A DNA stretch of 64,000 nucleotides from Pseudomonas poae (GTDB lineage Bacteria > Pseudomonadota > Gammaproteobacteria > Pseudomonadales > Pseudomonadaceae). Where the stretch lies: positions 3,796,001 to 3,860,000 of the forward strand of contig CP034537.1 of NCBI GenBank assembly GCA_004000515.1. The letters are read 5' to 3'. Below, in pieces: positions 1 to 64,000 of the stretch. Made by a program: the position numbers and the translations under genes. Every line of letters begins with the position of its first letter. Positions within the stretch are counted from its first letter, which is position 1. Under the pieces are notes generated by a model. The model had not been told where the DNA came from and ran no database searches. It was given only the letters and a program-made list of their open reading frames with translations.

Positions 1-1
1 C

Positions 2-1522
2 CCGTCGATCTACCCTGACGGCACCGCGCCGTTCTACACCCTGCGCGAGACCGACTACCAAGTGGCAGCCGGTGGCAAGGGCAAGGTCGCCGAGTGGAAC
101 TGGGATTTGAGTTCGACTTTTGGCCGCGACAAGGGCGTGGCCGGTGCCGATGACACCCTCAACGCGTCGCTGGGTCCGTCGAGCCCGACCCACTTCACCA
201 CCTACACCAACTACTTCGACCAGTGGACCAACAACTTCGACCTCACCCGCGCCTTTGACGTGGGCCTGAGCAAGCCGCTGCAAATCTCCGGCGGCCTTGA
301 GCACCGGCATGAGCGTTACAAAACCGAGTCCGGCAACCCGCTGTCGTACATCAACGGTGGCTACATCTACCCAAGCGGCCCACTGGCCGGGCAGCCAGGT
401 GCGGTAGGCGCGCAGGGCGCGATCACCCTGACGCCGGAAGACGAAGGCCAGGCCAGTCGCAACAGCTACGCCAGCTATGTGGATGTGGGCGTCAACCCCA
501 CCGAAAAGCTCTACGTCGGCGTGGCAGGGCGGTTCGAACATTACGACGACGACTCGGGAAACACCCGCAGCGGCAAGCTGTCGCTGCGTTACGACCTGAC
601 CCCAGAGTTCGCCTTGCGCGGCACCCTGAGCAATGGTTTCCGCGCACCGTCGCTGTCGCAGTCGGTGTATGCGCAAACCGCCAACCAGTACACCTCGGTC
701 AACGGCGTGGCGCAGTTCGTCGAGGCCAAGTCGGTACGGGTTGATTCCGTGCTGGGCCAGGCTCTGGGGGCGGAGGCGCTCAAACCGGAGAAGTCGCGCA
801 ATATCAGCGTCGGGTTTGCCTGGAAGCCGGTCCAGGAAGCCAACGTGACCCTGGATGCCTACCAGATCGAGATCCGTGACCGCATCGCCCAGACCGGCTT
901 CCTGTATGGCACCGGCGTTGACCAGATCCTGCAAGCCAACGGTTTCCGCCCTGGCTACCGGGTGAAGTACTTCACCAACGCCGCCGACACCACCACGCGC
1001 GGTATCGACCTGGTCACCGACTACCGCGTCGATTACGGCGCCCTGGGTACCGTCAAGTACGGCGTCGCGGCCAACTACAACAAAACCACCATCGACAGCA
1101 TCAAGTCGACGCCTGCCTCCCTCACCGCTGCCGGCAGCAACCTGGTGCTGTTCGACCGCGTCGCCCAGGGCTACCTGACTGTGGCCAACCCCAAGACCAA
1201 GCTGATCCTCAGCGCCAACTGGAAGGTCGACAACTTCGACATCAACGCCGGCCTGACCCGCTATGACAAGGTCATCGCCCGCGACGCCAACCCCGCCTAT
1301 GACGTGACCTACGGCGCCAAATGGCTGACCGACCTGGAGGTGGCCTACAACCTCACCAAGGACCTGAACCTGGCGGTGGGCGCCAACAACATCCTCAACG
1401 TCAAGGCCGACAACAACGCATTCCCCCAAGGCGATATCAACGGTTTTCCGAAGTTCGGCAGCATCTCGCCGTTCGATCCCTACGGTGCGTTCTGGTACAC
1501 CCGCGCCACCTACAACTTCTGA
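2..1522 (+). CDS. TonB-dependent receptor, C-terminal part (5' end outside window)
   Basis: This is the barrel portion of an outer-membrane TonB-dependent receptor that imports a scarce ligand using the TonB-ExbBD energy system. The frame is open from base 2, so the plug domain and signal peptide lie upstream of the window. About 506 residues are visible, with repeated amphipathic beta-strand patterns, the GFRAPSLSQ segment common in receptor barrels, and a C-terminal YTRATYNF ending in Phe, as expected for BAM-dependent insertion. It is a clear paralogue of the receptor at 25470-27966, sharing for example the AGRFEHY and SGKLS blocks. A luciferase-like monooxygenase follows after 13 bases and then a full ABC importer, so the ligand is probably an organic nutrient and not iron. 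This last point is inference from context. Confidence 0.9.
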   Translation, partial: PSIYPDGTAPFYTLRETDYQVAAGGKGKVAEWNWDLSSTFGRDKGVAGADDTLNASLGPSSPTHFTTYTNYFDQWTNNFDLTRAFDVGLSKPLQISGGLEHRHERYKTESGNPLSYINGGYIYPSGPLAGQPGAVGAQGAITLTPEDEGQASRNSYASYVDVGVNPTEKLYVGVAGRFEHYDDDSGNTRSGKLSLRYDLTPEFALRGTLSNGFRAPSLSQSVYAQTANQYTSVNGVAQFVEAKSVRVDSVLGQALGAEALKPEKSRNISVGFAWKPVQEANVTLDAYQIEIRDRIAQTGFLYGTGVDQILQANGFRPGYRVKYFTNAADTTTRGIDLVTDYRVDYGALGTVKYGVAANYNKTTIDSIKSTPASLTAAGSNLVLFDRVAQGYLTVANPKTKLILSANWKVDNFDINAGLTRYDKVIARDANPAYDVTYGAKWLTDLEVAYNLTKDLNLAVGANNILNVKADNNAFPQGDINGFPKFGSISPFDPYGAFWYTRATYNF

Positions 1523-1535
1523 TGAGGACTGCGAC

Positions 1536-2877
1536 ATGAGCCAACACGACCGCCAAATCCTGCTCGGCGCCTTCATCCCCAGTGCGGGCATCATGGGCTC
1601 TGCGTGGCGCCACCCGAGCGCGGCCACGGACTCGTTCCGCGACTTCGAGCACTACCGCTGGATCGCCGAAAAACTTGAGGCGGCGCGCTTTCATGCGCTG
1701 TTCTTCAATGATTCGGTAAACGTTGAACTCGACCTGCAGGCCCTGGCACGCGGGCCCAACAGTGTGCGCTGGGACCCGCTGGTGCTGCTGCCGGCGCTGG
1801 CGTTGGTCACGCGCCATATCGGCCTGATCGCGACCGCCAGCACCACCTATAACGAGCCGTACAACATCGCGCGCAAGTTCGCCAACATCGACCACTTGAG
1901 CGGTGGCCGGGTCGGCTGGAATCTGGTGACGTCCCTGGGCGGCGGCGAGAATTTCAATCGTGATGATCACATCAAGCACGCCGACCGCTACGAGCGCGCC
2001 GAAGAGTTCTATGACGTGGTCACCGGCCTGTGGGACAGCTGGGCCGACGATGCCTTTATCCAGGACAAGGCCAGCGGGAAATGGCTGGATACCGACAAGC
2101 TGCATGTGCTCAACCACCACGGCAAACACTTCCAGGTGCAAGGCCCGCTGAACGCTTCGCGGCCGGTGCAGGGTATCCGGTGATCGCCCAGGCCGGGTCC
2201 TCCGACGCCGGTCGGCGGCTGGCTGCGCGGGCAGGGAGTTGATTTTCACCGCACAACACACGGTGGAGCAGGGCCTGGCGTTCTATCAGGAGATCAAGCA
2301 GACCGCCGCTGCGCTGGGGCGCAACCCCGAGCACCTGAAGGTGCTGCCGGGGGTGTCCACCGTGATTGGCCGCACCCAGGCGGAAGCCCAGGCCAAGTAC
2401 GACCAGTTGCAGGAGCTGCAAGACCCGAAAACCTTCCTCAGTTCGATCTCGCGCTTTACCAGCCTGGGTTTTGACCTGTCGGAGCTGCCGTTCGATTCGC
2501 TGGTGCCGTTGCCGCCGGAGCACTTCGACACCAACACCCACAAGAGCCGGCAGAAATTGGTGTTCGACCTGATCCGCCGCGAGCGCCCAACGGTGCGCGA
2601 GCTGTTCAACAAACTCACCGCGGGTGGCCATCGCATCCTGATCGGCACGCCCGAAAGCGTGGCGGATGACTTCCAGGAATGGTTCGAAAGTGGCGCTGCC
2701 GATGGCTTCAACGTGATGTTCTCCGGGCTGCACCAAAGCATCACGGATTTCACCGAGGGCGTGGTGCCGGAGTTGCAGCGCCGTGGCCTGTTCCGTCGGG
2801 AATACCAGGGCCAGACCCTGCGCGAGAACCTTGGGCTGCCGTATATCGCCAACCGTCATCAGGGAGCGCGTACATGA
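1536..2877 (+). CDS. LLM-class FMN-dependent monooxygenase (NtaA/SnaA/DszA type), two apparent frameshifts
   Basis: This is a luciferase-like flavin monooxygenase that would use FMNH2 and O2 supplied by a separate reductase, probably cytoplasmic. The ATG at 1536 follows a GAGGA ribosome site. Family hallmarks include WRHP near the start, YNEPYNIARKFANIDHLS and the GRVGWNLVTS segment near residues 125-135. Reading breaks at the GGG at 2171-2173 and again at the GGG at 2234-2236. Adding one G at each site gives a continuous 447-residue protein, the usual family size. The stop overlaps the ATG of the next gene (ATGA). Enzymes of this group cleave C-S or C-N bonds in organosulfur compounds, aminopolycarboxylates and similar substrates. 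The importer downstream probably supplies the substrate, whose identity I cannot tell. Confidence 0.85.
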
Positions 2878-4448
2878 AGCAGCTTTCAGTCGCGATGCTG
2901 GCGTTGCTCTTGGCGGCGTGCGGCGGGCCGTCCGACAAGGTCACCCAGGCGGATGCCTCCAAACCCCAAAGCGGCGGCACCTTGCGCGTGGCGCTGGACG
3001 GCGACCCGCAGTGCGTCGACCCGCAGCAGGCCGGCAACAACACCGCGCTGAACGTGGGGCGCCAACTGGTGGATTCGCTGACCGATCAAGACCCGGTCAC
3101 CGGCGACATCGTGCCGTGGCTGGCCGAGCGTTGGGAGGTGGACGCGGATTCGCGGCGCTTTACCTTCGTGCTGCGCCAAGGCGCCACGTTCAGCGATGGC
3201 GCGCCGGTGGACGCGGCTGCCGTCAAGGCCAACCTGGAGGCCATCGTGGCCTTGGGCGCGCGTTCGATCCTGGGCTCGACCTACCTGGCGGGCCTCAAAA
3301 GCATCGAGACGCCGGACAGCCACACCGTGGTGGTGGCGTTCGCGCAACCCAACGCGCAATTCCTCCAAGCCACCTCGACCATGACCTTGGGGTTGTTGTC
3401 GCCGGCCAACCTGGCGCTGCCTTCGGGCGACCGCTGCCAGGGTCAGTTGGTCGGTTCGGGGCCGTTTGTGCTCAAGTCATTCGTGCATAACCAAAAGGTC
3501 TCGCTGGTGCGCCGTGACGACTATGCATGGGGTTCATCGCTGTCGGCGCACAAGGGCAAGGCCTGGCTGGACGGGATCGAGTTCCTGATCATTCCCGAAT
3601 CCGGCGTGCGCCTGGGCAGCCTGGCTTCCGGGCAGATCGAGGTGAACACCAGCGTGGCACCCCAGGATGAACCGAGCATCGAAGGGCAAGGCCTGGTGCT
3701 GTTGACCCGTGCCAATCCCGGTGTGGTATTCAACCTGGCACTGAACGAATCGACGCCGCTGTTCGCCGACATCAAGGTGCGCCAGGCGCTGAGCAAGGCG
3801 ATTGACCGCGCCGAGTTGCAGCGCATCATTTCGCGCTATCAGAAACCGGCGACTGCGTTGCTGGCCACCAGCACGCCGCTGTACCGCGACTTTTCCAGCC
3901 TGTTGGCCTATGACCCGGACGGCGCACGCAAACTGCTGGACGAAGCCGGGTGGCAAGTGGGTGCCGACGGCGTGCGGGTCAAGGATGGCAAGCGCCTGTC
4001 GTTTCGCCTGGATTACTGGCAGCAGACGCCGATCCTGGAACTGGTGCAGCAACAGTTGAAGGGCGTGGGCATCGAGTTCCAGTTGAACAAGTCCACCATC
4101 AGCCAGGTCACTGCGATTCAGGCTAACGGGGATTTCAGTGTGCGTTTCCTCAACCTCACCCGTGCCGACCCGGACGTGTTGCGCACGGTGTATTACGCCC
4201 AGGGTTACAACATTAACCAACGCCAGCCGAGTGAAGTGGACCGGTTGTTGCGCGAGTCCTCCGAAACCCTCGACACCGCCAAGCGCCAAGTGCTGGTCGA
4301 CCAGGCCAGTGAGTTGCTGCTGCGCGACGGCCATGCGATAGCCTTGGTGGAGCTGGCGACGGTGTTGGCCCACGGCAAGAAAGTGCAGGGCCTGCATTAC
4401 GAAGCGTCGTCACGCCTGCAATTCTTCGACACCTGGTTGCAGCCATGA
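2874..4448 (+). CDS. ABC transporter substrate-binding lipoprotein, family 5 (peptide/nickel type)
   Basis: This is the periplasmic solute receptor of a DppA/OppA/NikA-type importer. The 524-residue product begins MKQLSVAMLALLLAACGG, a lipoprotein signal with lipobox LAAC and Cys16 as the acylation site, so it should be membrane-tethered. The SBP_bac_5 pattern is clear: SGGTLRVALDGDP after the linker, PWLAERWEVD, TFVLRQGATFSDGAP, and IKVRQALSKAIDRAEL in the second lobe. Its start overlaps the monooxygenase stop and its stop overlaps the first permease gene, so all are translationally coupled. It resembles the binding proteins found beside luciferase-like monooxygenases in enterobacterial and rhizobial loci. 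The ligand is unknown; a sulfur-containing peptide or glutathione-like compound is possible. Confidence 0.9.
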   Translation: MKQLSVAMLALLLAACGGPSDKVTQADASKPQSGGTLRVALDGDPQCVDPQQAGNNTALNVGRQLVDSLTDQDPVTGDIVPWLAERWEVDADSRRFTFVLRQGATFSDGAPVDAAAVKANLEAIVALGARSILGSTYLAGLKSIETPDSHTVVVAFAQPNAQFLQATSTMTLGLLSPANLALPSGDRCQGQLVGSGPFVLKSFVHNQKVSLVRRDDYAWGSSLSAHKGKAWLDGIEFLIIPESGVRLGSLASGQIEVNTSVAPQDEPSIEGQGLVLLTRANPGVVFNLALNESTPLFADIKVRQALSKAIDRAELQRIISRYQKPATALLATSTPLYRDFSSLLAYDPDGARKLLDEAGWQVGADGVRVKDGKRLSFRLDYWQQTPILELVQQQLKGVGIEFQLNKSTISQVTAIQANGDFSVRFLNLTRADPDVLRTVYYAQGYNINQRQPSEVDRLLRESSETLDTAKRQVLVDQASELLLRDGHAIALVELATVLAHGKKVQGLHYEASSRLQFFDTWLQP

Positions 4449-5395
4449 AAGGCGCGGCGTTTTACCTGTTGGCCCGGGGCGGGCAGGCGTTGTTGGTGTT
4501 GTGGGCGGCGTTCAGTTTGTCGTTCGTGATTCTGTATGCGCTGCCCAGCGACCCGGTGAGCATCATGCTGAACCAGAGCGGCGAGCAGAGCACGGTCAAC
4601 CAACAGCAAGTGGCGCAGTTGCGTGCGCAGTACCACCTGGATGAACCGCTGGCGGTGCAGTACGGCATTGCGTTGTGGCATGCGGTGCAACTGGATTTTG
4701 GCAACTCGATCCAGAGTGGCCAGCCGGTGTCGGCCTCATTGGCTGAAGCATTGCCGAAGACGGCGGCGCTGGCGCTGGTGTCGTTGGTGGTTTCATTGGT
4801 GCTGGGTGTGGGCCTGGCGCTGCTGGCCAGCCTGACCCGCCAGCGTTGGTTGCGCGATTTACTGCTCGGCTTGCCGGCGGTGGCGGTGTCGCTGCCGACC
4901 TTTTGGGTGGGGTTGCTGCTGTTGCAGTGGTTTTCGTTTGGCTGGCACCTGTTCCCGGCGATGGGCAATCAGGGGCTGGCCTCGTTGGTGCTACCAACAC
5001 TCACCTTGGCGATTCCCACCAGCGCAGTGATCGCCCAGGTGTTGGCGCGTTCGCTGGCGGCGACCTCGCGGCTGCCCTTCGTCGACGCCCTGCGCGCCAA
5101 GGGCCTGAGCCCGTTGCGGGTGCTGCTGACCCATGTGCTGCATAACGCGGTGATCCCGATCCTCAGCCTCAGCGGTGTGATTGTCGGTTCGCTGCTGGCA
5201 GGTTCCGTGGTCACCGAAACCGTTTTCTCGCGCGAAGGTATCGGCCGCCTGGCCCAAGGCGCGGTGAGCAGCCAAGACATCCCGGTGGTGCAGGGCGTGG
5301 TGGTGCTGGCGGCGCTGATATTCATCACAGTCAACCTGTTGGTGGACCTGTTGTATCCCTTGCTCGATCCACGCATTCGCGGAGCCGCACGATGA
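4445..5395 (+). CDS. ABC transporter permease, DppB/GsiC type
   Basis: This is the first inner-membrane permease subunit of the peptide-type importer, 316 residues. It has an N-terminal membrane helix (residues about 8-28), the DPVSIMLNQSG-type periplasmic stretch, and then several hydrophobic helices. The coupling (EAA) loop appears as VDALRAKGLSPLRVLLTHVL, and the family C-terminal motif LLYPLLDPRIR is present. The reading frame is intact. It starts inside the stop of the binding-protein gene and overlaps the next permease (ATGA at 5392), so the subunits are probably made in stoichiometric amounts. Confidence 0.92.
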   Translation: MKGAAFYLLARGGQALLVLWAAFSLSFVILYALPSDPVSIMLNQSGEQSTVNQQQVAQLRAQYHLDEPLAVQYGIALWHAVQLDFGNSIQSGQPVSASLAEALPKTAALALVSLVVSLVLGVGLALLASLTRQRWLRDLLLGLPAVAVSLPTFWVGLLLLQWFSFGWHLFPAMGNQGLASLVLPTLTLAIPTSAVIAQVLARSLAATSRLPFVDALRAKGLSPLRVLLTHVLHNAVIPILSLSGVIVGSLLAGSVVTETVFSREGIGRLAQGAVSSQDIPVVQGVVVLAALIFITVNLLVDLLYPLLDPRIRGAAR

Positions 5396-6245
5396 GCCTT
5401 GCATTGGCTGCCGTGCTGCCACGGCCGCGTTATTTCACGCTGCTGCGGCGGCGTCCATTGTTGCCGCTGGGCGTGATCGTGTTGTTGCTGGTACTCGGTT
5501 GGGCGCTGTGGCCGCAGTTGTTTACGCATTTCGATCCGTTGCTCGGGGTGCCGGCCAACGCATTGCAAAGCCCTCGACCGCGCATTGGTTCGGTACCGAT
5601 CACCTGGGGCGCGACCTCTACAGCCGCACCGTATACGGCGCTGGGCTGTCGTTGCGCGCGACGTTACTGGCGGTGTTGATCGCGTTGTTCAGCGGCATTG
5701 TGCTGGGCGTATTGGCCGGTTTTTTCGGCGGCTGGGTCGATGCCGTCTTGATGCGCTTGGTGGAAGTACTGATGGCGATCCCCGCGCTATTGCTGGCGAT
5801 GGCGGTGATCACGGTGCTGGGGTTTGGCACAGTGAATATCGCCTTGGCGGTGGGGTTGTCGTCGGTGGCGACCTTCGCCCGCCTGGTGCGGGGTGAAGTG
5901 TTGCGCTGGCGCGCCAGTACCTTCGTCGAAGCGGCGTCGGCCTGTGGCGTGGGGCCGTGGACCATTATCGTGCGGCACATCCTGCCCCACGCCAGCGCGC
6001 CGGTGTTGGCCTTGGCGGCGTTGGAATTTGGCAGCGCGGTGCTGTCGGTCTCGGCCCTGAGTTTTCTCGGCTTTGGCGCACCGCCGCCGCAACCGGAATG
6101 GGGGTTGTTGGTGGCCGAAGGGCGTAACTACATGATCTCCGCCTGGTGGTACACCAGCCTGCCAGGCCTGGTGGTGGCGGCGGTGGTGGTATCGGCCAAT
6201 CAACTGGCGCGGGCGTTGCAACAGGATCAAGGAATTGCGAGATGA
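5392..6245 (+). CDS. ABC transporter permease, DppC/GsiD type, one apparent frameshift
   Basis: This is the second permease subunit of the importer. The N-terminal cytoplasmic tail (LRRRPLLPLG) and first helix are read in one frame up to the CCC at 5571-5573. The rest, including HWFGTDHLGRDLYSR, continues in another. Restoring one C gives 284 residues, normal for DppC. GTDHLGRDLYSRTVYGA is the classic start of the family's membrane domain, and FVEAASACGVGPWTIIVRH is the EAA loop that contacts the ATPase. The end overlaps the ATPase start (ATGA at 6242). Confidence 0.88.
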
Positions 6246-7859
6246 CCGAGCAAGTGTTGTTGGATGTACGCGAACTGCGCATCGCCTACCACGGCCGTGA
6301 CGGGCGCACCGAAGGCGTGGCAGGTATCGATTTTCAACTCAAGGCCGGGGAAATCCTGGCGATTGTCGGCGAGTCCGGCTCGGGAAAATCCACCACCGCT
6401 GCGGCGCTGGTGGGGTTGCTGGCAGGCAATGCGCAGATCGAATCCGGCAGCATTCGCCTGGCGGGCAGGAACTGACCACCGCCAGCGAGCGCCAATGGCA
6501 AAGCATTCGCGGGCGCAGCGTGGGCTTTGTGCCGCAGGACCCGGCGTTGTCCCTGGACCCGGTGAAACGCATCGGCCAGCAGTTGGTGGAAGCGTTGACC
6601 CTGCACGGCGTACCTAAACCGCTGGCACGCCAACGCAGCTTGGACCTGCTGCGGGAAGTCGGTTTGGTGGAGGCCGAACGGGTTGCGCGAGGCTATCCCC
6701 ACCAACTCTCCGGCGGCATGCGCCAACGGGTACTGATCGCCATCGCCCTGGCCAACGACCCACCGCTGGTGATCGCCGACGAACCCACCAGCGCGCTGGA
6801 TGTGGGCGTGCAGCGGCAGATTCTCGACCGCCTGCAAACCCTGGCCCGCGAGCGCGGCACGGCGGTGTTGTTGATCACCCATGACCTGGGCGTGGCGCTG
6901 GACCGGGCGGATCGGCTGCTGGTGATGCACCAGGGCCGGATTGTCGAGACGGGCGCGGCGCGCCAGGTATTCCAGGCGCCGCAGCATGCCTATACGCGGC
7001 AACTGCTGGAAGCGGCGCCGAGTTTGTTGGTGCAGCAGCGGCGGCAGGTGAGTGCAGTGCGGGTTGATGAAACGCCGCTGTTGACGGTGCAGGGGTTGAG
7101 CAAGGACTTCTCCACCTGGCGCCAGCCGGGCCGTTGGCGGTGGACGATGTGTCGTTCCACTTGCCACGCCACGGCACGACCAGCCTGGTCGGCGAGTCGG
7201 GCTCGGGCAAATCCACCACGGCGCGGTTGATCCTGGGGCTGGAGCGGTTGGACAGCGGCAGTGTGCTGTTTGACGGGCAAGACATCAGCCGGGTGTCGCG
7301 GCGCGATTGGCAGGCGTTGCGACGGCGGATTCAGGTGGTGTATCAGAACCCCTACGCGTCGCTGAACCCACGCTTGAGTTTGGAGCAGATCATCAGCGAG
7401 CCGCTGCAGGCGTTTGATATCGGCGACGCGGCTTGGCGGCGACAGCGCGCGGCGACCTTGCTGGAGCAGGTCGAATTACCGGCGCGGTTGTTGGGGAGCC
7501 GACCGGTGGAATTGTCCGGCGGGCAACGCCAGCGCGTGGCGATTGCGCGGGCGTTGGCGTTGGAGCCGCAGTTGTTGGTGTTGGATGAGCCGTTGTCGGC
7601 GCTGGATGCGTCGATTCAGGGGCAGATCTTGAAGTTGTTGGGGGAGCTGCAGGAGCGGTTGGGGTTGAGCTATTTGTTTATTTCTCATGATTTGGCGGTG
7701 GTGCGGCAGATTTCTGATCATGTGGTGGTGATGCGCTCGGGTAGGGTGGTTGAGCAGGGGGATTGCGAGCAGATTTTTTACGGCGCCGGGGAGTGGGTAT
7801 ACGCGGAGTTTGTTGGCGGATATTCCGGGGCGGTTGTTGGAGGTTGGGTGATGGGGTGA
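6242..7859 (+). CDS. ABC transporter ATP-binding protein with two fused nucleotide-binding domains (GsiA-like), two apparent frameshifts
   Basis: This is the energising subunit of the importer, with both ATPase domains in one chain as in GsiA of the glutathione importer. Domain 1 has Walker [10 protein letters not shown] near residue 40, signature LSGGMRQRV and Walker [12 protein letters not shown]. Domain 2 repeats these as [18 protein letters not shown] and [11 protein letters not shown]. The frame breaks at the GG at 6468-6469, just before [13 protein letters not shown], and at the CC at 7131-7132, between the domains. Adding one G and one C gives 539 residues. The fused layout, with two permeases and a family 5 binding protein, is what makes a glutathione/peptide importer the nearest match. 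The 3' end runs into an 8-base tandem repeat that supplies the stop codon. Confidence 0.88.
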
Positions 7860-7894
7860 TGGGGTGATGGGGTGATGGGGTGATGGGGTGATGG
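7846..7894. repeat. Tandem repeat (TGATGGGG)n overlapping the stop of the ATPase gene
   Basis: The octamer TGATGGGG occurs five times in perfect register from 7849 to 7888, with partial units on both sides. The ATPase gene reads into the first unit and stops at the TGA in the second (7857-7859). An 8-base unit is not a multiple of three, so a change in copy number would leave the first in-frame TGA in place but alter the spacer before repeat A. No function is evident. Confidence 0.95.
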
Positions 7895-8221
7895 AGTACA
7901 TATCCGTTGCTGCGGTAACGGCTACTTAGGGTTCCGCCCTTACGGCGGGTCACTTTTGGAAAGGCCCAAAAGTAACCAAAAGGCCTTCGCCCCAACACTC
8001 GGTGCCTCGCTTAGGCTCGGCATGCCCTCACTCCGGCTTTGGAGCGTGGGCCGCCGCGATGGGCCATCTTGGCCCAGCGCGGCTAACCCGGCGTCCTGCC
8101 GGGTTACCCACGCTCCAAAGCCTGCGTTCGGCCAGCGTGTTTGACGGGGCGCTTCTAGATCAAAAGCAAGAGCGCGGCGGCCTTAGAGCCGACCGAGTTT
8201 TCAGTCGGAGTGAGTTCAAAT

Positions 8222-8306
8222 GTGGGAGCTGGCTTGCCTGCGATGGCATCAACTGGGTACGCCTGAAGGATCGAGTTGCCTGCATCGCAGGCAAGCCAGC
8301 TCCCAC
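8222..8306. repeat. REPIN (REP doublet) in repeat A
   Basis: Two inverted REP sequences face each other: GTGGGAGCTGGCTTGCC on the left and GGCAAGCCAGCTCCCAC on the right, separated by a short variable loop. This is the usual arrangement of fluorescent-pseudomonad REP doublets that depend on a RAYT transposase for spread. Confidence 0.9.
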
Positions 8307-8352
8307 AGAAAAGCAAATTTCACAGGGTAAGGAAGCCAGACGCGGTCAAAAT

Positions 8353-8440
8353 GTGGGAGCGGGCTTGCTCGCGAATGCGGTGGATCAGCCAATGAATGTG
8401 TTGACTGACACACTGCATTCGCGAGCAAGCCCGCTCCCAC
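8353..8440. repeat. REPIN (REP doublet), second in repeat A
   Basis: The left REP GTGGGAGCGGGCTTGCTCGC and its inverted partner at the right end form a long hairpin with a GAATGCG/CGCATTC extension. The core belongs to the GTGGGAGC class of P. fluorescens REPs. It differs in one position class from the doublet at 8222, which has CTGGCTTGCC. Confidence 0.9.
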
Positions 8441-8791
8441 ATTTGGATCTCCATACATCAGGCGGACAGCGGTCTGCTTTGGCTCTGGCTTTTGATCTGG
8501 CTTTTGATCTTGATCTTAGGCGCCCCGTTAAACCACGCTGGCCGAACGCAGGCTTGAATCCGTGGGTAACCCGGCAGGACGCCGGGTTAGCCGCCCCGCG
8601 CCATGGATGGCGCGTGGCGGCGGCCCACGGATTCAAGCCGGAGTGAGGGCATGCCGAGCCTAGGCGAGACACCGAGTGGTGGGGCGAAGCGTTTTGCTTA
8701 CTTTTGCGCTTTTCAAAAGTGAGCCGCTGTAAGAGCGGAACCCATATCAGCCGTGACCAAAACAACGGATATGTACACTAACCCTGACCCC

Positions 8792-10357
8792 TCATACCCC
8801 GTGCAACCGAGCACTCCCACTCTCCACCACAAACTGCTTCAACGTCGAAACCGTAGCCCGAGGATCCAGCCGATCCGAAATCGCCTGCATCCTCACCTCC
8901 AACCTCCCAGGGGTCAGGTCCAACGACAAATACCCCCTTGGCCGACTGTCATAAAACCGAATCTGCGGGTTGGCCGGCAAAATCGACTGCACCGCCTCAT
9001 AACTCGGCCCATTCGACGTAATCGAGGTACCCACAAACTCCGCCGCCACCAATTTGGAATCCGGATCCTCCGGCCGTTCATACAAATGGTTAGCCCAAAA
9101 CGAATGGTAATCCCCACTCAACACCACCGGATTGGCCACCCGACTGTCCCGCAAGTTCTCGATCAACCGCCCACGCGCCGCCTGGAAGCCGTCCCAACTG
9201 TCGGTCCAGTAACGCGCCCCATCGGTCCCCGGTCGCTCCGCCCGCAACGGCGCCACCAACAGGTCCTGAGCGAGCAGGTTCCAGCGGCTGTCACTGCGGC
9301 GCAAACCGTCATACAGCCAGCTCTCCTGCTCAAACCCCAACAGCGTGCGCTTGGGATCGGCGAGGTCCACGCAACTGCTCAACTCCATGTGCCCCTTGCC
9401 GAAATTGGGTGCCTGGTAACACGGTTGGCGCGAGCGATATTGGCGGCCATCCAACACCGGGATCGCCGCCAAGTCACCATAGGTAAACCGCCGATAAATC
9501 TGCGGGCTGCCATTGCTGCCCAAAGGCGGGCGCCGCAGCGGCATGTTCTCCAGAAACGCCTGGTACGCCGCCGCCCGGCGTTGCTGGAACGCGGCAACGG
9601 TTACGCTCGGGTCCATGGACGACACGCCGGAATAATCGTCCTGCACTTCATGGTCATCCCACGTGGCAATCCACGGCGCGGCAGCGTGCAGTTGTTGCAG
9701 GTCCGGGTCGGTCTTGTGCAGCGCGTAGCGGTAGCGGTAACCGGCCAGGTCCGTGGCCTCGGGTGCACCGTAGGAGCGGGCCAGGCCCTTTGTTCCTGGG
9801 GCGTTGGTGTATTCGTAGATGTAGTCGCCGAGGAACAGCACCAGGTCGGGACGTTCATCGGCCATGTGCCGATACGCACTGAACAGCCCGCGCTCGTAAT
9901 GGGCGCAGGAGGCAACGCCCAGGCGCAGGTGGTCGACCTTGGCGTTCAGCGCCGGCAAGGTCAGTGCCCGGCCGGTGGGCCCGCGCTCGCCCAGGGCGAT
10001 AAAGCGGTACCAGTATTCACGGCCCGGTTGCAGCCCGCGCAGTTCCACATGCACCGCGTGGCCGTTGATCGCCAGGGCCTGGGTGCGGCCGCGTTGGGCG
10101 ATGCGCCGGAAATTCTCATCCAGGCCCACTTCCCAGTCCACCGGGATGCTGGCGGGCAGGGCGTACTCGTTGCCGGGGAACAGCGGCAACGTGCTCAGGC
10201 GTGTCCAGATCACAAAACCATCGGGCCAGGGATCGCCACTGGCGACCCCCAGGGTGAAGGGCGTGGCCACGTTGGCCAAGGCGCTGCCGTAGCGCAATAA
10301 CAAGGGCGCGCCCATCAGCAGGCCCAGCGCCTGGCGGCGGTTCAGGTCGAAAGTCAT
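8792..10357 (-). CDS. phoD: PhoD-family alkaline phosphatase/phosphodiesterase, Tat-exported
   Basis: This is a periplasmic metallophosphoesterase that releases phosphate from organic phosphomono- or diesters. The 521-residue product is intact. Its N-terminus MTFDLNRRQALGLLMGAP is a twin-arginine signal, as expected for PhoD enzymes that load Ca/Fe in the cytoplasm. Metal-binding motifs of the family are visible: FLGDYIYEY (about residue 180), ATWDDHEVQDDY (about 235) and LSGDYHSFWANH (about 415). The gene starts 9 bases after the stop of the TonB receptor on the same strand, so the two are probably co-transcribed. A PHO box was not evident, and control by the upstream GntR regulator or by sulfur/phosphate starvation is only a possibility. 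Confidence 0.92.
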   Translation of the reverse strand: MTFDLNRRQALGLLMGAPLLLRYGSALANVATPFTLGVASGDPWPDGFVIWTRLSTLPLFPGNEYALPASIPVDWEVGLDENFRRIAQRGRTQALAINGHAVHVELRGLQPGREYWYRFIALGERGPTGRALTLPALNAKVDHLRLGVASCAHYERGLFSAYRHMADERPDLVLFLGDYIYEYTNAPGTKGLARSYGAPEATDLAGYRYRYALHKTDPDLQQLHAAAPWIATWDDHEVQDDYSGVSSMDPSVTVAAFQQRRAAAYQAFLENMPLRRPPLGSNGSPQIYRRFTYGDLAAIPVLDGRQYRSRQPCYQAPNFGKGHMELSSCVDLADPKRTLLGFEQESWLYDGLRRSDSRWNLLAQDLLVAPLRAERPGTDGARYWTDSWDGFQAARGRLIENLRDSRVANPVVLSGDYHSFWANHLYERPEDPDSKLVAAEFVGTSITSNGPSYEAVQSILPANPQIRFYDSRPRGYLSLDLTPGRLEVRMQAISDRLDPRATVSTLKQFVVESGSARLHGV

Positions 10358-10366
10358 GACAGGTCC

Positions 10367-12634
10367 CTAGAATTTGTAGCTGGCCTGCACACCCACGGTG
10401 CGCGGGTCACCGGGTGTGGCGATTTGCGCGTTGGACAGGAACGAGCCGTGGTACAGGTCGTATTTCTTGTCGAACACGTTGCGTGCCCACAGTGCGCCGG
10501 ACCAGTTGCTGCCCTTGGGCGTGATGCCCAGGCGCGCATTGGCCAGCCAGTAGGCCTGGGTGGTGGTGCCGTTGCTGCCGGTGATGCGGTCGTGGAACGA
10601 GTAGTCGCTCTCGGCGCTGAAGGTAAAGCCGCCCACGTCCCAGACGTATTGCAACTGGCCGCCGTAGCTGATTTTCGGGAAGTTGGTGAGGCTGGAACCG
10701 GAGAAGTCGGTGTACACCGGGTAGGCGAACCCGACCGCGCGAGTGGCGGTGCTGTTCAGCCCTTGGTAGTCGACGTACTTGCCTTTCTTGGTGCCGAAGT
10801 ATTGGCCCAGGGTCAGGCCCGACACCGGCTCCCATTGCAGTTCCAGTTCATAGCCGTAGATCTTCGACTTGGGAATATTCACCAGCCGGCCCACGTTGCC
10901 CACCTGCTGACTGATCCATACCTGGGACTGGTATTGCTGGTCGCGGTAATCGTAGTAGAACGCCGAGCCGTTGAAACGCAAGGTGTCGCTCAGGTCGCTC
11001 TTGAAGCCCACTTCATAGGCCAGCAGTTTTTCCGGTTTGACCGGCGCGATCTGCTCCGCGTAGCTGGAGTTGTAGGCGGTAAAGCCCCGGATTTGATCCC
11101 GCGACTGACCGTGGAATACAGCAGGGTGGATGGGGTGAGTTGATACTCCAGGCCGAGTTTCCATGAGGTGGAGTTGCTGTCCAGGTCGCTGTCGGCCGCC
11201 GGGAAACTCAGTTGACCGAGGCTGTACACGCCGCTGTTGACCAGGATGCGCTGGGTGGCGAAGTCTTCCAGTTCGCGGTGTTCCTTCTCCTGGCGAATGC
11301 CGACGATCAGTTTCAAGTCGTCGGTGAGCCGGTAGTCGCCCTGGGCGAAGGCGCTGTAGGTGTTGGACTTCTGGGTGTAGGAGGTGTAGGTGCCGTAACC
11401 CAGGTTGGCGCTGAAGTCCGAGTAGAAGTTTTCGTCCAGGCGGTCTTGGGCGAAGTACAAGCCGGTCTGCCAGTTGAAGCGCTCGTTGTCGTGGGAGGCC
11501 AGGCGCAGTTCCTGGGAAAACACTTCGATCTTCGAATCGAAATACTCATCGGATTGCGGGATCACCGAGGCGTCCCAGTCAATGTATTCGCGGCGCCGGA
11601 AACGGTCGGACGCGGTGATGCTGGTCACGCTCAAATGGTCATTCAGGTCGAACGTACCGGTGAGTGCGAAGCCGGTGTTGTCGTTGTCGCGATGGGGTTT
11701 GTCACCGACGGATAACCCGGTGATGTTGGCAAAGCCCGGGGTGAGGCCCCAACCGGTTTTCTTGCCGTCGTTTTCCGGGCTGATCGCGGAATAGGCAGCG
11801 CCGCGGGCATTGGGCGTCAGGCCTTGGTAGAGGTACGAACCACGGCTGTCGGATTTGTCTTCGCCCGCATGCACGCTCAGGTTGAAGTTGATATCCGGCG
11901 TGGCGTCCCAGTCGAACTGGCCGCGCAGCGAGGTGTTGTCCTTGTCCCCAGGCTTTGCCCGGTGACGCGGTTTTCCTGCCAGGCGCCGCCTTGCTCGGTG
12001 ATGAAGGCCAGGCGTGCGCGCAGGGTGTCGGTCAGCGGGCCGGAGAGGAAACCCTCGACGTTGCTGGCGTTGTACGAGCCGTAGCTGGTGGTCAGCCCGC
12101 CGTGGAACTCACGGGTGGGTTTGTTGGTGATGAAGTTGATCGCCCCGGCGGTGCTGTTGCGCCCGTACAACGTGCCCTGTGGACCGCGCAAAACTTCGAC
12201 GCGCTCCAGGTCGAACAGTTGGCCCTGGGTCTGGATCGGGTAGGGCAGCGCCACTTGATCCAGGTACACACCCACGGTGGAGGTGTTGTTGCTGCCGTAA
12301 TCCTTGAGCCCCACGCCGCGTATACGAAACAGCGGGTTGCCGCCGCCGTACTGCGGCGCAATGTCGAGGTTGGGCACGTAGTTCTGCAGCTCATTGACGT
12401 TGGTCACGCCCTTGTTCTGCAGGTCTTGCCCGCTCAGGGCGGTGAGGGCGATGCCCACATCCTGAGCCGATTCTTCGTGCCGCTGGGCGGTCACCGTGAC
12501 CTGGGGCAAGGCGGTGGTGGTCTGGGTTTCTGCCCCAGGGCATCGCCGGCCAGCAGCGCCATGAGGGGCGCACTGGCAAGCACGAAGGGGCGGGCGGGTT
12601 TGGTGTAGCGATGGTTGCGAAGCAGCGAGTGCAT
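10367..12634 (-). CDS. TonB-dependent receptor, three apparent frameshifts
   Basis: This outer-membrane active-transport receptor has an N-terminal signal from the ATG at 12634 and a TonB-box region around LPQVTVTAQRHEES. Its plug carries NELQNYVPNLD, RGVGLKDYGSNNTS and ERVEVLRGPQGTLYGRNSTA, and the barrel ends in GVQASYKF. The plug resembles the RGPQGTLYGRNS class that takes up diverse organic substrates in addition to siderophores. The frame breaks at the CCCC runs at 12533-12536, 11946-11949 and 11085-11088 (GGGG on the coding strand). Adding one base to each gives 756 residues, a normal length. It lies between a GntR/UTRA gene upstream and phoD downstream, so its cargo may be a phosphorylated organic compound. 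That assignment is inference only. Confidence 0.88.
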
Positions 12635-12898
12635 GGCAAGGTCCCTTAAGAAATTCCATTCTTGGGCGCGGGGCAGGCGGTATGCCGTCCCATCGCGCAG
12701 GGGCCGCTCTTTGAAGAGTAAGCTGGGAGGATTGATAGCAAGCTATATGCCATCATTTTGTCATAATTAACTCATTGAAATTGCTGGAGTATTTTTTAGA
12801 GGGTGGCTGGCTGCGTTGTTTATGCAACAGAACGGCGGCAGGTTGTTACGCAAGCAACAGCCGGTTTGCGTGAGCCCAATCACAGCGTAACGCTGGCC
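12635..12898 (-). promoter_or_regulatory. AT-rich leader upstream of the TonB receptor gene
   Basis: These 264 bases separate the GntR gene from the receptor gene on the same strand. The part near 12725-12790 is much more AT-rich than the surroundings and includes ATAGCAAGCTAT, a near-palindrome, and ACTCATTGAAATT. Further upstream, GTTGTTTATGCAACA and GTTGTTACGCAAGCAAC are imperfect inverted repeats. This is the likely place for the receptor promoter and for regulator binding. I could not assign a specific consensus. Confidence 0.4.
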
Positions 12899-13633
12899 TC
12901 ACCGCGTTCCCGGATACCGCGTCTCCATCACGATCGACAACGCATCCGGGCGCCAGAATTCCTGGTCGAATTCCACGGCCTGGTTGTCCTCGCCGAAGTT
13001 CAAGCGCTCCAGGTACACGCTGGTGGAGCCCGGCGACAGTTGCAGTAACTCGGCTTGTTCTTCGTTCACCGTGCCGATATGCATTTCCAGCTCACACCGC
13101 GACTGCACCCGCGCAAAACGCTCGCGCAGCAGTTGGGTCAGCGAGGTATTGAGGTCGGCTTCCAGCAGGCCAGGGCACCAACTGGCGAGCAGCGCGTTGA
13201 ACTCCAGCAGCACCGGGCGGCGGTCGATCCAGCGGCGGCGTTGCAGGAAGAACACCGGCTCGTCCGCCGAGGTCAGGCCCATGCGCTTGGCCAGCCAGGG
13301 GCCGGCGGGGCGCAGTTCGGCGTGCAGGCATTCGGTGCGCGGGGTGCGGCCCTGGGCGCTGACGTAATCCATGAAACCGCTGATACGCGTGGGGTCGTAG
13401 CGGATGCGCTGGGGGCTGACGAACCAGCCCCGGCGGTTTTCGCGGTACACCAGGCCTTCGGCTTCCAGTTGCTGCAACGCTTGGCGCAGGGTGACGCGGG
13501 TGCAGCCGAAGCGTTCGATCATGTCCCGTTCGGAGGGGAATTTCTCATCGGCCTGGGGGTTGCCCGCGGCGATGTCATTGGCGATCTGTTCGCGGATGCG
13601 CTGGTAGTGCGGGGAAATGGGGTCGAAAGGCAT
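12899..13633 (-). CDS. GntR-family transcriptional regulator with UTRA domain (HutC/PhnF type)
   Basis: This 244-residue regulator has an N-terminal winged helix-turn-helix (residues about 12-75; FPSERDMIERFGCTRVTLRQ) and a C-terminal UTRA ligand-binding domain (about 95-235; PVFFLQRRRWIDRRPVLLEF). HutC-subfamily proteins bind as dimers to TGGT-N4-ACCA palindromes and are usually released by a small metabolite. I chose the ATG at 13633 because the winged-helix domain starts about ten residues later; longer upstream readings add only low-complexity sequence. The gene lies between the monooxygenase at 13714 and the receptor/phoD pair. A perfect TGGTATATACCA palindrome occurs at 23495, ahead of the salvage cluster. 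It fits this regulator class but is 10 kb away. Confidence 0.88.
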   Translation of the reverse strand: MPFDPISPHYQRIREQIANDIAAGNPQADEKFPSERDMIERFGCTRVTLRQALQQLEAEGLVYRENRRGWFVSPQRIRYDPTRISGFMDYVSAQGRTPRTECLHAELRPAGPWLAKRMGLTSADEPVFFLQRRRWIDRRPVLLEFNALLASWCPGLLEADLNTSLTQLLRERFARVQSRCELEMHIGTVNEEQAELLQLSPGSTSVYLERLNFGEDNQAVEFDQEFWRPDALSIVMETRYPGTR

Positions 13634-13713
13634 CCTGGGGTTCCGTGTGCAGGCATGACGTGGGGTGACTCTACCGTTCCTGTTGGCGCAGGTCACCTTC
13701 TCCCACGCAGGGG

Positions 13714-15085
13714 CTATGCAAAGCGGAATGACGCGCCATGGGCCGAGGCCGGCAACCGGTCACTGCCATCGGCGCGCAGGCGCGAGCGCAAGGTGCCGCT
13801 TTGCGCCGTGGTGCGGTACAGGCCACGTTTTTGCAGGGCCGGGATCACCAGTTCGACAAAGTCGTTCAAGGAGCCTGGACTGATCAGCGGGTTGAGCATG
13901 TAGCCGCTGGTGCCGGAGATGCGGGCGTGCTCCTCGATCTTTTCCGCGATCTGCTCCGGGGTGCCCACCAGGATCAGGTCGCTGCCCCGGTGACATTGGC
14001 GAAGCGCTGGCGCACCTCGCCGGCAGTCAGCGGCTTGCCGCTGCCATCGGGCTTCATGATGTAGGAGGTCATGCCTTCGGTGTGGGTCGACAGCGCCTCG
14101 TTGTCGGCATAGCGGTTGATGTCGATGCCGGTGTCACCGGCGTAGCTCACCAACTGTGCTTGCAGGTGATAGTTGCTTTGCAGGGTGTCGTATTTTTCTG
14201 CGCCTCGATGGCCGTAGGAGCAGTGACGATGCGCAACACGGTCAGCGATTTTACGTCGGCCGCCTGACGGCCTCGGGCCTCGGCCTGGCGCCAGATATCT
14301 TCCAGGCCCTGGCGGATTTCCAGCGGGTTGGATTTGGCGATAAACACCAACTCCGCGTGCTTGGCGGCGAATTGCCGACCACGCCCCGACCAACCGGCCT
14401 GGATCAGCAACGGCGTGCGTTGCGGCGACGGCGACGTGAGGTGCGGCCCGGCCACCCGGTAATGTTCACCGGCATGCTGGATAGGCCGCACACGCGCGCC
14501 ATCGGCGTAGGTGTGCGCGAGCTTGTCGGCGATCACCGCGTCATCGGCCCAGCTGCCTTCCCAGAGCTTGTACACCACGTCGAGAAACTCTTCGGCGCGC
14601 TCATAACGGTCGTCGTGCTTGATCATCTGCTCCAGGCCGAAATTGCGCGCAGCACTGGACAGGTACGAGGTGACGATGTTCCAGCCGATGCGCCCGTCCG
14701 ACAGGTGATCGAGGGTGCTGAAACGCCGGGCGTGGGTGAACGGGTGCTCGTAAGTGGTGGTGACGGTGACGCCAAACGCGAGTTTTTCGGTGAGGGCCAC
14801 CAGTGCCGGAATAATCGTCAGCGGGTCATTGGCCGGGGCTTCCACCGCCCATTTCAACGCCATGGCTTCGGAGCCGCCGAACACATCGTAAAAGCCCAGC
14901 ACGTCGCCGAAGAACATCAGGTCGAGGTTGGCTTCATCTGCCGTGCGGGCCAGGTTCGACCAGTATTTGAGGGTATTGATGCCCAGCCGCTCATCCGCCG
15001 GGTGGGTCCACAGGCTGGGCGCGCCGCCGCAGCCGACGCTGGCTTGTTCATAAAGGCCGAATAACAACGGGGTGGGATCGGACAT
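13714..15085 (-). CDS. LLM-class FMN-dependent monooxygenase, two apparent frameshifts
   Basis: This is a luciferase-like flavin monooxygenase of the NtaA/SnaA/DszA group, 457 residues after correction. Landmarks are the FFGDVLGFYDVFGG loop, YEHPFTHARRFSTLDHLS, GRIGWNIVTSYLSSAARNFG and LIQAGWSGRGRQFAA. One frame is lost at the TTTTT at 14193-14197 (one A short on the coding strand) and the other at the CCCC at 13985-13988 (one G short). It differs clearly from the monooxygenase at 1536, so it should have another substrate. It begins 27 bases after the amino-acid-type permease gene, which suggests that the imported compound is its substrate. Release of sulfite or a similar sulfur or nitrogen moiety is the common role in this family. 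Confidence 0.86.
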
Positions 15086-15112
15086 GGTGCTTCCTGCAGG
15101 TAAAGAGTAGGG

Positions 15113-15942
15113 CTAGCGCCCGTGGAGATAAGCCTTGCCGTAGTGCCGTTCCAGCCGGGCCTGGATCAGTTCCAGGCCGATCGACAGCAACCAGTAGATG
15201 ACGGCAGCGGTGGTGAGCATTTCGATATAGCGGTAAGACGAGCGGCCATAGGATTGCGCCAAAACATCACTTCCCACACACCCATCACCGACACCAGGGA
15301 AGAGTCCTTGAGCATCGAGATGAACTGGCTGGTGGTGGGCGGGATGATGGTGCGCATGGCCTGGGGCAAGACGATCTGCCAGAAGGTCACCGCACGGCCC
15401 ATGCCGAGAGCGGCGGCTGCGTTACGTTGGCCCTGGGATACGCCGAGAATGCCGGCGCGGAAGATCTCGCTGAGGTACGCGCCGTAGTTCAGCGACAACG
15501 CGATGATCCCGGCACTGATGGCGCCTGGTACCACCCCCAATTGAGGCAGGCCCAGGTAGATCAGCAAGATCTGGATCAGCAGTGGCGTGCCGCGAAAAAA
15601 CGAGGCGTAGAAGCTGGCGATACCGAACGCCACCGCGCTGCTCGACAACCGCGCCAGGGCGGTGGCAAAACCCAGCGCCACCGACAGCCAGATCGAGCAG
15701 AAGCACAGGAACAGCGTCAGCGCCGCGCCCTGCAGGAAACCCTGGGGCGACAGGTGCAGCCCCACCAGGTTTTGCCACTTGGCGGCAACGATGGCGAACT
15801 GCAGGTCGAAGCTCATGAACAGGCCGGCGAACAGGCACAGCATCACGCCCCAGGTCAGCCACAGGCGTACTTTGAACGACAGCAGCGTGCGCTTGACCGG
15901 TGGTGGTTTCACAACGGCGGGCGGGGTGGGGAATACACTCAT
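15113..15942 (-). CDS. Amino-acid ABC transporter permease (HisM/cystine type), one apparent frameshift
   Basis: This is a polar amino-acid transporter permease. A proline-rich cytoplasmic N-terminus is followed by membrane helices, FLQGAALTLFLCFCSIWLSV and the typical GTPLLIQILLIYLGLPQ segment. The EAA loop is in GQRNAAAALGMGRAVTFWQI, and the tail contains LPQAMRTIIPPTTSQFISML. The frame breaks at the AAAA at 15261-15264 (TTTT on the coding strand). With one T restored the protein ends as a 276-residue chain at the TAG at 15113-15115. The ATG at 15942 overlaps the binding-protein stop. No ATPase gene accompanies the pair in this cluster. Confidence 0.87.
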
Positions 15943-16758
15943 TGGGTAATGTCTGAGCCGATCCATTTCTGGGAGATCTTCGCCAACGTGCCGTCGCTTT
16001 TCAGCTCGGCGAGGATCTGGGTCAGCTTGGCATCCCAGGCCGGATCGCCTTTCTCGGTAGCCACCACATTGGGCTCGGCGTACAGCACGTCACCGGTGAT
16101 CTTGAAGCGCGGGTCGTGGTCAATGCGTTCCTTGGCGGTGACCAGGTTGGTCACCATGGCATCCAGGCGTTTGCCGGTGCCCAGGGCCAGGTCCTGGAAG
16201 GCGATGATCTCGTTGTCGTAGGGCACGGCCTGAACGGCCTTGAACGGGTAGTCGATGGGCTTGCTGGCGCCTTCGATCACCAGGTCCTTGGCCAGGTAGG
16301 CTTCGTAGGTGGACGCACTGCCTACACCGACTTTTTTTACCGGTCAGGTCGGCCGCCGACTGGATGCTGTTGTCGGTTGCATTGACCACCACCACGGCAG
16401 GCGAGGCGTAGTATTCGACCGGGAAATTGAACACCTGGCCGCGTGCTGCGCTAGGCGTCATGGAGCAGATGCACACATCGTAACGGCCACTCCAACGGCC
16501 GGCGGCGATGACTTCCCAGGAGGGAGTTTCCAGTTTGAGTTTCACGCCGAGTTTGTCGGCCACGGCCTTGGTGACATCCACGTCAAAACCGTCCAGCTGG
16601 TTCTGTTCGTTGAGGAAGGAGAACGGTGGGTAGTTCTCCATCAACACGCCGACCAACTGTTTGGATTGGGTGATGCGGTCCAGGGTTTGCCCGGCGAACA
16701 CGGCCGGGCTGGCCAGGAGAAGGGTGACGCTGAGGGCGGCGGCAGTGCGTAAGTTCAT
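15939..16758 (-). CDS. Amino-acid ABC transporter substrate-binding protein (family 3), one apparent frameshift
   Basis: This periplasmic binding protein has a cleavable signal peptide (MNLRTAAALSVTLLLASPAVFA, roughly residues 1-22). The SBP_bac_3 fold is evident from LVGVLMENYPPFSFLNE, DGFDVDVTKAVADKLG, PSWEVIAAGRWSGRYDV and the C-terminal LKSDGTLAKISQKWIGSD. Here the break is an apparent insertion: seven T at 16332-16338, where six give an open frame through GKKVGVGSAS. The corrected protein has 272 residues. It is coupled to the permease (ATGA). The ligand could be cystine or another sulfur amino acid, given the monooxygenase next door, but the sequence does not settle this. Confidence 0.86.
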
Positions 16759-16830
16759 AAAAGCATCCAAGCGAGTTTTTTTATATTTAAACGCGATAGA
16801 TGCCCTAATGTTTAATGATATTAAACGCTG
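16759..16830 (-). promoter_or_regulatory. Promoter region with palindrome GTTTAATGATATTAAAC
   Basis: The 62-base gap between pnuC and the binding-protein gene is strongly AT-rich. GTTTAATGATATTAAAC at 16810-16826 has perfect six-base arms (GTTTAA/TTAAAC) around a five-base centre. It overlaps the pnuC stop codon and lies about 52 bases before the binding-protein ATG. Position and symmetry suggest an operator for a dimeric repressor or activator, and a separate promoter for the 16758-to-13714 unit. Confidence 0.45.
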
Positions 16831-17414
16831 TAAACCGACGCTTTGGTTATATGTTCCTGTTGGTGCAAATCCCGTTGCCAGGCGCGCAAACCATAGGCCG
16901 CCAGCACCACGAATCCGGCGTACAGCGCGGCGGTCAACTGCAGGTCTTTGTACAGGAACAGGCCCACATACGCCGCGTCCAGCACGATCCACAACCACCA
17001 GCTGACCACGTATTTACGCGCTGCCCACAGGCTGGCGACCAGGCTGAACGCGGTGAGCAACGAGTCCAGCCACGGTAGTGCCGCGTCGGTGAAATGGTGC
17101 ATCACCGCCCCCAGCGCCACGGCGCCGATCAACCCTGCGAGCAAGTGACGCCAGGCCTCTTGCAGCGGCAGGCGTTCCACCCGTACTTTGCCGGCCTCCA
17201 CGCGCCCGGTGCTCCAGCGCCACCAGCCGTAGCCCTGCAGCGCGGCGAAGACCAGTTGCAGAAGCATGTCCGAATACAGCTTTACGTCGAAGAAGATCCA
17301 GGCATACAGCAACACCGCGACCACGCTGACCGGCCAGCACCAGCGCACGCGTTGCGCGGTGAGCCAGACCCCGGCGATGTTGAAGAACACGGCGACAATT
17401 TCCAGTGGCGACAT
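16821..17414 (-). CDS. pnuC: PnuC/PnuT-family vitamin transporter
   Basis: This is an inner-membrane facilitator of the PnuC family, 197 residues with about seven hydrophobic segments. Family features include VLLYAWIFFDVKLYSDMLLQ, the GWWRWS segment and VVSWWLWIVLDAAYVGLFLY followed by LTAALYAGFVVLAAYG. Members import nicotinamide riboside (PnuC), thiamine (PnuT) or riboflavin (PnuX), and the sequence alone does not decide which. It is the last gene of the salvage cluster, 16 bases after the acid phosphatase gene. That phosphatase type removes phosphate from NMN, or possibly from thiamine phosphates, outside the inner membrane, and the dephosphorylated vitamin is what this transporter class carries. 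Confidence 0.9.
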   Translation of the reverse strand: MSPLEIVAVFFNIAGVWLTAQRVRWCWPVSVVAVLLYAWIFFDVKLYSDMLLQLVFAALQGYGWWRWSTGRVEAGKVRVERLPLQEAWRHLLAGLIGAVALGAVMHHFTDAALPWLDSLLTAFSLVASLWAARKYVVSWWLWIVLDAAYVGLFLYKDLQLTAALYAGFVVLAAYGLRAWQRDLHQQEHITKASVYSV

Positions 17415-17430
17415 AGGGTTCTCTCAAGAA

Positions 17431-18267
17431 CTAGTTTTCCAGGTGCAGCGCCTGTTGCTTGAGCTGGCGCTTGCGTTCGAAGGGCAGTTTTTCCTGGTCG
17501 CCATAGGGCGCGCTGTACCAGTTGCCGTAGGTTGGGTTGGGCAGCACGAACCAGCGTTGGCCGAGCCAGGCCAGGTACGGCGCGGCGGCCTTGCGCTGGT
17601 CGGCCAGGGTGTTGTGTTCGGCTTGCACGAAGTCACCCAGCGAGTCGCCCGCAAGCATCAGCACGCGGGCGTGGCTGGCGACCCATTGGCGGCGGCAGTT
17701 CTTGCCGTAGCCAGCCTGTTCGCAGTGCCCGGTCGGGGTGCCGGCGGCCAGCACCTGTTCGTTGTGCGCCACCGGAAAACCGCGCAGGCGCAGATTGTTG
17801 ACGGTGGCCTGGACCTGGCTGTGTTCGCGGTTGGTGATGTAGTAGACGGTGATGCCTTTCTTGTCCGCCGCCTGCAAGAACTCCACCGCGCCGGGCAGGG
17901 CCCGGGCCTTGGCCTGGTCGACCCAGGTGTTCCAGCGGTCGTAGGAATAGACCTGGTTGCTGAGGATGTCCCGCGCGTTAAGCGGCACGTTGTCCAGCAC
18001 GGTTTCGTCGATATCCACCACCACCGCCGGCGGCAGGCCGGCGAGGTTGCGCGGCGGCAAGGGCAGGGCGTCCCAGGTCGGGTCGGCCAAGGCGGCATCC
18101 AGCTGGCGCGTGGCACTGGCGAAGACTTGTGTGTAGATCAGCTCGTGCTCGATGGAGGTCTGCGTCCACAGCACCGCGTCCAATTGGTCGTTGGCGGGCG
18201 GTTGCTGCTGGCAGCCCACCAGGGCGGTGGAGAGCAGGCACACACTGGAGAAAATTAGATTACGCAT
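17431..18267 (-). CDS. Class C acid phosphatase lipoprotein, e(P4)-like (HAD superfamily)
   Basis: This is a lipid-anchored DDDD-type phosphatase facing the periplasm or cell surface. The N-terminus MRNLIFSSVCLLSTALVGC is a lipoprotein signal with lipobox ALVGC and Cys19. The catalytic motif VVDIDETVLDN (about residues 83-93) carries the two Asp of HAD motif I, and LMLAGDSLGDF supplies the later Asp pair. IYTQVFASATRQL and YYITNRE are also family-typical. Haemophilus e(P4) hydrolyses NMN to nicotinamide riboside for PnuC; related enzymes accept several nucleoside and thiamine phosphates. Placed between a TonB receptor and a PnuC transporter, it fits a step that strips phosphate so the vitamin can cross the inner membrane. 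Confidence 0.9.
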   Translation of the reverse strand: MRNLIFSSVCLLSTALVGCQQQPPANDQLDAVLWTQTSIEHELIYTQVFASATRQLDAALADPTWDALPLPPRNLAGLPPAVVVDIDETVLDNVPLNARDILSNQVYSYDRWNTWVDQAKARALPGAVEFLQAADKKGITVYYITNREHSQVQATVNNLRLRGFPVAHNEQVLAAGTPTGHCEQAGYGKNCRRQWVASHARVLMLAGDSLGDFVQAEHNTLADQRKAAAPYLAWLGQRWFVLPNPTYGNWYSAPYGDQEKLPFERKRQLKQQALHLEN

Positions 18268-18279
18268 GAACGGTCAGCC

Positions 18280-20424
18280 TCAAAAATTGACGGTGGCGGA
18301 CAACCGCGCCGTGCGCGGCGCACCCAGGAACAGGTAGCCGTCGCCTGCGGATTCACCCACATCGCGCCAGTAACGTTTGTCGAACAGGTTGTCGACGGTC
18401 AGGCGCAGCACAGTAGCGTAATCACCGACCTTGGTGGTGTAGCGGCCACCCACATCGAACACCGCATAGTCATCCACTTTCACCGTGGCTTCACGGTTGG
18501 CGTATTTGCTTGCGCTGTATTGCACGCCGCCGAGCAGGGCCAAACCGGGTATGCCTGGGATGCTGTAGTCGCCATGCAAACTGGCGCGCAGCTTGGGCAC
18601 GTTGATTGCCTGGTGGCCGTCGTAGTCGTCGGTGCCGCTGTCACTCACCCGTGCGCGAATGGCCGCGACGCTGGCCGAGACTTGCAGGTCGGAGGTCACG
18701 CGGCCGTTGGCGGACAACTCGATCCCCACGTTCTTCTGCTTGCCTTGCTGCACGAAGGTAGTCGTGCCGTCGTCATTCGGGCGGTTGTATTGCAGGTCCT
18801 CGGTGATCTGGAACAGTGCAGCGGTCAGGCTCAGACGCTGGAAGTCGCGCTTGATGCCCACTTCCAGTTGGCGCGAGGTGGTCGGCGGCAATACTTCGTC
18901 GGCGTTGCTGCTGAACCAGGCGGCTTCGCCACCCAGCGACAGGCCCTTGCTGTAGCTGGCATACAACGAGGTGTCCGGGCGCGGTTTGTAGATCAACGCC
19001 ACCTGGGGCAGGAACACGCTGCGTTGGGTGTGACGCGTGGTGTCGCCCGCCTGGTTGTAGGTCTCTTCATCCAGGCGTACCTGGCGCCCGCCGAGGATGG
19101 TTTGCCATTGCTCGTTGAAACTGATGCGGTCGCTGGCGAACAGGCCGTACTGGCGGCTGTCGAGGCGGCGGTAGGTGTGGCCCAGCGGGCCGTCGTAGGG
19201 TTCCAGCACCGGTGACGGCTGGTAGATATTGCCCTCGCCGATGTACTCATTGACCGATTTGCGCCGGTCCACCAGGCGCCGGAACGCAGTGGTGCCGAAG
19301 GTCAGGTCATGCTTGAGGAAACCGGTATCGAACTGGCCATTGAGCGCGGCCTGGGCTTCTTCGTTGCTACGGGTGTCGTCGGGGCTGCGGTAGTCGGAGA
19401 TGTCGTAGTCACCTTCGGCGCTGAAGTGGTTGGGCACCGCCGTATTCGCGCAACTGGCGGCGCCGTAGCAACCCCAGGCGAAGGTGCTGTAGTCGTCGAT
19501 GACCACGCGGCTGCGGGAGGCGCTGAAGCTGGCTTTCCAGGCGTCGTTGAAGCGGTATTCGAACAAGCCGTCAAGGTTCAGGGAGCGTATGCCTACCGGG
19601 TTCGACCAACTCTGGTAGGCCAATAGATCCTTGGGCGAAACGTGGTGGGGCACTTCGGTACCGCCCAGCAGTTGGTAGCCCGGCACCGAGCGTTGTTCGC
19701 GGTCCTGGTATTCGGCGTTGAGTTGCAGCAGGGCGTTGGGGCTGATGTTCCAATCCAGCGCCAGGGAAGCGAAATCGCGCTTGCCGTCGGCGTGGTCGAC
19801 ATAGGAGCGGATGTCTTCGTGGGCCAGGTTGATGCGCACGCCTACTTGTTGTTCGGTGCCCAGCCAACCGCCGATATCAGTGGCCAAATAGCGTTCGCCG
19901 TGTTCGTTGGTGGACACGGTCACCGAGCGCACATTCTCCGGGCGCTTGCTCACGTAGTTGACCAGCCCACCGGGTTCGGAGACGCCGCTCTGCAAGCCGG
20001 CCAGGCCCTTGAGCACTTCCACTTGCTGCTTGTTTTCCAGCGCCACGTTCTGCTCGCCGGTGATGGTGCGGCCATTGATCTTGTAGCTGCTGGCCGGGTT
20101 GAGGGCGAAGCCGCGGATCACGAAATTCTCGTAGTAGCCGACCGGGGCGTAGCTGTCGCCCACCGAGGCGTCGTTTTTCAAGACTTCGCTGAGCAGGCGT
20201 GCCTGTTGGTCTTTGAGGCGCGCTTCGGTGATCACCGCGACGGAAGCCGGGGTATCCAGCAGCGGCGCGTTGTCGAAGCCGGCCACTGCGGCTTTTTTGG
20301 CCTGGTAGTCGGTGCTTTCCTGGCCAAGGACGGTGACGGTGTCCAGGGTTGCATCCTGGGCATGTGCCGCAGCGGCGAAGGTGATGCTCAAGGCGAGCAG
20401 GGTGTGGCGATAGGGTGTAGCCAT
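18280..20424 (-). CDS. TonB-dependent siderophore-type receptor
   Basis: This is an intact 714-residue outer-membrane receptor of the TonB-siderophore class. I start it at the ATG at 20424 because MATPYRHTLLALSITFAAAA is a proper signal peptide and GGAG lies about 12 bases upstream; an in-frame start 18 codons earlier gives no signal. The TonB box is near LDTVTVLGQES. The plug has NFVIRGFALNPASSYKINGR and VEVLKGLAGLQSGVSEPGGL, and the C-terminus is ARLSATVNF. Despite the siderophore-type plug, it sits 12 bases before an acid phosphatase and then pnuC, so its cargo may be a phosphorylated vitamin or a dinucleotide and not an iron chelate. That role is inference. Confidence 0.9.
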   Translation of the reverse strand: MATPYRHTLLALSITFAAAAHAQDATLDTVTVLGQESTDYQAKKAAVAGFDNAPLLDTPASVAVITEARLKDQQARLLSEVLKNDASVGDSYAPVGYYENFVIRGFALNPASSYKINGRTITGEQNVALENKQQVEVLKGLAGLQSGVSEPGGLVNYVSKRPENVRSVTVSTNEHGERYLATDIGGWLGTEQQVGVRINLAHEDIRSYVDHADGKRDFASLALDWNISPNALLQLNAEYQDREQRSVPGYQLLGGTEVPHHVSPKDLLAYQSWSNPVGIRSLNLDGLFEYRFNDAWKASFSASRSRVVIDDYSTFAWGCYGAASCANTAVPNHFSAEGDYDISDYRSPDDTRSNEEAQAALNGQFDTGFLKHDLTFGTTAFRRLVDRRKSVNEYIGEGNIYQPSPVLEPYDGPLGHTYRRLDSRQYGLFASDRISFNEQWQTILGGRQVRLDEETYNQAGDTTRHTQRSVFLPQVALIYKPRPDTSLYASYSKGLSLGGEAAWFSSNADEVLPPTTSRQLEVGIKRDFQRLSLTAALFQITEDLQYNRPNDDGTTTFVQQGKQKNVGIELSANGRVTSDLQVSASVAAIRARVSDSGTDDYDGHQAINVPKLRASLHGDYSIPGIPGLALLGGVQYSASKYANREATVKVDDYAVFDVGGRYTTKVGDYATVLRLTVDNLFDKRYWRDVGESAGDGYLFLGAPRTARLSATVNF

Positions 20425-20551
20425 GTAAAGAGCGCTCCAAGGGCATGACCGTCGTTGCCGTACGCTTTTATCGGGCACAAAGGGGCCCAGCGCTGCGCAA
20501 CGGACGGGTTGCCAGTTCGTGATGAAAAAGCCGAGTTCGCCAGAGGTGGCG

Positions 20552-21423
20552 TCAGGCCGGAGCTGCTCCGGTAGTCATTGGTAAGCGTGCGTCGGCGGCC
20601 CATTCCTGTAGGGAACCGTCGTAGATTGCGATGTCCTGGCGACCCAGGAGGGTCAGGGCCAACGCGTTGGCAGCGGCGGAGATACCGCCGCCGCAATACA
20701 GAATCAGAGGGCCTTCGCTGTGCAGCAGCGTGGGGCCGATCGCCAGGCCAGGGCATCCTTTGGCAGGTAGCGGCCGTGGGCATCGAACAACTCGCGGGCC
20801 GGCAGGTTTTGGCTGCCGGGGATGTGCCCGCGTCGGGCGTAGCGGGTGGGCGCGGTGCCTTCGAACAGCGCCGCGCCAAGGGCACAGATCAGCAGGCCGG
20901 GTGCGTGACCGTCGACGATTGCTTCGACGCCACTGCGGTCAATCCACAGCCCGACACGCGGGTTGATTGCCCAGGGTTGCACAGGCGTGGCCGGTTCGGC
21001 GCGGCCGTTGTGTTCCGGCAAACCGGCGGCGCGCCAGGCGTTGAACCCGCCATCGAGTACCTGGGCGTCGATGCCTGCGCCGCGCAGCATCCACCACAGG
21101 CGAGCGGCCCAGAAGCCATCGGCGCGGTCGTAGATAACCAGGGTTTTCCCTTGGCCGGCGCCGAGCTTGGCCAAACTGTTTACCAGCGCTTCAGGCGTTG
21201 GCAGGGCGAAGCTGAAACTGGCTTGGGTGTCGGCCAAGTCAGTCAATAAATCTGCGTGTCGAGCGCCTGGAATATGCGCCTGCAACCAGCCGTCTTCGCC
21301 GCTTTGGACGCGGTAATCACCATCGAACGCCGGCGACGGCAACACCACCGTGGCATCCAGTATCACCAGCGTGGGATCAGCCAAATGCGCGTGCAACCAC
21401 TGAGTATCGACCAGCATGCTCAT
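20552..21423 (-). CDS. Two-domain rhodanese/sulfurtransferase, one apparent frameshift
   Basis: This is a tandem rhodanese-domain protein, 290 residues after correction. The N-terminal domain (LVDTQWLHAHLADPTLVILD, ARHADLLTDLADT) is inactive, as usual. The C-terminal domain carries the active-site loop ILYCGGGISAAANALAL with the catalytic Cys. The usual 3-mercaptopyruvate type has CGSGVTA or CGTGVTA here, so CGGGISA is a variant and the donor is uncertain. The frame breaks at the CC at 20743-20744; one more G on the coding strand restores AWAIGPTLLHSEG and extends the gene to the TGA at 20552-20554. Its start overlaps the kinase stop. Sulfur transfer for cofactor or thiazole chemistry is one idea suggested by its neighbours. 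Confidence 0.85.
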
Positions 21424-22522
21424 ACGCTTTTACGCCGGATATGGCCAAGCAACCGTTGCCCTTCGGCGCCGGCGAACCAGCGCAGATGGCCGAGCAGGTA
21501 GGCGTAATAGGCGATATCGGCGCTGGCGGCGGAGCCCACCACGTCCTGGTAATACGCCACCTCGGACAGGGCGAAATCCACGTGCACCAGCGGCAACAGG
21601 GCGCTGAGGGTGAGCAGGTCGCGGGTGCTCAATGGACGCACTTGGTGATACCCGGCGAGCAGGGCATCTACGCTGTCGAGATCGGCACGCGCTACGCCAC
21701 CCGTATCAAGGTCCAACCAGGGCACGGCGTTGCGTTCGATGGCAGTGGCCAGGTCGAAGAGCGCGAAGGTGCGGTCGGCCAGGCCAAAATCCAGCACGCT
21801 GGAAACGCTGCCGTCGGTATTCCACAGCAGGTTGGAGGCGTGCCAGTCGTTGTGGGTCCACAGCGGTGGTTGTTCACGTAACAGCGGATGCAGTTCTGCG
21901 TGCCACGGCAACAGCAACTCGCCGAGTTGAGTGCGCCACTCCTTGTCGGCGAGGTAGGGACTGCTGATGCCTTCCAGCGGGTTTGATTGTTCAATCAACC
22001 GTGCGTTGGCCAGCAGCACCTGGGTCTGGCGTTGAGGGGCATCGTAGTGTTCGGCGGCCTGGTGCAAACGGGCCAACGCCTGGCCTGCGGCGAGGGCATG
22101 CCGGGTATTTTGAAACGGTGACCACGACAACGCATCGCGGTACAGGTCCAGGCCCTCGGCAACGTGGTGCACTTCATACGTCCACTCACCTTGCCCCGTC
22201 GCCGTGGCGCCATGCCGGTTCGATACCACTGCCGCCACCGGCGCGCCCCGGCGATGCAGATGGGCGATCAGGCGATGCTCTTCCTCCAGCCACGCGGCTT
22301 GGCGCACCTGTTGGTGATGGCGTTTGACGAACAGCGTGCCAGCGCCGGTGGTGATCAACCCCGCAGCGGAAAACGGCCGTGGACTGTGCCAATGCAGGCT
22401 GTGCAAGGGGCCCAGTTGGGGTAGTCAACCAGCAGCTGCTCGATGTCGGCTTCATGCAGGGCCGGCCAGTCGGCGGCGACCGGCTCCAACCCCAGGCCGT
22501 GGGCGGTGCGTTGGGGGTTCAT
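21420..22522 (-). CDS. APH-fold small-molecule kinase, one apparent frameshift
   Basis: This is a predicted cytoplasmic kinase of the aminoglycoside/choline/thiamine kinase fold. The catalytic loop is WTHNDWHASNLLW (H-x-D-x-H-x-x-N) and the metal-binding DFG equivalent is VLDFGLADRTFALFDLA. The N-terminus from the ATG at 22522 reads MNPQRTAHGLGLEPVAADWP. The frame breaks at the GGGG at 22418-22421 (CCCC on the coding strand, five expected). With this corrected the protein is 367 residues. It overlaps the Thi5-like gene upstream and the rhodanese downstream (both ATGA). The fold includes thiamine kinase ThiK, homoserine kinase II and methylthioribose kinase. In this context, rephosphorylating an imported vitamin is an attractive but unproven role. 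Confidence 0.85.
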
Positions 22523-23438
22523 ACGTTTACCTCAGGCAGGTAGGCGTTGCTGGTCGCGCCTTGCCAAACCTGCGGGTTGTCGAGCACGGCATGCGCGTGC
22601 AGCCACTCGGCGTAGGTTTGCAGCAACGCCTGGCGTTGCTCACCCCAGCGGCCTCTGTGCAGCCAGGTCGGGGCGATTTTATGCAGCGAGGCGTTCAAAA
22701 GTTCAGCAGGGAAATACGGTGTGGTGTGTTCGTAGGCGGTGAGTGCGATTGACGGATCTTGCGCCACGGCCAAGTAGCCTTTGCGGTGGCGGCGAGGAAA
22801 TCACGCACCAGGTCGGGCTTGTCGGCCAGGGTGCGTTCATGGGCGCCGAGCAGGTAGCTGTGATAGGCCGGTGCGCCGATCTCATCCACCGGCAACACGA
22901 CGCGACGCTCGGCGTCGATGGGGCTGTGCATCAGCGCTTCCCAGGCCCAGTAGCCGCCGAAGCTGGCGTCGGCAATGCCCTCGGCGAGTTGCTCGGGCCG
23001 CAGTTCGCGCACGCCGCTGTCGACCAGGATCACGCCGTCCGGATCACCGCCATCGCGGCTGACCAGATGACGCACCATGGCCAGGCCGCGTGGCGTCGGG
23101 TTGAGCGCCAGGCGCTTGCCCACCAGGTCGCGGGGGCGGCGGATGCCGGAGTCGGTGAGGGTCTGGATCGACTCCAGGCCAGCATGGTTGATGGCGGCGA
23201 TGCCTTGCAGCGCCTGGCCCAGGCCACGGCGTACGAGAAGGCGGTTGCTGGGGAAGATGCCGAAGTCTGCGGCGCCGGTCAGCAGGTGTTGCAGGGTGTC
23301 GCCGTGGTAGGGGTCGTGGACGACCAGTTCTACATCCAGGCCGAGTTCTTCGTACCAGCCGCGTTCGCGTGCCAGGTACAGACCGGCCGAGTTTGGCCAG
23401 GGGTGGAAGTACTCCAGCATTACCTTTACCGACACCAT
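22519..23438 (-). CDS. Thi5/NMT1-like protein without signal peptide, one apparent frameshift
   Basis: This belongs to the family containing fungal Thi5/NMT1 (pyrimidine precursor of thiamine) and bacterial ThiY/SsuA-type binding proteins. MVSVKVMLEYFHPWPNSAGL, ARERGWYEELGLDVELV, LLTGAADFGIFPSN and LVGKRLALNPTPRGLA give the fold. It has no export signal: the mature-like sequence starts at the ATG at 23438, with GGAG about 10 bases upstream, and an in-frame TAG only 9 bases before the ATG rules out a longer N-terminus. The frame breaks at the TTT at 22778-22780 (AAA on the coding strand). Restoring one A gives 306 residues. The Cys-rich CCCFC motif of yeast Thi5 is not present at the matching loop (EIGAPAYHSYLL). 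It could be a cytosolic enzyme or ligand-binding protein; the catalytic role is uncertain. Confidence 0.8.
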
Positions 23439-23494
23439 CGTTTGCTACTCCAGCGCAACGTTCTTTGATGGGGGCGATTTATAAGGGAGTGATC

Positions 23495-23506
23495 TGGTAT
23501 ATACCA
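23495..23506. promoter_or_regulatory. Perfect 12-bp palindrome TGGTATATACCA upstream of the Thi5-like operon
   Basis: TGGTATATACCA lies 57-68 bases before the ATG of the first gene of the 23438-to-16821 cluster. The TGGT-N4-ACCA form matches operators of HutC-type GntR regulators such as PhnF. A regulator of this type is encoded at 12899-13633. The neighbouring sequence is AT-rich (TTATAAATCG on the coding strand), as expected for a promoter. Confidence 0.55.
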
Positions 23507-23874
23507 ATATCGGTTGGTGCTATGGATATAACTGGGTGGGGCTTTGGGTACATATCCGTTGTTTGGGTGATGGCTGAAAGTGGTTCCGCCCTTACGGCGG
23601 GTCACTTTGGAAAAGCCCCAAAGTAACCAAAGGGCTCTTGCCCCAACACTCGGCACCTCGCCTAGGCTCGGTGTGCCCTCACTCCGGCTTTGGAGCGTGG
23701 GCCGCCGCGATGGGCCATCCTTGGCCCAGCGCGGCTAACCCGGCGTCCTGCCGGGTTACCCACGCTCCAAAACCTGCGTTCGGCCAGCGTGTTTGACGGG
23801 GCGCCTCTAGATCAAAAGCAAGAGCGCGGCGGCCTTAGAGCCGACCGAGTTTTCAGTCGGAGTGAGTTCAAAAT

Positions 23875-23974
23875 GTGGGAGCTGGCTTGTCGGATCGCCG
23901 CACCGCTGCGATGCAGGCAACTCGGTACATCAGGCATACCCAGTTGATGCCATCGCAGGCAAGCCAGCTCCCAC
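23875..23974. repeat. REPIN in repeat B
   Basis: Inverted GTGGGAGCTGGCTTG and CAAGCCAGCTCCCAC enclose a loop that includes TCGGATCGCCGCACCGCTGC, a sequence absent from the matching REPIN in copy A. Part of this loop resembles the insertion in the left arm of the repeat at 62091. Confidence 0.85.
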
Positions 23975-24020
23975 AGAAGAGCAGGTTTCACAGGGTCAGG
24001 AAGCCGGACACGGTCAAAAT

Positions 24021-24107
24021 GTGGGAGCGGGCTTGCTCGCGAATGCGGTGGATCAGCCAATGAATGTGTTGACTGACACACTGCATTCGCGAGCAAGCCC
24101 GCTCCCA
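24021..24107. repeat. REPIN, second in repeat B
   Basis: The left REP GTGGGAGCGGGCTTGCTCGC and the inverted right REP ending GCTCCCA match the second doublet of copy A almost exactly, including the GAATGTGTTGACTGACACAC loop. The terminal AC is lost. Confidence 0.88.
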
Positions 24108-24297
24108 TGTATCAGGCAGACAGCGGTCTGCTCTGGCTCTGTTTTTGATCTTGATCTTAGGCGCCCTGTTAAACCACGCTGGCCGAACGCAGGCTTGAAT
24201 CCGTGGCTAACCCAACCAACGGATATGCCCCCATACAGACCGATCAACCCCCGCTGTGTACACTCCACCGCCATCATTCACTTCAAAGGAGAGTCCG

Positions 24298-25248
24298 GTG
24301 GACCTACGCCAGTTGGAAGCATTCGCCGCCGTCATGTCGGCAGGCAGTGTCACCGGAGCCGGGCAGATGCTCGGTCGCTCACAACCCACCGTGACGCGCC
24401 TGATCCAGGAGCTTGAGCAAGAACTGGGCTTCGCCTTGTTCGAACGCAGCGGCCCCAAAGTCACCCCCACGCAAAAAGCCTTCAAGCTCTCGGCCGAAGT
24501 CGACAGTGCCTTGCAAGGGGTTCGCCACGTTCAGCAGCGCGCCTTGAACATCGCCCGCGACGAGAACCTCAGCCTGCGCGTGGTCGCAACTCCCGCCTTG
24601 GCTGCCGGCTTGCTACCCCCGGCAATTGCACGTTTGCCGGCGCAACTGCGCCCGCAGCAATTGCAGATCCAGAGCCTCACCCCCGAAGGCGTGGTGCAGG
24701 CCGTGCTGGCGAAGACCGTCGACCTCGGCGTGGTCAGCCTGCCGTTGGAGCATCGCGGCCTGGAGGTGCATTGGATCGGCGAGGCGTCTTGCGTTGCGGT
24801 ACTGGCGCACGACTCACCCTTGGCGAGCGAGTCGGTGCTGAGCATGGAGACGCTGGCGCAGCACACGCTGATCAGTATTTCCAACCCGTTCCGTTTTCGC
24901 CGTCGCATCAACAAGGCTTTTGAAAACATGGGTGCCGAGCCCCAGCACATCCTAGAAACCAACACTTCGCTGACCGCCATGCAAATGGCCCGCGCCGGTC
25001 TTGGGGTGGCGTTGGTGGACCCGTTCACCGCATTCGGCGTGCCGCTCAATGGCGTGGTCGTGCGGCCGATTGAAAGCACCATCCCGTTTTTCTTCGGCCT
25101 GATTTCAGCGTTTGCCAGCCCGTTGTCGGACGTGGCCAGTGCGTTGATCGACACCCTGCAAGCCTCGTCCCAAGAGTTGCTGCCGGGCATGATCATCCAC
25201 CCGGCCAACCGTCATGACGCCTTGATGCAGCGCATCTACGCCAGCTGA
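24298..25248 (+). CDS. LysR-family transcriptional regulator
   Basis: This 316-residue LysR regulator has an N-terminal helix-turn-helix (residues about 3-60; LEAFAAVMSAGSVTGAGQML, RSQPTVTRLIQELEQELGF) and a periplasmic-binding-like effector domain. The start is the GTG at 24298, preceded by AAAGGAG. The frame is intact. It lies just after repeat B and reads toward the receptor/importer operon that starts 221 bases downstream, so it is the obvious candidate regulator for that operon. The effector is unknown. Confidence 0.9.
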   Translation: MDLRQLEAFAAVMSAGSVTGAGQMLGRSQPTVTRLIQELEQELGFALFERSGPKVTPTQKAFKLSAEVDSALQGVRHVQQRALNIARDENLSLRVVATPALAAGLLPPAIARLPAQLRPQQLQIQSLTPEGVVQAVLAKTVDLGVVSLPLEHRGLEVHWIGEASCVAVLAHDSPLASESVLSMETLAQHTLISISNPFRFRRRINKAFENMGAEPQHILETNTSLTAMQMARAGLGVALVDPFTAFGVPLNGVVVRPIESTIPFFFGLISAFASPLSDVASALIDTLQASSQELLPGMIIHPANRHDALMQRIYAS

Positions 25249-25469
25249 CCCTTATATAAGTTTTGGAATATGCATAGCTCTATTAATTAGTAGATGGAAT
25301 AAGTGATGCCCTTTAGTATTCATTTACCGCATTCAGTGCGCTAATGAATAACGAAAACGAATAGATGGCTGTTCACCCAGTCACCTTGCTTCGCGGACAT
25401 CCAGCCGACCTCGGCAAATCGCCGCACGACCAGCAACACCCTTTTGGCGATTTTCCGGGGAGTACCCAG
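25249..25469 (+). promoter_or_regulatory. AT-rich promoter region ahead of the 25470 operon
   Basis: This 221-base gap drops well below the local GC content. It contains TTTTGGAATATGCATAGC and a separated inverted pair, GAATA at 25297-25301 and TATTC at 25317-25321. LysR-type regulators often bind such spaced dyads. The ribosome site GGGGAG precedes the receptor ATG. No defined consensus could be assigned. Confidence 0.35.
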
Positions 25470-27966
25470 ATGCAAAACAGCTTTTCTTCGACTGCATTAT
25501 TTTCACCGGCGGCCTTTGCGCTGACCGGCCTGTGCCTGGCGTCCGCGCCGTTGATGGCAGAGGAAGACCAAGACTCCGAACGCAAGAAAGCCGAGCCGGT
25601 GATGGAGACCGTGGTCTCGGTCGGTAACCGTGGCAACCAGCGCACCGTGGCGCAAAGCGCCGTGCCGATTGATGTGATCGGTGGCGATGACCTGCAAAAG
25701 CAGGGCGGTAGCACGGCGCTGCGGGATGCCCTTGAGCATCTGCTGCCCTCCTTCAACGTGGCCAAGGTCACCGGCGGCGCCTACAGCAACGTGGCGCGGG
25801 CAGCCGGTTTGCGTGGCCTCGGCGGTGGCTATGTGTTGGTGTTGGTCAATGGCAAGCGTCGCCATGGCGGCTCGGTGGCCTCGGAAAACTCGGTACTGGT
25901 GGAAGGTTGGAACCCGGCTGACCTGGACCTGATTCCCATCAGCGCCATCGACCGCGTTGAAGTATTGCGTGACGGCGCCGCCGCCCAGTACGGTTCGGAT
26001 GCGATTGCCGGGGTGATCAATATCATCCTCAAGTCCGACAGCAGCGGCGGCAGTTCCAGCACCATGGCCGGGCGCAGATCGCATTACGCCAGTGGCGTCG
26101 GCTCCAATGGCGAGACGTACCAGCAAACGCTCAATTACGGCCTGCCGCTGCCCAACGACGGTTTCTTCAACTTCGCCCTCGACGCCAAGAAGCAGGACAG
26201 CACCAAGCGTTCCGGCGTGGCCACCGGCGCGTTCTATTATCCGGTCAACGGCCAACCCGACCCGCGTGAAAACACCGTGGAAAAACGCAGCTTCGGTGGC
26301 GGCCTGCCTGAGATCAAGCAGATCAACGTGTCGTATAACGCTGAGTTGCCGCTCAATGATGCGACCTCGTTGTACTCGTTCAGCACGCTGGGTAAGCAGG
26401 ATGCACTGGTCTCCATCGGTTTTCGTCGGCCCAACTCCAACACCATCATCAACGAGTTGTACCCGGACGGTATCGCCCCGGATTTCACCTTTGAAAGTCT
26501 CGACTACCAGACCACGTTCGGTGCTCGTGGCGATGACCTGGCCGGCTGGGGCTGGGACCTCAGCACCTCCTATGGCGCCAACCGCCAGAAGCAGATGACC
26601 GAGAACAACCTCAACCCGTCCCTCGGCACCGCAAGCCCCACCGATTTCACCTTGCAGACCAACACGTTTACCCAGTGGACCACCAACCTGGACCTCAACC
26701 GCAAGCTCGATATCGGCACGCGCAATCCGCTGAATTTCGCCACCGGCCTTGAGTACCGTTTCGAGCAGTACCGCACCGAATCCGGTGATGCGGACTCCTA
26801 CCGTAACGGCAACTATCGCTACCCGGTCGGCCACCCGCGTGCAGGCCAGTTGGCCGCCATTGGCGCCTTGGGCAACTACCTGTTGCTGCCGGAAGACGAA
26901 GTGAATTTGCGCCGCAGCGACTCGGCGGCGTATGTCGACCTGGGCCTGGACGTCACTGATAAATGGTTCGTCGGCGCTGCCGGGCGTTTCGAACACTACA
27001 CCGACAGCTCGGGCAATACCTGGACCGGCAAGCTCTCGACCCGCTATGCCTTCACGCCGGAAATCGCCGCACGCGGCGCCCTCAGCACCGGCTTCGTGGC
27101 ACCGTCGATGGTGCAACAGGGCTACGCCAAGACCGGCTTGGGCCGCCGCACCGTGGGCAACACCACCCAGGACATCATGATCAAACGCGTGCAGACCACC
27201 TCGGCGATTGGCAAGGCGTTGGGCGCCGAAGACCTGGAACCCGTGAAGTCGCAAAGCGTGTCCGCCGGCCTGACGTGGACGCCGGTCAAAGACTTGAACG
27301 TGGCACTGGACGCCTACGTGATCGACCTGCAGGACCGTATCGCGCTGATCAGCCCGCTGTCGGGCGCCGCCGTCGACCGGATCCTTGCCGCCAATGGTTT
27401 TCCCATGTACAGCAAGTGCAGTACTACGCGAATGCCTTCGACACCCGCACCAAGGGCCTCGACCTGGTGGCCGATTACACCAGTACCTGGACCGCTTCGG
27501 TCGCCTGCGCTGGAACGTCGGCGCCAACTGGAACAAGGCGACCATCACTGACCTCAAGGCCAACCCATCGCAGCTGCAAAGCCTTGGCCTGCAACGTTTC
27601 GAACGCACCGAACTGGGCGGCATCACCGACCTGACCCCCAAGAGCAAGTACATCGTTGGCCTTAACTGGCAGGTCAACGATTGGGACGTGGGCGTGCGCA
27701 CCACCCGCTACGGCAAGGTCAAGCGGCTGGGCAGCGGCACCACCGGCGTGGATGAAACGTTCAGCGCCAAGTGGATCACCGATGTCGACGTGACCTATGC
27801 CCTGACCGACAACGTGCGGGTCTCCCTGGGCGCCGATAACCTGTTCAACATTTACCCCGACAAGCACACCGTGACCGATGTCTCCGGCGGTTCCTACTAC
27901 TCGTCGATCTCGCCATTCGGTTCTTACGGGGCGTTCTACTACAGCCGCCTGAACATCGACTTTTAA
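25470..27966 (+). CDS. TonB-dependent receptor, two apparent frameshifts
   Basis: This is an outer-membrane TonB-dependent receptor, 832 residues after correction. The ATG at 25470 follows GGGGAG and gives the signal MQNSFSSTALFSPAAFALTG; the reading upstream of it is not signal-like. The plug has ETVVSVGNRGNQRTVAQSAV, RGLGGGYVLVLVNGKRRHG and DRVEVLRDGAAAQYGSDAIA, typical of the LVNGKRRH/DGAAAQYGSDA class. The C-terminus is FYYSRLNIDF. The frame breaks at G 27417 (one G short) and at the GG at 27489-27490 (one G short). It is a paralogue of the receptors at 2-1522 and 39198-41591. It heads a ten-gene unit with a flavin monooxygenase and a complete peptide-type importer. Confidence 0.9.
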
Positions 27967-28011
27967 CCCTTGCGGGCCGCGAGCCCGCTCACCTGATCGA
28001 GTACCCCAACG

Positions 28012-29472
28012 ATGCCGCACACCACCGCACCCATCGGTCTACCCGCCCTCGAAGCGCGCCTGCGCGAGGACCTGGAGTGGCTCGATCTTCCTGCCCAGCC
28101 TTGGGTCAAACCGCGCCAGCTGGACGGTCAGCCGCTGCTTGAAGTGGCGGTGATCGGCGGCGGTATGGCGGGCATGGCGGTGGCCGCCGAACTCGGCCAT
28201 CTGGGTGTGCGGGCGGTGGTATTCGACCAGGCGCCACAAGGTTTTGAAGGGCCGTGGGCAACCACGGCGCGCATGCAAACCCTGCGCTCGCCCAAGCAGT
28301 TGAGCGGGCCGGCGCTGGGCTTGCCGGCGCTGACGTTTCGCGCATGGTTCCAGGCGCAGTTTGGCCTGGAAGCTTGGGATGCGCTGGACAAGATCCCGCG
28401 CCTGCAATGGGCGGACTACCTGCGTTGGTATCGCCAGGTGCTGCGCCTGGATGTGCGCAACAGACACCGGGTCACCCGTGTGCAACCGCAGGCGGATGGG
28501 CGTGTTGAATTGCACGTGGATGCAAACGGCCAGGCCCAGGTGTTCTCTGCGCGCCACGTGGTACTCGCGACGGGGCGTGATGGGTTGGGCGGCCCGTGGG
28601 TGCCCGAGTTGGCGCGCCAATTACCCAGCGAATACTGGGCGCACTCGGCCGATGGCTTGCAGGATGAGTGGTTCGTCGGCAAGCGCGTCGCAGTGATCGG
28701 CGGCGGCGCATCAGCGATGGACGCAGCGGGCACGGCACTCGAAGCCGGTGCGCTCAACGTCGACCTGCTGGTGCGGCGCAAGGACCTGCCGCGCATCAAC
28801 AAGGGCAAGGGCGCTGGCAGCCCGGGCATGACTCACGGCTACTGGCGCCTGCCAGACGATTGGAAGTGGAGCATCCGCCACTACCTGAACCTGCAACAGG
28901 TGCCGCCACCTCACGGCAGCACCCTGCGCGTTTCGCGCCACGCGAATGCGCGGTTCCTGCTCGACAGCCCGATTGAATCGGTGGCGGTGCAAGCCGATGG
29001 CAGCCTGTTACTGCACACGCCTGCTGCACAACTGCGCTACGACTTCCTGGTGTTTGCCACTGGCTTTCGCAGCAACTTTGCGCTGCGCCCGGAGTTCTCG
29101 CCGTTTGCCCCGCATATCAAACTCTGGCGCGACCGCTTCACCGCACCCGCTGGCCAGGAAGACCAAGAGCTCTCACAACTGCCGGACCTCGGCCCGCTGT
29201 TCGAATTCCAGCCCCGCAACGCCGATGCCTGTCCAGGCCTTGAGCGCGTGCACTGCTTCAGCTACCCGGCAGCACTGACCTACGGCGGTGTTTCCGGCGA
29301 TATCCCGGCCATCAGCGAAGGCGCCAAGCGCATGGCCCAGGGCCTGGCCGGGCAGTTGTTCAACGACGATGTCGCGTTGCACTTCCAGGCCATGCAAACC
29401 TACGCCGAGCCGGAGCTGCAAGGTGATGAATGGCAGGTTGGCAGCCTGCGCACCGAGGAGTTGCGTACATGA
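28012..29472 (+). CDS. FAD/NAD(P)-binding monooxygenase-like flavoprotein
   Basis: This intact 486-residue flavoprotein resembles flavin-containing and Baeyer-Villiger-type monooxygenases. The FAD Rossmann motif VIGGGMAGMAVAAELG occurs near residue 45, a second dinucleotide motif VAVIGGGASAMDAAGTALEA near residue 225, and an ATG-type motif VVLATGRDG between them. YDFLVFATGF is in the last third. The canonical FxGxxxHxxx(W/P) fingerprint is not obvious, so a hydroxylase, N-oxygenase or other flavin-dependent oxidase role remains open. It sits 45 bases after the receptor and overlaps the first permease (ATGA), so it probably acts on the transported compound. Confidence 0.85.
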   Translation: MPHTTAPIGLPALEARLREDLEWLDLPAQPWVKPRQLDGQPLLEVAVIGGGMAGMAVAAELGHLGVRAVVFDQAPQGFEGPWATTARMQTLRSPKQLSGPALGLPALTFRAWFQAQFGLEAWDALDKIPRLQWADYLRWYRQVLRLDVRNRHRVTRVQPQADGRVELHVDANGQAQVFSARHVVLATGRDGLGGPWVPELARQLPSEYWAHSADGLQDEWFVGKRVAVIGGGASAMDAAGTALEAGALNVDLLVRRKDLPRINKGKGAGSPGMTHGYWRLPDDWKWSIRHYLNLQQVPPPHGSTLRVSRHANARFLLDSPIESVAVQADGSLLLHTPAAQLRYDFLVFATGFRSNFALRPEFSPFAPHIKLWRDRFTAPAGQEDQELSQLPDLGPLFEFQPRNADACPGLERVHCFSYPAALTYGGVSGDIPAISEGAKRMAQGLAGQLFNDDVALHFQAMQTYAEPELQGDEWQVGSLRTEELRT

Positions 29473-30443
29473 GCCTGTGGTTGCTGCGGCGCGTGGGCCA
29501 GGCCGTGCTGGTGATGTTGCTGATGACGGTGATCGTGTTCGTCGGTCTCAACGCCATCGGCAACCCGGTGGACATTTTGATCGGCGAAGACCTCAACCAG
29601 GCCGAACGCGTGCAAGCCATTGCCCGCCTGGGCCTGGACCAGCCGCTGTGGCAGCAATACATCACATTCCTCAATGGCGCGATGCACGGGCATTTGGGCA
29701 AGAGTTTCGTGCACCACGAAGACGCCTTGCAGCTGATCTTACAGCGTTTGCCGGCGACCTTTGAGCTGGCGTTCAGCGCGTTGCTCATGGCGATTGTGAT
29801 CGGTGTCCCGCTGGGTCTGTTCGCCGGTTTGTACCCGAACCACTTCGCCTCGCGGCTGATGATGACCGGCAGCATCGTCGGCTTTTCGCTGCCGTCGTTT
29901 TGGGTCGCGCTGATGTTGATCATGCTGTTCTCGGTGCACCTGGGTTGGCTGCCCGCCAGTGGCCGTGGTGCCACCCGCGAATGGCTGGGCATTCAGTGGT
30001 CGTGGCTGACCCTGGACGGCTGGCAGCACCTGCTGTTGCCGGCGTTGAACCTTGCGCTGTTCAAAATCTCCCTGGTGCTGCGCCTGACCCGCGCCGGCGT
30101 GCGCGAGATCTTGCCCCAGGATTTCGTTAAGTTCGCTCGGGCCAAGGGCCTGTCACCGCTGCGAGTGACCCTTATGCATGTGTTGCGTAACACCCTGATC
30201 CCGCTGGTGACGGTGCTCGGCCTGGAGCTGGGCTCGACCATCGCCTACGCGGTGGTCACCGAAAGCATCTTTGCCTGGCCCGGCGCAGGCAAGCTGATCC
30301 TCGACAGCATCAACACCCTCGACCGCCCCGTGGTGGTGGCGTACCTGATGGTGGTCGTGGTGATTTTCGTCAGCCTCAACCTGCTGGTGGACGTGCTGTA
30401 CCGCCTGCTTGACCCGCGTGTACGCCTGGAAGGTGCGCAATGA
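29469..30443 (+). CDS. ABC transporter permease, DppB/OppB type
   Basis: This is an intact 324-residue inner-membrane permease with the family features LLRRVGQAVLVMLLMTVIVF at the N-terminus, RLGLDQPLWQQYITFLNGA in the periplasmic loop, and the EAA loop FVKFARAKGLSPLRVTLMHV. The C-terminus is VDVLYRLLDPRVR. It overlaps the flavoprotein gene and the next permease by four bases each. It differs substantially from the permease at 4445, so this is a separate importer. Confidence 0.92.
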   Translation: MSLWLLRRVGQAVLVMLLMTVIVFVGLNAIGNPVDILIGEDLNQAERVQAIARLGLDQPLWQQYITFLNGAMHGHLGKSFVHHEDALQLILQRLPATFELAFSALLMAIVIGVPLGLFAGLYPNHFASRLMMTGSIVGFSLPSFWVALMLIMLFSVHLGWLPASGRGATREWLGIQWSWLTLDGWQHLLLPALNLALFKISLVLRLTRAGVREILPQDFVKFARAKGLSPLRVTLMHVLRNTLIPLVTVLGLELGSTIAYAVVTESIFAWPGAGKLILDSINTLDRPVVVAYLMVVVVIFVSLNLLVDVLYRLLDPRVRLEGAQ

Positions 30444-31324
30444 TCCGCGTGGAATCGTTGTGGCAACGCGGTGTGCTGGATTTTCTGCGTTCGCCCATGG
30501 CCATTGTCGGCCTGTTGATCCTGGCGGTGATCGTGTTGGCGGCGCTGTTCGCACCGTGGATCACCCCGCAGAACCCTTACGACCTGATGCAGCTGGATGT
30601 GCTCGACGCCCGCCTGGCTCCCGGCGGCACCAGCGGCGAAGGGCACTACACCTACTGGCTGGGCACCGATGGCCAGGGCCGCGACCTGTACTCGGCGATC
30701 GTCTACGGGCTGCGTATCAGCCTGTTGGTGGGGGTCGGTTCGGCGTTGATCGCGGCGGTGATCGGCACCTTGATCGGGCTGGTCTCGGCGTATGCCGGCG
30801 GCTGGGTCGATGCATTGCTGATGCGCCTGGTGGATTTGCTGCTGTCGTTCCCCGGCATCCTGATGGCGCTGATGATCCTGGCGTGGCTGGGCAAAGGCGT
30901 GGGCAATGTGGTGCTGACGTTAGTGGTGCTGGAATGGGCGTATTACGCCCGCACCGCTCGTGGCCAGGCATTGGTGGAAAGCCGCCGCGAGTACGTCGAG
31001 GCGGCGCGCGGGCAGGGCATCAGCCGCTGGCGCATCCTGGTCGGGCACATCCTGCCCAACTGCCTGCCGCCGTTGATTGTGATCGGCGCGTTGCAGATTG
31101 CTCGTGCGATTACGCTGGAGGCGACCTTGTCATTCCTTGGCCTGGGCGTGCCGATTACCGAGCCGTCGCTGGGCCTGCTGATCGCCAATGGTTTTCAGTT
31201 CATGCTCGGCGATGAGTACTGGATCAGCGTGTTTCCCGGCCTGGCCCTGTTGCTGACCATTGTCGCGATCAACCTGGTGGGTGATCGCCTGCGGGACGTG
31301 CTCAACCCGAGGTTGCAACGATGA
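30440..31324 (+). CDS. ABC transporter permease, DppC/OppC type
   Basis: This is an intact 294-residue partner permease. The domain starts with YWLGTDGQGRDLYSAIVYG, and the EAA loop reads YVEAARGQGISRWRILVGH. A PG-rich periplasmic segment between the first helix and the domain start is typical. The C-terminal [13 protein letters not shown] motif is present. The end overlaps the first ATPase gene at 31321-31324. Confidence 0.92.
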   Translation: MIRVESLWQRGVLDFLRSPMAIVGLLILAVIVLAALFAPWITPQNPYDLMQLDVLDARLAPGGTSGEGHYTYWLGTDGQGRDLYSAIVYGLRISLLVGVGSALIAAVIGTLIGLVSAYAGGWVDALLMRLVDLLLSFPGILMALMILAWLGKGVGNVVLTLVVLEWAYYARTARGQALVESRREYVEAARGQGISRWRILVGHILPNCLPPLIVIGALQIARAITLEATLSFLGLGVPITEPSLGLLIANGFQFMLGDEYWISVFPGLALLLTIVAINLVGDRLRDVLNPRLQR

Positions 31325-32319
31325 AGGCACTCGAAAACGCCGTATTACCGGCGACGCTTGAAGTGCGCAACCTGTGCACCTCGTTCCATACCCGCGACGG
31401 GATTTTACCGGCGGTGCGTGACGTGTCCCTGCGTTTGCAACCGGGGCGCATCCTTGGGCTGGTGGGGGAGTCGGGCTCGGGTAAATCCGTCACCGGTTTC
31501 TCCATCCTGGGGCTGGTGGACGCGCCGGGCCGTATCAGCGGCGGCGAGATTCTGTTCCAGGGGCGCGACCTGGTGAAGCTGCGCCCCGCCCAGTTGCGCC
31601 AGCTGCAAGGCAATCGCATCGCGATGATCTTCCAGGACCCGATGATGACCCTCAACCCGGTGCTGCGCATCGACACGCAGATGATCGAAGCGGTGCGTGC
31701 CCACAACCCGATGAGCCAGCGCGAGGCACGTCAACATGCCTGCGACACCTTGGCGTCGATGGGCATCGCCAGCCCCGAAGAACGCCTGCGTGCCTATCCG
31801 CACCAACTGTCCGGCGGCATGCGCCAACGGGTGGCGATTGCCATTGCGTTGTTGCACCGCCCCGACCTGATCATCGCCGACGAACCGACCACGGCACTGG
31901 ACGTGACCATCCAGGCGCAGATCCTCGGCGAAGTGCAAAAGCTGGTGCGCGAACAAGGCACTGCGCTGATCTGGATCACCCACGACCTGTCGGTGGTCGC
32001 CGGCCTCGCCGACGACGTGGCGGTGATGTACGCCGGGCGCATTGTGGAGCAAGGCCGTGTGGACGACGTGCTCGACCGGCCGTTGCATCCGTACACCCAA
32101 GGCTTGATCGACAGCCTGCCGAGTCGCAACCAACGCGGCCAGCGCCTGCGGCAGATTCCGGGCATGGCCCCGGACTTGCTGTCGATGCCTCCCGGCTGTG
32201 CGTTTGCCGAGCGTTGCAGCCGTGTCAGCAGTGCTTGTATCGAGCAACCGCAGCCTCTTGAAATCGAACCGGGTCGCAGCGTGCGTTGCTTCCATCCTGG
32301 AGTTGCCCATGGCGAATGA
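31321..32319 (+). CDS. ABC transporter ATP-binding protein, DppD/OppD type
   Basis: This is an intact 332-residue ATPase of the peptide importer. It has Walker [10 protein letters not shown] (about residue 50), the Q-loop in [12 protein letters not shown], signature LSGGMRQRV, Walker [13 protein letters not shown] and H-loop WITHDLSV. The C-terminal oligopeptide-transporter region has the [17 protein letters not shown] cysteines that typically bind an Fe-S cluster in OppD/DppD proteins. It overlaps the second ATPase gene by 11 bases. Confidence 0.93.
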
Positions 32320-33294
32320 ATCCGTGCCGTTGATCGAGTTGCACCAGGTCAGCAAACAGTTTGGCCAGGCGCCGGGTGGCTTGCTGCAACGCCTGGGGCT
32401 GAGCAAACCGCGGCCGCTGACGCGTGCGGTGGACGGCGTTGACCTGCGCATTGCCAAGGGCGAAGTGGTGGGTTTGGTGGGGAGTCCGGCTGCGGTAAAT
32501 CCACCCTCGGGCGCATGGTCGCCGGCCTGCTGCCGACGTCCAGCGGCAACGTGACGGTGGACGGTCAGCCTATGCAGACGTTGAGTGCGGCGCAAAAGCT
32601 CAAGGTGCAGATGATCTTCCAGGACCCTTATGCGAGCCTCAATCCTCGGCTGCGGGTCGACCGAATCGTTGGCGAAGGTGCGTTGCGCCAGGGCCTTACC
32701 GACCGTGCAGGCTTTGACGATTACGTCAGCGCGCAACTGCGCCGTGCAGGCTTGAGCCCCGAGTTGCGCCAACGTTACCCGCACCAGTTCAGCGGCGGTC
32801 AACGCCAGCGCATCGGCATCGCCCGGGCCCTGGCGGTGCAGCCGCAATTGTTGGTGTGCGATGAGTCGGTGGCGGCGCTGGATGTGTCGATCCAGGCGCA
32901 GATCCTCAACCTGTTCATGGACTTGCGTGAGCAATTGGGGCTGACCTACCTGTTTATCAGCCATGACTTGGGCGTGGTCGAGCACCTGTGCGACCGCGTG
33001 GTGGTGATGTACCTGGGGCGGGTGGTGGAGTCGGCCACCGTGGACGAATTGTTCGCCCGCGCCAACCACCCGTATACCCAGGCGCTGCTGGCACAGATCC
33101 CCAAGTTCGAACTGCGGCGCAGCCAATACCAGGCGATTCGCGGCGAAATCCCCAGCCCCTTGAACCCGCCCTCCGGCTGCCATTTCCACCCGCGTTGCCC
33201 GCATGCCACGGCGCGTTGCCGTGAAGAAATCCCGCTGCTCAAAGAAGTGTCGCCCGACCACTTGAGCGCTTGCCACCTCAACCTTGCCTCTTAG
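32309..33294 (+). CDS. ABC transporter ATP-binding protein, DppF/OppF type, one apparent frameshift
   Basis: This is the second ATPase of the importer. The frame breaks inside the Walker A motif: the GGGG at 32479-32482 is one G short, and restoring it gives [19 protein letters not shown]. The corrected length is 328 residues. Signature [10 protein letters not shown], Walker [13 protein letters not shown] and H-loop FISHDLGV follow, with C-terminal cysteines in [25 protein letters not shown] has Ser where DEP is usual; this variant is common in DppF proteins. The gene ends 9 bases before the binding-protein gene. Confidence 0.9.
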
Positions 33295-33303
33295 GAATTT
33301 GCC

Positions 33304-34869
33304 ATGAAGCCCTTGCTGCTGACGCTACTGACTGCTGCGCTGTTGACCGGCGCAACCGGGGCCACCGCCCAATCCTTGCGTATCGCCTACGCCGACCCGG
33401 TGTCGTCACTGGACCCGCAACTGAACAACCATGCCGGCGACCGCTCCCTGGCCTTGCACGTGTGGGAGTCCTTGCTGGACCGTCGCGACGACAAGAACCT
33501 GCCGGGCCTGGCCGAGAGCTGGAAGGCGATTGACGCCACCACTTGGGAATTCAAGATCCGCCAGGGCGTGAAATGGCAGGACGGCCAGCCGTTCACCGCC
33601 GACGACCTGGTGTTTTCCCTGGAGCGTGCGCGCAACGTACCCGGCAGCGTCGCGCCGTATTCCAGCAGCCTGCGCACGGTGGAATCGGTGAGCGCGCCAG
33701 ACCCTTACACCTTGCGGGTCAAGACCACGGTGCCGAACCCATTGCTGGTGCAGAACATCGACTCCGTCTACATCGTCAGCCGGCATATCGGCGCAAAGTC
33801 CAGCACCGAGGACTACAACAGCGGCAAGGCGGTGATCGGTACCGGGCCGTATCGCTTGGTGTCCTATGCCCAAGGCGATCGCACGCTGTTTGAGCGCAAC
33901 AAGGATTACTGGGGAACTCAGCCGCTGTGGGACACGGTGGATTACCGCTTTATCGCCAACCCGGCCAGCCGTACGGCGGCCTTGTTGGCGGGTGACGTGG
34001 ATGTGATCGACAAGGTTTCGCCCCAGGACGTGAAAAAGCTGCAGGCCACGCCGAGCGTCAAGGTGTTTGCCTACCCAGGGCTGCGCGCGCTGCTGATCCA
34101 GCCGAGCTTCCGTCCGGGGCCGAACGAGTTCGTGCGTGACAACCAGGGCAAGCCGCTGGCCGAAAACCCGCTGCGCGATGTGCGGGTACGCCAGGCGCTG
34201 TCGCTGGCGATCAACCGCAAGGCGATTGTCGAGCGCATCCTGCAAAACACCGTGACCGAGGCCAACCAGTGGATGCCGGCCGATACCTTCGGCTACAACA
34301 CTGACGTCAAGAACATTGCCAACGACCCGGCCCAGGCGAAAAAACTGTTGGCCGAAGCGGGTTTTCCGGACGGCTTCCAGTTGACCGTGCACGTGCCCGG
34401 CGACCGTTACCCACTGGCGCCGGAGAGCATGCAGGCGGTGGCGCAGTTCTGGGCGCGGATCGGCATCAAGGTGGATTTGCAGGTGGTGCCATGGTCGGTG
34501 TATGCCGCCCGCGCCAATAAAAACGAATACGCGGTCACGGTGATTGCCTGGGGCAACGGCACCGGCGAGGCGGGTTATGGCCTGCTTAACGTGTTGGCCA
34601 GCGCCGACCCGAGCAAAGGGCAGGGCTCGTCGAACTGGGGGCGCTACAGCAACCCACAGGTGGACAAGGACCTGGAACTGTCGTCGGCCGAGTTCGATGA
34701 AGCCAAGCGCGAAGCGATCCTGCGTGATTCGGTGCAACGCGTGAGCGACGACGTCGGCATCCTGCCGTTATTCCACTACCAGAACATCTGGGCGGCCCGC
34801 AAAGGCCTGCGTGTCGATCCACTGGTGAGCGACCGCACCACCGCCTCGATGGTGACGGAGGAAAAGTAA
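33304..34869 (+). CDS. ABC transporter substrate-binding protein, family 5
   Basis: This intact 521-residue periplasmic peptide-type binding protein has a cleavable signal peptide (MKPLLLTLLTAALLTGATGA) in place of a lipobox, unlike the one at 2874. Family motifs are LRIAYADPVSSLDPQLNN, WEFKIRQGVKWQDGQPFTAD, VIGTGPYRLVSYAQGD and VRVRQALSLAINRKAIVERI. The stop overlaps the next start (TAATG at 34867-34871). It serves the importer encoded at 29469-33294. The cargo cannot be read from the sequence. Confidence 0.93.
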   Translation: MKPLLLTLLTAALLTGATGATAQSLRIAYADPVSSLDPQLNNHAGDRSLALHVWESLLDRRDDKNLPGLAESWKAIDATTWEFKIRQGVKWQDGQPFTADDLVFSLERARNVPGSVAPYSSSLRTVESVSAPDPYTLRVKTTVPNPLLVQNIDSVYIVSRHIGAKSSTEDYNSGKAVIGTGPYRLVSYAQGDRTLFERNKDYWGTQPLWDTVDYRFIANPASRTAALLAGDVDVIDKVSPQDVKKLQATPSVKVFAYPGLRALLIQPSFRPGPNEFVRDNQGKPLAENPLRDVRVRQALSLAINRKAIVERILQNTVTEANQWMPADTFGYNTDVKNIANDPAQAKKLLAEAGFPDGFQLTVHVPGDRYPLAPESMQAVAQFWARIGIKVDLQVVPWSVYAARANKNEYAVTVIAWGNGTGEAGYGLLNVLASADPSKGQGSSNWGRYSNPQVDKDLELSSAEFDEAKREAILRDSVQRVSDDVGILPLFHYQNIWAARKGLRVDPLVSDRTTASMVTEEK

Positions 34870-36121
34870 TGGCGCGCCTGCTGATCACGCCCCTCGATGG
34901 CCTGCTGGATGAGCCGCGCCACATCGTCGTAGAAGGCGTGACGCCGGGCGCGCGGGTGACATTGACCAGCCGCACCCTGCGCGGTGGCGGACAGCCGTGG
35001 CAGAGCGCCGCAACCTTCGTGGCCGATGCCCAGGGGCGCGTGGACCTTGAGCGTGACGCCCCGGTGGCTGGCGACTATAGCGGTGTCTCGGGCATGGGCT
35101 TGTTATGGAGCCAGCGCATTGAGCAGGGCCACAGTGCGGCGGTGTTTCCTGATTCGGTCCTGGAACCCTTGCACACCCGCATAGAGGTGCAAGGCCAGGC
35201 GCTTGTGCTGGTGCAACGCCTGGCCGCTGCCGGCGTGACTCGGCGAGAGGTGCGCGAGGACGGTCTGGTGGGCACCTTGTTCCAACCCGTAGGCGCGGGC
35301 CCGCATCCGGCGGTGATGGTGCTCAATGGCTCCGGCGGCGGCATCAACGAAGCCCGCGCGGCGCTGTATGCCTCACGGGGTTACAGCGCGTTGGCACTGG
35401 GGTATTTCAAGGCGCCGGGGTTGTCGGACTACATCTCCAACACGCCGCTCGAGTATTTCGAGAGGGGGCTGGCGTGGATGCGTCGCGAGCTGGTACCGGC
35501 CGATGATTTCATCGCGCTCAGTGGCCAATCCCGTGGGGGTGAGTTGGTATTGTTGCTCGCCAGCCTGTTTCCCGACGCCGTGTCGGCCGTGATCGGCTAT
35601 GTGCCGAGTGCCCTGGTGCATGGCGGGCAAGCCGCCGCTGACCCGGCAGTGGGCGCGACGGTCCCGCGTGGTTGTATCGCGGGCAGCCGCTGGTGCACCT
35701 GTGGAATGACAATCGCCATGCGTCATGGGCGGCCCGTGATGCCGGGCAGCGCAATGCGGTGTCGATGAACACCGCGCTGGAAGACGACGACGCAGTAGCG
35801 CGTGCGCGCATCCACGTCGAACGCATTCGCGGGCCGGTACTGACCTTGACCGCCGGCGATGACGCGGCATGGCCGTCCAGCCGTTTCGGGCAAATGGTCA
35901 GCGCGCGCCTCCAGCATTTCGATCACCCCTGGCCCGTGCTGCAACGGGATTTTCCGTTAGCCGGCCACAGCATTTTGCTGCCCTACATTCCCACCACCTA
36001 CACCGACGACGGCCAGCCCGAGGCCAACGCCCAGGCCAACGAGCAGTCGTGGCAAGCCGTGGTGGAGTTTCTGCACAACGCCGTGGCCGAGCGCCGCGCG
36101 CATTCCAAGGAGTTGCAATGA
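34869..36121 (+). CDS. BAAT-type acyl-CoA thioester hydrolase/acyltransferase, one apparent frameshift
   Basis: This is an alpha/beta-hydrolase of the bile acid-CoA:amino acid N-acyltransferase/acyl-CoA thioesterase family, 417 residues after correction. The N-terminal immunoglobulin-like BAAT domain (residues about 1-120) precedes the hydrolase domain. The nucleophile is in ALSGQSRGGELVL (Ser in G-x-S-x-G), an Asp candidate is in TAGDDAAWPS, and the His is in AGHSILLPY. The frame breaks at the GGG at 35651-35653 (one G short, restoring AVGRDGPAWLYRG). Such proteins hydrolyse acyl thioesters or transfer acyl groups to amino acids. In a transport operon it may cleave or conjugate an acylated substrate. 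The gene overlaps the next by four bases. Confidence 0.85.
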
Positions 36122-36582
36122 ACAGTCCCGCCTTACCTGACCTGCTGACCCGCTTGGTGCTCGGTGAAGCCAGCCCGGTACGAGGCCTGCGCCAAGCGCG
36201 GGCCAAGGTCACCGACGCCACCGAAGGCAGCTACCAGGCGCTGTTTGCTGCCGACTTGCCTGGCAGCCTGACCCTGCAAGAACGCCTGCTGGTGGCCGAA
36301 TACGCCAGCCAACTGACCCCGCAACCGGAGCTGGCTGCGCATTACCTGGAGCGCCTGCAAGGGTTTACGGCGCCTGAGGATTCGCCGCGCCTCAAGGCTA
36401 TTCTCGACTTCACTCGCACCCTGGTGCTGACCCCCGTGGAAGGTGATCGCCAGGCGTTGACGGCACTGCTGGATGCCGGCCTTGAAACAGTTGACGTGGT
36501 CACGCTAGGCCAACTGATTGCTTTCATTTCCTATCAAGTACGCCTGGCCAGCGGGCTCAAAGCCCTGGAGCAATTGCAATGA
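36118..36582 (+). CDS. CMD-domain protein (AhpD-like, Avi_7170 type)
   Basis: This 154-residue all-helical protein is related to carboxymuconolactone decarboxylase/AhpD proteins. It has LTLQERLLVAEYASQLTPQP and VTLGQLIAFISYQVRLASGL, but no CxxC pair is visible, so it is probably the redox-inactive partner of the next gene. Pairs of this kind are known as CMD domain protein plus alkylhydroperoxidase domain protein in loci with peptide-type importers and flavin monooxygenases. Its start overlaps the hydrolase stop, and its end overlaps the following gene (ATGA at 36579). Confidence 0.78.
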   Translation: MNSPALPDLLTRLVLGEASPVRGLRQARAKVTDATEGSYQALFAADLPGSLTLQERLLVAEYASQLTPQPELAAHYLERLQGFTAPEDSPRLKAILDFTRTLVLTPVEGDRQALTALLDAGLETVDVVTLGQLIAFISYQVRLASGLKALEQLQ

Positions 36583-37163
36583 GCGAACCCCTGGACATCC
36601 AAGGCTTCACCAACCGTAGCCTGGGCTGGAAATCCTGGCTGCCAACCCTCGACCTGGCCCAGGCCAACCCCGAACAAGTGGCGGTGTTGGAGGAGAGCCA
36701 TCCCCAGGCCAAGGTTTCCGAGTACTACCTCACGTTGATTCACCAGCCCGAAGTGTTGCGCCAGCGTTCCTTGGCCTTTAACGCGATCATGTATGCACCG
36801 GGTGGGTTGTCACGGGCCGAGCGGGAGTTGGCGAGTGCGGTGGTGTCGCGCGTCAACCACTGCGTGTTTTGCGCGTCGGTGCATGCCCAGCGGTTTGAGC
36901 AGTTGGCCAAGCGCAATGATGTGATCGCGCAGGTTTTCAGTGATCCGCAGACTGCCGGAACCACGTCGCGGGAGCGGGCGATTGTGCGGTTTGCGATTGA
37001 CCTGACGTTGGCGCCTGGGGAGGTGGGTGCGGGGGCGTTGAGGGTGCTGCGCGAGGAGGGGTTGGGGGATGGGGAGATTCTTGATTTGATTCATGCGATT
37101 GCGATTTTTGCTTGGGCTAATCGGTTGATGCTTAATCTTGGGGAGCCTGTTTGGGGGGAGTGA
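36579..37163 (+). CDS. Alkylhydroperoxidase-domain protein (AhpD-like, Avi_7169 type)
   Basis: This 194-residue protein carries the AhpD redox motif VNHCVFCASVHAQRFEQL, with two Cys in C-x-x-C and the following His (about residues 88-96). PGGLSRAERELASAVVSRVN is the conserved helix before the motif. It probably reduces peroxides or a peroxide-like intermediate made by a flavin oxygenase. It is the last gene of the operon and ends 13 bases before repeat C. Towards its end the coding strand becomes unusually G-rich (GGGGAG, GGGGGTT repeats). Confidence 0.85.
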   Translation: MSEPLDIQGFTNRSLGWKSWLPTLDLAQANPEQVAVLEESHPQAKVSEYYLTLIHQPEVLRQRSLAFNAIMYAPGGLSRAERELASAVVSRVNHCVFCASVHAQRFEQLAKRNDVIAQVFSDPQTAGTTSRERAIVRFAIDLTLAPGEVGAGALRVLREEGLGDGEILDLIHAIAIFAWANRLMLNLGEPVWGE

Positions 37164-37506
37164 TTTTTTTGGGGGGGTACATATCCGTTGTTTGGGTAAC
37201 GGCTGGTATTGGTTCCGCCCTTACGGCGGGTCACTTTTGGAAAAGAGCCCCAAAAGTAACCAAAGGGCTCTTGCCCCAACACTCGGCACCTCGCCTAGGC
37301 TCGGTGTGCCCTCACTCCGGCTTTGGAGCGTGGGCCGCCGCGATGGGCCATCCTTGGCCCAGCGCGGCTAACCCGGCGTCCTGCCGGGTTACCCACGCTC
37401 CAAAGCCTGCGTTCGGCCAGCGTGTTTGACGGGGCGCTTCTAGATCGAAAGCAAGAGCGCGGCGGCCTGATAGCCGGCCGAGTTTTCAGTCGGAGTGAGT
37501 TCAAAT

Positions 37507-37532
37507 GTGGGAGCAGGCAAGCCAGCTCCCAC
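37507..37532. repeat. Collapsed REPIN remnant
   Basis: Only GTGGGAGC joined to AGGCAAGCCAGCTCCCAC remains. Relative to the doublets at 8222 and 23875, the hairpin tip and most of the left REP are missing. Confidence 0.85.
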
Positions 37533-37578
37533 AGAAAAGCAGATTTCACAGGGTAAGGAAGCCGGACACGGTCAAAAT

Positions 37579-37604
37579 GTGGGAGCGAGCAAGCCCGCTC
37601 CCAC
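37579..37604. repeat. Collapsed REPIN remnant, second
   Basis: GTGGGAGCG is joined directly to AGCAAGCCCGCTCCCAC. The loop and the left GGGCTTGCTCGCGAATGCG present in copies A and B are missing. Confidence 0.85.
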
Positions 37605-37953
37605 ATTTGGATCTCCATGTATCAGGCAGACAGCGGTCTGCTCTGGCTCTGGCTCTGTTTTTGATCTTGATCTTGATCTTAAGCGCCCCGTTAAACCACG
37701 CTGGCCGAACGCAGGCTTGAATCCGTGGGTAACCCGGCAGGACGCCGGGTTAGCCGCGCTGGGCCATGGATGGCCCATCGCGGCGGCCCACGGATTCAAG
37801 CCGGAGTGAGGGCATGTCGAGCCTAGGCGAGACACCGAGTGGTGGGGCAAGAGCCCTTGGTTACTTTGGGGCTCTTTTCCAAAGTGACCCGCTGTAAAAG
37901 CGGAACCCATATCAGCCGTTACCCAAACAACGGATATTCACCCACAACCCACA

Positions 37954-38850
37954 TCACTGATAACTATCAGACACCCCCCGCAAATGCCCCATCACCATGT
38001 CCCGAAACAACAACGCCTGCGGCGACAACGGCTTAAAGCTGTTATGAATCACCGAAATATTCACCGCCGCCGCACTCTCAAACCGCCGTATCACCAACGG
38101 CAGCAAATTCCCCGACACCGCCAGCGCATCGACCACCGCAATCTCCCCACTGGCCAAACTGAACAGGCTGGCAATCAACCCCGAACGCACCTGCAACCCA
38201 ATATTCAATTGCGCCAATACGTCGCCATACACCTTCTCTTCATTGATCCCATACAACTCCTGCAACGGCACCGAAATCAGCCGGTGGCCAATCAAGTCCG
38301 TCGGGCTGATGGAGGCAAGCGAAGCCAGCGGATGCGAAGGCGCCATGATGCACACCAACGGGCAGCTATAGCGCGCATGCACCGTGATGCTCGGGTGGTC
38401 GACTTCAAACGTGGTGATGCCGATATCGACGATCTTCTCCGCCACCACATCAGTCAGTGCGCCGGGCAGCGGCAGGATCACTTTCACGCTCAGGTCCGGC
38501 CGCTCCTTGACCGTCTGCGCCAGGCTCTGCGGCACCACCGACATGCCCAGGCTCGGGGAGGCCGCGATGTACAGGTTGCCCTTGGACGGGTTGGCCAGTT
38601 CGCTGGACAGTTCACGCACCCGTTCCACGTTGCGCCACAGCCGCTCGACTTCCTCGTACAGCTCCCGCGCTTCGCTGGTGGGCACCAGCCGGCCCTTGAC
38701 CAGTTCGAACAACTTGGGGCCGCCACGTTGTTGGGTGTGGCTGAGCATTTTGCTCACGGCGGACTGGGAGATATGCAACAACTCGGCGGCGCCCGCGATG
38801 CTGCCGGTGAGCATGATGGAACGGAAGACTTCCATCTGGCGAAGATTCAT
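37954..38850 (-). CDS. LysR-family regulator, opine-type (OccR/NocR-like)
   Basis: This 298-residue LysR protein has helix-turn-helix MNLRQMEVFRSIMLTGSIAG followed by ELLHISQSAVSKMLSHTQQR. The opening MNLRQMEVFRSIMLTG resembles regulators of opine and amino-acid catabolism (OccR, NocR). The Gly-Gly-Pro in QQRGGPKLFELVKGRLVPT is also typical of that branch. It is transcribed away from the eight-gene operon at 39198 with 347 bases between them, the standard position for a LysR activator and its target. The inducer is probably the operon's substrate or an intermediate. Confidence 0.88.
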   Translation of the reverse strand: MNLRQMEVFRSIMLTGSIAGAAELLHISQSAVSKMLSHTQQRGGPKLFELVKGRLVPTSEARELYEEVERLWRNVERVRELSSELANPSKGNLYIAASPSLGMSVVPQSLAQTVKERPDLSVKVILPLPGALTDVVAEKIVDIGITTFEVDHPSITVHARYSCPLVCIMAPSHPLASLASISPTDLIGHRLISVPLQELYGINEEKVYGDVLAQLNIGLQVRSGLIASLFSLASGEIAVVDALAVSGNLLPLVIRRFESAAAVNISVIHNSFKPLSPQALLFRDMVMGHLRGVSDSYQ

Positions 38851-39197
38851 AAGTTAGAACACTCGGGTATTGCCTGTTAATAAAACCGAGCACTTATAGC
38901 CTGATCTTTTATCGCACTCAATCAATAAACCGGCTTCAACTAGACCGTGTTCTTTTAACCATATAACCGCAGTGCCACATGAGTAAAAGTTAGTGTTGCC
39001 CGCTGTTTTTCCATAGGTATGACCGCGCAGGGCAGGTAAATTGGGCCCCGTGTGACATACCAGGCAAGCAATCAACACACCACCGAATTGCCCCCTGGCC
39101 ACTCTTTTATCAACTTTTGAATAGACAAATGTTCGACAGCCACTGCCCCTGCGCTTATGTTAGGGCGCGGTGACGGCTGTTGGCTGGGGAATAAGGA
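38851..39197. promoter_or_regulatory. Divergent promoter region between LysR and the 39198 operon
   Basis: This 347-base gap is distinctly AT-richer than its flanks over about 38870-39150. AAGGA precedes the receptor ATG at 39198. It should hold both promoters and the LysR site. A minus-strand frame at 38854-39102 (82 codons, ending three bases before the LysR ATG) is open, but it has no recognisable family and I do not call it a gene. Confidence 0.5.
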
Positions 39198-41591
39198 ATG
39201 ATCAAGGGCAGGTTCAAACAGTGCAGGCTGTCGCTCGCAGTGGTGGCAGTCGTGGCAGGCATGCAGGCACACGCGGCAGAAGACAGCGACACCACCCCGC
39301 AGTTGAATGCGGTAGTGGTCACCGGCACCCGTTCGGAGAACCGTACGGTGCTGGAGTCGATGCAGCCGATCCAGGTGGTGTCCAGCAAGACGCTGCAAAG
39401 CACCGGCAGCAACGAGTTGTCCGAAGCCTTGTCGCGGTTGATCCCGTCCTTGAATTTCCCGCGTCCGGCCAGTTCAGGGTTTACCGGGATCATTCGCCCA
39501 GTGCAGATGCGTGGCCTGTCGCCGGACCAGGTATTGGTACTGGTCAATGGCAAGCGCCGCCATACCAGTGCTTTCCTCAACACCAACGTGACCCAGGGCC
39601 GTGGCTCGGCGCCGGTGGATTTGGGTGCGATCCCGCTGTCGGCCATCGACCATATCGAAGTGCTCGGCGACGGTGCCTCGGCCCGTTATGGCTCGGATGC
39701 GATTGCCGGGGTGATCAACGTCATTCTCAAGAAAGACGATGAAGGCGGGCAGGTCACCACCAGCTACGGCCAGTACTCCAAAGGCGACGGCATCCAGCGC
39801 CACGTGGACGCCGACACTGGCTTCAAGCTCGGCGAACGCGGCAGTGCGCACTTGAGTTTCGACGGCAACAACAACGACTTCACCAACCGCGCCGGCCCGG
39901 ACAATCGCAACCCTGGCGCGCCGGGTTATGGCAGCACCACGTATCGCCTGGGCGACCCGGACATCACCAACGGCAAGGTCATGCTCAACGCCGAATACGC
40001 CTTGAGCGACGACCTCACCGCCTACGGGTTTGCCGGCTACAACAAGTCCACTGGCGACACCTGGGATGCGTTCCGCAACGGTCGCGCTTCCACCTACGAC
40101 CGCGCCGCGCACCCTGAAGGCTACCTGCCGCGCCTGCACGCCGAGACCCAGGACCAATCGTTGGTACTCGGCCTGCGTGGCCTGCTGGCTGACTGGAAAT
40201 GGGACGCCAGCGTCGACTACGGCCGCAATCAAATCGACCTGAGCAGCCGCGATACCCTTAACCGCTACCTGTACCGCGACACCGGCAATGCCCAGCAGAA
40301 TTTCAACGATGGCAGCCTCACCAGCAGCCTCGCCGTGTACCAACTGGATTTCAGCAATGAGCTGAACGTGCCGGTGCTGAGCAACCCGTTGTCGGTGGCC
40401 TTTGGTGTGGAGTACCAACACCAGACCTACCAAGAGAGCAGCGGCGAAGCCAACTCCTACTACGGCACCGGTGCCGAAGGCTTCTCGGGCCTCAAGCCGG
40501 GTGACAGCGGTAGCTATCGCCGTGATGTGGTGGCGCAGTACCTCGACCTGGAAACCAACCTCACCGATAAATGGCGCGCCTCGGTTGCCGTGCGTCATGA
40601 CGACTACAACGACTTCGGCGGCGCCACCACGGGCTCGTTCTCCAGCCGTTATGACTTCAACCCGGTGGTCGCCGTGCGCGGCAGTGTGTCCACCGGCTAC
40701 CGTGCGCCGTCGTTGGCGCAGCAGCATTATTCGGCGACCACCAGCGCCCTCAACACGTCGATCAACGCGTATCAGGATCAGTTGACCGCTTCGGTGGATT
40801 CGCCGATTGCACGCTTGCTCGGTGCAGAGGATTTGAAGGCCGAGAAGTCGCGCAACATCAGCCTGGGTTTGGTGCTGCAACCGACTGACGATTTCAGTGC
40901 CACGTTGGACGTGTACCAGATCAACATCAACGACCGGGTCACCCTGTCGAGCAACCTCAACGTGCAGACCGCCGCCGGCCAGGCTTATCTGGCGGCCAAC
41001 GGCATCCCCACGGACCTGTACCAGTCGGTGCGTTACTTCACCAACGCGGTGGACACCCAGACCCGTGGCGTCGACATCACCGGCCAGCATCGCTATCGCT
41101 TCGACAACGGTGGCCGCCTCAACAGCACCGTCGGCTACAGCTACGCCAAGACCCGCGTCACCGACATCAAGGACAACCCCACCGCACTGGCGCAGAGCGG
41201 CCTGAACCTGGACCGTATCGACCGTCGTGACCGTTACGGTGTACTCACCGACAGCACACCACGCAGCAAACTGTCGTTCTCCACCGACTACAGCAAGGAC
41301 AACTGGGGCCTGCACGCCAACCTGGTGCGCTACGGCAGCTTCCTGGCCGTGAGCAATACCGGCCCGGCCTACGACCAGCGTTTCGACGCCAAGTGGGTGC
41401 TCGACCTGTCCACCAGCTACCGCTACACCGACTGGCTGTTCACCGTGGGCGGCGACAACGTCACCGACGCCTACCCGGACAAACGCAACAGCCTGAACAA
41501 CCCTGGCCATCAGAACGTCAACTACATCTCCTACTCACCGTTTGGCATGAACGGCGCGTTCTACTACCTCAAGGCGACGTATTCGTGGTGA
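39198..41591 (+). CDS. TonB-dependent receptor
   Basis: This intact 797-residue receptor has a signal peptide ending near GMQAHAAEDS and TonB-box-like LNAVVVTGTRSENRTV. The plug motifs are MRGLSPDQVLVLVNGKRRHT and DHIEVLGDGASARYGSDAIA, with barrel segment VSTGYRAPSLAQQHY and C-terminal FYYLKATYSW. It ends in Trp in place of the usual Phe, which is also accepted by the BAM machinery. It is the first gene of an operon; its TGA overlaps the ATG of the binding protein-permease fusion (TGATG at 41589). A TBDT coupled to an amino-acid-type ABC importer points to a modified amino acid, opine or small peptide as cargo. Confidence 0.93.
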   Translation: MIKGRFKQCRLSLAVVAVVAGMQAHAAEDSDTTPQLNAVVVTGTRSENRTVLESMQPIQVVSSKTLQSTGSNELSEALSRLIPSLNFPRPASSGFTGIIRPVQMRGLSPDQVLVLVNGKRRHTSAFLNTNVTQGRGSAPVDLGAIPLSAIDHIEVLGDGASARYGSDAIAGVINVILKKDDEGGQVTTSYGQYSKGDGIQRHVDADTGFKLGERGSAHLSFDGNNNDFTNRAGPDNRNPGAPGYGSTTYRLGDPDITNGKVMLNAEYALSDDLTAYGFAGYNKSTGDTWDAFRNGRASTYDRAAHPEGYLPRLHAETQDQSLVLGLRGLLADWKWDASVDYGRNQIDLSSRDTLNRYLYRDTGNAQQNFNDGSLTSSLAVYQLDFSNELNVPVLSNPLSVAFGVEYQHQTYQESSGEANSYYGTGAEGFSGLKPGDSGSYRRDVVAQYLDLETNLTDKWRASVAVRHDDYNDFGGATTGSFSSRYDFNPVVAVRGSVSTGYRAPSLAQQHYSATTSALNTSINAYQDQLTASVDSPIARLLGAEDLKAEKSRNISLGLVLQPTDDFSATLDVYQININDRVTLSSNLNVQTAAGQAYLAANGIPTDLYQSVRYFTNAVDTQTRGVDITGQHRYRFDNGGRLNSTVGYSYAKTRVTDIKDNPTALAQSGLNLDRIDRRDRYGVLTDSTPRSKLSFSTDYSKDNWGLHANLVRYGSFLAVSNTGPAYDQRFDAKWVLDLSTSYRYTDWLFTVGGDNVTDAYPDKRNSLNNPGHQNVNYISYSPFGMNGAFYYLKATYSW

Positions 41592-43181
41592 TGAGGTTGC
41601 TCAAGGCCTGGGCGGCCGCCGGCGTGCTGGCGGCCTCCTGGGCGCGATGGCGGATGACGGGCCGGTGTTGCAACGCATCGCTGAGCGCGGTGTGGTCAAC
41701 GCCTGCACCAATGTGGAGAACCGACCGTTCGCGTACCTCACGCCGTCGGGCAAGGCGGTGGGTTTTAATGCCGACCTGCTGGAAAACCTGCGCCAATCCC
41801 TCAGCCTGCGCCTGGGCCGCGAGATCAGCGCACAGACCATTCCCACCAGCGGCGCCAACCGTGTGCCGTTTGTGCAGCAGGGCAAATGCGATGTGATCAT
41901 CACCGGCTTCAGCGTGACTGAAGAGCGCCAGCGCCTGGTGGATTTCATCTTCCCGGGCTTCTATGCCTCCGGCGCGGTGCTACTGACCCGTGACGATCAG
42001 GTAGTCGACAGCTGGGAAAGCCTGCGCGGTCAAACCCTGTGCAGCAGCCAGGGTTCGACCTACAACCAGAGCGTGGCCGAGCGTTACGGGGTGAACATTC
42101 TCGCCTTTGCCGGCCTCACTGAAAGTGCCCAGGCCCTGCGTGATCGACGTTGCATCGGCCAGGTGATGGACGAGGCGGTGGCAGGCCTGCGCTTGCAGGA
42201 CAGCCAGCAATGGCAAGGCTATCGCATTCAGTTGCCAGTAATTCTCGAAGCGCCGTGGAGCCTGGCGGTGGCCAAGGGCGATCCGCAGTGGCGCGGGTTG
42301 CTGGAGCAACTGGCGTTGCATTGGCGCCAGAGTGGTTTCCTGTATGAGCTGGAAAGCCGCTATGGCTTGCCGCACAAACATCCGTTGGACCCGACCCAGG
42401 TTGAAAGTACGGCGGTGGATACCCAGAGCCTGCCGTATTTCCTGCAACGCCTCACCGACGAATTTGAACGTCTGAATACCCGCACCGGCTGGAATTTCCC
42501 GGTGTTCTACGACGGCTGGACCGCCCGCCAATTTGCTTCCGGAATCCTCACCACCTTGCAACTGTCGGGCATTGGCATTTTTGGTTCGTGCTTGATCGGC
42601 CTGTTCGGTGCGCTGGCGATGGGGCGTCAAAGCCGTTGCGCTGGCTGGTACGCGGTTACGTGGAACTGCTGCGCAACACGCCGAGCCTGGCCCAGTTGTA
42701 CTTCATCTATTTCGGTGTCGGCGCGTTGTTGCGTGGCGGCCTGGAGGGCGGTGCGGCGCCGTGGTACGCCAACCCGTTCGGCCTGGCCGCGTTGTGCATC
42801 ACCCTGCATTACGGCGCATTTGCGGTGGAAATCGTACGCGCCGGGTTGCTCGCCGTACCCGCCAGCACCCGCGATGCCGCGCTCGCGCTGGGTTATGGGC
42901 GTGCAGCCAGGCTGTGGCATATCCAACTGCCGCTGGCCCTGCGCGCGTGTTTGCCGGCGCTGGGTAACAACATGGTGCAGTTGATCAAGGGCAGTTCCAT
43001 CGCCTACGCGGTGGCGGTGCCCGAGGTGCTGTACAGCGCCCAGGAAATCTGGAGCGAACGCTACAACGTGGTGGAAATGATGCTGTTGGTACTGGTCACT
43101 TATTTCTCGGCCATGGCTGTGCTCGCCTGGGCGCTGCATTGCCTGGAACGGCGCCTGCACATCCCTGGAGGTGGCGCATGA
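41591..43181 (+). CDS. Fused amino-acid binding protein and ABC permease, two apparent frameshifts
   Basis: A single 530-residue chain combines an SBP_bac_3 domain (about residues 20-260) with a HisM-type permease domain (about 310-525). The binding part has GVVNACTNVENRPFAYLTPS, GFNADLLENLRQSLSLRLG and GKCDVIITGFSVTEERQRLV. The permease part has LLRNTPSLAQLYFIYFGVG and the EAA loop STRDAALALGYGRAARLWHI. A linker of about 45 residues (SLPYFLQRLTDEFERLNTR) joins them. The frame breaks at the CC at 41637-41638 in the signal peptide (one C short, restoring ASLGAMADDG) and at the GGGG at 42621-42624 (one G short, restoring GALAMGASKPLRW). Fusions of this kind occur in some glutamine/arginine importers. 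The gene overlaps the next permease (ATGA). Confidence 0.87.
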
Positions 43182-43863
43182 ACGAGGTGGTTTCAGCCTT
43201 GCTGCCGTGGCTGCCCATGCTGCTCAAGGGCTTTGCGCTGAACCTGTGGATCGGTGCGCTGGCGATGCTGCTGGCCTGCATGGCCGGGGTGTGCCTGGGC
43301 GCGTTGCAACGCGCCAAGTCGCGCGGGCTGCGGTTGGGCGCAAAGCTTGTGACCCAACTGCTGCGCAACTCGCCGTGGCTGGTGGTGATGTTTTTTGTGA
43401 TGCACCTGTTGCCTTACGAATGGCACGTGGCGGGCGTGGTGATCAGCCTGCCGGCGTGGCTCAAGGCGGTGCTGGCGTTGTCGCTGCCAGCGGCGGGAAT
43501 GCCTCGGAAATCGTGCGCGGCGCCTTGCAGTCGATCCCGCGAACCCAATGGGAAGCCGCCACCGCGCTCGGCTACAGCGCGGTGGGCCAGTTGCGCCATG
43601 TGATCTTGCCCCAGGCTTTGCGCCTGATGGTGCCGCCCGCCTTGGGCCTTTATTGCGTGGTCACCATGTCCAGCGCGCTGGCCAGCTTACTGGGGGTGGG
43701 CGAATTGCTCAGCGCAAGCCGCGAAATCCTCGCCGCCACCGCCCGCACTGATTTGCTGCTGCCGGTCTACGGCCTGGTGCTGGCGTTGTTCTTTGCCTAC
43801 ATCTTTCCGCTTTCACTGCTGGCCCGTTCCTGGAACGGCGCCTGGCCTACAGGTAACCCATGA
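43178..43863 (+). CDS. Amino-acid ABC transporter permease, one apparent frameshift
   Basis: This is the second permease of the amino-acid-type importer, 228 residues after correction. It has MLLKGFALNLWIGALAMLLA, LLRNSPWLVVMFFVMHLLPY, and EAA loop GALQSIPRTQWEAATALGYS followed by ILPQALRLMVPPALGLYC. The frame breaks at the GGG at 43495-43497; one G restores LSLPAAGNASEIVRG. It overlaps the fusion gene and the ATPase gene by four bases each. Together with the fused permease it would form a heterodimeric channel. Confidence 0.88.
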
Positions 43864-44605
43864 AACGTATCCTGGAAAACCCCTTTATCGACCTGCATGG
43901 GGTGAGCAAGGCCTACGGCGACACGCCGGTGCTCAAAGGCGTCGACCTGGCCGTGGGGCGTGGCGAAGTGGTGTGCATCATCGGCCCTTCGGGGTCGGGC
44001 AAGTCCACGGTGCTGCGTTGCATCAACGCGTTGGCCGAGATTGACGGCGGCGAGATTCGTCTCGACGGCGCGCCGATCGGCAGCCCGCAATTGCCGTTGC
44101 AGCAACTGCGCCAACGGGTCGGCATCGTGTTCCAGAGCTACAACCTGTTTCCCCATCGCACGGTGTTGCAGAACGTGAGTATGGCGCCGATCCAGGTGCT
44201 CGGGCGCGACCGCCACACCGTGGAAGAAGAGGCGCGGGCGCTGCTGCAACAGGTGCGCCTGGGCGACAAGGAGCAGGCGTATCCGGGTGAACTGTCCGGC
44301 GGCCAGCAGCAGCGCGTGGCGATTGCCCGCGGCCTGTGCATGCAGCCCCAAGTGATGTTGTTTGATGAAGTCACCGCCGCCCTCGACCCGGAAACGGTCA
44401 AGGAAGTGCTGGGGTGATCCGTTCGATTGCTGCCGAAGGCATGACCTGCGTGTTGGTCACCCACGAGATGCGCTTTGCCCGCGAAGTCGCCGACTACGTG
44501 TACTTCATCGACAGGGGCGAGGTAGTGGAACACGCCACGGCCCAGGCGTTTTTCGACACGCCACGGGATGCGCGCACCCGTGACTTTCTCGACAAAGTCC
44601 TATGA
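43860..44605 (+). CDS. Amino-acid ABC transporter ATP-binding protein, one apparent frameshift
   Basis: This is a GlnQ/HisP-type ATPase, 248 residues after correction. It has Walker A IIGPSGSGKSTVLRC, Q-loop IVFQSYNLFPH, signature ELSGGQQQRVAIARGL, Walker B VMLFDEVTAALDP and H-loop LVTHEMRFAREVADYVYFID. The frame breaks at the GGGG at 44411-44414; one G restores VLGVIRSIAAEGMTC. The VLFDEVTAALDPE wording is typical of polar amino-acid transporters. It overlaps the FAD oxidoreductase gene (ATGA at 44602). Confidence 0.9.
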
Positions 44606-45846
44606 AGCGGTTTTATGACGTGGCGGTGGTGGGCGGCGGCGCGGCGGGAATTGCTGCCGCGCTGGCGGCGGCCGAGTGCGGGCGCAGTGTGGTGCTGATC
44701 GAGGACTACGGCTTTTTCGGCGGTACCGCGACCATCTCCGGCGTGCAGTCGTATTGTGGCTTTCTCACCAGCGGCCCGCACCCGGAGCGAGTGGTGGCTG
44801 GCATGGGCCTGCGCGTGCTGGAGGCCTTGCAGGCGTTCGGGCATCCGGTGGAACCGGTGCTGCAAAGCTCGGGCAACTGGATCATTTTGCTCGACCCCGA
44901 GCGTCTGAAAGTGGTGCTGGATCGCTTGGTCTTGAACGCCGGCATCACGCCGTTGCTGCATTGCCGGGTAATCGCCACCGAAGGTCAGAACGGGCATATC
45001 GACGCGTTGTTGTGCAGCCACCCGGAAGGCAACCTACGCCTTGAAGTGGGCAGCGTGGTGGACGCCACCGGCAACGCCAATGTGGCCGCGATGATTGCGC
45101 CCCACAGTATTCGCCCACGCTTGCAGGCGGCGACGCTGACGGTGCGCATCGGCAATGTCGCGCCTGGCCATGCGCCGGACCGCGAGGCACTGCACGCCGC
45201 TGTCATCGACTACCAGCGCCGCACCCAACGCCATCTGGCGCGCAGTAACGGCGGCTATTTTGTGCCTTTGCCGTGGTCCGGCAGTTACTGGGCGATGATG
45301 ATCGATGTGGACTTGGTCAACATCGACGCCCACTACCTGACCCGCGCCGAGATCGAAGCGCGCAGCATTGCCCACGACTACCTGGAATCGCTGCGCCGCA
45401 CGGTGCCTGGTTTTGAACAGGCGATCCTGGAAACCAGCGGGCCGCAACTGGGCATTCGCTCCACGCGCTGCGTGACCTCGCAACAGGATGTGCTGGCCGA
45501 CGACGCCCTGAGCGCTCGCCAACGTGCCAACGGCATCGCCCGTTCCGGCTGGCCCTGCGAACTGCACCCCGGCTGTGGCGTCACCGAATACCGCGCCATC
45601 CCGCACCACGGCTGGTTCCACGTGCCGTTCGGCGCGCTGATCCCCGAGGGCAGCGACAACCTGTGGCTGGCCGGCAGCTCGATTGGCGCGGACGACATCG
45701 CCTTCGGCTCGGTGCGGGTGATGGGCACCAGTTTTGCCACCGGGCATGCGGCGGGTGTGTCTGCCGCGCTGTCCAGTCGCTTGTCCCAGCGCACCGGGTT
45801 TGATGCGGTGAAAAGGGTTCTACTCGAACAAGGAGCATTGCTATGA
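44602..45846 (+). CDS. FAD-dependent oxidoreductase
   Basis: This intact 414-residue flavoprotein has the FAD-binding motif YDVAVVGGGAAGIAAALAAA at residues 5-24 and IEDYGFFGGTATISGVQSYC just after it, the pattern of the FAD_oxidored (PF12831-like) group. A C-terminal FAD motif, DNLWLAGSSIGADDIAFGSV, is present. The product is soluble and presumably cytoplasmic. It is coupled to the transporter genes before it and the SDR after it, so it probably carries out an early oxidation of the imported compound. The substrate is not identifiable; amino-acid or opine oxidation is a guess from the transporter type and the LysR. Confidence 0.85.
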   Translation: MKRFYDVAVVGGGAAGIAAALAAAECGRSVVLIEDYGFFGGTATISGVQSYCGFLTSGPHPERVVAGMGLRVLEALQAFGHPVEPVLQSSGNWIILLDPERLKVVLDRLVLNAGITPLLHCRVIATEGQNGHIDALLCSHPEGNLRLEVGSVVDATGNANVAAMIAPHSIRPRLQAATLTVRIGNVAPGHAPDREALHAAVIDYQRRTQRHLARSNGGYFVPLPWSGSYWAMMIDVDLVNIDAHYLTRAEIEARSIAHDYLESLRRTVPGFEQAILETSGPQLGIRSTRCVTSQQDVLADDALSARQRANGIARSGWPCELHPGCGVTEYRAIPHHGWFHVPFGALIPEGSDNLWLAGSSIGADDIAFGSVRVMGTSFATGHAAGVSAALSSRLSQRTGFDAVKRVLLEQGALL

Positions 45847-46556
45847 CGGCACCCCGACGTGTGTTGGTAACCGGTGCGGGCAGTGGCATTGGCCAGGCGG
45901 TTGCGCAGGTATTCCTGGAGCAAGGCGCCGAGGTGATCGGCTGGGACCTGGTGGCCGACCCGGCGGCGGGCTTTGCGATGACCGCCGTGGACGTGCGCGA
46001 TGCCGACGCCCTCAAGCGTGCTGCCCAAGGCCTGGAGCGACTGGACGTGCTGGTGACCTGCGCCGGTATCGCCCGTCGCGCCTCAGCCATCGATATGCGT
46101 GCCGAAGACTGGCAGGCCGTGCTGCAAACCAACCTCAGCGGCGCGTTCTACAGCTGCCAGGCGGCGTTTCCCGCATTGGCCGCTTCCGGCGCCGGGCTGA
46201 TCGTGAATATCGCCTCGTTCATCGCCCACCGCTCCGGGCCTGGCCGCGCCAGTTACGCCGCCGCCAAGGCCGGTGTGGTGGCAATGACCGAGGTGCTGGC
46301 GCTGGATTTCGCCGCCGCACAGGTTCGGGCGATTTCCGTCAGCCCCGGCTACACCCGCACCCGCATGGTGGGGGCCGCCATCGAGGCCGGACGGCTGGAC
46401 GAACCGCATCTTCTGGCAAGCATTCCCCTGGGCCGGCTCGCCGACCCATGGGAAATGGCACATGCCATCGTGGCCCTGACAGGGCCGGCATTTCATTACG
46501 CCAACGGCACGGACTTCGTGATCGACGGCGGCATCATGGCGCAAGGGGTTCAATAA
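45843..46556 (+). CDS. Short-chain dehydrogenase/reductase
   Basis: This is a classical SDR, 237 residues. Cofactor motif VLVTGAGSGIGQAV is at residues 7-20, the NAG equivalent is TCAGIAR (an unusual CAG), the catalytic Ser is in IVNIASFIAH, and Y-x-x-x-K is YAAAKAG. GWDLVADP with Asp after the second strand suggests NAD preference. It probably oxidises an alcohol or reduces a ketone intermediate of the operon's pathway. It overlaps the FAD oxidoreductase gene and is followed after two bases by the MmgE/PrpD gene. Confidence 0.9.
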   Translation: MTAPRRVLVTGAGSGIGQAVAQVFLEQGAEVIGWDLVADPAAGFAMTAVDVRDADALKRAAQGLERLDVLVTCAGIARRASAIDMRAEDWQAVLQTNLSGAFYSCQAAFPALAASGAGLIVNIASFIAHRSGPGRASYAAAKAGVVAMTEVLALDFAAAQVRAISVSPGYTRTRMVGAAIEAGRLDEPHLLASIPLGRLADPWEMAHAIVALTGPAFHYANGTDFVIDGGIMAQGVQ

Positions 46557-46558
46557 CC

Positions 46559-47923
46559 GTGGTAACGACGATAGACCGGCAGTGGGTCGCACGACATCTG
46601 CTATTGCTTGAAGCGCCTATCCCAGAAGCAGTTTCCAGCGCCCTCGGGCGTTTGCTCGCCGACACCGTGGCAATCGCCGCGTATGCCCGTCGCCATCAGG
46701 TGGGCGGCACGCAAATGGACAGCACCCTGGCGCAGCCCGCCAGCCCCGGCTGTTCGGTGTGGGGCGCCAGCTTGCGCACCGACCCGGCTCGCGCCGCACT
46801 GCTCAACGGCACCGCCGCCGAAGCCTTGGACTTTCAGGAAGTGTTGATCAACCCGCGCAACAATGGCCACGCCGCCGTGGTGATCATCCCCGCGATCCTG
46901 GCATTGGCCGAGCACCATGGCGTGGTGGGTGAGCGCTTGCTGCGGGCGCTGTGGATCGCCTTTGCGGCGAATATTTCCCTGGCCGAAGCCCTCGGGCGTG
47001 GCCATCGCAGTGCGCAGGCAGGGTTTCGCACCACCTCGTTGATTGCACCGGTGGCGGCAGCGTTGGGCTGCTCGGCGTTGCTTGATGATGACCTGGACCG
47101 GGTGTGCCACGGCACGGCGATTGCCGCCAGTTCGTTGAGTGCCGGGTTGCTGTCGGCGTTGTCGCCCAAGGTCGGCAGTTACAGCCAGGATAAGGATCTG
47201 GCGGTGGGTTTCTCGGCCCAACACGCCGTGCAATCGGTGTTGCTGGCGCAGGCCGGTGCGACCGGGCCAAGCGCATTCTTGACCGGTGAACACGGCTGGC
47301 TGGCGAGCTTCGGGTTTGACACGGCGCAGGTGGATTTCCTTTCGGGCAACCCGCTGACGAAGAGCCTCGACAGCTTTGCGATCAAACCGTACCCCGCGTG
47401 TTTTGGCTGCCAGACCGCGATCCGCCTGGCGTTGGAGCTGCGCCAGCAGGTGCCGGCGGGGCAGGTGGTGAGTATTGTGGTGCAGGTCAATGGCGGCAGT
47501 GCGCGGTCGCTGTCCACACGGTTGATCGAGAATGACCTGGCCGCGCGCTTCAGCCTGCCGTATGTGGTGGCCAGCGCTTTTGTGCGTGGCCGCGCGGCGC
47601 TGGAAGACTTTGAGGGTGAGGCACTGGTGGATGAGTCGGTGTTGGCGTTCATGTCGCGCGTGCATATCCAGGCGAGCGCCGAGATGGACCAGCAACAGGC
47701 GCGCAGCGGTGGTTTTCCGGCGGCTCTCAGGGTGCATGCGTTGACCGGCGAAGTGGTCGAGCTTGCGTATGACGGGCCGTATGCAGCACTGGACCGTGGC
47801 GGCCGCGACGGTTTGTTGCAGGGCAAATTGCAGGCGCTGTGCGACGCGCCGTTGCTGGCGCGTTTGCAGGCGGTGCTGGATGCGCCGTCGCACGCCGAGC
47901 GACTGTTCGGGGTTGGCGCGTGA
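46559..47923 (+). CDS. MmgE/PrpD-family protein
   Basis: This is a 454-residue protein of the MmgE/PrpD family, whose members are 2-methylcitrate dehydratase, cis-aconitate decarboxylase and related lyases or isomerases. The GTG at 46559 is taken as the start; it follows the SDR stop after two bases, with AAGGGG upstream. Family features include NGTAAEALDFQEVLINPRNN, HAAVVIIPAILALAEHHG, GTAIAASSLSAGLLSAL and FAIKPYPACFGCQTAIRLAL. The usual HxD pair is changed to LDFQE here, so the chemistry may differ from PrpD. It overlaps the dipeptidase gene (GTGA). Confidence 0.85.
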   Translation: MVTTIDRQWVARHLLLLEAPIPEAVSSALGRLLADTVAIAAYARRHQVGGTQMDSTLAQPASPGCSVWGASLRTDPARAALLNGTAAEALDFQEVLINPRNNGHAAVVIIPAILALAEHHGVVGERLLRALWIAFAANISLAEALGRGHRSAQAGFRTTSLIAPVAAALGCSALLDDDLDRVCHGTAIAASSLSAGLLSALSPKVGSYSQDKDLAVGFSAQHAVQSVLLAQAGATGPSAFLTGEHGWLASFGFDTAQVDFLSGNPLTKSLDSFAIKPYPACFGCQTAIRLALELRQQVPAGQVVSIVVQVNGGSARSLSTRLIENDLAARFSLPYVVASAFVRGRAALEDFEGEALVDESVLAFMSRVHIQASAEMDQQQARSGGFPAALRVHALTGEVVELAYDGPYAALDRGGRDGLLQGKLQALCDAPLLARLQAVLDAPSHAERLFGVGA

Positions 47924-49130
47924 AGCGGCTGGCGCTGTTACTGAGCTTGGCAATCACCGGCGCACACGCCGACTCCCGAGCGCTGCATGAACGCTTGCTG
48001 GTGCTCGACAGCCATATGGACACGCCTCGGCAATTGTCTCGTCCCGGTTGGAGCATTTTGCAGCGCCATAGCCCGGAGGATTTGTCCCAGGTCGACCTGC
48101 CGCGCATGCGCGAAGGCGGTCTCGACGGAGGCTTCTGGGCGGTCTACACGCCTCAGGGCAGCCTTGATGAAGCCGGAATGGCAGGGCCAGCGACCAGGGG
48201 TTGGCAACCCTGGCGCGCATTCGCGACCTGGTGGCGCGTAACCCGGACGATTTTGCCCTCGCGCTGACACCGGAAGACGCGCCGCGTATCGCCGCCGAGG
48301 GCAAGCGCGTGGTGTATATCAGCATGGAAAACGCCGAGCCCTTGGCGTCTGATCCACGCCTGCTGAACACTTATCAGCGCCAGGGTTTGCGCATGCTCGG
48401 CCTGGTGCACAGTGCCAATAACCATGTGGCGGATTCGGCCACGGCGATTCCCCAATGGCATGGCTTGAGCCCGGTGGGGCGCGAGCTGGTGCAGCGTGCC
48501 AATTGCCTGGGCGTGCTGCTGGATGCGTCCCATGCGTCCGACCAGGTGTTTGACCAACTGCTCGCCCAGTCCCGTGCGCCAATCATCGTCTCCCATTCCA
48601 GCAGCCGGGCGATCAACCCGCACCCGCGCAACCTGGACGACGCACGCATGCGCCGCCTGGCCGAGAGCGGCGGGGTGATTCAGGTCAACACCTATGGCGG
48701 TTACCTGATCCCCCAGCCGCCCAATCCGCAGCGCGACAAGGCACTCAAGCCGCTGTTCGAACGCCTGCGCCTGATGCCCGCGCTGCAACCGGCGGCGTTT
48801 ACCGAGTTGTCGGCGCAGATCCGCGAGGTGCAGCAGCGTTACCCGAGCCCCCAGGCGACGTTCGCCGACTTTATGCGGCACCTGCTGCATGCGCTGGAGC
48901 AAGTCGGGCCGTTGCACGTAGGCATCGGCGCGGATTGGGACGGCGGCGGCGGGGTGCAAGGGCTGGAGGATGTCAGCCAGTTGCCGAAGATCACCGAGGC
49001 GTTGGTGCAGGCCGGCTACAGCGAGGCGGATATCGGCCATATCTGGAGCGGCAACCTGCTGCGCGTGCTGGGTGCGGCGCAGGCGCGCGGGCGGCAGTTG
49101 CAGGCTGAGGGGCAGTGCGGCGAAGAGTGA
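47920..49130 (+). CDS. Membrane dipeptidase (peptidase M19), one apparent frameshift
   Basis: This is a zinc dipeptidase of the renal dipeptidase family, 403 residues after correction. The GTG start at 47920 overlaps the preceding stop and gives a signal peptide, MKRLALLLSLAITGAHA, so it is periplasmic. The metal ligands begin with LVLDSHMDTP (H-x-D) near residue 30; GLVHSANNHVADS, LLDASHASDQVFDQLL and PIIVSHSSSRAINPHPRNL follow, and VGIGADWDGGG is near the end. The frame breaks at the CC at 48187-48188 (one C short, restoring GPSDQGLATLARIRD). As the last gene of the operon it may cleave a dipeptide-like or beta-lactam-like ligand before or after receptor uptake. M19 enzymes also accept D-amino-acid dipeptides. 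Confidence 0.87.
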
Positions 49131-49171
49131 AGATTGCGAAATGTTTCGTCGAATGCGAAACTGACGTAATT

Positions 49172-49903
49172 GTGAATACTTATCATCTAGCTGCATCCTC
49201 ATCGCCCAGCCCGCGCATTCTCATCATCGAGGATGACGTGGAACTGTGCACGCACCTGAGCAATCACTTGAGCCGGCGTGGGTTCAGCCTCAATAGCAGC
49301 CATCGCGGTGACCAGGGGCTGGACATGGCGCTGCATTCGCCGGTGGAGCTGATCCTGCTGGACATCATGCTGCCCAACGAAAGTGGGCTGGCCATCCTCT
49401 CGCGCCTGCGCCATGAGCGCGGCACGCCGGTGATCTTGATGTCGGCCCTGGGCGCCGAGCAGGACCGCATCACCGGGTTCAGCCAGGGCGCCGATGACTA
49501 CTTGCCTAAGCCGTTCAGCCTGGCGGAACTGGATGTGCGCATCGACGCCTTGCTGCGCCGCGTGGCGATAGATTGCGGCACGCGCACGCCGCCGTTGGCT
49601 GCGCGTGCTTCGGCATTGGCCTTCGACAGCCAGGCGCGGGACGTGCGTTTCAACGGCGTCGCTGCCGGGCTCACCTCCTCGGAATTCCGCCTGCTGTGCA
49701 CGCTCCACGAACACGCCGGAGAGGCGCTGACCAAGGCGTTCCTTTATCAACACGTGTTGCATCGGCCCTATACCCGGCTGGACCGTGGCCTGGATGTGCA
49801 CGTGTGCAACCTGCGGCGCAAACTCGCGGCGATCGACGTGCAGGGCATCCGCATCGACGCGGTGCGACATCAGGGCTATGTGCTGATGGGCGACGGCGCC
49901 TGA
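49172..49903 (+). CDS. pfeR: Two-component response regulator, PfeR-like
   Basis: This is an OmpR-class regulator, 243 residues. The receiver domain has RILIIEDDVELC with the acidic pair, phospho-acceptor Asp in LILLDIMLPNE, and the switch Lys in YLPKPFS. The winged-helix domain has LTSSEFRLLCTLHEH and LDVHVCNLRRKL. In P. aeruginosa, PfeR with PfeS activates pfeA when ferric enterobactin is sensed, and the gene order here (RR, kinase, receptor, esterase) is the same. The start is uncertain: the GTG at 49172 is the closest in-frame option, has a weak ribosome site, and lies next to an AT-rich TACTTATCATCT segment that partly matches a Fur box. Confidence 0.87.
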   Translation: MNTYHLAASSSPSPRILIIEDDVELCTHLSNHLSRRGFSLNSSHRGDQGLDMALHSPVELILLDIMLPNESGLAILSRLRHERGTPVILMSALGAEQDRITGFSQGADDYLPKPFSLAELDVRIDALLRRVAIDCGTRTPPLAARASALAFDSQARDVRFNGVAAGLTSSEFRLLCTLHEHAGEALTKAFLYQHVLHRPYTRLDRGLDVHVCNLRRKLAAIDVQGIRIDAVRHQGYVLMGDGA

Positions 49904-51244
49904 TGCAGCGTCGACACCCGCTGCTGTGGAAGATGGCGGTGCTGCAAGTGTGCTTCTGCCTGCTGCTGGTGTGGCTGGTATGGGGTTGGGGCTTGCAGGT
50001 GGAGCGCAACACCTACTTTTTGGAGCAGCCCGACCGCATCGCATTGGCCGCCTATGCCGCTGAGGCCGAACAGGTCGTGGCCAGCGGTGATGCGCAAGCG
50101 GTGGAGCGCTGGCGATTGGCGCTGGAGCAGCGCGAACACACCTGGGTCGCGGTGCTCGATGACTACTTGCAGAGCCTGGGCACCACACCGCTGGATGCCG
50201 AACAGGTCAGCCATCTGACGTTCATGCGCAAGCTCAGTTGGCCGATGAGCAAGCGCCTGGATGACGCGTTGCCGTATGTCAGCATTGCGTTTCCCGAACA
50301 TCCGGAGCGTGGGCGGCTGGTGATGCAATTGCCCGAGCGCCTGTTGCCGCCAGGGCTTACGCCCTGGACGCATGTGTTCACCACGGCGTGGTGCCGGTGT
50401 TATTGGCGCTGGGCTTGGGCTTGGTGCTGTACCGGCATTTGGTGCAGCCGTTGAATGAATTGCGTCAGCGCGCCAACGCCTTGAGTGCCGGCGACCTGGC
50501 GCCACTGGCCAGTAGCAGCGTGACCCGCCGCCCGGATGAATTGGGCGAACTGGCCCGTGCGTACGAGCACATGGCCGAGCGCTTGCGTCAGAACCTGCAC
50601 CAACAGCGGCAGTTGCTGCGTACCTTGTCCCATGAAATCCGCACGCCCCTGGCCCGCCTGACCATCGCCAGCGAAAGCGGCCTGCCGCCCGAGCAACTGC
50701 AGCAACGCCTGGCGCGGGAAGTGGAAGAAATGCGCCGGCTGGTGGACGACTCCCTCAACCTGGCTTGGCTCGACACCGAAAACCGCGCCTGCAAGCCGAA
50801 GACGTGGTGGTGGCCTCGGTGTGGGAAGCGCTGGTGCAGGACGCGCATTTCGAAACCGGCTGGCCGTTGGACGCGTTGGTGTGCGAACTGGACAGCCGCT
50901 GCCAACTGCACGTGCACCTCAACAGCTTTGCCCAGGCCCTGGAAAATATCCTGCGCAACGCTATCCGCCATTCGCCTGAACAGGGTGTGGTCCGCCTCAG
51001 CGGCTGGCGCGAAGGGGACAGTTGGTGGCTGGTGATCGAAGACCAGGGCCCCGGCGTTGCAGCCGCTGATCTTGAACGCATCTTCGAAGCTTACTTGCGC
51101 CTGGACGGCACTGTGGGCACGGGGTTTGGCCTGGGCTTGAGCATTGCGCGGCGCGCCATCGAACTGCAGGGCGGCGAGTTGTGGGCTACCCAGGGCAGTC
51201 AGGGGTTGCGGATGAACCTGCGTCTGCCAGCGGCAAATGTTTAG
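49903..51244 (+). CDS. pfeS: Two-component sensor histidine kinase, PfeS-like, two apparent frameshifts
   Basis: This is an inner-membrane sensor kinase, 447 residues after correction. Its first membrane helix lies at about residues 12-30 (KMAVLQVCFCLLLVWLVWG), followed by a periplasmic sensor region to about 155, a second helix (VPVLLALGLGLVL), HAMP-type ELRQRANALSAGDL, H-box LSHEIRTPLARL, N-box ALENILRNAIRHS and G boxes DQGPGV and GTGFGLGLSIA. The frame breaks at G 50398 (one G short, restoring TTAVVPVLLALG) and at the CC at 50783-50784 (one C short, restoring TENPRLQAEDVV). The ATG overlaps the regulator stop (TGATG). Its likely signal is ferric enterobactin in the periplasm. Confidence 0.87.
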
Positions 51245-51270
51245 AAAGTTAAGTTTCTTTACTCGCAATT

Positions 51271-51289
51271 GCATCTGATTATCATCTGC
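51271..51289 (+). promoter_or_regulatory. Candidate Fur box upstream of pfeA
   Basis: GCATCTGATTATCATCTGC matches the 19-base Fur consensus GATAATGATAATCATTATC at 11 positions, including the core TGAT-ATCAT. It lies about 53 bases before the receptor ATG in a short AT-rich gap, where iron-dependent repression would act together with activation by PfeR. Confidence 0.55.
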
Positions 51290-51341
51290 GATCTTTGATG
51301 GCCCGCCGCTATCGGTCGGGTTGACGTTTGGAGATCGCCCC

Positions 51342-53563
51342 ATGTTCCGCTTGTCCTTGCTTGCCGTGAGTATTTGCAGTGTGTTGCCCATCGTCGGTTT
51401 CGCCGCCGACGCCGAAGCACCCGCGCAGATGGAGCTGCCGACCCAGACCGTATTGGGCACCGCTGAGGAAGAGATCAAGCAGATGCCCGGCGTGTCGATC
51501 ATCACGGCCGACGACATCAAGAAGCGCCCGCCGGCCAACGACCTGTCGGAGATCATCCGCACCATGCCAGGGGTGAACCTCACCGGTAACTCCAGCAGCG
51601 GCCAGCGCGGCAACAACCGCCAGATCGACATCCGTGGCATGGGCCCGGAAAACACCTTGATCCTGGTGGACGGCAAGCCGGTCAGCAGTCGTAACTCGGT
51701 GCGCTACGGCTGGCGCGGCGAGCGTGACAGCCGTGGCGACACCAACTGGGTGCCGGCCGATCAAGTGGAGCGCATTGAAGTCATCCGTGGCCCGGCGGCA
51801 GCCCGTTACGGCAACGGCGCGGCGGGCGGCGTGGTGAACATCATCACCAAGCAGCCCGGCACCGAGACCCACGGCTCGGCGACGATTTACCACAACTTCG
51901 CCCAGCACAAAGAGGAAGGCGAAACCGAGCGCATGAACTTCGGCCTCAACGGCCCGATCACCGACACCCTCAGCTACCGCGTATACGGCAACATCGCCAA
52001 GACAGATGCCGACGATGCCGACATCAACAGCGGCCATGAATCGACCCGCTACGGCAACCAGATCGGCACGCTGCCGGCGGGCGCGAAGGCGTGCGCAACA
52101 AGGACGTCAACGGTTTGCTCAGCTGGAAAATGACCCTGAGCAAACCCTCGACCTGGAGGCCGGTTTCAGCCGCCAGGGCAACATCTACACCGGCGATACC
52201 CAGAACACCAACACCAACGCCAGCGTAAAAAAGCATGCTCGGCCATGAGACCAATATCCTGTACCGCGAACATTACGCCGTGACCCACCGTGGCGAATGG
52301 GATTTCGGCAGCAGCCTGGCCTACCTGCAATACGAAAAGACCCGCAATAGCCGCATCAACGAAGGGCTGGCGGGCGGAACCGAAGGCATCTTCGCCAACA
52401 CGGACTTCTACACCACCACGCTGCGCGACCTGACCGCCCATGGCGAGGTCAGCTTGCCGCTGCATGCCGGTGTCGACCAGGTGCTGACCCTGGGCACCGA
52501 GTGGGTTGAGTCCAAGCTCGACGACCCCAGCGCCAACACGCAAACCACCACTGCCGGTGGCAGCGTCGCCGGGCTGACCGGCACCAATCGCAGCAGCACC
52601 TCGTCGGCGCGGATCTTCTCGGTGTTCGCCGAAGACAACATCGAACTGCGCCCTGGCACCCGCCTCACCCCAGGCCTTCGCCTGGACCACCACGACATCG
52701 TCGGCGACAACTGGAGCCCCTCGCTCAACCTGTCCCAGGTACTCACCGACACCCTGACCTTGAAGGCCGGTATCGCCCGTTCGTACAAGGCGCCGAACCT
52801 CTACCAGCTCAACCCCAATTACCTGTTGTATAGCAACGGCCAGGGTTGCTACGGGTCGACCAAGAGCTGCTACCTGCAAGGCAATGCCGACCTTGAAGCC
52901 GAGACCAGCGTCAACAAGGAGCTGGGCATCGAGTACCGCAACAACGGTGTGGTCGCGGGCCTGACGTACTTTCGCAACGACTACAAGAACAAGATCGAGT
53001 CCGGCCTGACCCCAGTCGGCACCGCCACCGGTGGCACCGGCTCCACCGCCAACGCCAACGTGTTCCAGTGGGAAAACGTACCCAAGGCATTGGTCGAGGG
53101 GCTGGAAGGTAACTTGACCTTGCCGTTGGGCGAGCAAGTGACCTGGACCAACAACTTCACCTACATGCTGCAATCGAAAAACAAACAGACCGGTGATGTG
53201 CTTTCGGTGACGCCCAAGTACACCCTCAACTCCATGCTGGACTGGCAGGCCACCCAGGACTTGTCCCTGCAAGCGAACGTGGCCTGGTACGGCAAGCAGA
53301 CCCCGAAAAAATACGACTACCACGGCTACCGCGTGACAGGTTCCAGCAACAACCAACTGTCGCCGTATGCCATCGCGGGTGTCAGCGGGACTTATGCCAT
53401 CACCAAAAACCTCAGCCTCACCGCTGGCGTGGATAACGTGTTCGACAAACGCCTGTGGCGCGAAGGCAACGCTCAGGGCGTGACCAACATCGACGGTGCG
53501 GGCGCGGCCACCTACAACCAGTCTGGCCGGACCTTGTTCACCAGCCTGACGGCGTCGTTCTGA
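51342..53563 (+). CDS. pfeA: Ferric enterobactin receptor, FepA/PfeA-like TonB receptor, three apparent frameshifts
   Basis: This is an outer-membrane receptor for catecholate siderophores, 740 residues after correction. It has signal peptide MFRLSLLAVSICSVLPIVGF and plug features of the FepA family: GVSIITADDIKKRPPANDLS, GNNRQIDIRGMGPENTLILV and the GKPVSSRNSVRYGWRGERDS stretch with DTNWVPADQVERIEVIRGPA. The C-terminus is FTSLTASF. The frame breaks at the GGG at 52079-52081 (one G short) and the AAAA at 52127-52130 (one A short). The AAAAAA at 52227-52232 has one A too many. Similarity to FepA, the kinase pair upstream and the esterase downstream make ferric enterobactin the best ligand call. 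Confidence 0.9.
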
Positions 53564-54431
53564 TGCGCCGGGCGATGGTTCTCGCGCTGCTGTTTACCCA
53601 GTGTGCGCTGGCCAAACCGGCACCGGACCAGTTGATGGACGCCCCGGTGTTGCGCGAGGCCAGCGACTACCGCTTCAGCACCCTGGAACTGGACTCTGCC
53701 GACGGCGCGCGACACTACCGCATCTGGCTGGGCCGTCCGCTCAAGGTCAGCGCGGCCAACCCGGTGGCCTACTTGCTGGACGGCAATGCGGCCATGGCGG
53801 CGCTCGACACCGAGCTGCTCAACCGCCTGTCCCACAGCCCCACGCCACCGGTGTTGGTGGCGGTGGGTTATGCCACGCCACTGCGCATCGAGCGTAATGC
53901 ACGCACCTTCGACTACACGCCGCAAGTGGGCGAGGGCGCGCAACGCGATCCGTTGACCGACGTGCCCAGTGGTGGGGCGGAGCAGTTCCTCGATTTGCTG
54001 ACCCAGCAAATCCGCCCGCTGATAAACCAGCGCCTGGAGGAAAAACCCAAGCGGCAACTGTTGTGGGGCATTCCTACGGTGGGTTGCTGGTGCTGTATAC
54101 GCTGATGACCCGGCCGGATGCGTTTGATGAATACGCGGCGGCGAGTCCGTCGTTGTGGTGGAACGGTGGGGTGATTCATGCCGAAGGATTGGCGCAGCGC
54201 CTTGCTGGAAAACATCGTACGTTGTTGATGATGCGCGGCGATGAGGAACCGGCGAGCCCTTCGATGCAGGTCGGGCCAAAAGGCGACGGTGCGGCGAAAA
54301 AACTGCTGGCAGATTTACAGCAAGTGCAGGGCTTGAAAGTGCGCTACCAGACATTCCCCGGCCTGAGCCACGGCCCAATGTTGCCAGCCTCTTTGCGCTA
54401 CACCCTGGAACACCTCAGCCAGCCCTTGTAG
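53563..54431 (+). CDS. pfeE: Periplasmic enterobactin esterase, PfeE/IroE-like, one apparent frameshift
   Basis: This alpha/beta-hydrolase has a signal peptide (MRRAMVLALLFTQCALA) and 289 residues after correction. It resembles PfeE/IroE esterases that hydrolyse the trilactone of ferric enterobactin so that iron can be released. The nucleophile elbow is LLWGHSYGGLLVLYTL, and the catalytic His is probably in GLSHGPM near the C-terminus. FDEYAAASPSLWWNGG is conserved in the family. The frame breaks at the GGGG at 54065-54068, inside the nucleophile elbow; one G restores it. The start overlaps the receptor stop (TGATG). Confidence 0.87.
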
Positions 54432-54557
54432 TGGGCGGGCTCGTCCCGCGCTGGGGGCGAAGCCGCCCAATCAGGGCGCCTCGGTGTCTCAGAAAGACCG
54501 AGGTGCCTGGGTTTAGGGCGGCTTCGCCCCCCAGCGCGGGGCAAGCCCGCTCACTAC
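54428..54557. repeat. GTAG-type REP/REPIN palindrome after pfeE
   Basis: This is a 130-base imperfect palindrome beginning GTAGTGGGCGGGCT and ending GGGGCAAGCCCGCTCACTAC, with CCTCGGTGTCTCAG and inverted CCGAGGTGCC near the centre. The right end contains the reverse complement of GTGAGCGGGCTTGCCC exactly. Related copies lie at 61426 and 62091 around the RAYT gene. It starts within the spacer just after the pfeE stop and could also act as a transcription terminator for the iron operon, although no U-tract follows. Confidence 0.88.
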
Positions 54558-54563
54558 ATTAGG

Positions 54564-55732
54564 CTAGGCGCCAGAGGGGCGCAGGTCTTCGTCAATCGTC
54601 CAGTGCGGTTGGCCGGGGTGATTCGGGTACCCCACCCACCGCTCATGGCTGGCATGCTCCAGCCAATACGCTTGCCCCTCGAGTACCGCCCGGCCCAACC
54701 CCGTCAGCGCCAACCCCGCGTCCGTCTCCGCCAGCAACGGCGCCTCACCATCGATCAATGGCCGTAGCAGCGCAAAGAACATCATGTCCCCCAGAAACGG
54801 CAGCGGCTCACGCTTGGCCATCAACTCGGCAAACACCCGCCCCGCAGGTTTTGGTCCCGCCTCGGCCAGGTAGGTGAGTACCAGCCGCTCGGTCAGCGAC
54901 AGCCCATCCTGCGCCCCAGGCAGTTCCTGCAACTGGCGCAGCAACGCAGGCGCCAAAAGGGCAGGGCAGGATGTGTAGCGTGGGCCAGTTGCGCCCATTT
55001 GAGCGGCGCGCTGTCGCAGTACGCCGACCACGCCTGCTCTGCCAGTTGCACGGCGGCGTCATCGATCAGGCGGCGTTGTGGCCACAGCCAGGCGAGTACA
55101 TCCGGCGCCAGTTGGCCGATGCCGATAAAGCGTTGCACGCCGGGGATACGGTCTACTTCGATCAGCTCCAGCCTCTGCGGCGCGCGCTCCAGGCCTGCCA
55201 ATGCGCGGATCAGGAACAGTTGGTCATAGGCGTCGGCTTCGCACCACAACACGCTGTGTTCGGCGCTGGCCAGGGCTTGCAGGTGGGTGTATTCGTCGGC
55301 CAGCCGGCGAGCGGCATCGTCTTTGTCCAGGGTAAATGCCTGGCTGATGAAAGCGCTGCGCAGGGCCTGGTATTCCTCACTGGGCAGGTTGCGTACCGGG
55401 CCCATGCACAAGGGGTCGGTGAGCATGCGGAACTGGCCTTTGAAACCGGCCAGTTGCAGGCTGTGGGCGATGTCATTGCCGCAGCGCCAGTGGGTGGTGC
55501 GGGCTTCATCGCAGGCTGCGAAGTCGGGATGGCGGGCGGCGAAGTCGATGGCATCGACATGCGCCTTGAGCTTGGGCCAACTGCTGAACCCCAATTGCTT
55601 GGCGATTTCCCATTGGGCCTGGGACAACGTGGCGTTGGGGTTTTCGGCTTTGAGGCGCGGCAACAGTTCCTTGGCGCGCTTGCGCTGCTGCTCAAGGTTG
55701 AGGCGGCCGTCGGTGTTGAAGACTTGGGACAT
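54564..55732 (-). CDS. DUF1835-like protein with ankyrin-type N-terminal segment, one apparent frameshift
   Basis: This is a conserved protein of unknown function, 389 residues after correction. The N-terminus MSQVFNTDGRLNLEQQRKRA to AKQLGFSSWPKLKAHVDAID is a short helical module often found at the front of ankyrin-type and DUF1835 proteins. The following region (HWRCGNDIAHSLQLAGFKG, LTDPLCMGPVRNLPSEEY) matches the DUF1835 pattern, in which an Asp-Pro-Leu-Cys-x-Gly-Pro loop is typical. The frame breaks at the AAAA at 54955-54958 (TTTT on the coding strand; one T restores LPFLAPALLRQLQELP). It is divergent from the FetA-like gene. I cannot assign a biochemical role. Confidence 0.75.
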
Positions 55733-55904
55733 ACGAGCTCCTGATGTAAACCTTGTCCGCTTTAAGGTTGGGAGTCGTGAAAAATGAGGGTGTTGCAGTG
55801 TCCTGGGCGCAGCCCTTTCCGCGGAAGGTGGCGTAGAAGGCGCCAGGCGGCGAATATAGGCAGTGAAATATTTTATTGCAAGTTGTTCACCGAGTAGTGA
55901 GTTC

Positions 55905-56586
55905 ATGACTAAGACCCCGTTAATTCAAACCCGCGCCCTCACGCGCATGGACGAGCGCCGCCAGGTGCCCTTGCTCCAACCCACCGATTTCACCTTGAAC
56001 GCTGCTGACCGCGTGTCCATTACCGGCTCGTCGGGCTCTGGCAAAGTGTGTTCCTGCGCGCCCTGGCCCTGCTGGATGCGCCCAGTTCCGGGCAAATCCT
56101 GTGGAATGGCCAGCCGATCAGCAACGCGCAAATCCCCCACTACCGCTGCCATGTCAGCTATTTGTCCCAACGCCCGGCGTTGATCGAAGGCACGGTGGAA
56201 GACAACCTGCGTTTTCCGTTCAGCCTCAAAACGTCACGCAACCGCAGTTTCGACCTTGCAGCGGTCACCACGCTGCTGGGCCACGCTGGCAAGGCGCCGG
56301 ACTTCCTGGCAAAAGCGCTGCGGATTTATCGGGCGGAGAATCCCAGGTGGTCTCGCTGATCCGTACCCTGCAACTCAATCCCGAGGTGCTGCTGCTGGAC
56401 GAGCCTACCGCCGCCCTCGACCCCACCTCATCGCGCGAAGTGGAAGCGCTGATCGACGCCTGGTTCGCCGCCGATAAGTCCCGCGCCTGCATTTGGGTGT
56501 CCCACGACCTCGACCAGGCCCAGCGCATGAGCAACCTCCACCTGCACATGAGCGCCGGTGTATTGAGCGGGGCGGCCCAGCCATGA
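55905..56586 (+). CDS. fetA: ABC transporter ATP-binding protein, FetA/YbbL-like, two apparent frameshifts
   Basis: This is a compact ATPase, 227 residues after correction, of the type paired with UPF0014/FetB permeases. Walker A is GSSGSGKSVFLRALALLDAP, the Q-loop region is VSYLSQRPALIEGTVEDNL, signature DLSGGESQVVSLIRTLQ, Walker B LLLDEPTAALDPTS and H-loop WVSHDLDQAQRM. The frame breaks at the AAA at 56043-56045 (one A short, in Walker A) and at the GG at 56322-56323 (one G short, at the signature). E. coli FetAB exports iron and eases oxidative stress. Sitting 1.5 kb after an enterobactin uptake operon, this pair may balance iron uptake, but that link is inference. Confidence 0.82.
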
Positions 56587-57373
56587 ACTACCAAAACCTC
56601 ACGGCCCTGGACATGGGCATCGCCGCCTCGCTGATCCTGATCAACGGTGCGCTGTCATTACTGCTGCGCCTGGGCCTGGGTCGCCAGTTGCTGTGGGCGG
56701 CAGTGCGCACCGTGGTACAGCTGTTGGCCATCGGTTACCTGTTGGGCTGGGTGTTTGAGTTCGCCTACTGGTACGTGGTGCTGCCGTTGATGTGCGCCAT
56801 GACGTTGATCGCCGGCATCTCCGCAGCCGGGCGCGGGCGGCGCACGTACAAGGGGCAGCGGGTCGACAGTATCGTTTCGGTGTGGGGCAGCTCGTGGCTG
56901 GTGACGGCGGTGGGCCTGTTTGCGGTGATCCGCATTCATCCCTGGTACGAGCCACAGTACGCCATTCCGATCCTGGGGATGATCCTGGGCAACACCCTCA
57001 CCGGCGTATCCCTGGGCATCGAACGCATGACCCAGGAACTGACCTCGGGGCGCAATACCATCGAAATGATCCTGGCCCTCGGCGGCTCACGCTGGGAAGC
57101 GGCCCAGGAAGCAATCCGCCAGGCCGTGCGTGCGGGCATGATCCCGACGCTGAACCAGATGACCGTGGTGGGCATCGTCAGCCTGCCCGGCATGATGACC
57201 GGCCAGGTGCTGGCGGGGAGAGCCCGGTGGATGCGGTGCGGTATCAGATCGTGATCATGTTTTTGATTGCCGCGTCGTCGGCGTTGGGCACGGTGGGGGC
57301 GGTGTTGTTGACGTATCGGCGGTTGTTTTCCGTCAGCCACCGGTTTTTGCGCGAACGCCTGGAGGAGCGGTGA
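56583..57373 (+). CDS. fetB: ABC exporter permease, FetB/YbbM-like (UPF0014), one apparent frameshift
   Basis: This membrane protein has 263 residues after correction and multiple helices: GIAASLILINGALSLLLRLG, TVVQLLAIGYLLGWVFEF, VLPLMCAMTLIAGISAAGR. The conserved cytoplasmic and metal-linked stretches of the family follow: PILGMILGNTLTGVSLGIER, ILALGGSRWEAAQEAIRQAV, IPTLNQMTVVGIVSLPGMMT. The frame breaks at the GGGG at 57215-57218; one G restores GQVLAGESPVDAVRYQIVIM. It overlaps the ATPase stop (ATGA). It is the predicted partner of the preceding ATPase in metal export. Confidence 0.85.
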
Positions 57374-57477
57374 TTGTTTCATCCGCTGAAATGCTGGATT
57401 GTAATTCCAGGTGATTCCAACGATCAGGTCAACGGTAGAACATGCTTGGCGTCGATCACCCACCTTTGGAGCCTTTC

Positions 57478-58092
57478 ATGTCCCAGCCCGCGATCAAACT
57501 CTATGGTTTCCCGTTATCCGGCCATTCCCACCGGGTGTCGCTGATGTTGTCCCTGCTGGGTCTGCCCACGGAATTCATCCTGGTGGACCTCAAGCAGGGC
57601 GCCCAAAAGGCCCCGGATTTCATCGCCACAGTCAACAGCTTTGGCCAGGTCCCGGCAATTGATGACGACGGCGTGGTACTGGCCGACTCCAACGCGATCC
57701 TGGTGTACCTCGCCAACAAGTACGGCAAGGGCCTTTGGTTGCCGGCTGATCCAGTTGGACAGGCTCGCGTGCAGCGCTGGCTGTCGGCGGCTGCGGGGCA
57801 ATTGCACGCAGGCCCGGCCACTGCGCGTCTGGCGGTGGTGTTTGGGGCTGATGTGGATACCGTCACCGCCATCAACCGCAGCCATGCGCTGTTGAACCTG
57901 GTGGAACAGCAACTGACGGCGAGCCGCTTCCTGGCCGGCGAGCAACCGACCATCGCCGATATCGCCTTCTATACCTATGTGGCCCACGCGCCGGAAAGCA
58001 ATGTGTCGCTGGCCGACTACCCTCAGGTGCGTGCGTGGCTTGCCAGCATCGAAGCGTTGCCGGGGTTCGTGGGTATGCCGCGTACCGAGTGA
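57478..58092 (+). CDS. Glutathione S-transferase family protein
   Basis: This intact 204-residue cytosolic GST has an N-terminal thioredoxin-like domain ([20 protein letters not shown], residues about 6-25, with a Ser near the usual catalytic position) and the glutathione-binding [20 protein letters not shown] block. The C-terminal helical domain includes [20 protein letters not shown], the conserved capping-box region. The ATG at 57478 was chosen because the fold starts immediately; an upstream ATG at 57442 adds 12 unrelated residues. A LysR gene starts 40 bases downstream. Detoxification is the generic role; the substrate is unknown. Confidence 0.9.
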
Positions 58093-58131
58093 TATGAGTT
58101 TTTGGGGTGAGTAAGCAACAAAGGGCTCGCG

Positions 58132-59049
58132 ATGGACCGATTTCATGAAATGCAGGTGTTCCTCGCGGTGGCCGAGGAGGAGGGGTTTGCCGCCGCCGCG
58201 CGCCGCCTTAAAACCTCGCCGCCGAGCGTGACCCGGGCCATCGCCGCCATGGAAGAACGCATCGGCACCCAGCTATTGTCGCGCACCACTCGCAGCCTGC
58301 ACCTCACCGAAGCCGGCCAGCGGTACCTGGAGGATTGCCGGCGCATCCTCGCCGAATTGGATGAGGCCGAGGAAGCGGCGGCGGGCAGTTACTCCATCCC
58401 CTGCGGCCACCTCACCGTGACCGCGCCGGTACTGTTTGGCGAGCTGTATGTGGCGCCGGTGCTGGGGAGTACCTGGACCGTTTTCCCTTGGTGAATATCA
58501 ATGCCTTGCTGGTCGACCGCGTGGTCAACATCATCGACGAAGGCGTCGATGTGGCCGTGCGCATCGGCCATTTGCATGAGCCGGGGCAGCAGGCGATCAA
58601 GGTGGGGAGGTGCGGCGAGTGGTCTGCGCGTCGCCGGGTTACCTCGACCAGCACGGGCGTCCCGATCATCCATTCCAATTGCGCGAAGCCAAGATCGCGA
58701 CGTCGTCGTCCAGCCAGCTGGTGAGCGAGTGGACGTTTGTGGACGCGGGCCAGCCGCTGACGGTGCCTATCGAACCGCGCCTGGTGGTGACGGCGAACAA
58801 CGCCGCGATCAACCTGGCGCGCCTGGGCTGGGGATGACACGGGTGCTGTCCTATCAGGTCGCCGCATCGGTGGCGGCGGGAGAGTTGGAAATCGTGCTGC
58901 AAGACTTTGAACCCGCGCCGCTGCCGATCCAGGTGGTGTTCCAGAAAAGCGCGCGTGTGCCGGCCAAGATCAATACCTTCGTGGACTTCCTCTCCCATCG
59001 CCTCGGCCAGGACGCCGCGCTGAACCCGGCGATGAAGCGGCGCGGCTGA
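58132..59049 (+). CDS. LysR-family regulator, three apparent frameshifts
   Basis: This LysR protein has 306 residues after correction. The helix-turn-helix is MQVFLAVAEEEGFAAAARRL with SPPSVTRAIAAMEERIG, and GQRYLEDCRRILAELDEAEE follows as the linker helix. The effector domain includes VGEVRRVVCASPGYLDQHGR and AINLARLGWGMTRVLSYQVA. All three breaks are GGGG runs one base short (58464-58467, 58604-58607, 58830-58833). The type often sits beside GST genes and oxidoreductases, and the GST at 57478 is a plausible target. Its TGA overlaps the ATG of a second LysR gene. Confidence 0.83.
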
Positions 59050-59931
59050 TGGAGCGTTATCGCGATATGCAGCTGTTCGCCGCGCTGGCCGGGCAACCGA
59101 GCCTGGCGGCCGCAGCGCGCAATGCCCAGGTGTCAGGCCCGACCCTGGTGCGCGCGGTTGCCCGGCTGGAGGCGCGGCTGCGCGTGCCGTTGCTTGCGCG
59201 CAGTACGCGAGGTGTCAGTATGACCGGCGCGGGCACCGCCTACCTGGCCGACTGCGTGCGGTTGCTGGCGGCGGTGGACGCCGCCGAAGCCTCGGCCAAG
59301 GGTTTGCATGTGCAGGCGCAGGGCAACCTGCGGGTATTTCTGCCGTTTCTATTCAGTCGTTACGTGATGGCGCCGGTATTGGCGGACTACATGGACCGCT
59401 ATCCCGGGTGCGCCTCGTCGCGCACTACCACGACTATTACCCGAACCTGCATGAAGAGGGCTGGACGTGGCGATCCTGGTCGGTGAGCTGCCCAGTTCAT
59501 CGCTGATTGCTCGGCCGGTGGGGCATGTGCGGCATATTCTCTGTGCCAGCCCGAACTATCTTGTGGATCACGGCGAACCCCAGCACCCGGATGACCTCAA
59601 GCAGCATCGGCTGATTGCCAGTGCCGATCAGGTGCATTGGGCGTTCCAGGGCTATCAACTCAAGGCCCGTGCACGGTTGGGCTGCGCCACGGTGCAAGGC
59701 GCCATCAACGCGGCGGTGCACGGAGCGGGGCTGATTCGTTGCCTGAGTTACCCGGTGCACGAGCACCTGCAAAGTGGGCAATTACGCCGGGTGTTAGCGA
59801 CTTATGAGCTGCCGCCGATGCCAGTGCATGTGGTGTATCGCGAAGGCCGCAACGCGCCGATGCGCGTGCGCAGCTTTGTCGATCACTGCGTGACTGAGTT
59901 GCGCGAACAACCAGCATTTCAGCTGGCGTAA
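59049..59931 (+). CDS. LysR-family regulator, second of a tandem pair, two apparent frameshifts
   Basis: This is a second LysR protein, 294 residues after correction, similar in plan to the one it overlaps (TGATG at 59047). DNA-binding part: MERYRDMQLFAALAGQPSLA followed by QVSGPTLVRAVARLEARLRV. Effector part: HEEGLDVAILVGELPSSSLI, HILCASPNYLVDHGEPQHPD, VQGAINAAVHGAGLIRCLSY. The frame breaks at the GGG at 59406-59408 and the GGG at 59458-59460, each one G short. Tandem, translationally coupled LysR paralogues are uncommon; a heteromeric or cross-regulating pair is possible. Confidence 0.82.
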
Positions 59932-60010
59932 CAGTGGATTGCCAGGCGTGGGCATTCTCTCGGTGGCGGGTAGAGCGCAGCATCGGGGCATCTTTGATGA
60001 GGTGATCGCC

Positions 60011-60938
60011 ATGAACTCGAATGAACAGTCCCCTGGCATGCCGGCGAACGGCACATGCAAGAAGTGGTCGGCGTGGCCGAGCGCATGGCGATGATCGGGC
60101 CCAAGGTGATCCGCGATCATCTGCCGGAACAACACCGGGATTTCTATCCGCTGTTGCCGTACCTGGTGCTCGGCGTAGTGGATGACCAAGGCACCCCATG
60201 GGCGACGATGGTGGAAGGTGCGCCGGGGTTCGCCCATTCGCCGGACCCGTATACCTTGCAGATCGACAGCCTGCCGTCCACGCGTGACCCGGCCCGCGCG
60301 GCCTTTCGCCAAGGCGCAGCGGTGGGCCTGTTGGGCATCGACCTCAACACCCGCCGCCGCAACCGCATGAATGGTCGCGTTGGCGCCCTCGATCACGAGG
60401 GTTTCTCGGTAGACGTGGTGCACACCTACGGCAACTGCCCCAAATACATCCAACTGCGGCCGGTGGACGGCATTGCGCGCAAACCCGGCAACGTGGCCGA
60501 ACGCTCGACTGGCCTGGATGAAACCGCGCAAGCGATGATCCGCAATGCCGACACCTTCTTCGTCGCCAGCTACGTCGACGCGGAGGGTGAACGCTCGGTG
60601 GACGTCTCCCATCGTGGCGGCAACACAGGGTTCGTGCGTGTGGACGGCAACTTGCTGACCATTCCCGACTTTGCCGGCAACCAGTTCTTCAACACCCTCG
60701 GCAACCTGCACGCCAACCCCGTGGCGGGGCTGTTGTTCGTCGACTTTGAATCGGGGATGTATTGCACGTTGCCGGGCGCACCGCCTTGATCCTCGACGGG
60801 CCGCAAGTAGCCGCGTTCGAGGGCGCACAACGGCTGTGGACGGTAAACGTGGAACACGTGCTCCGACGCCCGGCAGCATTGGCCTTGCGCTGGCGGTTTG
60901 CCGAATTTTCGCCATTCAGCCTGGCCATGGGCCGCTAA
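60011..60938 (+). CDS. Pyridoxamine 5'-phosphate oxidase-like FMN-binding protein, two apparent frameshifts
   Basis: This split-barrel flavin-binding protein has 309 residues after correction. The N-terminus reads SPWHAGERHMQEVVGVAERM once one C is restored in the CCCC run at 60030-60033. The core has YLVLGVVDDQGTPWATMVEG, GLLGIDLNTRRRNRMNGRVG and ADTFFVASYVDAEGERSVDV with SHRGGNTGFVRVDGN. The GGGG at 60753-60756 is one G short; restoring it gives FESGDVLHVAGRTALILDG and the TAA at 60936-60938. Longer relatives fuse this module to a ferredoxin-reductase domain, which is absent here. Its stop overlaps the stop of the converging RidA gene. Confidence 0.84.
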
Positions 60939-61336
60939 CTACAAACCACCGCTTCTGCTTCGATTTCGATTAGCCATTCGGGCAACGACAAACCGCTGAC
61001 GATGATCCACGAAGACGGCGGCGGATTGTGTGGGAAGCGCAGGCGCAAAGCCTGGGCGATCGGTTCCTGCTGGTCTCGAGCCGATTCGACGATGTACAAC
61101 CGCAGCATCACCACATGCGACAGGTCACCGCCGACCTCGGCCAGGATCCGTTCGATATTGTCCAACGCGGTGGCGGTCTGGTCAGCAATGCCTTGACCAA
61201 CGACGCGCTCTTGGGCATCCACCCCGACTTGACCGGAGAGCAGAATGCGTCGTCCCTCGGGTACTTCAATGGCCTGACTGAAGCCGTATTGCAGAGAGTT
61301 GAAAACCGTTGTGGGATTGATAACCTTTCTTTGCAT
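60935..61336 (-). CDS. RidA/YjgF-family protein
   Basis: This 133-residue member of the RidA/YER057c/UK114 family would typically deaminate reactive enamine/imine intermediates or act as a related hydrolase. Sequence features are GFSQAIEVPEGRRILLSGQV, GVDAQERVVGQGIADQTATA and VVMLRLYIVESARDQ. The usual catalytic Arg block near the C-terminus appears altered (WIIVSGLSLPEWLIEIEAEA), so it belongs to a divergent subgroup. I use the ATG at 61336; an upstream ATG ten codons earlier is less likely. It converges on the PNPOx-like gene with overlapping stop codons. Confidence 0.87.
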   Translation of the reverse strand: MQRKVINPTTVFNSLQYGFSQAIEVPEGRRILLSGQVGVDAQERVVGQGIADQTATALDNIERILAEVGGDLSHVVMLRLYIVESARDQQEPIAQALRLRFPHNPPPSSWIIVSGLSLPEWLIEIEAEAVVCS

Positions 61337-61425
61337 GACGCTTCCTTGTTGTCGATGGGCCAGCAAGGCTAAAGCATCGGTCTGGGACAGTCTGGTACAT
61401 CAACATCTGGCAACATTTGCGTCTT

Positions 61426-61552
61426 GTAGTGAGCGGGCTTGCCCGCGCTGGAGAGCAAGCCGTCCCAACCCAGTCGCCGCGGTGTTTCAGTTAGACCGAG
61501 GTGCCTGGTTTTGGGGCGGCTTCGCCTCCAGCGCGGGACAAGCCACTCACCA
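61426..61552. repeat. GTAG-type REP/REPIN palindrome upstream of RAYT
   Basis: It begins GTAGTGAGCGGGCTTGCCCG, containing GTGAGCGGGCTTGCCC exactly, and ends with the diverged inverted copy GCGCGGGACAAGCCACTCAC. The centre carries the same CGGTGTTTCAGTTAGACCGA theme as the copies at 54428 and 62091. It lies about 79 bases before the start of the RAYT gene. The remaining sequence between the RidA start and this repeat holds nothing recognisable. Confidence 0.88.
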
Positions 61553-61630
61553 TCCTGTGACCAAGGGGAAGGGGTTGGGGTAAGTCGCGGGCTAGCGTTA
61601 GGGCTCTCAAGTTTTTTAAGGAGCAACGGA

Positions 61631-62089
61631 TTGCGCCCAACACCTCAAACCCACCGCTTGCGTCATGGTCGTTATTCGGAGCAAGGACGTAGCTACCTGG
61701 TCACCATCGTCGTTCATCACCGCCAACGCTTGTTTACCGACCTGTTCCTTGGTCGCCTGCTGGTTGCCGAGCTCCGCCGGGTTCATGAACGTGGCCTGGT
61801 TGACTCCCTGGCTTGGGTGATCATGCCCGACCATATCCATTGGCTGTTTGAGTTAAAACAGCAGACGTTGGCTGACGTGTCACGGCGCATAAAATCGCGC
61901 AGTACGCTGACGATCAACAGGCATCGCCAAAGCAAGGAGCGCGTCTGGCAGCCTGGCTATTACGACAGGGCCGTGCGTGTGGAGGAAGATATTCGCACCA
62001 TGGCACGCTACATCGTCGCCAACCCCTTACGGGCCGGCCTGGTTGAGCGTATTGGCGATTACCCTCTATGGGATGCCACCTGGCTCTGA
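61631..62089 (+). CDS. REP-associated tyrosine transposase (RAYT, Y1_Tnp/TnpA-REP)
   Basis: This is a single-strand-specific HUH nuclease of the RAYT family, thought to mobilise REP/REPIN hairpins. The histidine pair is in WVIMPDHIHWLFEL (H-x-H), the catalytic Tyr is in QPGYYDRAVRVEEDI, and the conserved tail is MARYIVANPLRAGLVERIGD. The best start is the TTG at 61631, preceded by AAGGAG at an 8-base distance, giving 152 residues; there is no suitable ATG. The frame is intact. Copies of the GTAG palindrome lie on both sides (61426 and 62091), the standard arrangement of RAYT loci. Confidence 0.92.
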   Translation: MRPTPQTHRLRHGRYSEQGRSYLVTIVVHHRQRLFTDLFLGRLLVAELRRVHERGLVDSLAWVIMPDHIHWLFELKQQTLADVSRRIKSRSTLTINRHRQSKERVWQPGYYDRAVRVEEDIRTMARYIVANPLRAGLVERIGDYPLWDATWL

Positions 62090-62090
62090 T

Positions 62091-62235
62091 GTAGTGAGCG
62101 GGCTTGTCGAATCGTCGCACCGCCCGCGCTGGGGGCGAAGCCGCCCTAAAACCAGGCACCTCGGTCTAACTGAAACACCGCGGCGGCTGGTTGGGGCGGC
62201 TGCGCCTCCCAGCGCGGGGCAAGCCCGCTCACTAC
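62091..62235. repeat. GTAG-type REP/REPIN palindrome downstream of RAYT
   Basis: It begins GTAGTGAGCGGGCTTG one base after the RAYT stop and ends GGGGCAAGCCCGCTCACTAC, five bases from the aldehyde dehydrogenase stop. The left arm has a short insertion, TCGAATCGTCGCACC, which breaks the REP core. The right arm is intact and is the inverse of GTGAGCGGGCTTGCCC. It may also serve as a terminator for both converging genes. Confidence 0.88.
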
Positions 62236-62240
62236 ACGGG

Positions 62241-63728
62241 TCAGTACCGGATCATCACGGATTTGAGCTCGGTGTAGTCCTCGATAAAGGCGCTGCCAAA
62301 CTCCCGGCCAACCCCCGAAGAGCGGTTGCCGCCAAACGGCACTGCGGGGTCGAGCAGGGTGTGCATGTTCACCCACAGGGTGCCTGCGTTGATCGCCGGG
62401 ACCATGCGCAGCGCCTTGCCCAGGTCGTTGGTCCACAGGCTGGCGCTGAGGCCGTAGGGGCCGTGGTTCATCAGCGCCAACAACTCGTCTTCGCTGTCGT
62501 AGGGCAGGAAGGTGGCGATGGGGCCGAAGGTTTCTTCGTTGAGCAGGGTGTCGTTGATGCTATTGGCCAGGATCACCGTGGGCTCGACGTAGCAGCCGGG
62601 GCGGTCGAGGAGGGTGCCGCCGTGGATGATCGTATTGTTTTCGGCGCGGGCCTGGGTGAAGTAGCCGAGCAGTTTGAGCTGGTGCTGGTGGTGGGTGACC
62701 GGGCCGAATTCGGTGCGTTCGTCCAGCGGCGAGCCGATGGCCAGGCGGCTGAGGCGAAGCTTGAGTTTTTCCAACACGGCATCGATCTGTGAGCGGTGTA
62801 CGAAGAAGCGTTCGGCCGCCGCGCAGATCTGCCCGGAGTGCAGGAAGCCGGCTTCGATGATGCCGTCTACCGCTTTGTCCACGTCCACGTCGCGCAGGAA
62901 ACCCGCGGCGTTCTTGCCGCCCAGTTCCAGGGTGGCGCGGGTGAGGCCTGCGCCCATGGCACTGCGGCCCACGGCGATACCGGTGGGCACGGAGCCGGTG
63001 AACGACACCTTGTGGGTGCCGGGATGTTCCACCAACCCCTTGCCGACCTGGCCGCCGCCGGTGAGTACGTTGAGCACCCCTGCCGGCAGCCCGGCTTCGA
63101 TGGCCAGTTCGGCGATGCGCAGGATCGTCAGCGGGGTGAATTCGCTGGGCTTGATGATGATGCTGCAACCGGTCACCAGTGCCGAGGCGAGTTTCCAGAT
63201 GGCGATCATGGTCGAGAAATTCCACGGCACGATGCCCACCACCACGCCCACCGGTTCACGCAAGGTGAAGGCGGTGTAGCGCTCGCCGTTGAACGAGGGC
63301 AGCGATGGGGTGATGGTCTGGCCCGTGAGTTTGCTCGCCCAGCCAGCGTAATAGCGCAGGAAGTGCGCGGCCTGGTCGACTTCGAATGCACGGGAAATCT
63401 GGATGATCTTGCCCGACTGGCACGTCTCGATCTGCGCCAGTTCCTCGCGGTTGCGCTCCAACAGGTCGGCAAGCTTGAGCAGCACATTGCCGCGCGTGGC
63501 TGGAGCCGTTTGCGACCACAGGGCAAAGCCACGATTGGCGGAATCTACCGCTGCGTCGATATCCGCAAGGTCAGCATCGGCAACCTCGGCGATGACCTGG
63601 CCGGTGGCCGGGTTGGTCACCGCCAGCGTCTGGCTGGAGTGGCTACGTACGTTGTCGCCGTCGATAAACAGCCCGTGGGGTCGACGCAAAAACGCTTCGA
63701 CTTGGGGCAGCAGCGGGATATCGCTCAT
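62241..63728 (-). CDS. Aldehyde dehydrogenase, phenylacetaldehyde dehydrogenase-like
   Basis: This intact 495-residue NAD(P)-dependent aldehyde dehydrogenase converts an aldehyde to its acid. The start at 63728 follows GGAACCTGCC and begins MSDIPLLPQVEAFLRRPHGL; longer upstream reading is not coding-like. Motifs: VGIVPWNFSTMIAIWKLASA with the catalytic Asn, GSVPTGIAVG cofactor loop, ATLELGGKNAAGF with catalytic Glu, GFLHSGQICAAAERF with catalytic Cys, and ETFGPIATFLPYD. GGKNAA in place of GGKNP and the overall wording resemble phenylacetaldehyde dehydrogenases (FeaB/StyD). The substrate remains uncertain. Confidence 0.9.
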   Translation of the reverse strand: MSDIPLLPQVEAFLRRPHGLFIDGDNVRSHSSQTLAVTNPATGQVIAEVADADLADIDAAVDSANRGFALWSQTAPATRGNVLLKLADLLERNREELAQIETCQSGKIIQISRAFEVDQAAHFLRYYAGWASKLTGQTITPSLPSFNGERYTAFTLREPVGVVVGIVPWNFSTMIAIWKLASALVTGCSIIIKPSEFTPLTILRIAELAIEAGLPAGVLNVLTGGGQVGKGLVEHPGTHKVSFTGSVPTGIAVGRSAMGAGLTRATLELGGKNAAGFLRDVDVDKAVDGIIEAGFLHSGQICAAAERFFVHRSQIDAVLEKLKLRLSRLAIGSPLDERTEFGPVTHHQHQLKLLGYFTQARAENNTIIHGGTLLDRPGCYVEPTVILANSINDTLLNEETFGPIATFLPYDSEDELLALMNHGPYGLSASLWTNDLGKALRMVPAINAGTLWVNMHTLLDPAVPFGGNRSSGVGREFGSAFIEDYTELKSVMIRY

Positions 63729-63834
63729 GGCAGGTTCCTGGCAGTTCACAAAGAAAAAACCGAGGGTAACCAACGGGTCACCCTGTGGCTTGACTGTGCC
63801 TGCCAGGTTTTCTGCCTGTGACTGCCCAGACGCC

Positions 63835-64000
63835 TCAGAACGGCACGGCCACCACCAGTTGGCTGTAGACGTTGGTGCCTTTGCCGCCGACTTGGTTGCC
63901 GCCGGTTTCGGCATCTTTGTCGGGTTTGTAGAGGCCGATCAGCGGCGTGATGATCAGGTGTTCGTTCACCGCCCATTCGGCGTACAGGTCGAGTTCGCGA
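63835..64000 (-). CDS. Outer-membrane beta-barrel protein, C-terminal end (cut by window)
   Basis: The last 54 or so residues of a minus-strand gene are visible. Alternating strands such as LDLYAEWAVNEHLIITPLIG and the end NVYSQLVVAVPF, with terminal Phe, indicate an outer-membrane barrel, perhaps of the porin or alginate-export type. The stop is the TGA at 63835-63837. It lies 106 bases upstream of the aldehyde dehydrogenase on the same strand and may share an operon with it. Confidence 0.7.
   Translation of the reverse strand, partial: RELDLYAEWAVNEHLIITPLIGLYKPDKDAETGGNQVGGKGTNVYSQLVVAVPF

Follow-up and report, generated by a model that had tools for sequence, protein, structure and literature searches.

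Gene content and layout of the locus

The window analyzed in this study is a stretch of 64,000 nucleotides from Pseudomonas poae. A run of genes on its minus strand and an element upstream of it are listed below from the upstream side.

23679..23781, minus strand: TwoAYGGAY element, upstream of the operon
22519..23438, minus strand: THI5L, a predicted leaderless NMT1/THI5-fold protein (intact relatives have ~306 aa; the frame is interrupted in this assembly)
21420..22522, minus strand: small-molecule kinase of the APH fold, with the catalytic motifs HNDWHASN and DFG (frame interrupted close to the 5′ end in this assembly)
20552..21423, minus strand: two-domain rhodanese, 3-mercaptopyruvate-sulfurtransferase (MST)-like (active site CGGGISA; frame broken)
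18280..20478, minus strand: TonB-dependent outer membrane receptor (probably starting at 20424, the onset of a signal-peptide-like stretch)
17431..18267, minus strand: e(P4)-like lipoprotein acid phosphatase (PF03767; optional accessory)
16821..17414, minus strand: PnuC-family inner-membrane transporter (PF04973)
15939..16758, minus strand: SBP_bac_3, an ABC binding protein of the cystine type (frame interrupted)
15113..15942, minus strand: ABC permease partnering the SBP_bac_3 protein (frame broken; end approximate)
13715..15085, minus strand: luciferase-like FMN monooxygenase of the NtaA/DmoA family (frame interrupted; end approximate)
12899..13633, minus strand: PhnR-like transcriptional regulator of the GntR/UTRA type (the gene that recurrently closes the Pseudomonas operons)

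The six genes from THI5L to the PnuC-family transporter had originally been predicted to form a unit. All six lie on the minus strand in the predicted order, and the Pfam families agree. Also, the predicted 4-base overlaps between the THI5L and kinase genes and between the kinase and rhodanese genes were found in the raw sequence as ATGA at 22522-22519 and 21423-21420, and the last three genes are closely spaced, with gaps of 12 and 16 bases. The rhodanese and TonB receptor genes do not overlap and are separated by 73 or 127 bases, depending on the receptor start chosen. Two further corrections apply: the frames are not intact, and the unit is not restricted to six genes, as the run goes on downstream to position 12899 with the genes for the binding protein (SBP), permease, monooxygenase and GntR/UTRA regulator. 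The Pseudomonas operon comprises about ten genes and closes with the GntR/UTRA regulator; GntR also recurs in the comparison described below, where 19 of 60 loci with THI5L have it, so that the unit extends beyond the first six genes. The cystine-type SBP was found in one of these 60 loci and in one further locus outside that set (L035), and only the closest relatives (L034/L056, L035) have it within this operon.

Two upstream features were set aside. The TwoAYGGAY element is not specific for the operon, because it is repeated genome-wide (26 matches, 16 of them in eight inverted pairs), and it was dropped as an operon regulator. A second TonB receptor and a LysR gene upstream were rejected as parts of the system, because only 3 of 24 Gram-negative loci have a relative of this receptor close to the cluster.

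Single-base indels break each of the THI5L, kinase and rhodanese frames and also several downstream genes of the window. The 90% identical locus of P. aylmerensis (L034/L056) carries all ten genes in open frames. RpoB of Pseudomonas has about 1357 aa; the open frame with the rpoB match in the P. poae genome itself covers no more than 1112 aa, so that the frame breaks in the cluster seem to stem from assembly errors. Cluster decay was accordingly set aside for this strain.

Constant and exchanged genes across bacteria

THI5L was used as bait for the comparison, and its presence in 60 of 60 loci is therefore by construction. The 60 loci listed (of a total of at least 60) come from 14 named genera and four records not placed in a genus and span Pseudomonadota, Bacillota and Actinomycetota; they are not independent, with 18 from Pseudomonas and 14 from Streptomyces. 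The cluster thus occurs in several phyla, and the window holds one version of it, in a soil-type Pseudomonas.

The constant core consists of THI5L, an MST-like rhodanese and a kinase. The rhodanese is encoded in 56 of the 60 loci, in several different gene orders, and the kinase in 57, either with an APH fold (45 loci) or as a P-loop type (12 loci), never both together. In one locus (L099, 3161-4984) P-loop kinase and rhodanese are joined in one open frame. In 18 loci without THI5L, fetched by means of other genes, a search for rhodanese plus kinase at E 1e-8 gave no match. Two Ralstonia loci contain THI5L without any other part of the cluster. The importer, in contrast, is exchanged: PnuC was counted in 22 loci, a ThiY-type SBP with permease in 29 and YkoE with EcfT in 4, and none was detected in 5. 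The APH kinase accompanies PnuC in all 22 loci, 20 of which also have the TonB receptor. The phosphatase (≥80 bits) is confined to 7 of the 60 loci, all among the PnuC-bearing ones, and the monooxygenase, which belongs to a large family, to 28. A phosphatase/PnuC pair as core of the system, as proposed before, is therefore at odds with these counts (7 and 22 loci versus 56 for rhodanese and 57 for kinase).

In the literature searched, where most subscription papers were outside coverage, this combination of genes was not found described, nor was a reaction assigned to the core proteins. The parts of the cluster swap cleanly, with three importer families and two kinase folds.

Relation of the encoded proteins to known families

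THI5L of the window matches PF09084 at 174.2 bits. In the alignment it starts where mature ThiY starts, by which it is predicted to be leaderless; by eye, 18 of 20 aligned THI5L proteins start right at the fold and two have 10-11 extra residues. In Paenibacillus operons, the ThiY homologue encoded separately begins with a lipoprotein-type leader. The nearest structures to THI5L are 4NMY and the FAMP-binding 3IX1. With THI5, the HMP-P synthase, it shares the cytosolic NMT1 fold and a similarity of about 50 bits. THI5 depends on a PLP-binding lysine, an active-site histidine and the CCCFC iron motif; the THI5L family profile has F, R and aPayh there, which argues against the earlier suggestion that the gene product makes the thiamine pyrimidine. 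Thiaminase I, described in PMC5627462 as acting on thiamine and having a fold like that of periplasmic binding proteins, has this fold in common with THI5L. However, thiaminase I is secreted and has a catalytic cysteine, whereas the 20 aligned, predicted leaderless THI5L proteins have no invariant cysteine and are thus not thiaminase I by mechanism. It was also not among the eight structure matches listed for THI5L.

Like 3-mercaptopyruvate sulfurtransferase (SseA), the cluster rhodaneses have two rhodanese domains, a catalytic cysteine (kept in 54 of 55) and a CGxG loop, but the family score is 140.7 bits against a cut-off of 250. According to PMC12926118, Arg188 and Arg197 of MST contact mercaptopyruvate. 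The first position is Arg in only 3 of the 55 cluster rhodaneses; the second column is Tyr in 54, with Arg (49) or Lys (5) in the neighboring column, so that an anion might still be accommodated in the pocket. The five Bacillota rhodaneses have canonical CGxGVT loops, and three of these have Arg188.

The kinase residues His, Asp and Asn of HxDxHxxN as well as DFG are invariant in 15 aligned relatives and present in the kinase of the window. Its listed NCBIfam matches are homoserine-kinase-like and below cut-off, with no thiamine kinase (ThiK) model among them. The predicted e(P4)-like phosphatase is a HAD subfamily IIIB acid phosphatase, but scores below the cut-off of TIGR01533 (177.9 versus 216.05 bits). 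For the receptor, the siderophore type was corroborated (TIGR01783, 441.9 bits; cut-off 223.5), a placement that was counted against the dismantling model described below.

The three importer families all have thiamine precedents. The PnuC protein of the window has the Pnu fold (PF04973, 179.1 bits). One cluster ThiY-type protein, from Paenibacillus (L073), matched 4NMY at 456.8 bits, a structure listed as thiamin-bound in PMC10586155. One cluster YkoE was compared and matches 5EDL. The thiamine contacts of this S component (Mycobacterium/Leifsonia version) are, according to PMC5037267, Trp49, Glu77, Gln95, Asp131 and Tyr46. All four cluster copies keep Trp49, Gln95 and Asp131 and have Ser for Glu77 and Gly for Tyr46. 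Both TPP-riboswitch-adjacent YkoE copies have Ser77 too, but Glu instead of Gln at 95, and Ser77 was hence dropped as proof of a different ligand. The versions of the cluster in Bacillota and Actinomycetota thus use homologues of the thiamine/HMP importers ThiXYZ (ThiY) and YkoEDC, but here these sit together with the kinase, the rhodanese and a second NMT1 protein that is predicted to be leaderless.

Regulation and possible function

No TPP riboswitch was found in the window, even by a permissive search, on the whole loci at the gathering threshold, or on the cluster in a genome-wide scan of 48 hosts (0 of 48; L080 was cleared by direct scan), whereas 47 of the same 48 genomes have a match elsewhere. 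TPP riboswitch control of the cluster was therefore rejected. The local regulators are GntR and MerR. Among the 48 host genomes, 43 have a thiC match and 34 have TenA-family genes.

The original interpretation as an undescribed-looking, vitamin-type uptake-plus-kinase system that favors thiamine over NAD precursors survives in this outline, but simple thiamine salvage is not supported, as no TPP riboswitch was found on any locus tested. Thiamine or a close analogue is fairly well supported as substrate class. We tentatively favor, at somewhat less than even chances, an undescribed module by which such a compound is imported, trapped by phosphorylation and transformed in the cytoplasm, being most likely dismantled and not fed into TPP. 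The TonB receptor would admit the vitamer, as such or phosphorylated, to the periplasm, the lipoprotein phosphatase, where present, would remove the phosphate, and PnuC (elsewhere a ThiY-type ABC or YkoE-type ECF importer) would carry the vitamer into the cytoplasm. For the subsequent reactions of kinase, THI5L, rhodanese and monooxygenase, sequence comparison gives weak indications. The APH kinase (elsewhere the P-loop kinase) might phosphorylate a hydroxyl group of the vitamer, and THI5L, a cytosolic protein with a periplasmic-binding-protein fold, might act as a hydrolase opening the thiazolium ring of the phosphorylated vitamer to a formylaminopyrimidine (FAMP)-type product and an alpha-mercaptoketone phosphate, from which the MST-like rhodanese could take the sulfur; in some hosts, the monooxygenase might finish the carbon skeleton. 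In this exact form the route is rather unlikely. Thiamine breakdown passes via an alpha-mercaptoketone, 5-hydroxy-3-mercapto-2-pentanone, according to PMC9572956 and PMC6270652. Besides the receptor type, the altered YkoE contacts, the basic residue kept next to the Arg197 column, the Bacillota rhodaneses with Arg188, the two Ralstonia loci, the uneven, capped set of loci and the patchy occurrence of the monooxygenase speak against the model. We infer that dismantling is the purpose of the cluster and that control is exerted by the neighboring GntR/UTRA or MerR regulator. If the substrate is thiamine, this would be a vitamin system spread over several phyla. FAMP is described in PMC10470507 as a thiamine breakdown product made by bacterial cultures in the dark, details of its formation being called unknown there. 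The cluster suggests a specific enzymatic source of FAMP; it also suggests that the periplasmic-binding-protein fold can carry out a chemistry new to it and that the rhodanese/MST family has a further substrate. The dismantling route, if true, would be previously unknown and one biological source of FAMP.

The importer and kinase evidence fits equally a repair or salvage of damaged thiamine (oxidised, ring-opened or disulfide forms), in which the kinase would phosphorylate the compound and THI5L and rhodanese would restore the thiazole, yielding usable ThMP. A sulfur-handling enzyme suits such a repair, and so do the five hosts without a thiC match and the frequency of TenA-family genes; yet TPP control would be expected in genomes that use it elsewhere, and most hosts have thiC, which leaves repair a rather unlikely alternative. 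A substrate other than thiamine, either a different small heterocycle or a sulfur compound, is unlikely as well; in this reading the importers would be divergent members of thiamine-type families, and the monooxygenase and cystine-type genes would point to sulfur scavenging. The siderophore-type receptor, the downstream genes of the window for a cystine-type SBP and an NtaA/DmoA monooxygenase, the local regulators, the lack of any TPP riboswitch in our searches and the two changed YkoE contacts are consistent with it, but one and the same core is combined with three unrelated importer families that all have thiamine precedents, and the cystine-type SBP is nearly confined to the closest relatives.

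Thiamine-phosphate salvage by receptor, phosphatase, a PnuT-like PnuC and a thiamine kinase, with THI5L and rhodanese as accessories, resembles the Bacteroidetes operons of OMthi, pnuT and tnr3, which, according to PMC5613172, likewise combine a TonB receptor, a Pnu-family transporter and a phosphorylation-trapping enzyme. The constant APH kinase of PnuC-bearing loci agrees with this. However, those operons are under TPP riboswitch control and encode a thiamine pyrophosphate-forming enzyme, whereas the cluster has an APH-fold kinase with no thiamine kinase model among its listed matches, added THI5L and rhodanese, and no TPP riboswitch in our searches; moreover, the constant companions of THI5L are rhodanese and kinase, not receptor, phosphatase and PnuC, and we regard this salvage as improbable. 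The e(P4)-like phosphatase adjoining PnuC in the window had been taken to favor NAD precursors (NMN to nicotinamide riboside, PnuC uptake and a kinase), which is very improbable, because the other PnuC gene of the genome (L001/L053) overlaps an AAA_28 kinase gene that we take to be of the NadR type in the ordinary nicotinamide riboside arrangement, the phosphatase is present in only 7 of 22 PnuC-bearing loci, and 38 of the 60 THI5L loci lack PnuC. A NadR-type kinase gene also adjoins the second PnuC in three other genomes compared. Both systems share the PnuC family (PF04973), but the nicotinamide riboside kinase gene stands beside the other PnuC and not beside that of the cluster, whose own kinase is unrelated. 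The NadR-linked PnuC copies share a Gln with 4QTN; the cluster copies have Ser or Ala at this position.

Operon structure and frame breaks

The original prediction of a six-gene run on the minus strand at 16821-23438 was confirmed, and the run was found to continue downstream to position 12899.

Genes of the operon in the window
within 16821-23438, minus, first gene: leaderless NMT1/THI5-fold protein (THI5L)
within 16821-23438, minus, second gene: APH-fold kinase
within 16821-23438, minus, third gene: two-domain rhodanese
within 16821-23438, minus, fourth gene: TonB receptor
within 16821-23438, minus, fifth gene: e(P4)-like lipoprotein phosphatase
within 16821-23438, minus, sixth gene: PnuC-family transporter
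downstream, to 12899, minus: cystine-type binding protein, ABC permease, NtaA/DmoA-type monooxygenase, GntR/UTRA regulator

Several of the ten operon genes in the window copy carry single-base frame breaks. These ten genes also occur in the close relative Pseudomonas aylmerensis (L034, the contig of locus L056), where their frames are open and the DNA is 90% identical. Since the open frame of the rpoB match in the own genome comprises 1112 aa and thus falls short of the RpoB length of about 1357 aa, the frame breaks are likely caused by assembly rather than evolution. No description of the gene set was found in searches of one open-access library.

Distribution and composition of THI5L loci

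THI5L had 645 homologues (E up to 0.001). Twenty aligned sequences, with Pseudomonas, Streptomyces, Paenibacillus, and a Methanobacterium bin among the sources, showed 58-83% identity to the first one and many invariant polar residues; no Cys was invariant among the 20. The distribution is patchy: THI5L was detected in 26 of 398 genomes of the genus and in 5 of 398 genomes of a phylum sample, the own genome counted in both cases (E up to 1e-30). At least 60 THI5L loci are located in named genomes, and in this sample the operon parts were counted by translated searches among the matches listed. Thereby, the earlier view on which genes are central proved wrong: PnuC (22/60) and the phosphatase (7/60) were found far less often than the rhodanese (56/60). 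The kinase was of the APH type in 45 and of the P-loop type (PRK06547-like) in 12 of the listed loci, never both together, and was missing in three, namely two Ralstonia loci and L097, which is cut by a contig end. The TonB receptor was also present in 22 loci, in 20 of them together with PnuC; two Acetobacter loci had PnuC without the receptor. A ThiY-type binding protein with permease occurred in 29, YkoE with EcfT in four, the monooxygenase in 28, GntR in 19, and MerR in five of the 60 listed loci.

Gene orders at THI5L loci
Pseudomonas: THI5L-kinase-rhodanese-receptor-(phosphatase)-PnuC-GntR
Paenibacillus: ThiY-THI5L-kinase-permease-ATPase-MerR-rhodanese
most Streptomyces: rhodanese divergent from THI5L-ThiY-permease-ATPase-kinase
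Actinoplanes-type: ThiY-permease-ATPase-THI5L-rhodanese-P-loop kinase-monooxygenase
Mycobacterium: YkoE-ATPase-EcfT-P-loop kinase-THI5L-rhodanese

In the acidimicrobial bin L099, a single open frame holds the P-loop kinase and the rhodanese. Owing to relatedness among the 60 listed loci (18 are from Pseudomonas and 14 from Streptomyces), their counts are not independent; the reshuffling over 14 named genera (13 without Ralstonia, which has THI5L only) is the stronger argument. Phylum names of the hosts are given as background.

Among 18 control loci without THI5L, most of them fetched via phosphatase homologues, no rhodanese or kinase match was obtained (E 1e-8), and PnuC matches were present in two, L046 (receptor-phosphatase-PnuC) and L053 with the second PnuC of the own genome.

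As side observations, the Ralstonia THI5L proteins (L102, L112; about 50% identical) had no other cluster gene within 8 kb. A phosphatase with 79-88% identity stands alone in ten other Pseudomonas loci (L036-L045), without THI5L, rhodanese, and kinase, and thus moves independently of the cluster. The Pseudomonas loci L046 and L047 contain receptor and phosphatase, one also PnuC, without the core of THI5L, kinase, and rhodanese, so the uptake half can stand alone.

Substrate, control and proposed chemistry

The cluster was borne out as an unusual one of vitamin type, with thiamine likelier than NAD. The core is combined with three unrelated types of importers, all with thiamine links, which makes thiamine or a near analogue the most economical reading of the putative substrate. 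The exported binding protein of the Paenibacillus locus L073, the sole cluster version compared in this way, matched 4NMY with 456.8 bits, a structure listed as thiamin-bound (PMC10586155); the binding proteins of Actinomycetota are 32-47% identical to it, and that of the L099 bin 29%. The S component of Mycobacterium and Leifsonia matches YkoE (5EDL) and retains Trp49, Gln95, and Asp131, residues that have been reported to contact thiamine (PMC5037267). In the Pseudomonas, Acinetobacter, and Acetobacter versions the importer is PnuC, a member of the family to which the thiamine carrier PnuT belongs (PMC5613172). The cluster PnuC is distinct from the PnuC adjoining a NadR-type kinase gene in four of the genomes compared. 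At L053 (9806-10914), the second PnuC of the own genome overlaps such an AAA_28 kinase gene, by appearance a two-gene nicotinamide riboside system.

Against thiamine, the TonB receptor scores in a siderophore subfamily, and two YkoE contacts are changed (Glu77 to Ser, Tyr46 to Gly). The Ser77 change does not discriminate, since Ser is likewise found there in two YkoE copies adjacent to TPP riboswitches, one from the Leifsonia genome and one from a Paractinoplanes genome; these copies have Glu at position 95.

Simple salvage, as originally proposed, was not borne out on present evidence. A genome-wide search of 48 hosts with stricter filters, compared with the loci by coordinates (contig names not shown), revealed no TPP riboswitch on the cluster, while 47 hosts had at least one match elsewhere (87 matches; above the family cut-off in 43 genomes). 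Solely L080 had a coordinate possibly coinciding with the locus; direct scans detected no TPP riboswitch in L080, in 19 fetched THI5L loci (two being the same locus), or in the window. Control is therefore presumably local, via GntR/UTRA or MerR. Since thiC was present in 43 of the 48 hosts, the majority of those tested produce their own pyrimidine; TenA-family genes were found in 34.

The structures nearest to THI5L are thiamin-bound 4NMY and FAMP-binding 3IX1; THI5 is more distant, and its catalytic residues are missing from THI5L. The kinase retains its catalytic motifs, and the rhodanese its catalytic Cys in 54 of 55 sequences. Arg188, which hydrogen-bonds mercaptopyruvate in human 3-mercaptopyruvate sulfurtransferase (MST; PMC12926118), is Arg in only 3 of 55. 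Arg or Lys stands next to the Arg197 column in 54 of 55, so the pocket could still hold an anion such as phosphate. Breakdown of thiamine proceeds via 5-hydroxy-3-mercapto-2-pentanone (PMC9572956, PMC6270652), an alpha-mercaptoketone without carboxylate, which would be a fitting substrate for an MST-like enzyme that has lost Arg188. From this match we infer an order in which the vitamer would be imported and then phosphorylated by the kinase, THI5L would open the ring of the phosphorylated vitamer, the rhodanese would desulfurate, and the monooxygenase, in hosts that have one, would oxidise last. Repair of damaged thiamine, for which these parts would run in reverse, is a serious rival to this breakdown order.

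Neighbouring elements

Upstream of the cluster, at 24256-27551, the opposite strand carries a gene for a LysR regulator and one for a second TonB receptor. Receptors related to the latter (36-47% identity) were found no more than 8 kb away from the cluster in three of 24 Gram-negative loci (L055, L056, L058). The TwoAYGGAY motif (RF01731) had 26 matches in the own genome, 16 of which form eight inverted pairs with starts about 390-540 bases apart, an arrangement that resembles the termini of a small repeated element more than it does a cis-regulator.

TwoAYGGAY copies in the window
8544-8646
23679-23781
37312-37414
37707-37809
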